IMG/VR virus record: IMGVR_UViG_3300032288_001685
Span: 1-27,256 of that record
Source: a virus
Length of the DNA: 27,256 nucleotides
Direction: 5' to 3' (one strand)
The notes beneath the pieces were generated by a model that saw nothing but the letters and a program-made list of their open reading frames with translations, did no database searches and was not told where the DNA came from. Numbering within the stretch: the stretch's first letter is position 1; every line of letters begins with the position of its first letter. The position numbers and the translations under genes are program-made. Shown here one piece after another: positions 1 to 27,256 of the stretch.

Positions 1-123
1 TACTGTCGCCGGACAGAGGAACGCAAACTAGGCAAGCCCTACTGGGCTGGCGCAGACTGGAGACCGAATGCCGCTGTATGAGTTCAAGTGTCCGCGATGC
101 GAGAAGACTGAGAGCAGACTCCA
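1..123. repeat. Terminal direct repeat, left copy
   Basis: Identical to 27134-27256. It holds the end of the zinc-binding gene (reading frame 1-81) and the start of the FmdB-like gene. A repeat inside two overlapping genes, with intact frames when joined, indicates a circular or circularly permuted genome whose assembly overlaps itself. A real short direct terminal repeat is less likely but not excluded. Confidence 0.95.
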
Positions 124-274
124 AGTCTCATACGAACCAGTGCAGCCGCGCTGCGAGTGTGGACCCTGGATGATTCTCCAGCTCGTCGCTACGCCTGTCC
201 ACTTCAAGGGGAAAGGCTTCGCCAAGCGCGACCGTGACCTCAGGGGGAGGGGCGGTCAAAATCCTAAAGGGTGA
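68..274 (+). CDS. FmdB-type zinc-ribbon protein
   Basis: 68-residue protein opening MPLYEFKCPRC, with a CPRC pair and a CEC pair about 18 residues later. This is the single zinc ribbon of the FmdB/CxxC_CxxC_SSSS family. The segment HFKGKGFAKRD matches the usual end of the FmdB core, and the tail is basic and glycine-rich. Members are often small putative regulators or nucleic-acid-binding proteins, and the exact role in phages is unknown. The start overlaps by 14 bases the end of the preceding zinc-binding gene (27002-27214) when the circle is closed. It lies immediately upstream of the terminase genes. Confidence 0.75.
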   Translation: MPLYEFKCPRCEKTESRLQVSYEPVQPRCECGPWMILQLVATPVHFKGKGFAKRDRDLRGRGGQNPKG

Positions 275-352
275 GCGTGGTACGGTACCCAGCGACGAGT
301 TCGTTGATCTCGTGTACGGTGTGGGGCTTGCGTAGGGTCAGGAGATTTATTT

Positions 353-904
353 GTGAGCGCGAAAAAGCCAGCAGACAAACGCCAGAACAGGGCGACCAAA
401 GACCTTGGCGTGCTCCCTCAGATCGAGGTTGATCCACGCTCAGTGCCTACGCCACCGGCTCATCTAACCGAGCGCTGGGTCAAATCGTGGGAAGTGTTCT
501 GGGCTTCACCGTTCGCGCAGGTCGTGCAGCCTGCTCAGTACCCTGCGCTTGAGCGGCTCTTCTCGATGTACGAGGAGCGCGAGCGGATGGACACTTACCT
601 CCGCGAGGAGCCGATGACCGTAGGCTCTCAAGGACAGAAGATCTTGAATCCGATGTATCGTCAGCGCACAGCCGTTGATGCCGAGATCCGGCAGCTAGAG
701 GATCGGTTCGGTTTGCACCCTAAGGCAGGGCTGCAACTGGGCATCGTCTATGGGGAAGCCGCTCGCAGCCTGGAGGAACTGAATGCAAGGATCACCAACG
801 CCACCATCGCCGAAGCCAACAGCGAAGCAGACCCACGCTACGTTGACCAAGGCGACGCCGAAGGCGACACCGAAGAGACCGCTCTACTCGTCGCCGATCA
901 GTAG
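353..904 (+). CDS. terS: Terminase small subunit, P27-like
   Basis: 183-residue protein with GTG start and an AGGAG ribosome site 8-10 bases upstream. The central segment GSQGQKILNPMYRQ followed by IRQLEDRFGLHPKAGLQLGI is the hallmark of P27-family small terminases (conserved LEDRFGL-P-AR-RLGI). It should bind phage DNA and guide the large subunit to the packaging start. The N-terminus is basic (KKPADKRQNR) and the last about 40 residues are acidic and low-complexity. Those residues lie over the start of the large terminase gene in another frame. Position directly before the large subunit supports the call. Confidence 0.85.
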   Translation: MSAKKPADKRQNRATKDLGVLPQIEVDPRSVPTPPAHLTERWVKSWEVFWASPFAQVVQPAQYPALERLFSMYEERERMDTYLREEPMTVGSQGQKILNPMYRQRTAVDAEIRQLEDRFGLHPKAGLQLGIVYGEAARSLEELNARITNATIAEANSEADPRYVDQGDAEGDTEETALLVADQ

Positions 905-2375
905 TCCGCCACCACCATCGTGGGGTGGGCTGGTCTGCCGCTGGATTGAAACAAACCTAGTCCACGGTGAGGGCGACAAGTTCGGCGAGCCGTTCAGGCT
1001 GGAGCCGTGGCAGCGTGCCTACATCTGGCGCATCTACGAGTACGACCCCACCACCAACAAGCGCACGGTGAAGCGCGCCCTGCTGGGTACGCCTAAGGGC
1101 AACGGCAAGACCGAGCTGCTGGCGGCTATTGCCTTGGCTGAACTGGCAGGACCGAAGGCTCCACGCTCCCCAAATATTCCTATCGCTGCTGCTTCCTTTG
1201 AGCAGGCGGATCTTCTCTTCGGCACTGCTCGGATTATGCTCACGCAGGGTCCACTCGCCGCGCACTTTGAGGTCTACGACACCGAGATCCTGATCAAGGA
1301 TCGCCCTGGTCGTATGTACCGCGTAGCCGCCGCAGCAGGTACGAATGACGGCGGACGCCCTACCTGCTTCATCGCTGACGAGCTGCACGAGTGGACAGGC
1401 AACAAGGAACGCGTGCATCTCGTGCTGTCTAACTCGCTCGCCAAGCGAGCCGAGGCGTTGGAGTTGAACATCTCAACCGCAGGCTCAGACGAGAACACCC
1501 TGCTCGGACGGATGCTGACCTATGCCAAGAAGATCTCCTCTGGCGAGGTGAGCGACCCTGGCTTCCTAGTCGAATGGTGGGCGGCTGCCGATAGCCACGA
1601 CCTAGAGACCGACGCAGGTCGCAGGGCTGCGCTAGAGCAGGCGAACCCTAGCGCACCGGCATTCGTAGACATTGACCGACTACTCGCACGCGCCAACGAG
1701 GTGCCGATGCACGAGTGGCAGCGCTACCACCTGAACCGCTTTGTGCAGCCACCTGACCGATGGATCGGCGCTGAGGCGTGGGCGCGGCTCAAAGAGCCTG
1801 ACCGCCTACTGGTACCAGGCGAGCAGATCAGCGTGGGCTTTGACGGCTCGTATGCACGAGACGCGACCGTGCTCACAGGCTGCACGATGGATGGCTATGT
1901 GTTCCTCATCAAGGCGTGGGAGAAGTCCGATACCAACCGAGACCCTGACTGGACGGTGCCACGCACCGAGGTTGACGCCGTCGTTGAGCAGGTGATGACC
2001 ACCTACAACGCTACGCTCTTCTGCGATCCTCCAGGCTGGGCGTCGGAGATCGAGGAGTGGACGCGTCGCTACGGCAAGCGTGTGGCGGTCTTCCCCACCG
2101 CGACCATTGAGCGGATGGGTCCAGCCGTTGACCGATTCTTCACAGCGGTAGCGACCGGAGAAGGGCTGCGGCACGATGGCAACCCACTCCTAGCTCGCCA
2201 TATCAGCAATGTGCATACGCGCCTCACGCGCTATGGGCAGGTGCTAACCAAGGCGTACAAGGCGTCGCCTGACCGCATTGACGCGGCTGTCTCTGCCGTA
2301 GTCGCATTCCAGGGTGTAAAGTTCCTGAAGGTTGAACCAAAGCAGACAGCGAAAGTGGAGTGGCTAAATCTATGA
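783..2375 (+). CDS. terL: Terminase large subunit
   Basis: 530-residue DNA-packaging motor. The ATPase has a Walker A motif GTPKGNGKT at residues 102-110 and a Walker B motif FIADE at 196-200. The nuclease domain follows, with D354 in GFDGSYARDA, D415 in CDPPGW and D497/D500 in SPDRIDA as likely metal ligands. The segment GEPFRLEPWQRAYIWRIYEY is typical of the P27/HK97-like terminase group. A GGAGG ribosome site at 772-776 supports the ATG at 783, so the gene overlaps terS by 122 bases in a different frame. Its first about 45 residues are Pro/Lys/Ser/Thr-rich and lie outside the conserved core. Confidence 0.95.
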   Translation: MQGSPTPPSPKPTAKQTHATLTKATPKATPKRPLYSSPISSPPPPSWGGLVCRWIETNLVHGEGDKFGEPFRLEPWQRAYIWRIYEYDPTTNKRTVKRALLGTPKGNGKTELLAAIALAELAGPKAPRSPNIPIAAASFEQADLLFGTARIMLTQGPLAAHFEVYDTEILIKDRPGRMYRVAAAAGTNDGGRPTCFIADELHEWTGNKERVHLVLSNSLAKRAEALELNISTAGSDENTLLGRMLTYAKKISSGEVSDPGFLVEWWAAADSHDLETDAGRRAALEQANPSAPAFVDIDRLLARANEVPMHEWQRYHLNRFVQPPDRWIGAEAWARLKEPDRLLVPGEQISVGFDGSYARDATVLTGCTMDGYVFLIKAWEKSDTNRDPDWTVPRTEVDAVVEQVMTTYNATLFCDPPGWASEIEEWTRRYGKRVAVFPTATIERMGPAVDRFFTAVATGEGLRHDGNPLLARHISNVHTRLTRYGQVLTKAYKASPDRIDAAVSAVVAFQGVKFLKVEPKQTAKVEWLNL

Positions 2376-2509
2376 TGTCTAATGTCTTTGAGGTTGTGGG
2401 TGCAACACTTGTGATCGTAGGGATCGCGCTATTCTCAATCCCAGTCGCATTGATTGCCACAGGCGTAGCCATTGCTGCGCTCGGCTATACGCTAGGAGAT
2501 CGTAAGTGA
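2372..2509 (+). CDS. Small two-TM membrane protein
   Basis: 45-residue reading frame starting ATGATG, overlapping the terL stop by four bases (ATGA) and the portal GTG start by four bases (GTGA). The protein is almost entirely hydrophobic, with two helices at about residues 7-22 and 24-38 and a short polar tail GDRK. The exact 4-base overlap at both ends argues that it is translated. I do not recognise a family. A membrane protein between terminase and portal could be an accessory holin or a superinfection protein, but that is a guess. Confidence 0.7.
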   Translation: MMSNVFEVVGATLVIVGIALFSIPVALIATGVAIAALGYTLGDRK

Positions 2510-3684
2510 GCATCCTTCGCCGCCTGCTCTCTGAGCAGCGCACCGTCTCTGGCGCACAATGGTTCAGCGATAAGCCAGCCGATTCGTCAGCTGGAGTCCA
2601 AGTCAATCAGCAGAACGCAACATCGATTGGCGCTGTCTATGCCGCCGTCAAGTTGTATGCAGATACCGTTGCCAGCCTACCTATTGGATCGTTCATCCGC
2701 GAGGGCGGGGTGCGTCGACCAGTCACACGACCACTTTGGTATGACGCTCCGATTCCAGCGAACCCTAACTACACAGGATTCCAGTTCCGTCACGCCGTAG
2801 TCTCAAGCCTGTTGCTTGACGGCAACGCGTTCATCCTGTTCCTCACTGACCGGATGGGCGACGTCGTTGAGACGCGAGTACTAGATCCACAGAAGGTAGA
2901 GATCAAGTCAGACGAGAACGGCGTGCCGCTCTATGTTGTGTCAACTAACGACGGCGCATTCAGTGTTGGTCCTGACAAGATGGTGCATATCCCACTCTTC
3001 GCAACCGCTGGTCATCAGCGCGGTATGTCACCTGTTGAGCATCACCGCACGACGCTCGGACTTGCATCCGCAACGCAGCTCTACGCTGCGAAGTTCTACG
3101 AGAACGGTGCTGCTCCATCTGCCGTCATCAAGGTTCCAGGCGAGTTGACGCAGGATGTCTCCGACTCGCTGCGCTCATCATTCAACCGACGCCACGCTGG
3201 CGTAGAGCGTATGCACCAAGTAGCGGTTCTGACCGGCGGTGCAGACTTCCAGCAGATGTCCGCAAAGATCAGCGATATGCAACTCATTGAGACGATGGCG
3301 TGGGGTGTTGAGTCAATCGCTCGCATCTACGGCGTGCCGCTGCACCTGCTCCAGTATCCAGGTGGCAATACCTCATACAGCAGCGTTGAAGTGATCAGCA
3401 TCGAGTGGTTGCGCCTTGGTCTCGGACCACTCATCGCGCGCATTGAGGCAGGGCTTCAGCGCCTGATCGTAGGCAATACAACGTTCGTGAAGTTCAACCT
3501 TGACGGCTTGCTCCGACCAACGACCAAGGAACGCTACGACGCCTACAGCGTCGCGCTCAACAACGGCTTCCTCAGCCTTGACGAGGTGCGCGCACTAGAA
3601 GATCGACCACCGCTTCCGGTTGGTGGCAATGAGTTCTGGAAGCCGCTCAACATTGGCACCGTAGGCAAGGAGCCAAACGCGTGA
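2506..3684 (+). CDS. Portal protein, HK97 family
   Basis: 392-residue portal with GTG start overlapping the upstream stop. Typical HK97-portal landmarks are present: TSIGAVYAAVKLYADTVASL near the N-terminus, DGNAFILF, DPQKVEI, a DKMVHIP segment, then KFYENGAAPSAVI, and GVPLHLLQYPGGNTSYSSVE toward the C-terminus. It forms the dodecameric ring at one capsid vertex through which DNA enters. The length is usual for the family. It follows terL and precedes the protease, the standard head-gene order. Confidence 0.93.
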   Translation: MSILRRLLSEQRTVSGAQWFSDKPADSSAGVQVNQQNATSIGAVYAAVKLYADTVASLPIGSFIREGGVRRPVTRPLWYDAPIPANPNYTGFQFRHAVVSSLLLDGNAFILFLTDRMGDVVETRVLDPQKVEIKSDENGVPLYVVSTNDGAFSVGPDKMVHIPLFATAGHQRGMSPVEHHRTTLGLASATQLYAAKFYENGAAPSAVIKVPGELTQDVSDSLRSSFNRRHAGVERMHQVAVLTGGADFQQMSAKISDMQLIETMAWGVESIARIYGVPLHLLQYPGGNTSYSSVEVISIEWLRLGLGPLIARIEAGLQRLIVGNTTFVKFNLDGLLRPTTKERYDAYSVALNNGFLSLDEVRALEDRPPLPVGGNEFWKPLNIGTVGKEPNA

Positions 3685-5183
3685 GCTACCTGATCGTTGA
3701 CATTGACGGCACGCTGACTACGACCGGCAACACGCCACGACAAGACTTCATTGATTGGCTGAAGGCGTATGTTGCTGATGGTGGCGATGAGGTTATCATC
3801 GTCTCTGCTCGTCCGATTAGCCGACTAGCAGAAACGCGCGACTGGCTCAATGCCAATGACGTGCCACACGCGCAGGTTCACCTGAACGATTTCAGCGAGA
3901 CGCCTGGTCCAAACGTCGGCTTGGAGTTCAAGAAATACAAGTACGAACTTCTTATCAAGCAGTACGGTCTGAACGCTATTGAAGCGGTTATTGATAACGA
4001 TGCCGACGTCCGGGAGATGGCGCGCGGTCTTGGTCTTGATGCTTACAGCCCTGATGAGGCTATGGCAGAAGATCCAATGGAGGAGCCAATGGCAGAGGAT
4101 CGCGCAACCTACGACGTACCTGACTACATTCGCAATGCCGCAGCCAAGGGCTTGGCGTTCGCAGAGGAAGGTCTTGCCGGAGATGGCTTGCAGCCAGAGA
4201 CGCTTACAGAAGCACGCGAACTTGCAGCTGGTCGAGTTGAGAGCGACAAGGTTGTGCGGATGGCTGCGTGGATTCGCCGTCATCGTGGTGACTGGGAAGG
4301 CGTTCCACAGAACAGCGACCGCAATGACGAGAACTTCCCTGGACCAGGTGCCGTTGCAGGATTCCTGTGGGGTGTGGAAACGACTGACCCAGAAGCAACT
4401 GATCGCGTACTCTCGTGGGCAGACGCTCTTATCGCAGCTGAAGATAGGGAGATTGTTGACGTGAAAGAGAAAGAAATCCGCTCAATGCCAATCGGCGAGT
4501 TCCGACTTGGCGAAGCAGATGCCAACGGTCAGCGAACCGTCACAGGCTACGCCTCTATCTGGAACAGCCCATCCTCCGGCTTGCCATTCGAGGAGCGCAT
4601 TGCGCCAGGCGCATTCAAGCGTTCACTGTCGCGCGCATCCGCAGGGCAGAAGATCATCGCCTTCCTCTTCGGTCACGATGAGCAGCGCGCCTTGGCTACG
4701 ACCAAGAGCGGTCGCCTTCAGCTCACCGAGGATGAGACTGGTCTCCGCGTAGAAGCCAAACTAGATCCAGCCGATCCAGACGCCGCGAAGGTCATCTCGA
4801 TGCTGACGCACGAGAGCGAAGCCGCAGGCTGGTCATTCGGCTTCCAGAAGGTTCAGGATGCGTGGGATGGCAACAACCGCACGATCAAGGAAGCCAACCT
4901 CTTTGAGGTGAGCATCCTTGCTGCCGGTGGTCAGACCCCTGCCTACCCTGCGACCCTTGGTCTCACGGCAATCCGCCAAGTCACTGCGCCAAAGATCGGC
5001 GTTGAGGCTGAGGCGCTGGTTGCCACACTTGAAGCAGTCAAGGCTGGACGTGAACTGTCCACCGAGGAAGTGGCTGTCATTGATGCTGTCCGATCCAAAC
5101 TCGCGCCAAAGCCAGTAGGGATTGATCCGTCAATCGCCGCTGCGCTGCTCGCGATTGAATCGGCAGAAGGTGACGCACTCTAG
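3681..5183 (+). CDS. HAD phosphatase-like / unknown domain / HK97 prohead protease fusion
   Basis: 500-residue, three-part protein starting with GTG inside the portal stop. Residues 1-125 look like a HAD-superfamily phosphatase: VDIDGTLT (D7, D9), IIVSAR (S42), basic KKYKYE, and VIDNDADV as motif IV. Residues 140-255 form an alpha-helical middle domain with VVRMAAWIRRHRGDW and GPGAVAGFLWGVE, a module seen in phage head genes without known function. Residues 265-430 are an HK97-type prohead protease, with likely catalytic H332 in LFGHDEQ and S385 in GWSFGF. The protease should cleave scaffold and capsid N-termini. A possible internal GTG at 4461, preceded by AGGGAG, could release the protease alone. 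Domain order is seen in the sequence; the phosphatase role is inferred. Confidence 0.88.
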   Translation: MSYLIVDIDGTLTTTGNTPRQDFIDWLKAYVADGGDEVIIVSARPISRLAETRDWLNANDVPHAQVHLNDFSETPGPNVGLEFKKYKYELLIKQYGLNAIEAVIDNDADVREMARGLGLDAYSPDEAMAEDPMEEPMAEDRATYDVPDYIRNAAAKGLAFAEEGLAGDGLQPETLTEARELAAGRVESDKVVRMAAWIRRHRGDWEGVPQNSDRNDENFPGPGAVAGFLWGVETTDPEATDRVLSWADALIAAEDREIVDVKEKEIRSMPIGEFRLGEADANGQRTVTGYASIWNSPSSGLPFEERIAPGAFKRSLSRASAGQKIIAFLFGHDEQRALATTKSGRLQLTEDETGLRVEAKLDPADPDAAKVISMLTHESEAAGWSFGFQKVQDAWDGNNRTIKEANLFEVSILAAGGQTPAYPATLGLTAIRQVTAPKIGVEAEALVATLEAVKAGRELSTEEVAVIDAVRSKLAPKPVGIDPSIAAALLAIESAEGDAL

Positions 5184-5293
5184 GTCTCGTGCCTGCGCCC
5201 CACCGCCCTGAGTAGGCGAGTCCGCGTTAGAGCAACCCACCGAGGAGAGCATAAGTAGATAGTCCGCCTATGCGCGGAGAAAGGATGCAGACA
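5184..5293 (+). promoter_or_regulatory. Capsid leader with hairpin over the ribosome site
   Basis: This 110-base gap precedes the capsid gene. It contains the inverted pair TCCGC (5263-5267) and GCGGA (5274-5278) with a 6-base loop. The right arm overlaps the GGAGA/AAAGG ribosome site at 5276-5284 used by the ATG at 5294. Such a fold could modulate capsid translation. I see no convincing -35/-10 pair. Confidence 0.3.
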
Positions 5294-6436
5294 ATGTCTG
5301 ACATCGCAAAGCTTGCTGATAAGCGAGCGCATCTGTTGGTTGAGGCTCGCGGCATTGCCGTGGATGCAGCCGACAAGGGAATCGCCCTTGAGGGTGAAGA
5401 CAAGGCACGCTTCGAGAAGCTCGTTGCAGAGGCTGGCGTTATTGCCGAAGCCCTCCGCGCAGAGAAGGCTTCTGACGAGGCTCGCAAGGCTGCTGACGAG
5501 GCTCGCGCCGAGTTCGCCGCTGTTGTTGCTCCGACGGCTCCTAAGGCTTCTTCGGACAACGACCGCCTTCGCTCAATCGGTCTTGTTGGTGGTGTTGATA
5601 CCTTCGAGTACCGTGACATCACGACCAGCACCGGTCTCGGAAACCCAGTCAGCGTTTACAACCGTGTGAACGTTATCGCTGGGCAGATCAACCCATACAT
5701 CAACCCTGCGGTTGTGGATGTGATGAACGTTGCCACCGGCAACAACATCAAGTTCCCAACAGTGACCGCTCTCGGCACGACGGCTGGTTCAGTCGCCGAA
5801 GCCGGAACGATCACGGAAGATGACTTCACTGGTTCGGCTCTGAGCCTGACCCCTGTGAAGTACGCAGTTCTTGTCCAGGTTTCGGACGAGCTTATCAACG
5901 ATGCAGCGTTTGACGTTGCCGCGATGATCAGCGAAGCCGCTGGTCAGGAGATGGCGATTGCTCACGGTTCAGCCGCTTCGACCGCTGTGGTCACGGCTGC
6001 TGGTACCGGTGGAACCGCCGCTGGCACCGTTGCTTACACCTACGCAGAGCTTGTTGCTCTTCAGTATTCGGTGAAGCAGCAGTACCGAAACGCCGCGAAG
6101 AGCGGCTGGCTTATGAGCGACTCCGCTCTTGGTCAGATCCTTGGCACGACGTCGAGCAGCCTTCCGCTGTTCCAGCCAGGTGGTCAGGGTGGCGTTGATC
6201 GCCTTCTTGGCAAGCCTGTCTTCACGGCTCCTGGCATTGCGGTGCCTGCGACCGGTGCTAAGGCTGTGCTCTTCGGTGACCTTGGTCAGATCAAGACCGC
6301 TCTCGTGGGCGGCGTGACTGTCGAGGCTTCGCGTGAGTTCGCTTGGAACCTTGGTCTTGTCTCGTACAAGGTTCAGGTTCGTGGCGCGACGGGTCTTGCA
6401 CAGCCTTCGGCTGTCAAGTTCCTCAAGAACGCGTAA
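5294..6436 (+). CDS. Major capsid protein, HK97 fold
   Basis: 380-residue protein from the ATG at 5294, which has GGAGAAAGG 9 bases upstream. In-frame ATGs at 5285 and 5270 are possible but have poorer ribosome-site spacing. Residues 1-100 are a charged, Ala-rich coiled coil typical of the HK97 delta/scaffolding domain, which the protease would remove. The rest matches the phage major capsid family: GNNIKFPTVT, VAEAGTITEDDF, PVKYAVLVQVSDELINDAAF, GWLMSDSALG, and a C-terminal AFAWNLG-like segment read here as FAWNLGLVSY. It directly follows the protease and is followed by a strong hairpin. Confidence 0.93.
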   Translation: MSDIAKLADKRAHLLVEARGIAVDAADKGIALEGEDKARFEKLVAEAGVIAEALRAEKASDEARKAADEARAEFAAVVAPTAPKASSDNDRLRSIGLVGGVDTFEYRDITTSTGLGNPVSVYNRVNVIAGQINPYINPAVVDVMNVATGNNIKFPTVTALGTTAGSVAEAGTITEDDFTGSALSLTPVKYAVLVQVSDELINDAAFDVAAMISEAAGQEMAIAHGSAASTAVVTAAGTGGTAAGTVAYTYAELVALQYSVKQQYRNAAKSGWLMSDSALGQILGTTSSSLPLFQPGGQGGVDRLLGKPVFTAPGIAVPATGAKAVLFGDLGQIKTALVGGVTVEASREFAWNLGLVSYKVQVRGATGLAQPSAVKFLKNA

Positions 6437-6438
6437 TC

Positions 6439-6456
6439 AACTAGCAACGGCTAGTT
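6439..6456 (+). terminator. Hairpin just after the capsid gene
   Basis: Perfect 7-bp inverted repeat AACTAGC / GCTAGTT with loop AACG, starting two bases after the capsid stop. It is followed within 10 bases by a second, stronger hairpin. The pair may protect the 3' end of capsid mRNA or reduce read-through. Confidence 0.5.
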
Positions 6457-6465
6457 AGTGGGGAA

Positions 6466-6489
6466 GGGGAGTCGCTTCGGCGGCTCCCC
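6466..6489 (+). terminator. UUCG-capped hairpin after the capsid gene
   Basis: Ten-pair stem GGGGAGTCGC / GCGGCTCCCC (one G-U pair) closed by the very stable tetraloop C(UUCG)G. No T-run follows, so complete intrinsic termination is unlikely. Partial termination or mRNA stabilisation, which would raise capsid expression over downstream genes, is the more likely role. Confidence 0.6.
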
Positions 6490-6514
6490 TGAACCGCAAG
6501 TAAGGAGAACAACA

Positions 6515-6751
6515 ATGCTCGTCCGACTTTGCAAGCGCCGTGGGGAATATCCATCCGGCTCATTCGTGGACCTGCCAGAGGCAGAAGCGAAGAGCCTCAT
6601 TGGCTTTGGCTTGGCTGAGGCTATTGCAGATGTCGACGCAGAGGCACCAACGCGCCACGTAGAGCGCGCTTCTGTGAAGCCGAATACCAAGACAGCCACG
6701 GTGCCTGTTGAGGCTGCTGACGTGGCGGAAATCGTGGAGCCAGAGGCGTGA
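6515..6751 (+). CDS. Small conserved head protein (unknown)
   Basis: 78-residue protein. The ATG at 6515 has AAGGAG 8 bases upstream. A longer open frame from 6458 runs through the capsid hairpin and is not credible as coding. The first half, MLVRLCKRRGEYPSGSFVDL followed by PEAEAKSLIGFGLAE, resembles a short domain often found right after phage capsid genes. The second half is acidic, Ala/Val/Glu-rich and probably disordered. It could be a head accessory or connector-associated protein. No function is established from the sequence. Confidence 0.7.
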   Translation: MLVRLCKRRGEYPSGSFVDLPEAEAKSLIGFGLAEAIADVDAEAPTRHVERASVKPNTKTATVPVEAADVAEIVEPEA

Positions 6752-7011
6752 GCCTAACCACAGGGCAAACCGTTGTGGGAACCACTGCAACCCTCATTGC
6801 CACCGGCATTGTCGGTGCGTCGTGGATCGCGCTGCACGTTGACGGCACCGCCAACATCTTTGTCGGTGGAGCAGCCGTGACCACATCTACAGGCTTTGAG
6901 GTACACAAGGGATCAACACTTACAGTGTGGCTACCAGAGACAGACAAGTTGTACGGAATCGTTGCCAATGGAACTGAAACACTTACTTGGATGCAGACAG
7001 GAGGTCGCTAA
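6748..7011 (+). CDS. Small beta-rich head protein, possible decoration protein
   Basis: 87-residue protein with GTG start overlapping the previous stop. It is rich in Thr, Val and Gly, with alternating hydrophobic stretches (IALHVDGTANIFVGGAAVTT, STLTVWLPETDKLYGIVA) typical of a small beta-sandwich. Proteins with this shape sit next to capsid genes in many siphoviruses and may decorate the capsid or form head fibres. The assignment rests on position and composition only. Confidence 0.65.
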   Translation: MSLTTGQTVVGTTATLIATGIVGASWIALHVDGTANIFVGGAAVTTSTGFEVHKGSTLTVWLPETDKLYGIVANGTETLTWMQTGGR

Positions 7012-7611
7012 ATGTCTTACGCAACACTGGCGCAGTTCAAGGCTGCTGTTGGCATTACCGATAGCACGGATGACGGCGCACTCCAGAACGTACTCGATGC
7101 GACCGACACGCTGATCGATCTCTACTGCGACCGTAAGACTGGCTTCGGCACCGCGACCGAGACGCGCTACTACACGGCACAAGATTGGGATTACTGCCTC
7201 ACCGATGATCTCGTCAGCGTCACAACGCTGACCACCGACGATCTCGCTGACGGCACCTACTCAACGACGTGGACTGCTGGCACCGACTACCAGCTCACGC
7301 CAAAGAACTATGCGCTGGATGGCTGGGCATATACCGGCATCAGCCGCTCGGCAAAGTGGACCAAGAACTTCCCTAAGAACGTCTTCCTTGGCGTCAAGGT
7401 TGTTGGTGTGTTCGGATTCCCATCCGTGCCAGCCGCCGTCACACAGGCTGCGATCATCCAGGCTGGTGCTGTCTGGAACAGCCGCACCGCCCCATTCGGC
7501 GTGATCGGTTCTGCTGACCTTGGTGGCATCCTACGGATGAGCCGCGCCCTGCATCCAGAAGCTGCGCTGATCCTTGATCCATACCGCCGCCGAGAAGGTC
7601 TGGCGCGATGA
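7012..7611 (+). CDS. Head-tail connector protein, gp6-like
   Basis: 199-residue protein, ATG preceded by AGGAGG. The opening YATLAQFKAAVGITDSTDD followed by a helix ALQNVLDATDTLIDLYCDR is the usual signature of HK97 gp6/adaptor-like head-tail connectors. A middle beta region has DLVSVTTLTTDD, and a late helix VTQAAIIQAGAVWN completes the fold. It should form a ring below the portal. The position after capsid genes and before tail genes agrees. Confidence 0.82.
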   Translation: MSYATLAQFKAAVGITDSTDDGALQNVLDATDTLIDLYCDRKTGFGTATETRYYTAQDWDYCLTDDLVSVTTLTTDDLADGTYSTTWTAGTDYQLTPKNYALDGWAYTGISRSAKWTKNFPKNVFLGVKVVGVFGFPSVPAAVTQAAIIQAGAVWNSRTAPFGVIGSADLGGILRMSRALHPEAALILDPYRRREGLAR

Positions 7612-8039
7612 CCGACCTGACCATCCTTGACGCCATTGCGACGCGTCTCGGAGCGGTCACACCTCCGACCGGCTACTCGCTGCGGAAGGTCTACGCCACT
7701 CCACCTGAGTCGCTCCCTGTTGTGCCAGCCGCTGTGCTCTTCCCTGGCGGAGACCAGATCTCGGTGGGCAATGGCAACCGCACAGTCGTACTCACGGTGA
7801 ACTGCGTGCTGTACATTCTCCCTATCCCACGGATGGACGAGAAGTACCGCGACCTGTACACCTGGCGCGCGTGGCTACGCGAAGCATTCGATGGAGCTGT
7901 GACGATTAGTGGAAACGCGGTACAGGTCGCTGTCACCGGCACTACACTCGGCACAGACACATACGCCGATCAGGACTACCTGACGGTTCAGGCAACTGCG
8001 GAAGTCACGGTCTATGACACCGTGGCGTTCACCGCGTAG
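7608..8039 (+). CDS. Probable head-closure or tail-terminator protein
   Basis: 143-residue protein with ATG start overlapping the connector stop (ATGA). It has a short N-terminal helix (ILDAIATRL), several beta strands and a repeated aromatic pattern around MDEKYRDLYTWRAWLREAF. Its place between the connector and the major tail protein is where neck and tail-terminator proteins are encoded. Primary sequence alone does not settle which one. Confidence 0.65.
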   Translation: MTDLTILDAIATRLGAVTPPTGYSLRKVYATPPESLPVVPAAVLFPGGDQISVGNGNRTVVLTVNCVLYILPIPRMDEKYRDLYTWRAWLREAFDGAVTISGNAVQVAVTGTTLGTDTYADQDYLTVQATAEVTVYDTVAFTA

Positions 8040-8054
8040 AGCAAGGAGTAAACG

Positions 8055-9059
8055 ATGGCAACCTACGGCGCAAAGGCTCTGACGCGAATCGCTACTGCGT
8101 CGCAGTCTGCATTCGGAACCGCAGCTTCAATCGGAACCGCTACCGGCGAGATCCTCTTCAGCGAGACCATTGGCTCACTCGATCTCGGCGTGACCGTAGA
8201 TCTTGGCGAGACCGTATCAGTTGGTAAGCGCACCGCCATTCAGGCGAACCAGCCAACGATTACCGGCAAGGCTCCAGTCCTTACACTTGCTGAGGGTCCT
8301 GCTTCGCTCCGCACCCTTCCACTGATCTTTGACGCAATCGGCGCAACGACCTCTGGCGCAACGTCGCCATATACCTGGACGTGGTCGCCAACACAGGGCG
8401 ATGTTGACACCCTTGTCTTCTACTCGTTCCTAGTGACCGACGGTGTGCAGAAGTTCCTGGTCAGGGATGCAGCGCCGACAGAGATCACCTTGTCAACGGA
8501 TGCCAATGGTCTGCTTCAGGCTGGCGCAACCTTCGCTGCAACGACTGTTGCAACGTCGGCTCTCGCCTTCCCTACCGCGATCCCTACCAATCCGTTTATG
8601 CCTGGGCGATTGATGAAGCTCAGCACCGACACGAACTTCCCTGACAAGAGCGGCACAGGTGCAACCGACTACGCTTCGATCTACAACTTCAACCTGTCGA
8701 TCACCACAGGTGTGGGGATGGTCACGGCGCTTGACGGCAGCCTGACGGCAGCCACCGCTGCGCTGACCGGCGTGCTTGACGCAACGCTTACCTTCACGGT
8801 AGCGAGCAACGCAGCTGCTGGTACGACCTTCCCAATCACCGACATCGCTACGCAGAAGTACCTGCGCCTGTACGGCACGACTGCCGACTCATACGGCGTC
8901 TGGATTCTCGGCTCGTGGGAAGTGGAGAGCATCGTTCCGCTCTCAGCCGATAACGAGGGCGTTGTGGTAAATGAGATTACCTGCCGCTTGGCATACGACA
9001 CGACCTCAGGCAAGTCGCTTGAGATCGTTATCGATTCGCCGCTGTCAACAGCGCCGTAA
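8055..9059 (+). CDS. Major tail (tube) protein
   Basis: 334-residue protein, ATG with AAGGAG 7 bases upstream. It is Thr/Ala/Gly-rich and beta-strand-rich, the usual character of siphovirus tube proteins. The segment FNLSITTGVGMVTALDGS lies in its second half. It lies immediately upstream of the frameshifted tail-assembly chaperone pair, which is the strongest evidence for its identity. It should polymerise around the tape measure. Confidence 0.82.
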   Translation: MATYGAKALTRIATASQSAFGTAASIGTATGEILFSETIGSLDLGVTVDLGETVSVGKRTAIQANQPTITGKAPVLTLAEGPASLRTLPLIFDAIGATTSGATSPYTWTWSPTQGDVDTLVFYSFLVTDGVQKFLVRDAAPTEITLSTDANGLLQAGATFAATTVATSALAFPTAIPTNPFMPGRLMKLSTDTNFPDKSGTGATDYASIYNFNLSITTGVGMVTALDGSLTAATAALTGVLDATLTFTVASNAAAGTTFPITDIATQKYLRLYGTTADSYGVWILGSWEVESIVPLSADNEGVVVNEITCRLAYDTTSGKSLEIVIDSPLSTAP

Positions 9060-9064
9060 AGAGC

Positions 9065-9079
9065 AGCGCCTAGTGCGCT
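9065..9079 (+). other. Small hairpin after the tail tube gene
   Basis: AGCGC / GCGCT with loop CTAGT, between the tube gene and the chaperone gene. It is a short 5-bp stem in the same relative place as the hairpins after the capsid gene. The function is uncertain and it may be chance. Confidence 0.25.
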
Positions 9080-9094
9080 AGTAGGAGGGTCAAT

Positions 9095-9358
9095 ATGGAC
9101 ACGGTAAAGATTGAACTGGACGGCTCGTATGCCGGTTGGACGATTGAGCTGCGACGCAACGTGAGTGCTCGTATCCTGATCGACCTACAGGGTGAGACCG
9201 CCGTCCAGTTCGCAGCCTTCGCTAAGTTGGTTGTGAGCCACAACTTCAAGGACATTGATGGCAATGCCACCGATGACATCCTTGACGCTCCAGTTGCATC
9301 CATCACGGCTGCAATGGAGAAGTGGGCAGCCGCGATCTCGTCACTCCCAAACGCGTAA
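9095..9358 (+). CDS. Tail assembly chaperone, short form (lambda gpG-like)
   Basis: 87-residue protein with AGGAGG upstream of its ATG. The fold starts with beta strands (DTVKIELDG, GWTIELRRN) and continues with helices. It lies between the tube and tape-measure genes, the universal place of siphovirus tail chaperones. Near its end the mRNA carries a canonical slippery heptamer, so a fraction of ribosomes should make the longer G-T product. It chaperones the tape measure during tail assembly and is normally absent from the virion. Confidence 0.85.
   Translation: MDTVKIELDGSYAGWTIELRRNVSARILIDLQGETAVQFAAFAKLVVSHNFKDIDGNATDDILDAPVASITAAMEKWAAAISSLPNA
9346..9352 (+). promoter_or_regulatory. -1 programmed frameshift site
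   Basis: CCCAAAC in the exact X XXY YYZ phase of the chaperone frame (C CCA AAC), followed two codons later by the zero-frame stop at 9356. A -1 slip enters the overlapping open frame ending at 9540. Possible stimulatory structures follow: CTGG-AAG-CCAG at 9361-9371 and a longer stem CGGCTGTC / GACAGTCG at 9373-9393 (one G-T pair, loop TATTG). Confidence 0.85.
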
Positions 9359-9540
9359 GGCTGGAAGCCAGGCGGCTGTCTATTGGACAGTCGGTGATGG
9401 TGACCAGCCCTGAGATCATCGCGCACACACTTGGCACTGCCTACGGCGTGCCACCGTGGGAGATACTGAAGACCGCAACTGCTGAAGATCTAATGAACTA
9501 TTGGACCCTGTATTGCGAGATTCAACCAAGGAGCAAGTAA
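9352..9540 (+). CDS. Tail assembly chaperone, frameshift extension (lambda gpT-like)
   Basis: 62-residue -1 frame extension of the upstream chaperone, giving a fusion of about 148 residues spanning 9095-9540. The junction reads ...SSLPN then RVRLEARRLSIGQSV. The T-like part is helical, with IIAHTLGTAYGVPPWEILK and a conserved-looking LMNYWTLYCE near the end. An independent start at 9322 is possible in principle but lies inside the G gene with no clear ribosome site. The frameshift is favoured because the slippery site is in perfect phase. Confidence 0.82.
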   Translation, partial: RVRLEARRLSIGQSVMVTSPEIIAHTLGTAYGVPPWEILKTATAEDLMNYWTLYCEIQPRSK

Positions 9541-10278
9541 GTGGCTAAGAGCGCGGTAGAGATTCAACTGCAAGGCAACGTGCGTGCCGAAGCAGAGGCG
9601 CTCCAGAAGGCATTCCTAAACTCTCTCGGTTGGCGTGGTGTTCGCAAGCTGGAACAGTTCGCCACGGTCAACGCTGCACGAGCACTTGCACCGGCAGTGC
9701 GCGCCAAGGCTCCAAGCGACACAGGGCAGCTCGGCAAGAGCGTGCGTGGACGTCGCTCACGCATCACTCGACCAGGTGCCATCGTCGGACCTGTTGCCGG
9801 TAAGAAGCAGTCCTGGTATGCGTGGTTCGCCGTCAAGGGAACTAAGCCACACACGATCCCTAAGGTGACTGCCGCCAACCTATTCTCTGATCGTAAGTTT
9901 ATTGAGCACCCTGGAACTCGTGGCAACAACTTTGTTATTGAGACCGTAGAGGCTAATATCCAAGTAGCCAAGGACGCGATGGCGAAAACCATTGTGCTCT
10001 TGCTCAACGATGAGGCGATGCGCGCCAAGGTGCTCGGTCTAGAGATCGAGTATGCAAACGGTACGGCGACTAAGTTCCAGCAAGAGAGCGCTCTTCGCAA
10101 ATGGAACAAGCCGGACTTCATTGGTCCGCTCACCCCACTCCAGTCTGAAGCCAAGCGTCGCAACCAGGCTTCCGACAAGGTCAAGGCAATCGCTCGGTCA
10201 GCTCGTAATGAGCGGCTCAGGCAGGATGCAGCGGTCTTCGGCATCCGCCCAAATATGTCGAACCTGCGCGCAGGGTAG
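9541..10278 (+). CDS. HK97 gp10-like tail completion protein
   Basis: 245-residue protein, GTG start with AAGGAG upstream. The core has the pattern of the HK97 gp10 family: ALAPAVRAKAPSDTGQLGKS, a basic RGRRSR, GAIVGPV, then WYAWFAVKGTKPHTIP and HPGTRGNNFV. Family members act at the head-tail joint or as tail terminators. The protein is longer than typical (about 100-150 residues). The last about 100 residues are basic and helical, with no family I recognise. Its place between the chaperone and the tape measure is unusual, since it is normally upstream of the tube gene. Confidence 0.75.
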   Translation: MAKSAVEIQLQGNVRAEAEALQKAFLNSLGWRGVRKLEQFATVNAARALAPAVRAKAPSDTGQLGKSVRGRRSRITRPGAIVGPVAGKKQSWYAWFAVKGTKPHTIPKVTAANLFSDRKFIEHPGTRGNNFVIETVEANIQVAKDAMAKTIVLLLNDEAMRAKVLGLEIEYANGTATKFQQESALRKWNKPDFIGPLTPLQSEAKRRNQASDKVKAIARSARNERLRQDAAVFGIRPNMSNLRAG

Positions 10279-10287
10279 GAGTAAGCA

Positions 10288-11841
10288 ATGGCTAATGTCG
10301 CAGTCAACGCAACGATCAGCGCTCGTGATGCCGCGTCTAAAAACATCAAGACCGTCAACGCCGCGCTCGGCGGACTCGGTAAGACCGCAGGACAGATCGG
10401 CGCTGACTTCAAGAAGGTCACCCTTGGCATCGCTGGTATTGCCGCAGGAATCGGTGCGTTCACCGTCTCAGCAATCAAGGGTGCAGCGGAGGACGAGCAA
10501 GCCACTGCCAGACTGAACGCTGCGCTCAAGGCGCGCGGATTCGCAACCGATAAAGTACGCGCTGCTGTTGAGAAGCAGATCGCCGCTGGTCAGAAGCTCG
10601 CCTTCACTGACGATGAGGTTCGCGCATCCGTAGAAGCAAGCACGCGATTCACCAAGAAGTACACCGACGCACAGAAGATCCAGAACGTTGCAATGGAGTT
10701 GGCACGCTCCACCGGTATGACGCTAGAAGAAGCCACCATCGCGGTGGGTAAGGCATACCAGGGAAACGGCGGCAAACTGCTCAAGACACTCGGTATCAAT
10801 GCAAAGGTGATTAGTGGGCAGAAGGCGCTCAACGCAATCCTTGGTAAGACCAAAGGCAGCGCAGCAGCCTATGCCGATACCGTTGAGGGATCGTTCCAAG
10901 TCCTATCGATTAGCGCCGCAGAACTAAAGGAGCAGTTCGGAGCGGCGTTCCTTCCAGCAGTGGGCAAACTGTTCAAGGGTCTCGCGCCATATATGGAGCG
11001 TTTCGCGCACCTGATTGAAGCCAACACTCCGAAGCTGCAACGCTGGGCTGACATCATCGTCACCAAGGTATTGGATAAGATTCCAAGCCTGTTCGCTGAG
11101 TTTGAGGCGAACGTTCCTAAGGCTCTGATCGGCGTTGAGAAGTTTGTTGACAGCGTCAGCGGCATTGGCAAAGAGGCAGACAAACTGCTCGGACCAGGCG
11201 GGTCTATCACTACTCTCGTCTCTGGCATTGGATTCGCGTTCGGTGGACTGAAGGGTGCCATCACCGCGAATCTTGTGAAGGGTGGGCTTGACCCATTCAC
11301 CGCGCTGATCGTCGGCAACATTGCCGGCACTGCAATCCCTAACGCGCTGGCTGAGGTCTTCACCAAGGTGGTAGTCACCAAGGCTGTCGCTGCGTTCGGA
11401 ACGTCAATCGCAGCATCATCCGCAGCTGGTGCTGCTGCCAGCGCGGCAGGTGCTGGCGGTGCTGCTGCCGCAGGCGGAGGAGGACTGCTTGCTCTACTTG
11501 GCGCAGCTGCATTGCCAGTCACGATTGTTGCGTTGAGCGCTGCGGCTGTAATGGCAATCGCGGCAGGCTCCAAGGGGAAGACCCTTGCAGAACTTGCAGC
11601 CGAGCAGCCAGGTGGAGGACCGCGACCAGGGCAGACCAGCACGACCTACAACGGTCCAGCAATCGGACCGTTGCCTGGCACGCCTGGCTCGTTCACACCG
11701 TTCGCAGGAATGACTCCAGGCACACCGTGGGCTGGACCAACAAGCACGACCGCCTACAACATCTTTATTGGCACTGGCAAGGTTGACACCGTCGTTGCTG
11801 ATTCGATCAAGCGCACAGGCACATTCAAGCGCGGTCGCTAA
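10288..11841 (+). CDS. Tape measure protein (short)
   Basis: 517-residue protein, ATG with GGAG 7-8 bases upstream. It is Ala/Gly/Lys-rich and mostly helical. It has an N-terminal hydrophobic helix (GIAGIAAGIGAFTVSAI, about residues 49-65), a charged region resembling tape-measure N-terminal segments (TGMTLEEATIAVGKAYQG), and Gly/Ala-rich hydrophobic stretches between residues 330 and 435. Its size predicts a short tail, roughly 75-80 nm at the usual 1.5 angstrom per residue. It sits directly after the chaperone and gp10-like genes. Confidence 0.87.
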   Translation: MANVAVNATISARDAASKNIKTVNAALGGLGKTAGQIGADFKKVTLGIAGIAAGIGAFTVSAIKGAAEDEQATARLNAALKARGFATDKVRAAVEKQIAAGQKLAFTDDEVRASVEASTRFTKKYTDAQKIQNVAMELARSTGMTLEEATIAVGKAYQGNGGKLLKTLGINAKVISGQKALNAILGKTKGSAAAYADTVEGSFQVLSISAAELKEQFGAAFLPAVGKLFKGLAPYMERFAHLIEANTPKLQRWADIIVTKVLDKIPSLFAEFEANVPKALIGVEKFVDSVSGIGKEADKLLGPGGSITTLVSGIGFAFGGLKGAITANLVKGGLDPFTALIVGNIAGTAIPNALAEVFTKVVVTKAVAAFGTSIAASSAAGAAASAAGAGGAAAAGGGGLLALLGAAALPVTIVALSAAAVMAIAAGSKGKTLAELAAEQPGGGPRPGQTSTTYNGPAIGPLPGTPGSFTPFAGMTPGTPWAGPTSTTAYNIFIGTGKVDTVVADSIKRTGTFKRGR

Positions 11842-13590
11842 ATGGCGAATCCGTTCACGCTGATCATTGCAGGAGTCACAGGCGCGGGAGCTGGTGGTGA
11901 CCTGCTGACACTGCCAGCACCAGCCTCCACGACCGTTCCGTATGTAGATCTCGGCAGCCTGAATATGACGATGTCCGCTGACGGCGCTGGTGGGTCAATG
12001 TCGTTCGATGTGATTGAGCCAAAGACACCAAGCGGCACGACGCCTTGGTGGCGTTCAGGTGGCGTCTACGACAATGCGCGCGTTCAGTTCTTTGACAGCC
12101 GCTACAGCGCTACCACGCCAATCTTTCTTGGCTTCATCACCGGTATTGAAGCAAACCTGCTGGAGAACGGTATCGGTACGCGCGCCACGGTTAGCGTCTC
12201 AGACGCCGACGGATGGCTCCAGAAGACCGTCATCCGCAATGGTGTGTACGACGTCAACACAACTTCTACGCGCTCGGTCACGAGAGGATCGTATGTAGAT
12301 TCCTTTACACTCGGATCAGGCGTCGCTGACTCAGACACAGCCAGCACTGACCGAGAGATCATTGACCTTCTGCTCAAGAAGCTCGGACAGCAGATCACAG
12401 ACTCAGCAACGCTCCAGCTGCTCAACACGGCAGTGATCAGCGGCACGACGCGCGGACGGTATACCGGCACGGCGCAGAGGATTGGCAAGCAGACCTTCAA
12501 GGCAACGACGCTTCAGAGCGCTCTTGATCAGGTTGCTGAGGCAGCAGGTGGGCTGGCTGAGGTTCAGTATCGCTACTGGATCGATAACGACGGACGCCTG
12601 AACTATGGTCCGAAGGAGACCGCGTCGGCATATGCCAACGCCCCTGCCGAGATCGTCACTGATCCAGCCAGCGTGCAGACTGGTAGCGCCTCTACGGTCA
12701 CGCGTATCTTGGCACGCGATCTCTCGGTAAATCTTGATCACTCGGACATCGTCAAGGGGATCTTTGTTCAGGCAGTTGATGGCTATGCACGCTACGACAG
12801 CAACAAACTCTGGTCACCTGCGGCGTCAAGTCAGCCGACCAACGATCCCTACTATCGCACCTACAACGGCACCTACTTCAGGGCGACGGTCACCACGGCT
12901 GCTCGATCTGGAACGACCGCAACGATCACAACCTCACCAGCTCACGGATTCGCCTCCGGTCGCAGCGTGACCGTGAAGTTGAGCAGCGGACCGACCGGCT
13001 ATACAGCGCTCAACGGCACCTTCACCATCACAGGCGTGACCACCAATACCTTCACCTATACGACAGGAACGAGTGGCACGATCACCTCAGGAGCATCCGT
13101 CGGCACAGCATCGGCGCAGGGTAGCGGCACCAGCAGCGATGGCGCTGGACAGGCGACACGCAATGGTCCTCTGCCACAAGAAGTCTTCAGCGCTCCGAAG
13201 GTGTCCTACAAGTCTGATCGAAACAAGGACATCAGCCTTCTGACACGAGCCACGATGATGACGCGTAGCAAGCCGGTACGCACCGTTTCGTTCAGCATCG
13301 GTGGCGGCAACCTGAGTCAGACGTCATCCCCTGACTGGAGCTACGGCTACAGCCAAGGATACGCACTGACTGCGGCTGCAACCTACACGCTGGTGAAGGC
13401 GTGGCTGCCAGGGCAGTATGTGAAGATCAACGCACCATCGCTCGACTTGTCTAATACAATCCTGTACATCCCTACTGTGACGATGAAGTTTGCGCAGGGT
13501 GGCGGTTCATACCAGGTTGAGTACGAGATTCAGGCGGACTTCCGCCGGCAGTACCTCACTGGTATTCGCGGCTTGATTGGAGGAGAGTAA
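11842..13590 (+). CDS. Baseplate hub / distal tail protein with inserted beta domain
   Basis: 582-residue protein directly after the tape measure. The first about 130 residues (GAGGSMSFDVIEP, FFDSRYSATTPIFLGFITGIEA, ATVSVSDADGWL) resemble the gp27/Tal-type hub domains that form the tail tip. Around residues 346-426 there is a compact Thr/Gly-rich beta module with SPAHGFASG, LNGTFTITGV and TNTFTYTT, a pattern seen as a repeat unit in many phage tail and adhesion proteins. The C-terminal part returns to hub-like sequence (YSQGYALTAAATYTLV, YEIQADFRRQYL). I see no enzyme motif. Confidence 0.75.
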   Translation: MANPFTLIIAGVTGAGAGGDLLTLPAPASTTVPYVDLGSLNMTMSADGAGGSMSFDVIEPKTPSGTTPWWRSGGVYDNARVQFFDSRYSATTPIFLGFITGIEANLLENGIGTRATVSVSDADGWLQKTVIRNGVYDVNTTSTRSVTRGSYVDSFTLGSGVADSDTASTDREIIDLLLKKLGQQITDSATLQLLNTAVISGTTRGRYTGTAQRIGKQTFKATTLQSALDQVAEAAGGLAEVQYRYWIDNDGRLNYGPKETASAYANAPAEIVTDPASVQTGSASTVTRILARDLSVNLDHSDIVKGIFVQAVDGYARYDSNKLWSPAASSQPTNDPYYRTYNGTYFRATVTTAARSGTTATITTSPAHGFASGRSVTVKLSSGPTGYTALNGTFTITGVTTNTFTYTTGTSGTITSGASVGTASAQGSGTSSDGAGQATRNGPLPQEVFSAPKVSYKSDRNKDISLLTRATMMTRSKPVRTVSFSIGGGNLSQTSSPDWSYGYSQGYALTAAATYTLVKAWLPGQYVKINAPSLDLSNTILYIPTVTMKFAQGGGSYQVEYEIQADFRRQYLTGIRGLIGGE

Positions 13591-14753
13591 TGGCTGGCAA
13601 GTACGGTACCGACTACACAGGCTTTGGCGCATATGAGGGTGGGGTCAACAGCGACAAGGGCGCAAACCTTGTCTCAACAAATAGCGACGGCGAGACATCA
13701 CTGCTCTTTGGTCCAGCTGCGTTGCGTGAGATTCAGGCAGGCGTCGCCAACGGCGACTTTGCTATTCCTCCGGATAACGCTACAGCGGCGATCACCGACG
13801 AGAACCCATTGCCATACTGGACAATCAGTGGAGACACATCCATTGTTGCAACGGTTGAATCTTCTACAACTGCTGCATCTGGCAATGTATTGCAGTTCCT
13901 TTCTCTTACGCCTGGCAGTCCGTCTCGTTCAATCAAACGATATATTCCGATTCCTGGAGCGCTTGACCGCTCGTTTAGCTTCTACTTTGAGGTGTATCTC
14001 AATAGTTATTCGGCAGGTCGATTGCGAATCCGCCACGATTGGGTCACAGCAGATCTGACTACGACTGGCACTGGTGGAAACTCTGGATATTACACTTCAG
14101 GTTCATCGCTTCTAACGACAGGCGGTGTTGCGCCATCAGATGCTGCGTATATGTATGTTGAGATTGAGGCAACTGGTGCTGCTGGACTTGTCAGTGTTCA
14201 GATCTCCGAAGCTCGCGTAAACCTTGGAAAGCAGGCGCTCTACATCACTGATAGTGATCCAACGGTCACACCTGTAAAGATGGTATCAACGTCTGGAAAC
14301 CTTACGATCACCCCATCAAAGGGGATCTCGCTACCAAATAATACGCTGAGCCAATACGACAGGGGCGGATCTGCTGATACAACAACGATTACTACGGCAG
14401 GAACCTATTACGCGCTGACTAACGCGGAGGCAAGTTTCACACCACAGTTTATTGGACAGCGCTGGTTGCTCACCTATACCGGATATGCATCCCTCAACAC
14501 AACAACAATCCAATACGCCTTTGTGCGCGCAGATGTCACTGACGCATCGAATGCACAGATTGCCGTGCTTGGATATGGGCGTGCCGATAACTTTGGACAA
14601 TCAGGGCGTGGCGCTACTGTTGCCGTGAGCAAGGTATGGGTGGCAGATAGCACAAGCGCTCGTAAGTTCAAGCTGTACGGCACAGTACAAACCACCAACG
14701 GATTGATCCTCTCACTCGCATACACGCAGATGACTGCGTATCCAATCGGATAA
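13590..14753 (+). CDS. Probable receptor-binding / minor tail protein
   Basis: 387-residue protein, ATG overlapping the hub stop, with GGAGAG upstream. The segment VANGDFAIPPDNATAAITDENPLPYW begins a likely carbohydrate-binding-like beta domain (residues about 50-215), quoted here only in outline. It is followed by a second beta-rich part with many Thr/Tyr/Ala strands. Position at the end of the tail block and the Ser/Thr/Gly content fit a host-recognition protein. Base composition is lower in GC than its neighbours (58 of 120 bases at 13861-13980 by hand count), suggesting exchange. Confidence 0.65.
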   Translation: MAGKYGTDYTGFGAYEGGVNSDKGANLVSTNSDGETSLLFGPAALREIQAGVANGDFAIPPDNATAAITDENPLPYWTISGDTSIVATVESSTTAASGNVLQFLSLTPGSPSRSIKRYIPIPGALDRSFSFYFEVYLNSYSAGRLRIRHDWVTADLTTTGTGGNSGYYTSGSSLLTTGGVAPSDAAYMYVEIEATGAAGLVSVQISEARVNLGKQALYITDSDPTVTPVKMVSTSGNLTITPSKGISLPNNTLSQYDRGGSADTTTITTAGTYYALTNAEASFTPQFIGQRWLLTYTGYASLNTTTIQYAFVRADVTDASNAQIAVLGYGRADNFGQSGRGATVAVSKVWVADSTSARKFKLYGTVQTTNGLILSLAYTQMTAYPIG

Positions 14754-14763
14754 GGAGCCGACT

Positions 14764-14877
14764 ATGTGGGAACTAATCTGCACAACACCTGGTTGTGAAC
14801 TTGAAGGACAGACTCAAGAGGTCATTGGTGAGAACGCGTGCTGCGCGATTTGTGGCGCGATTCAGGAGCGACCGTGA
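14764..14877 (+). CDS. Mini zinc-ribbon protein
   Basis: 37-residue reading frame starting at an ATG with AAGGAG 8 bases upstream and ending in a GTGA overlap with the next gene. It has two cysteine pairs, CTTPGC and CCAIC, spaced as in a single zinc ribbon. Good start signals and coupling to the next gene support translation. Function unknown. Confidence 0.6.
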   Translation: MWELICTTPGCELEGQTQEVIGENACCAICGAIQERP

Positions 14878-15041
14878 CCCCACGCCAGATTGATCAACTG
14901 ATCGAGCGCCTGGACGCACACTCTGCCAAGCTGGATCAGGTGCGCTCAGATGTGGACAAACTCAAAGGAGGACTAGTGGCTATCGCAGGGCTGTTGTTCA
15001 GCGTGCTTGTGCCACTAATCGCATCGCTGCTCTCTAAGTGA
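14874..15041 (+). CDS. XhlA-like coiled-coil/TM protein, holin candidate
   Basis: 55-residue protein with GTG start at 14874, chosen because AGGAG lies 5 bases upstream and the start overlaps the previous stop as GTGA. A frame from 14838 is open but has no better signal. Residues 1-31 are a charged helix with heptad-like leucine/valine (IDQLIERLDAHSAKLDQVRS). Residues 33-53 form one membrane helix, ending in SK. This is the architecture of the XhlA haemolysin/holin-associated family. It opens the lysis region. Confidence 0.7.
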   Translation: MTPRQIDQLIERLDAHSAKLDQVRSDVDKLKGGLVAIAGLLFSVLVPLIASLLSK

Positions 15042-16228
15042 AGCGGCTCGCGTTCCCACTCCTAGGAATCATCTTCAGCACGCTCATCTTCCTGCCAATC
15101 GTGCGCGCTGAGGACACTCCAGAGCAGGGCGTGACAATGACGGTCTATGACGGTGTGATGCTTGGTCTCGGTCCGTGGCAGCAAGAGCCGGAGCAGCCAG
15201 TCTGTTTCTCTGGCGTGGTCTCAATGATCGACTTTGACTGGGGCGGCGCATCAGCCGCAGAGGGCTGTCCTCACAACTTCTTTATGGTCCACTTCACAGG
15301 CTGGCTGACGGTGCCAGAGAGCGGCGCGTGGGAGTGGCTCAACTGGTCAGACGACGGCTGGTATATGACGCTTGATGGCGTGGTCACCATTGATGACTGG
15401 AACTTCCACGGATGCGGTGGTCACTGGTCTGGACCGAATGAGGGCTACTCGCAGCTCGTCGCAGGGCAGTCCTACGCGCTCGACATCTGGATGTTTGAGT
15501 GGGGTGGTGGTGCGTGTGCGCGTCTCTGGTACGGCGCACCAACGCTCGGCTACGGCGTCGTACCGGCTGCGTGGCTGACTACGAGCGCTCTGCCAGCGCC
15601 AACTCCAACACCGTCACCAGAGCCAAGCCCAGAGCCATCTGTTGAGCCAACGCCAGAACCAAGTCCTTCAGAAAGTCCATCGCCAGATCCTACGCCATCC
15701 GTGGAGCCATCACCATCTCCGACGCCAGAGCCGTCACCATCTGTAGAACCAACACCAAGTGAGGTGCCAAGTGTCCAACCATCGCCGATCCCATCGCCGA
15801 CTCCCACACCCAAGCCGTCGCCCACGCCTGACCCTTCGCCAGAACCTAGTGCGAGTGAGTCCGCTTCTCCTGATCCCTCTCCTCTACCTAGTGACTCACC
15901 ATCGGTAGAGCCGAGCGTGGAGCCGACACCAGAGCCGTCGCCTTCACCAGATAACATTGCGGAAGAAGCAGCAGCAGTGGTTGGCGAGACCATTGCCGCC
16001 GTGAGCGAAGCAGTTGGAGAGGCGGCAGCCGCTGTGGCTGAGACCGTCTCTCAGGCTGTGGAAGCCATCGCCAATCTCGGCAAGGATCTCTCTCCTGCTG
16101 AGAAGCAGAAGGCTGCTCCGGTTGCTGTTGCCATCGTCATCAGTCAGGTAGCGAGTGCGGCTGTCGCAGCTGCATCGAACGCCGCCAGCGCAGCCGCTGC
16201 AAGCGCAGCGAGAAAGGTAGACAAGTGA
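15038..16228 (+). CDS. Exported PA14-domain protein with proline-rich stalk
   Basis: 396-residue protein starting at GTG in a GTGA overlap. Residues 1-24 are a signal peptide: KR, a hydrophobic core, and a VRA-ED cleavage site. Residues about 35-182 match a PA14/GLEYA-type carbohydrate-binding domain, including FTGWLTVPESGAWEW and the ligand-binding-type DDGWYMTLDG at 105-114, with several paired cysteines. Residues 186-314 are a low-complexity stalk of PSPEPS/PTPEPS repeats. Residues 315-396 are Ala/Val/Glu-rich helix with a mildly hydrophobic stretch near 366-390. It should be carried to or through the host membrane. Whether it is in the virion, on the infected cell or secreted is not known. 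Confidence 0.75.
   Translation: MKRLAFPLLGIIFSTLIFLPIVRAEDTPEQGVTMTVYDGVMLGLGPWQQEPEQPVCFSGVVSMIDFDWGGASAAEGCPHNFFMVHFTGWLTVPESGAWEWLNWSDDGWYMTLDGVVTIDDWNFHGCGGHWSGPNEGYSQLVAGQSYALDIWMFEWGGGACARLWYGAPTLGYGVVPAAWLTTSALPAPTPTPSPEPSPEPSVEPTPEPSPSESPSPDPTPSVEPSPSPTPEPSPSVEPTPSEVPSVQPSPIPSPTPTPKPSPTPDPSPEPSASESASPDPSPLPSDSPSVEPSVEPTPEPSPSPDNIAEEAAAVVGETIAAVSEAVGEAAAAVAETVSQAVEAIANLGKDLSPAEKQKAAPVAVAIVISQVASAAVAAASNAASAAAASAARKVDK
15597..15949 (+). repeat. Pro/Ser/Glu/Thr codon repeat (stalk)
   Basis: Degenerate tandem repeats inside the PA14 gene encoding PSPEPS, PTPEPS and SVEPSP units. The units vary at the base level, so it is an old or selected repeat rather than a fresh tandem duplication. 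Confidence 0.7.
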
Positions 16229-16398
16229 TCAAGCGCATCATCATTGATCTCGTAGGCGGCGCGTGGACCATTCTCGGTCTGCTCTTCGCTGTCGTTGTTT
16301 TGCCAGAGGGAGACACGCAGTCCACAATGGCTACGCTGTTCGGCGGACTGACGCTGATCTGGCTAATCACTGGACCACTTAGGTGGATGGAGGAGTAA
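16225..16398 (+). CDS. Two-TM small membrane protein, holin candidate
   Basis: 57-residue reading frame with GTG start overlapping the PA14 gene stop. A positive N-terminus (IKR) is followed by a hydrophobic helix at about residues 10-26, a short acidic turn (PEGDTQS), a second helix at 35-50, and a charged tail RWMEE. This is class II holin topology. The stop overlaps the next ATG by one base. It lies two genes upstream of the endolysin. Confidence 0.65.
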   Translation: MIKRIIIDLVGGAWTILGLLFAVVVLPEGDTQSTMATLFGGLTLIWLITGPLRWMEE

Positions 16399-16649
16399 TG
16401 AGCGCAGCGGATCACATCGAGCAGATTCACGAGCAGGGCTGGACTAAGGTCAACACCGCTCCAGGCGAGTGGGTTGCACTAGTACCGAACGAGAACAACA
16501 GCGCCTTCGGCGGCACGCTCTGGCGCGTTGCAGAGGACGGCAACGAGTACGCAGAGGGATCAACCGCTGGTCATCCGGTAAGCGCCGCCTTGGACTTTGA
16601 GGCAGCCGCTCGTGCGATTGCGGTGATCATCAAGCAGGAGAACGCCTAA
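16398..16649 (+). CDS. Small protein of unknown function in lysis region
   Basis: 83-residue protein. The ATG at 16398 is preferred because GGAGG lies just upstream, although the frame is open from 16383. The sequence has IHEQGWTKVNTAPGEWVALVP, a small alpha/beta shape, and ends with a helix AAARAIAVIIKQENA. No family is recognised. It is tightly coupled to the endolysin gene (ATG overlap at 16649), so a role in lysis or cell-wall modification is possible. Confidence 0.6.
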   Translation: MSAADHIEQIHEQGWTKVNTAPGEWVALVPNENNSAFGGTLWRVAEDGNEYAEGSTAGHPVSAALDFEAAARAIAVIIKQENA

Positions 16650-17848
16650 TGCCGCTCTACCGCGTCAAGTCGCAGCTGTACGCCGACGCTGAGGCGCAGG
16701 TCAAGGGTGCCGCGAATCAGATCCTAGATGACTGCACTTGGTCATCCTGTGCCGCCGCAGTCTCGTGGGCTTCTGGCTACACGGTCGACTACAGCGCCGC
16801 TGACGGCGTGGCGGCATTCGAGAAGGCGACAGGGCGCAAGGACAAGCAAGGCGTGAACGATGCAGGCGGCTCGCTCAAGGAAGCCGTTCAGACCATCGCG
16901 GTACTCGGCGGCAAGGCGCGCTACGCGAAGTCGTGGGAGGATGCGATGGCAGCAGCCAAGCAGGGTGCCGCACTTATGGTCTGGGTGCAACAGCCAGTTG
17001 GCTACCCTGCCGACGTTCATATCTCGAAGTGGCACGACGTCTGGAAGAAGTGGTGGACAAAGAAAGACCCTGCTCACCTGAAGGCTGGCTACGGTCATAT
17101 GACGAGCGCTGCGTGGTGCGAAGACCACGGCTGGCAGTGGGCGTGTCCGACGCGCGATGACAAGCAAGCCGCGGAGAAGTACGGCGTGCCGGTCACAGAG
17201 GCGCAGCTGCGCCAGATCGCCAACAGCAAGGTCAAGGCGAAGAAGGTTGCAGTCGACTACAAGTGCCTGCTCATCGTCACGCACCCAGGCAAGGTCGCCG
17301 CTCCTGGTCCAGTTGCTACGCCAGTCGTGGCTCCAGCTCCTGTGGTCGCGCCAGTCAGCGCTCCTGCACCTGCTCCTACAATCGCCGCAGAGGTACCTAA
17401 GAGCAACGTAGAGAGGAGTTCTATGCCAAAGGCTACTAAGACAGCCGCGGTGATCGCTGACGCTGAGGAAGCGCTTCAGCGCGTGGACTGGGATGACAAG
17501 GGCAAGGAAGCCATCGCTGCGCTCGTTGAAGCCGCCAAGGCAAGCAACGGCAAGAAGGGCATCCGCGCCAAGGCAGCCGCTTCAATCGGCTGGATCATTG
17601 CCAACACCGGCATCGATGAGATGGTCGTTGAGGCGCTCCGCACAGGGCTTGGAACAGGACTAGCCATCGCCTTGGCGAGTGGCTCACAAATCACACGCCT
17701 GGACGCTGACCAAGCCGATATGATCTTTGCTGGCGCTATTGCCGCCTGCCTTCAGGTCATCGTGCGTGCGCTCAACCCTGACGATCCGAAGTTCGGTATC
17801 GGCAAGGCGAAGCAGGAGATCCGCAACGGCAACGGTCCGCACAAGTAA
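16649..17848 (+). CDS. Endolysin: cysteine peptidase-like with holin-like C-terminus
   Basis: 399-residue protein. Residues about 1-212 resemble a C39/papain-like cysteine peptidase: DDCTWSSCAAAVSWASG carries the likely nucleophile (C29, or C34), and AGYGHMTSAAW the likely H150, with acidic residues following. Residues 215-248 are a Pro/Ala/Val-rich linker. Residues 259-399 are a separate domain with two hydrophobic helices (about 325-345 and 358-380) resembling r1t-type phage holins. The peptidase would cut cell-wall peptide stems, inferred from location and motifs. An in-frame ATG at 17423 with its own ribosome site may produce the C-terminal part separately. Confidence 0.72.
   Translation: MPLYRVKSQLYADAEAQVKGAANQILDDCTWSSCAAAVSWASGYTVDYSAADGVAAFEKATGRKDKQGVNDAGGSLKEAVQTIAVLGGKARYAKSWEDAMAAAKQGAALMVWVQQPVGYPADVHISKWHDVWKKWWTKKDPAHLKAGYGHMTSAAWCEDHGWQWACPTRDDKQAAEKYGVPVTEAQLRQIANSKVKAKKVAVDYKCLLIVTHPGKVAAPGPVATPVVAPAPVVAPVSAPAPAPTIAAEVPKSNVERSSMPKATKTAAVIADAEEALQRVDWDDKGKEAIAALVEAAKASNGKKGIRAKAAASIGWIIANTGIDEMVVEALRTGLGTGLAIALASGSQITRLDADQADMIFAGAIAACLQVIVRALNPDDPKFGIGKAKQEIRNGNGPHK
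17423..17848 (+). CDS. Nested in-frame product: holin-like domain of the endolysin gene
   Basis: Possible internal translation product of 141 residues starting at codon 259 of the endolysin gene. GAGAGGAG at 17411-17418 precedes the ATG with a 4-base gap, and the start falls exactly between the proline-rich linker and the two-helix domain. The product would have a soluble N-terminal helix region, two membrane-like helices separated by DADQAD, and a charged tail. Translation from this site is inferred, not proven. Confidence 0.45.
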   Translation: MPKATKTAAVIADAEEALQRVDWDDKGKEAIAALVEAAKASNGKKGIRAKAAASIGWIIANTGIDEMVVEALRTGLGTGLAIALASGSQITRLDADQADMIFAGAIAACLQVIVRALNPDDPKFGIGKAKQEIRNGNGPHK

Positions 17849-17851
17849 ATC

Positions 17852-18007
17852 GTGCCAGTTCGAGTTGCCAAGCCGTTCGGCAACTGCTCGGTCTGCGAGA
17901 TGGTCGCTAGGGTCTGGGAGGTTGAGTCCGCAGGCGAGCTGCTCTGTGGGGTCTGCCTCCGGCTCCTGGTAGCGATCAGCCTAGAGGACTTGTCTCAGCC
18001 GTCCTAG
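17852..18007 (+). CDS. Small zinc-ribbon protein
   Basis: 51-residue reading frame with GTG start three bases after the endolysin stop. It has two CxxC pairs (NCSVC and LCGVC) 17 residues apart, typical of a zinc ribbon, followed by a hydrophobic helix CLRLLVAISLEDL. No good ribosome site is visible, so translation would depend on coupling to the endolysin. It ends right before the strong terminator-like hairpin. Function unknown. Confidence 0.5.
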   Translation: MPVRVAKPFGNCSVCEMVARVWEVESAGELLCGVCLRLLVAISLEDLSQPS

Positions 18008-18014
18008 GCGGCTT

Positions 18015-18044
18015 CCCCTGGGTGGTCCCTCCTCCACCCAGGGG
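18015..18044 (+). terminator. Strong terminator-like hairpin at end of lysis block
   Basis: Perfect 11-bp GC-rich stem CCCCTGGGTGG / CCACCCAGGGG with loop TCCCTCCT. No T-run follows, as in many actinobacterial terminators. It lies 8 bases after the last lysis-region gene and about 50 bases before the early promoter, an ideal place to stop late transcription. Confidence 0.75.
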
Positions 18045-18095
18045 GCTATCCACCCTGCATAAAACATATTCACCCCACCCCTTGTGCTTTAGGGG

Positions 18096-18125
18096 TTGAC
18101 GGCTGCTTGCCGTTGAGCGTATGCT
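18096..18125 (+). promoter_or_regulatory. Sigma70-type early promoter with inverted repeat
   Basis: TTGACG (18096-18101), an 18-base gap and TATGCT (18120-18125). An inverted repeat ACGGC-TGCTT-GCCGT (18099-18113) overlaps the -35 box and spacer and could be an operator. The upstream stretch 18060-18072 is A/T-rich, like an UP element. It is the best promoter in the window and precedes the early genes. Confidence 0.7.
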
Positions 18126-18177
18126 GACCAAGTCAGGCAGGACTCAGCCAATCGGCTGGACTGACAAGGAGGTCAAG

Positions 18178-18462
18178 ATGAGCAAGCGACTAGAGATCCT
18201 CAAGGACAAGCTCGCCAAGCAGGAAGCGCACGTTGCTCGGATGACAGAGTTCGATCCAAAGCAGCGCAGCATCAAGGCTGCGGTTGCTATCGCCGAGATG
18301 TACCGCGAGCGCCTTGCAAAGTTGGAAGGCGAACTCGCAGCGGAGTTGCCAATCAGCCACCTATCAGAGGAGACGCAGGTGGCAATCGGTGCGCGCCGAT
18401 TGGAGACGCTCGGTATGACCCTTGATGAGCAGATGGACAATCTGCTCAGCCTGGAAGATTAG
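18178..18462 (+). CDS. Small coiled-coil protein, first early gene
   Basis: 94-residue protein. The ATG at 18178 follows a full AAGGAGGT ribosome site, whereas the in-frame ATG at 18121 lies inside the -10 box and is not usable. The sequence is charged and helical (KRLEILKDKLAKQEAHVARM, MYRERLAKLEGELAAEL), ending DEQMDNLLSLED. It is likely a coiled-coil dimer. Its position as the first gene after the promoter and its very strong ribosome site suggest early, high expression, perhaps a host-takeover protein. Family not recognised. Confidence 0.72.
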   Translation: MSKRLEILKDKLAKQEAHVARMTEFDPKQRSIKAAVAIAEMYRERLAKLEGELAAELPISHLSEETQVAIGARRLETLGMTLDEQMDNLLSLED

Positions 18463-18476
18463 GTAGAGGAGGATTG

Positions 18477-18587
18477 ATGATGCTCGCAGCAATCAAGACC
18501 GGAATCATCCGCGGAGTGATCCTGGCACTGTACGCAGTGATCGGCTATCTCTTCGCCTATGTAGCAATGGGAGGACGAGTTCTATGA
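18477..18587 (+). CDS. 36-residue single-TM protein
   Basis: Reading frame starting ATGATG, 7 bases after AGAGGAGG. It has a short amphipathic start (MMLAAIKTGIIRG), one membrane helix (about residues 13-31) and a short tail GGRVL. Its stop overlaps the next ATG (ATGA). Strong start signals support translation. Function unknown. Confidence 0.6.
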   Translation: MMLAAIKTGIIRGVILALYAVIGYLFAYVAMGGRVL

Positions 18588-18754
18588 AGGTCAACCGAAA
18601 GACCACGCCAAAGATGGTGGTGCGACCGCACTTTGTCAGCGACTACGAGCGACTCGAACGAGAAGCTCACAACCGCGAACGCTTCAACCAGACAGTCGCC
18701 GTGATGGCGTTCTGGGTGTTGATTGTCCTGGTGTGGAAGTTGGTTGCACGATGA
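18584..18754 (+). CDS. Small membrane-anchored basic protein
   Basis: 56-residue reading frame in ATGA overlaps at both ends. The first about 36 residues are basic and charged (KVNRKTTPK, DYERLEREAHNRERF). A C-terminal membrane helix at about 38-53 follows, ending in AR. It probably sits on the inner face of the host membrane. Family not recognised. Confidence 0.6.
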   Translation: MKVNRKTTPKMVVRPHFVSDYERLEREAHNRERFNQTVAVMAFWVLIVLVWKLVAR

Positions 18755-18882
18755 GGTGCGCCTACTGCAAGTCACCGATCAAGCCGAAGTCAACGCAGAA
18801 GCGTGACCAGATCTGCGGCGTCTGCTGGGCGCTGCTGATCCAGATCGCCAAGAGCCAGCCAGTATTTGGGAGGACACAGTGA
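18751..18882 (+). CDS. Small zinc-ribbon protein
   Basis: 43-residue reading frame overlapping both neighbours by four bases. It has CAYC and CGVC pairs separated by 15 residues, a compact zinc ribbon, then a hydrophobic helix WALLIQIAK. Gene coupling supports translation. Function unknown. Confidence 0.58.
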   Translation: MRCAYCKSPIKPKSTQKRDQICGVCWALLIQIAKSQPVFGRTQ

Positions 18883-19091
18883 CCAAGTGGAAGTGCAGCA
18901 TCTGCGCTAGGCAGATGCAGACAGAGACCAAGCCAAGCCTGATCGAGCGTCTCTGTCCTGACTGCTGCGTCAGTCATTGGCAGAAGGTCGTAGAGATCTA
19001 CAAGACAGGCGATGAGGATCGCTTGGCAATCGCCAAGAGCAAGCTGCGCGCCGCGCAGCAGGCATTGAAGAAGACACAGGAGGTCAAGTGA
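18879..19091 (+). CDS. Small zinc-finger protein
   Basis: 70-residue protein, GTG start in a GTGA overlap with GGGAGG upstream. It has CSIC and CPDCC cysteine groups about 20 residues apart, followed by a helix (HWQKVVEIYKTGDEDRLAIA) and a basic C-terminal helix. It is likely a DNA- or protein-binding module. It directly precedes and overlaps the exonuclease gene, so it may be an accessory of the recombination set. Confidence 0.65.
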   Translation: MTKWKCSICARQMQTETKPSLIERLCPDCCVSHWQKVVEIYKTGDEDRLAIAKSKLRAAQQALKKTQEVK

Positions 19092-20050
19092 GCAAGCGAT
19101 ACGAGTTCATTAGCGCGCCGCAGCGCAGCCCTGAGTGGTTCGAGATCCGCAAGGGCGGCATCACCGCCACCGGTATCACCGCCATCAACGGCACCTCACC
19201 GTACAAGACCGCATACCGCCTCTGGGCGGAGTTGACTGGTCAGGTTGGTGAGCAGGCAGCAGGTGCAGCAGCACAGCGCGGTCAGTTGCTAGAGCAGGCA
19301 GTTGCCGACTACTACAGCGCCGAGACCGGCAAGAAGCTGCGGAAGTCGAACGGCATCGTCCGACTCAAAGAGCATCCGTGGGCGATGGCGTCGCTAGACC
19401 GCACCATCGTTGGTGACCCTGAGGGCTTGGTAGAGATCAAGACCTCAACGAGCAGCCGCTGGCAGATCTATCCAGTGCCGCCTGAGTACGTTGACCAGGT
19501 GCAGTGGCAGATGTTTGTGACTGGTGCCAAGTACGCCGATGTGGCAGTCCTACTCTCAGGGCTGGTCTTCCGCATTGAGCGCGTAGAGGCTGACCCTGTC
19601 TACCAGACGATGCTCTTCGATAAGGCGGTTGCGTTCCGTGAACTGGTCGCCAGTGGCACACCGCCACCTCTGACCGGCAACGACAGCGACACGCTCGCAG
19701 AGGTCAAGCCGCAGAGTGGCAACACCTACACGGTCGCTGATCCGCAGCTCGATCACATCGCGCGCCTCTACATCGAAGCGAAGGCTGAGGCAGAGGCTGC
19801 CGATGCTGCACTCAAGGAGATGGCAATCGCCATCAAGGAGGCAATCGGTGAAGGCGAAGGTGTAAAGGGTCAAGGTTGGCTTGCCACCTGGAAGCAGAAT
19901 AAGAGCAGCACCAAGGTGGACTGGAAGTCTGTTGCTGAAGTGTTCGAGTACATCGCTCCAGACACTTATCAGCGCGCAGTCTCGGTTGCTACCAAAGAGA
20001 CGCCAGGGGCGCGTGTGTTCCGAGTCTTCGGTCGTGACGATGCATCCTAA
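19088..20050 (+). CDS. YqaJ-like viral recombinase (lambda exonuclease-like)
   Basis: 320-residue nuclease of the YqaJ/lambda exonuclease type. Motifs include RSPEWFEIRKGGITAT (residues 13-28), the glycine-rich RGQLLEQAV, ASLDRTI with D104, and EIKTS with E116 and K118 forming the PD-(D/E)XK centre. The enzyme should resect double-stranded ends 5' to 3' for the annealase encoded two genes downstream. The C-terminal third is helical, with an Ala/Glu-rich coiled-coil region, and ends in a short beta segment. GTG start in a GTGA overlap. Confidence 0.88.
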   Translation: MSKRYEFISAPQRSPEWFEIRKGGITATGITAINGTSPYKTAYRLWAELTGQVGEQAAGAAAQRGQLLEQAVADYYSAETGKKLRKSNGIVRLKEHPWAMASLDRTIVGDPEGLVEIKTSTSSRWQIYPVPPEYVDQVQWQMFVTGAKYADVAVLLSGLVFRIERVEADPVYQTMLFDKAVAFRELVASGTPPPLTGNDSDTLAEVKPQSGNTYTVADPQLDHIARLYIEAKAEAEAADAALKEMAIAIKEAIGEGEGVKGQGWLATWKQNKSSTKVDWKSVAEVFEYIAPDTYQRAVSVATKETPGARVFRVFGRDDAS

Positions 20051-20639
20051 GGAGATCCGGCTGACCGACGTTGAGGTGCGTCTGGCTACGGACTGGACGA
20101 ACGCCAAGCAGGCGTTCAAGAAGCAGCACCGCGTAGTGGATCAGTGGTACGACCGCAACAGCAACTCGGCAGCCGTTGACCTGATGGGTCGCCTTGGCGA
20201 GATCGCCGCGTGCCGTGCTCTGGATCTGGACTGGTCAACAGTGTTGGACTGGGAGATCCGACCGGAGGGCGATAGCGGCATTGACTTTGTCGCCTATGGC
20301 TATCGGTGGGATGTCAAGACATCAACGCTGCGCGACCTGATCTTCAACAGCACTGAGCACTTCAAGGCAGACGTTGCGTTGCTCGTGCAGCTCGTTGGTG
20401 ATCGACAGCGACCAGAAGATCCAGCGTCGGTGTGGCGCGTCTGGGGCGTGTGCTCTCAGGCAAAGTTCCAACGTGACTGCGTTGAGCACGTCTATGACGA
20501 GCGAAAGCGCGTGAAGGTCACCAATGACAAACTGGTGTCGGTAGATGAGTTCTTTGCTCGTCTCGGTGCTGGAGTAGGCAATGCGCGAGCGCCTCATCAA
20601 GACTCGCGCCTAGTAGTTCAGGAGGGAAGCAATGAGTAA
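20040..20639 (+). CDS. PD-(D/E)XK nuclease-like protein
   Basis: 199-residue protein from the ATG at 20040, which overlaps the exonuclease stop by 11 bases. This ATG lacks a clear ribosome site, while GGAG sits 7 bases before a CTG at 20061, so the true start is unsure. The core RLGEIAACRAL (E54), SGIDFVAYG (D82) and RWDVKTST (D91, K93) has the order and spacing of a PD-(D/E)XK nuclease. It lies between the exonuclease and the annealase, indicating a role in recombination or DNA processing. Confidence 0.68.
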   Translation: MHPKEIRLTDVEVRLATDWTNAKQAFKKQHRVVDQWYDRNSNSAAVDLMGRLGEIAACRALDLDWSTVLDWEIRPEGDSGIDFVAYGYRWDVKTSTLRDLIFNSTEHFKADVALLVQLVGDRQRPEDPASVWRVWGVCSQAKFQRDCVEHVYDERKRVKVTNDKLVSVDEFFARLGAGVGNARAPHQDSRLVVQEGSNE

Positions 20640-21357
20640 GCAAATCGCAGCGGCACTCGCAGCGCCTTTTACCGGAGCCGATCTGAAGACGCGCCCAGGG
20701 CGCGGCGGAATGACCTTCACCTACGCCGACGCGCGAGCCGTAGCTCAACGCCTAGACGATGTTCTAGGGCTGGCTGGCTGGCAGTTCGAGGTTGAGGTTG
20801 CCGACGCGGCACGCTCAGTCGTTCACGGCACTTTGGTTGCCGTCATTGAAGGCGTGACCACCGTCCGAGAGGACTTCGGTTATCCAAACAGCGCTCAGGA
20901 TGACGAGCCGCTCAAGTCTGCTGCCAGCGACGCGCTACGCCGCTGCGCTGCTCAGATTGGCGTGGGGCGGTCTCTTTATGCGTCAGGCACAGGAACGAGC
21001 CTCTCCGTGGCTCCTAGGGCGGTCTCCGTTGATTCTGTGAGCCATTCTCAGCCGTCGGTTTCTACGAACGATCCAGTGGTAGCAGCCGCAATGCTCTTCG
21101 CGGAGGGTGAATGCCCAGACCATCGCACCGCTTGGTCGCACAAGCCTGCCGGTGTCAGCAAGGCTGGCAGGGCGTACAACGCCTTCTACGCCTGCTCTGG
21201 CAAGTCGAACGGCGACTTCTGCAAGAGGAAGCCGAGCATCGCGTGGGTCAATGCCCAGGTGCGCGATGAGGGTGAGGCGATGCTCGCCGCCAAGGCGAAG
21301 GGTCTGCACGATGGCAACCCTGCGCTAGAGACCGCGCTAGAGGAACTGCCGTTCTAG
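20632..21357 (+). CDS. Rad52-like single-strand annealing protein
   Basis: 241-residue protein with AGGAGG before its ATG. Residues 1-125 match the Rad52/Rad22 annealase core: AALAAPFTGADLKTRPGRGG, TYADARAVAQRLDDVLGLAGW, and DEPLKSAASDALRRCAAQIGVG with the conserved DALRRCA helix. A Ser/Val-rich link follows. The C-terminal 75 residues hold a cysteine/histidine module (CPDH, CSGKSNGDFC) that is probably a zinc finger binding single-stranded DNA. It partners with the YqaJ-like exonuclease in phage recombination. Confidence 0.82.
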   Translation: MSKQIAAALAAPFTGADLKTRPGRGGMTFTYADARAVAQRLDDVLGLAGWQFEVEVADAARSVVHGTLVAVIEGVTTVREDFGYPNSAQDDEPLKSAASDALRRCAAQIGVGRSLYASGTGTSLSVAPRAVSVDSVSHSQPSVSTNDPVVAAAMLFAEGECPDHRTAWSHKPAGVSKAGRAYNAFYACSGKSNGDFCKRKPSIAWVNAQVRDEGEAMLAAKAKGLHDGNPALETALEELPF

Positions 21358-21374
21358 TCAACGGCATCATCTAC

Positions 21375-21411
21375 GGCTGGGAGAGACTGGCGACCTCCAC
21401 CTCTCCCAGCC
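21375..21411 (+). terminator. Terminator/attenuator-like hairpin
   Basis: Perfect 11-bp stem GGCTGGGAGAG / CTCTCCCAGCC around a 15-base interior containing TGG and CCA that can pair again, leaving CGACCT at the tip. No T-run. It fills the gap between the annealase and the replication gene and lies about 10 bases before that gene's AGGAGG ribosome site. Confidence 0.65.
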
Positions 21412-21429
21412 ACTAACACAGGAGGACAT

Positions 21430-21864
21430 ATGGTTTGGTTCAAGTGGGTAGCAAACGCACACCGAGACGCAGAGATCTCGGCGCTGACGGATACGCAGTT
21501 CCGCGCGTTCATCACGATCATCGGAGAGGTGAAGCTGCTGCGCTCCGGCGGAGTCTTCAAGAACCGACAGCACCTCAAGACCGTCATTGGTCCACGCCTC
21601 TTCAGGGGTGTGGAAGGGTTGTTGAAAAGTGGTCTGCTGACAGAATCTGGAGACGGCGTCATCGCCGTGTCGAACTACTCTCGCTATCAAGTCGACCCCA
21701 CGTCGACTGCTCGTGGACAAAAGTGGCGAGATCAAAACAGGGGTAGGTCAACGGACAGAGAAAGAGAAGGAGAAGGAGATAAGAATAGAACCCCTATATC
21801 CCCTAAGCGCTCTGGCTCTGGACGGCTCACGCCGATTGGAGAAATCCTTGGAGTGAAGCGCTAA
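21430..21864 (+). CDS. Winged-helix replication protein (probable initiator)
   Basis: 144-residue protein, ATG with AGGAGG upstream. Residues 1-80 (MVWFKWVANAHRDAEISALT, then FRAFITIIGEVKLLRSGG, LHL-type helix, GLLKSGLL) resemble the N-terminal winged helix of phage replisome-organiser/DnaD-type proteins. The rest is basic and charged, with DREREGEGDK encoded by a 23-base all-purine run. It ends GRLTPIGEILGVKR, and the protein is shorter than typical initiators of this group. It probably binds the phage origin and recruits host helicase, inferred from fold and place. Confidence 0.65.
   Translation: MVWFKWVANAHRDAEISALTDTQFRAFITIIGEVKLLRSGGVFKNRQHLKTVIGPRLFRGVEGLLKSGLLTESGDGVIAVSNYSRYQVDPTSTARGQKWRDQNRGRSTDREREGEGDKNRTPISPKRSGSGRLTPIGEILGVKR
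21757..21790 (+). other. Purine-rich tract inside replication gene, origin candidate
   Basis: Run of 23 purines (21757-21779), then T and more purines to 21790, then C-runs flanking CTATAT. Strand-asymmetric tracts inside initiator genes mark origins in lambda-type phages. Here it is only a candidate, with no clear iterons. Confidence 0.3.
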
Positions 21865-22274
21865 TGAGGGTACGAGTGGAGAACCCTTCAGCTCGCACGC
21901 TCTTGCAGAGAGAACGACGAGCGAAGGAGACTCCAGAGGAACGAGCGATGAGGGTGTTGAAGTACACGCTCTACAACCACCGGATGACGATGGAGCAATA
22001 CACGGCATTGAGGGTGGCACAGGCTGATCGGTGTGGAGCGTGCAGAGAGCCGCTGCGCTTTGGTGAGCCTAGAGCGGTGACGGTCGATCACGATCCGCGC
22101 TGCTGCCAGTATGAGGGAGCCGGTATGCGAAGGGTGCAGGGTCAGCCGATCTCGTGCGGCAAGTGCGTCAGGGCGCTGCTCTGCGGACCGTGCAACCGTG
22201 CCGTCGGATTCGTTGAGCGCTATCCACAGCGCATTCATATGTGGATTGAGTACGTCAGGAGGGTAAGCAAGTGA
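21864..22274 (+). CDS. Endonuclease VII-like resolvase
   Basis: 136-residue protein, ATG overlapping the previous stop (TAATG). It has the recombination endonuclease VII pattern: a CGAC pair (C57, C60), the metal/catalytic VDHDPRC (D75, H76, D77), and VRALLCGPCNRAVG (C107, C110, N111). These form a zinc-bound His-Me finger nuclease that cuts branched DNA such as Holliday junctions, needed before packaging. The N-terminal 30 residues are basic. It sits between the replication protein and dNMP kinase in the early block. Confidence 0.88.
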   Translation: MRVRVENPSARTLLQRERRAKETPEERAMRVLKYTLYNHRMTMEQYTALRVAQADRCGACREPLRFGEPRAVTVDHDPRCCQYEGAGMRRVQGQPISCGKCVRALLCGPCNRAVGFVERYPQRIHMWIEYVRRVSK

Positions 22275-22864
22275 ACATCGCATTCGTAGGACCACAGGGG
22301 TCTGGTAAGTCAACGCTCGCGGCAATGCTGGAGCAGCGTCGCCTACATCCGTACACGATCCTGCCTATCGCCGAGACGATCCGCACGGTAGCGGCGCTCG
22401 GATACGGCGAGGACTTCGACAAGAGCAAGCAGTACAGCCAGCGACGCCTAGGGCTAGACGTTGAGGTCTCTGGTCGTGAGATCCTCCAGGAGATCGGCGC
22501 GCAGCTGCGAGAACTGGATGCATCGTTCTGGATCAAGGCGTGGCACGCCGAGTACCTGAAGGTCAAGAACGGCAACCGGCTGGTGGTGGTGGATGACGTT
22601 CGTCTACCGCTAGAGGCGCACTACCTCCGGCATCACATCCCTGGCATCGTGATTGTCCGAGTCCACGCTACGGCTGAGGCTCGCACACAGCGCCGTGGGG
22701 TGCTGCAAGGGGTCAGCGACGTCACCGAGTTTGGGTATCTCCAGACCGAGTACGACTTGCAGATCGACACGACGGACTTGACAGCGGATCAGTCGTACGC
22801 AATCCTGCGGAAGCATATGGTGGATAACGGCTTGTGGCAGTCATCCTATGAGGAGGAATCGTGA
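22271..22864 (+). CDS. Deoxynucleoside monophosphate kinase-like
   Basis: 197-residue P-loop kinase. It has GPQGSGKST at residues 7-15 and VVVDDVRLPLEA around 104-115, the DVR-type motif of phage dNMP kinases, plus a basic lid-like segment AEARTQRRGVLQG. It should phosphorylate dNMPs to dNDPs for phage DNA synthesis. GTG start with AGGAGGG upstream, overlapping the endonuclease VII gene. It is the only recognised nucleotide-metabolism gene here. Confidence 0.8.
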   Translation: MNIAFVGPQGSGKSTLAAMLEQRRLHPYTILPIAETIRTVAALGYGEDFDKSKQYSQRRLGLDVEVSGREILQEIGAQLRELDASFWIKAWHAEYLKVKNGNRLVVVDDVRLPLEAHYLRHHIPGIVIVRVHATAEARTQRRGVLQGVSDVTEFGYLQTEYDLQIDTTDLTADQSYAILRKHMVDNGLWQSSYEEES

Positions 22865-23073
22865 GCGCAGCATTGACGGAACTTGAGACGCGCGCAGCGC
22901 AGCTCGGCTATCACTACGACGGCTTGGTTCGTGTCGGTGAGCCGCCACTCTGGACGGTGGTACTCATCGACACGGCTGGGTCTGAGCTGACATTCCAGGC
23001 GGACAGCATTGAAGGAGCGGTCGAACTGGCAACGGATCGTATGGCGCTCCTGTCTGGGATGGTTGACCTGTGA
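22861..23073 (+). CDS. Small protein of unknown function
   Basis: 70-residue protein with GTG start in a GTGA overlap and GGAGG upstream. The shape is helix (ALTELETRAAQLGY), strands (PPLWTVVLIDTAGSELTFQA) and helix (SIEGAVELATDRM). The family is not recognised, although this compact alpha/beta layout occurs in small phage accessory proteins. Both neighbours overlap by four bases, so it is likely translated. Confidence 0.62.
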   Translation: MSAALTELETRAAQLGYHYDGLVRVGEPPLWTVVLIDTAGSELTFQADSIEGAVELATDRMALLSGMVDL

Positions 23074-23255
23074 GCGGGTTCCAGTGGATCGGCATCACAC
23101 TCGTGGTGCTCAACGTTGCACTGTTCTGCGTGGTCTTCGCTAGTCTCCCTATCGCAATCAAGAGAGGTCAGGGCGTGGCAGCGTCAATGATCTACCTGCT
23201 CACCACAGCAGCAACCGTGGTCTGGATCTGGAGGGCGCTCGAATGGCAGGCGTAA
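23070..23255 (+). CDS. Small two-TM membrane protein
   Basis: 61-residue protein, GTG start in a GTGA overlap. Two hydrophobic helices (about residues 7-29 and 38-55) are joined by a positive loop IKRGQG, predicting both ends outside and the loop in the cytoplasm. The gene lies far from the lysis block. It may alter the host membrane or exclude other phages, but no family is recognised. Confidence 0.62.
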   Translation: MSGFQWIGITLVVLNVALFCVVFASLPIAIKRGQGVAASMIYLLTTAATVVWIWRALEWQA

Positions 23256-23434
23256 AGACCAAGCGTGGCGGCGCAGCTAAGCCGCCGGTATGGACGGTGA
23301 CTGACTGCACCGAATGTGGCAAGGTCATTGACTACACCGATCCGAAGCGGCAGGTCTTCCCTGGTCAGCGCGTGCTGGTTATCAGCGGCAAGAGCAGACG
23401 CTTTGAGTGGCGGCACAAGGGCTGCGTCAAGTGA
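23243..23434 (+). CDS. Small cysteine-containing protein
   Basis: 63-residue protein, ATG overlapping the previous gene by 13 bases, with GGAGGG about 6-10 bases upstream. It has a basic start (KTKRGGAAK), a CTEC pair and a late C-terminal HKGC, which could together bind zinc. The middle is beta-rich (RVLVISGKSRRFEWR). Function unknown. Confidence 0.58.
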   Translation: MAGVKTKRGGAAKPPVWTVTDCTECGKVIDYTDPKRQVFPGQRVLVISGKSRRFEWRHKGCVK

Positions 23435-23721
23435 GTCAGACCGAGATCCTCTGCAACGAGCTGGATGACGGCATCCGCTGCGTGCAAGAGGGTGCTGATG
23501 CTTGGTGCTATGACCCCAAGATTGGTCGGCAGTTTGCCAAACTTAGCATTCGCTATGTGGATGCTATCGCACCGGACGGCTGGTTCTTTCTCAACGAGCA
23601 TATCTTCAACCGCCGGACAATCCTTGACCTGATCAAGGCTGGACATCTAGAGGTGAGCGAGTCAGTATTCACCTTGTCCGATGGTGGGCAGGCACGACTA
23701 GGAAGGCTGGTACGCAAGTGA
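23431..23721 (+). CDS. Winged-helix-like small protein
   Basis: 96-residue protein from the GTG at 23431 in a GTGA overlap, although the frame is open from 23407. The N-terminal half has three cysteines. The C-terminal half, NRRTILDLIKAGHLEVSESV followed by LSDGGQARLGRL, looks like a winged helix with the usual 'LTDAGRARL' wing. It could be a small regulator. Confidence in function is low. Confidence 0.58.
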   Translation: MSQTEILCNELDDGIRCVQEGADAWCYDPKIGRQFAKLSIRYVDAIAPDGWFFLNEHIFNRRTILDLIKAGHLEVSESVFTLSDGGQARLGRLVRK

Positions 23722-24080
23722 GTCATATGTCAGACGCTGACATCGATCAGCAGAACGCGGAGAAGTCCAAGCGCGGGAAGCGCGCACGCAATAAGGGCAA
23801 TGCTTTTGAACGCGAGTGCGCTGCCAAGCTTGGAGCAATCCGTGTTGGTCAGTTTGGAGGCAAGGTAGATATCCAGTCCGACTGGATCGTCGCGCAGTGC
23901 AAGGTGGGCAACGGCTCTTACTCGGAGCGCTACGACGGATGGCTTCGCTCGGTCAAGGGCAACGCTAACCAGATCGCGGCACTCGTCGTTGGCGACGCAC
24001 CTGGACCAGGTACGCGCCGCCGCACAATGATCGTGATGGACTTCGAGGCGTTCGTTGACCTAATGGGGAAGAGCAGCTGA
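23718..24080 (+). CDS. PD-(D/E)XK endonuclease-like, Holliday resolvase type
   Basis: 120-residue protein, GTG start in a GTGA overlap. A basic N-terminus (KSKRGKRARNKGNAFEREC) precedes GGKVDIQSDWIVAQCK. The arrangement E31/E33, D51, then Q60-C-K62 matches archaeal Hjc/PD-(D/E)XK resolvases, with Gln where Glu or Asp is usual in the ExK step. It may cut branched DNA alongside the endonuclease VII-like enzyme, or bind DNA without cutting. Confidence 0.68.
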   Translation: MSHMSDADIDQQNAEKSKRGKRARNKGNAFERECAAKLGAIRVGQFGGKVDIQSDWIVAQCKVGNGSYSERYDGWLRSVKGNANQIAALVVGDAPGPGTRRRTMIVMDFEAFVDLMGKSS

Positions 24081-24577
24081 CAGCGCTCCTACTGGCTCTC
24101 ACGCTGCTTACCGGCAGCGGAGGTCCAGACCTGACGCCGCACGGCGTGCCGACACACGGTGTCGCCACCTGGTACGGCGCTCGGTGTCCTAGAGGGGTCG
24201 CCTATCTAGGCAGAGTGGATACCTGTACGCCATACTTGAGCACGGCTCAGGGTGGTCGCGGGGGCGAACTGGTGATGTATGCAGCAGTTGGCTCGTTCTC
24301 GTACTATGCGAAGCCATACAAGATCAAGGTGTGCCGAGCTGACGATCCGACGCGCTGCGTCATCGTGACGGTGAGGGATGAGTGCGCCGGAGGGTGCAGG
24401 AGGGATCTGAAGAAACCGTGGAACAGCAAGAGCCGCGCCGTCGATCTGTCTCCAACCGCGTTCTCTCGTCTCGCGCCGCTCGGCAGAGGCGTGCTCGCGG
24501 TGACCATCAGCGAGGTGAACTTCCTGAGCAGCAGCGAGAGTTCCAACTGGCTTGTACGGCGTGGTCTAGAGCACTAG
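24077..24577 (+). CDS. RlpA-like double-psi beta-barrel protein, probable CTG start
   Basis: About 166 residues if started at CTG 24077, which forms a 4-base CTGA overlap with the previous stop and has GGGGAAG 7 bases upstream. The nearest usual start, GTG 24146, has no ribosome site and would remove the hydrophobic leader TALLLALTLLTGSGG, a likely signal peptide. The mature part matches RlpA-like/DPBB proteins: HGVATWYGARC, VIVTVRDEC and SRAVDLSPTAFSRLAPLGRG. At least six cysteines could form disulfides outside the cell. RlpA-type domains bind or cut peptidoglycan strands; an activity here is inferred. Confidence 0.68.
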   Translation: MTALLLALTLLTGSGGPDLTPHGVPTHGVATWYGARCPRGVAYLGRVDTCTPYLSTAQGGRGGELVMYAAVGSFSYYAKPYKIKVCRADDPTRCVIVTVRDECAGGCRRDLKKPWNSKSRAVDLSPTAFSRLAPLGRGVLAVTISEVNFLSSSESSNWLVRRGLEH

Positions 24578-24876
24578 GGATCAAGCTCAACGCGCTGTTC
24601 AACCTGATGCCGAACTACGGTCGCAGCGTTCACTGGATGCGCGAGCGCTACTACGGCGGCACGTTCGTTGATGACATCGACATCAAGTGGGTGGCTGATG
24701 CCGCCGCTGGCAACATTGGCGTGATGCCTGTTGACCGAATGCGTCTATACGTCACCGCCGTTGAACGGATGTGCCACTACTGCGCTGGTGGTGACGAGGA
24801 CAAGAATCCGACCTGCTGGGATTCAACCTGCGCGCTGCGATCTGTCTCGCCTCTTCCACTGAGGGTCAAGAAGTGA
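24382..24876 (+). CDS. Helix-turn-helix protein with C-terminal cysteine module (start uncertain)
   Basis: Frame open from GTG 24382 to 24876 (164 residues). The first about 55 residues lie over the RlpA-like gene and are Arg/Gln/Glu-rich shadow-like sequence, so the true start is probably nearer 24546 (a CTG) or 24607 (an ATG). The convincing part begins ACTAWSRALGIKLNALFNLM, a possible helix-turn-helix, and continues WVADAAAGNIGVMPVDRMRL. It ends with CHYC, CWDSTC and RSVSPLPLR, a likely zinc-binding tail. It is probably a DNA-binding regulator. Confidence 0.6.
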   Translation: MRRRVQEGSEETVEQQEPRRRSVSNRVLSSRAARQRRARGDHQRGELPEQQREFQLACTAWSRALGIKLNALFNLMPNYGRSVHWMRERYYGGTFVDDIDIKWVADAAAGNIGVMPVDRMRLYVTAVERMCHYCAGGDEDKNPTCWDSTCALRSVSPLPLRVKK

Positions 24877-25076
24877 TGCGCTACGATTCTCCAGCGACAG
24901 CGCGACCGTTTGGTGTGCTGCTGTCACTCGCCCTGCCGGTGGTGTCCTCCCATCGGCAGGGTCTAACCTGGGGCAGCGTAGACGCTCGCACGACCACTAT
25001 GGCTATTGCCGGTCAGCGGGGAACGAGTGGTGCAACTCCACTCCTGCTCCACCACTACTGGAGGGCGAATGGCTAA
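24873..25076 (+). CDS. Doubtful small protein over a hairpin region
   Basis: 67-residue frame from GTG 24873 in a GTGA overlap, ending 8 bases into the next gene. It has a short hydrophobic part (GVLLSLALPVV) and otherwise Thr/Gly-rich sequence with no family. A 12-bp hairpin crosses it. The 4-base overlap favours translation, while the odd composition argues that this may be mainly a regulatory gap of about 190 bases. Confidence 0.35.
   Translation: MMRYDSPATARPFGVLLSLALPVVSSHRQGLTWGSVDARTTTMAIAGQRGTSGATPLLLHHYWRANG
24931..24961 (+). terminator. 12-bp hairpin with CCTC loop
   Basis: CCCTGCCGGTGG / CCATCGGCAGGG (one G-T pair) with loop TGTCCTC. No T-run follows. Its tip resembles those of the hairpins at 18015 and 21375 (TGG, then CCT, then CCA). 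It lies upstream of the HExxH gene whose ribosome site is GGAGG. Confidence 0.5.
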
Positions 25077-25473
25077 ACAGGACAAGTTCGCGCAGCTCCG
25101 AGGGTGGGTCTCGGATGCACAGGTGCTCCTAGGCATTGACCACTGGGAGATCACCATCGTTGAAGCCGCCTCTGACGTGGACGCCTGGGCGGACATCGAC
25201 GCCCACGCACAAGCGCCAACGGCTGACCTACGCGTCAGTCACGACTTCTGGACGCAGACGCCTGAGAAGCAGCGCCTGATCTTGGTTCACGAGTTGATGC
25301 ACCTAGTGCTGGCACGCTATGCGCGTGTCGCTGAGACGATGGAGGAGTCACTCGGCAAGTTGGCGTGGGCTGTCCTAGAACCGCAGCTGGAGGACGCCGA
25401 AGAGCGCGCCATTGAGCATCTCGCTCGCGTGCTGGCTCCCTACCTGGCGCTACCGGCATTCCCTAAGGCGTGA
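25069..25473 (+). CDS. HExxH zinc-peptidase-like protein
   Basis: 134-residue protein from the ATG at 25069 (GGAGGG 4-8 bases upstream), although the frame is open from 25006. The motif VHELMHLVL gives H74, E75 and H78 on a helix, the zinc-binding HExxH of gluzincin-like peptidases. An acidic helix EDAEERAIEHLARVLAP follows and may supply a third ligand. Phage proteins of this small size with HExxH often have unknown substrates. It could cleave a host or phage protein. Confidence 0.68.
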   Translation: MAKQDKFAQLRGWVSDAQVLLGIDHWEITIVEAASDVDAWADIDAHAQAPTADLRVSHDFWTQTPEKQRLILVHELMHLVLARYARVAETMEESLGKLAWAVLEPQLEDAEERAIEHLARVLAPYLALPAFPKA

Positions 25474-25802
25474 AGCGCACACAACGACCCTGCCTCACCT
25501 GCGGCGTGCTGACTACGCACGGCGACCGCTGCAACGTCTGCGGTCCGCGTAAGGCGACCGAGTGGGCGCGCAACCGTGGACCATCGCCCTATCGAACTGC
25601 CGACTGGCGACGCTTGAGCGTTCAGAAGCGGAAGGAGGTTCCGTTCTGCGAACTATGCGGTCAGCGGGATAACAATCCACAGAACCCACTCACCGCCGAC
25701 CATCTCGTGCCACTGGCAGAGGGTGGCGCTCTTATCGTGCCGACGTATATGCTACGCACGCTATGCAGGACTTGTCACGGCAAGGTGACTAAGCACAAGT
25801 AG
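25470..25802 (+). CDS. HNH endonuclease
   Basis: 110-residue protein, GTG start in a GTGA overlap. It has an N-terminal zinc ribbon (CLTC and CNVC), then YRTADWRRLSVQKRKE, and a C-terminal HNH fold with CELC, TADHLVPLAEGG and LCRTCHGKVTK. H78 fits the catalytic His. The usual Asn before LCRxCH appears replaced (PTYMLRTLC). HNH proteins near terminase genes help cut packaging sites in HK97-type phages, and this gene lies about 2 kb upstream of terS on the circle. Confidence 0.83.
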   Translation: MKRTQRPCLTCGVLTTHGDRCNVCGPRKATEWARNRGPSPYRTADWRRLSVQKRKEVPFCELCGQRDNNPQNPLTADHLVPLAEGGALIVPTYMLRTLCRTCHGKVTKHK

Positions 25803-25811
25803 GAGGACGCA

Positions 25812-27005
25812 ATGGCAAAGATCGTCGCAGTCGGGAATAGTCCAATGGTGCCAACGGGCTACGGCACGCAACTGGCGCAGCTCGGACTCCGCGCATTGAG
25901 GGCAGGACACGACTTCAGCGTGGCTGCCAACTACGGCGCTCCTGTGAATATGGAGTGGAACGGCATCAAGATCCACGCCGAGGGTCTGCTCAAGTATGCC
26001 AACGACTCAGGACCTGAGAACATCGCCCTGGCTGCTCGTGATGGTGGCTTCGGTCTTACGCTCTTTGACGTGTGGACTGCCGTTGCAGATGGCTGGCACA
26101 CGTTGCCGCTGGTCTGCTGGGTGCCTGTAGATCACGCGCCTGTGCCACGTCGAGTGGCTGAGTGGTGCCTCAAGGGGGATAACAAGTACATCGTTGCGAT
26201 GAGCCAGAACGGCGAGAAGCTGCTGCTTGAGGCTGGCGTTCCACGCGAGCGACTCACCTACATCCCTCACGCCATTGACCGCTCGATCTGGAATGCAGAC
26301 GTGCAGCCAATGCGCGAGACACTCCGCGTGCCGGAGGACGCGCACCTGACGATCATCACCGCGATGAACAAGGGAAAGCGTAAGTCGTTCCCTGAGATGC
26401 TCCACGCCTGGACGCTCTTCGCTCGGCGCTTCTCCGATGCCTACCTCTACCTGCACACGGACAAGTGGGGTCACCTAGACGGCATCAACCTGATCCCTCT
26501 GCTCAAGTTGCTGAACGCACCAGAGGATCGCATCCGCTGGGTGAACTCAGTGCAGATGCGCGCTGGCGTACCGGCTGAGACGCTGGCTCGGCTAACGCGC
26601 TCCGCTGACGTGCTGCTCCTAGCATCACGCTCCGAGGGCTTTGGTGTTCCAGTCATTGAAGCGCAGGCGGTTGGCACCCCTGTGATCGTCAGCAACCACA
26701 CGGCACAGCCTGAGCTAGTACGTGACTACGGTCACGTCGTACAGGGTCAGTTGCACTACGAGGACTTCCAAGAGTCCTTCTCGATCATCCCTAACGTTGA
26801 CGGGATCTACCAAGCGCTGTGCGAGAACTACATCGCCACTAAGACTGGTGACATTGACCGCGCGCGCCTAGCCGCCACGATGCTTGAGTACGACGCTGAC
26901 TTGGTCTACGCGACCAAGTGGGAGCCGCTCTTCCAGAAGGTGAGCGCTCTGTTCGCCAATAAGCCTGAGCCTGTGAACCGCGCCGCACGCAGAGCCAAGC
27001 GATGA
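25812..27005 (+). CDS. Glycosyltransferase, GT4-like
   Basis: 397-residue protein, ATG with AGGAGG upstream. A GT-B fold is indicated by the N-terminal GNSPMVPTGYGTQLAQLGL, the centre YIPHAIDRSIWN and the C-terminal SRSEGFGVPVIEAQAVGTPV. The last carries an E-x7-E motif (E275, E283) typical of family 4 retaining enzymes. The donor and acceptor are unknown. Likely targets are virion proteins or DNA, since the gene lies between the HNH endonuclease and the packaging genes and no sugar-nucleotide synthesis gene is present, so host sugars would be used. The C-terminus is basic. Confidence 0.85.
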   Translation: MAKIVAVGNSPMVPTGYGTQLAQLGLRALRAGHDFSVAANYGAPVNMEWNGIKIHAEGLLKYANDSGPENIALAARDGGFGLTLFDVWTAVADGWHTLPLVCWVPVDHAPVPRRVAEWCLKGDNKYIVAMSQNGEKLLLEAGVPRERLTYIPHAIDRSIWNADVQPMRETLRVPEDAHLTIITAMNKGKRKSFPEMLHAWTLFARRFSDAYLYLHTDKWGHLDGINLIPLLKLLNAPEDRIRWVNSVQMRAGVPAETLARLTRSADVLLLASRSEGFGVPVIEAQAVGTPVIVSNHTAQPELVRDYGHVVQGQLHYEDFQESFSIIPNVDGIYQALCENYIATKTGDIDRARLAATMLEYDADLVYATKWEPLFQKVSALFANKPEPVNRAARRAKR

Positions 27006-27214
27006 TCGAGCATCTCTGCAAGCCTGGCGACATTCGCGGACTAGGGAAGCGAAGACCGTGCAGCCGTGTGCTGTGGTGCGGACTCTGCCAACGCGCCATC
27101 GTGCCTGACGCTCCAACCTGTGGCGAGTGCTCCTACTGTCGCCGGACAGAGGAACGCAAACTAGGCAAGCCCTACTGGGCTGGCGCAGACTGGAGACCGA
27201 ATGCCGCTGTATGA
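27002..27214 (+). CDS. Small zinc-binding protein
   Basis: 70-residue protein, ATG in an ATGA overlap with the glycosyltransferase. It has a CGLC pair and a CGECSYC cluster, giving two zinc-binding loops, then an Arg-rich segment and GKPYWAGADWRP. Its end overlaps the start of the FmdB-like gene by 14 bases across the circle junction, and the last 81 bases are repeated at 1-81. It is probably a small nucleic-acid- or protein-binding factor. Family not recognised. Confidence 0.65.
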   Translation: MIEHLCKPGDIRGLGKRRPCSRVLWCGLCQRAIVPDAPTCGECSYCRRTEERKLGKPYWAGADWRPNAAV

Positions 27215-27256
27215 GTTCAAGTGTCCGCGATGCGAGAAGACTGAGAGCAGACTCCA
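27134..27256. repeat. Terminal direct repeat, right copy
   Basis: Exact copy of 1-123. It contains the last 81 bases of the zinc-binding gene and, from 27201, the first 56 bases of the FmdB-like gene. Joining the copies restores both genes in frame, which closes the genome. Confidence 0.95.

Follow-up and report, generated by a model that had tools for sequence, protein, structure and literature searches.

A phage prohead protease gene with an exchangeable phosphatase front half and a conserved internal start that very probably yields a free protease as well

Why should the gene for a head maturation protease begin with a phosphatase-like domain, and does such a gene make one protein or two? 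Both questions are raised by a locus in a 27,256-nucleotide stretch of viral DNA (IMG/VR record IMGVR_UViG_3300032288_001685), the whole of which is called the window here. In it, one open reading frame on the plus strand (3681..5183) starts with GTG, encodes 500 amino acids and joins three domains (Table 1). The start of this frame overlaps the stop codon of the portal gene in the sequence GTGA. The gene order is small and large terminase, portal (PF04860), the fusion gene, an HK97-type capsid protein (PF05065) and a gp6-like connector, neighbors that place the fusion gene in the head module of a tailed phage.

Table 1. Coordinates of the fusion gene and of the features within or next to it, in window positions.
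Feature	Positions	Strand	Basis
Gene for the long product, 500 aa (HAD, helical domain, prohead protease)	3681..5183	+	Pfam, PHROGs, sequence
AAGGAG, Shine-Dalgarno-like site of the long product	3667..3672	+	Sequence; similar AGGAG in most relatives
HAD phosphatase domain, C0 type, Pnkp-phosphatase-like, residues 1-125	3681..4055	+	Predicted fold, T4 Pnkp match, conservation
Variable acidic linker, residues 126-140	4056..4100	+	Extra modules at the same place in relatives (Cys cluster, DUF5824-like)
Helical domain (HEL), residues 141-260, without Pfam name	4101..4460	+	Predicted fold; viral structure matches
AGGGAG, internal Shine-Dalgarno-like site; AGG is the Arg256 codon	4446..4451	+	Codon conservation
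Putative nested gene, free prohead protease, 240 aa, GTG start, same frame and stop codon	4461..5183	+	Start-site conservation; L220
Peptidase_S78 core, residues 279-425	4515..4955	+	Pfam; H332, S385 and E409 invariant

Several other genes of the window deserve mention. Behind the capsid gene, an 87-aa protein (6748-7011) is 31% identical to an 89-aa protein that precedes the protease gene of Pontimonas phage phiPsal1; from this likeness, it is possibly a small head or decoration protein that has moved. A recombination set (19088-25802) comprises a RecE-like exonuclease (19088-20050), an Erf-like annealing protein (20632-21357), an endonuclease VII (21864-22274), a dNMP kinase (22271-22864), a weak RusA-like match (23718-24080) and an HNH protein (25470-25802). 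A glycosyltransferase gene lies at 25812-27005 (phrog_2170, 3.7e-26); in phiPsal1, the glycosyltransferases adjoin the capsid gene. Among the window proteins scanned, no match to an RNA or DNA ligase was found.

For the C-terminal part of the product, the original prediction of an HK97 prohead protease with H332 and S385 was borne out. Its core matches Peptidase_S78 (PF04586) with an E value of 1.2e-30 and 107 bits against a curated cutoff of 21, the head maturation protease family phrog_80 of PHROGs is matched at 2.8e-33, and H332, S385 and E409 are invariant in 25 sequences, phiPsal1 included. On these sequence matches, the assignment of residues 261-500 to the S78/HK97-type prohead proteases can be regarded as secure, and cleavage of head proteins inside the prohead is predicted.

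For the N-terminal part, in which a HAD phosphatase-like domain had been suspected from D7/D9, S42 and an IDNDAD motif, the residues are in place (D7, D9, S42, R44, K84 and I104-D105-N106-D107-A108-D109), and C0 HAD motifs I (DxDxT), II (S/T), III (K) and IV (acidic) are all present. Pfam HAD families scored below their curated cutoffs (PF08282, 1.1e-3; PF25109 HAD_PNKP, 8.6e-3), the phage polynucleotide kinase family phrog_415 of PHROGs matched at 1.3e-11, and Pnkp1 of the Hen1 RNA repair complex (4xrp) was found by profile at 5e-8. An AlphaFold2 model built on a 41-row alignment has the HAD fold at a pLDDT of 95.3; the contrary outcome, a first domain lacking this fold, did not occur. T4 Pnkp was the best of 1000 chains compared with the model (Z 17.0, rmsd 2.0, 21% identity over 118 residues), with Nir2/LNS2 (Z 14.9) and lipin-type phosphatases (Z 13.7) next; the best structural matches are HADs without a large cap, and the fold is Rossmannoid and of the C0 type. 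Across 41 non-redundant HADs, D7, D9, T11, R44 and K84 occur in every one, as does Ser or Thr at position 42, while D105 of motif IV is Asp in 39 and Glu in 2. Values of dN/dS between 0.03 and 0.26 against several relatives indicate that purifying selection acts on the domain. Motifs, modeled fold and selection together argue in favor of an active phosphatase. We rejected the reading of the domain as a degenerate remnant, given the kept catalytic residues and the low dN/dS.

The substrate of this predicted phosphatase cannot be read from the fold, since Pnkp, Nir2/LNS2 and the lipin phosphatidate phosphatases are all close to it, and the enzymes nearest in fold work on such different substrates as the 3' ends of nucleic acids and phosphatidate. 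Beyond the HAD motifs, the nucleic-acid-specific residues of the T4 Pnkp 3'-phosphatase are Arg176 and Asp254; the alignment is gapped at these positions, and no clearly conserved counterpart is visible there. Pfam gave no match to a kinase domain in the 500 amino acids, and the phrog_415 match is confined to the HAD (residues 5-134). Two relatives, L226 (2883-3227) and L229 (2330-2674), carry divergent HADs with a KTHxT-like module in front and Glu in place of the first Asp of motif IV, a replacement that perhaps alters or weakens the metal site.

Scanning viral contigs turned up at least 215 relatives of the gene, and many more came to light when each domain was used on its own. The same fusion, which the original prediction had proposed to seek in related phages, is the rule among the closest of them: HAD, helical domain and protease are joined in every one of the 79 close sequences, the window among them, whose start is complete, with D7, D9, T11, S42, R44, K84, D105, H332 and S385 invariant. 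Relatives keep the motifs under purifying selection and do not show the domain as a degenerate remnant. Among GenBank phages, no record covers 80% of the 500-aa protein; the best-covered phage is phiPsal1 (residues 147-432, 38.5%), where other front modules precede the helical domain and the protease. A scan of genomes gave a sole fairly close case, L235, a contig filed under an uncultured Microbacteriaceae MAG, from which an actinobacterial host is only a guess. The protein of L235 (3775-5685) is a 636-aa protease with two Tudor-like modules and the helical domain, and has no HAD. In L216 (1379-2762), the frame is broken between the helical domain and the protease; we considered a natural split here and rejected it, taking the break as a probable sequencing or assembly frameshift.

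The question of a second product turns on codon 261, the first of the protease domain, which in the window is the GTG at 4461; AGGGAG ends nine bases upstream of it. In close relatives, this codon is ATG in 74 and GTG in 7 of 81 cases, and Arg256, present in 75 of them, is encoded by AGG without exception, compared with 22 of 2438 Arg codons (0.9%) elsewhere in these genes, counts of 75 or 81 that are not independent events because close relatives share ancestry. Descent inflates such raw counts; changes in motif and start codon are the more independent evidence. A diverse set comprised 54 versions with a divergence above 10% around the junction. Exactly at codon 261, 45 of these 54 have ATG, GTG or TTG, and for 39 of these 45 the predicted ribosome pairing is at or below -6 kcal/mol, a strength reached by 14% of the 1328 other NTG codons in frame. 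Where the residue at the site is Val, it is spelled GTG in 16 of 17 versions (background 29%), and where it is Leu, TTG in 5 of 5 (background 16%); Arg codons just upstream are AGG in 30 of 38 (against 4.3%). Indeed, quite different peptides (DREI[VI]D-M, EERFD-V, QKESNA-M and AKGES-M) all spell out a Shine-Dalgarno sequence. These preferences for AGG, GTG and TTG led us to reject pure chance as the origin of the internal GTG. Synonymous change is low around the site and equally low in other 7-codon windows of the gene, and we did not use this dip as separate proof.

One could still hold that the internal start is an unused relic of a recent gene fusion and that the 500-aa protein is the sole product. 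Such a relic would fit the split arrangement of L220, in which a stop codon closes the front modules and the protease has a gene to itself that begins at this very position, as well as the nine of the 54 diverse versions that have no start codon at the junction, two of which (L105 and L129) show AAGGAAATTGAAATG a few codons later. Against it, a relic should have drifted to CGN Arg codons and to non-start codons, yet Shine-Dalgarno and start are kept across different peptides and across changes between ATG, GTG and TTG, and we consider it very improbable that the start is unused. The nine versions imply instead that a free protease is not essential in every lineage, the internal start being common and not universal. 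The gene has what we ask of an in-frame two-product gene, a conserved internal start with a Shine-Dalgarno sequence, and by this codon evidence it very probably makes two proteins, the long fusion and the free protease; the latter, put forward earlier as an option on the basis of the GTG and AGGGAG alone, is now strongly supported by the conservation of both start and AGG. Taken with the shared architecture of the relatives, this codon signature puts the three-part gene, as judged from sequence, far beyond chance. For the long product, 78 of 79 sequences use GTG or TTG as the start, and ATG prevails at the internal site, which hints at an excess of free protease over the long form; the window phage has GTG at both sites.

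In contrast to the near-constant protease, the region upstream of the internal start is, on sequence comparison, swapped quickly. The front modules of relatives occur in many combinations and include HAD, KTHxT-like, Hva1_TUDOR (PF11160), Cys-cluster, DUF5824 (PF19141) and helical domains. Mapped onto a 53-row tree of the proteases, the HAD must have been gained or lost at least 6 times, as branches with good support require. The proteases of L002 and L068 are 99.2% identical and their HADs 50.8%, and L166, whose protease is 97.9% identical to that of L002, has no HAD at all. The front half thus seems to be an exchangeable attachment. As the internal start sits at the junction of modules and protease, it may keep the supply of protease constant and uncoupled from the modules being exchanged. 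With the HAD as one of several such modules, the fusion itself is less special than the plug-in arrangement. A Cys-rich module (CxxCxFY...CxKW...YYCxAW) lies between HAD and helical domain in L070 and in relatives such as L063 and L068; it shows a weak likeness to HIPIP iron-sulfur proteins and is also found in phiPsal1 and other proteases of the family.

The helical domain, which had been predicted as an unnamed one, is indeed without a Pfam name and was modeled with a pLDDT of 94.4. It gave no structural match in the PDB at E<=0.001 and no profile match of weight; among predicted viral proteins, structure comparison gave 33 matches at E<=0.001, to proteins called prohead protease, XkdF, portal, ParB and Dps. 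Two BFVD entries with the domain bear the name HAD-like, so similar proteins are already in databases, only under automatic names. Its fusion to many phage head proteins, XkdF and portal included, raises the possibility that the front half serves as a scaffold or for targeting, much like prohead scaffolds encoded within protease genes: the helical domain would attach to portal, capsid protein or protease, and the HAD would be kept mainly for binding or for regulating phosphoproteins during assembly. Lambda C and Nu3 act together in an initiator complex (PMC3224144). However, versions with HAD and protease that have no helical domain exist, so the latter is not a required scaffold; binding alone has no need of a HAD active site conserved residue by residue; and the short product here is the protease and not a scaffold. 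We therefore regard such an assembly factor as improbable.

Our preferred reading, to which we give a probability of roughly 0.55, is that of a two-product head-maturation gene. Translation from GTG 3681 would give the 500-aa fusion of an active C0-type HAD phosphatase, helical domain and protease, translation from the internal GTG 4461 would give the protease alone, and the upstream part would be swapped by recombination while the supply of protease stays constant. The long form would join the prohead as a minority subunit together with free protease and carry its N-terminal modules inside, where the protease would cut them loose during maturation, the acidic linker being a plausible place of cleavage; the HAD would take phosphate off a nucleic-acid end or a nucleotide, either in the prohead or after delivery. 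The sequences themselves show the domain make-up, the kept catalytic residues, purifying selection, the conserved internal start and the swapping of modules; entry of the phosphatase into the prohead, its release and its packaging, as put forward in the original prediction, are plausible, so that this prediction is partly supported. In endolysins, single genes are proven to encode both the entire protein and, from a second start within the frame, its C-terminal part, the two ending at one stop codon and in one case forming a 1:5 complex (PMC9430671); by analogy a few long among many short subunits would bring HAD and helical domain to the head.

A different fate for the phosphatase also has to be weighed. 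The HAD is most like the phosphatases of phage polynucleotide kinases, which elsewhere are separate non-structural genes, and free-standing relatives of the HAD are separate genes in mycobacteriophages, Streptomyces phages and Klebsiella jumbo phages; since free protease could cover all head work, the HAD, with the helical domain, might be a cytoplasmic enzyme acting on nucleotides or nucleic-acid ends, with the fusion a by-product of gene packing and the long form cut or never entering the prohead. We judge this to be rather unlikely, because the in-frame fusion is kept in nearly all versions although a single stop codon splits it in L220, and because the many kinds of module found at the same site in relatives fit a shared destination. 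Carrying the two-product reading further, the front of the protease gene could be a plug-in site for cargo, whose enzymes and binding modules would enter the prohead on a minority of protease subunits by co-assembly with free protease, be cut loose by the protease itself, and be packaged or ejected with the DNA into the next host, where the phosphatase would act on nucleic-acid ends or on host defense signals. We offer this last reading as a tentative possibility; cargo borne in this way on the protease would parallel the internal proteins that T4 packages.

Three features are noteworthy, namely that the phosphatase is intact, that the internal start is conserved and that modules are swapped fast, and we found no paper that describes them together. 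Nor was a published description of this fusion or of an internal start in prohead protease genes found, in a search with most subscription journals outside its scope. Should both proteins be produced, gene callers go wrong across an entire family of phage head proteases, reporting the long fusion only and overlooking the free enzyme. Fast swapping of modules before a near-constant protease would also mark a general route for enzymes into the forming capsid, which could help in the discovery of packaged phage effectors and in filling capsids with cargo, and the role of a phosphatase inside or beside the prohead becomes a testable question.

Compared with known systems, the gene combines familiar parts in its own way. 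Classical HK97-type prohead proteases are about 200-240 aa long; the gene resembles them in its domain match, its His and Ser and its placement between portal and capsid genes, and differs in its N-terminal HAD phosphatase and nested internal start, although PHROG 80 itself takes in members with N-terminal modules, such as phiPsal1. With the T4 Pnkp 3'-phosphatase and phage polynucleotide kinases (PHROG 415, 505), the product shares the C0-type HAD fold, DxDGT, S-x-R, the Lys and the acidic motif IV; unlike T4 Pnkp, it lacks a kinase domain and is fused to a protease. The two-polypeptide endolysins (PMC9430671) likewise come from one gene each, with a second start inside the frame and one stop codon for both products. 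Unlike in these cell-wall enzymes, the short product of the window gene would be a complete maturation protease. Lambda Nu3 is nested in frame within gene C, and the window gene would likewise be a protease gene with two in-frame products, with a role in prohead assembly that we infer here. In lambda, however, the nested short product is a scaffold, whereas in the window gene the nested product would be the protease, and what the long form adds is an exchangeable set of modules.
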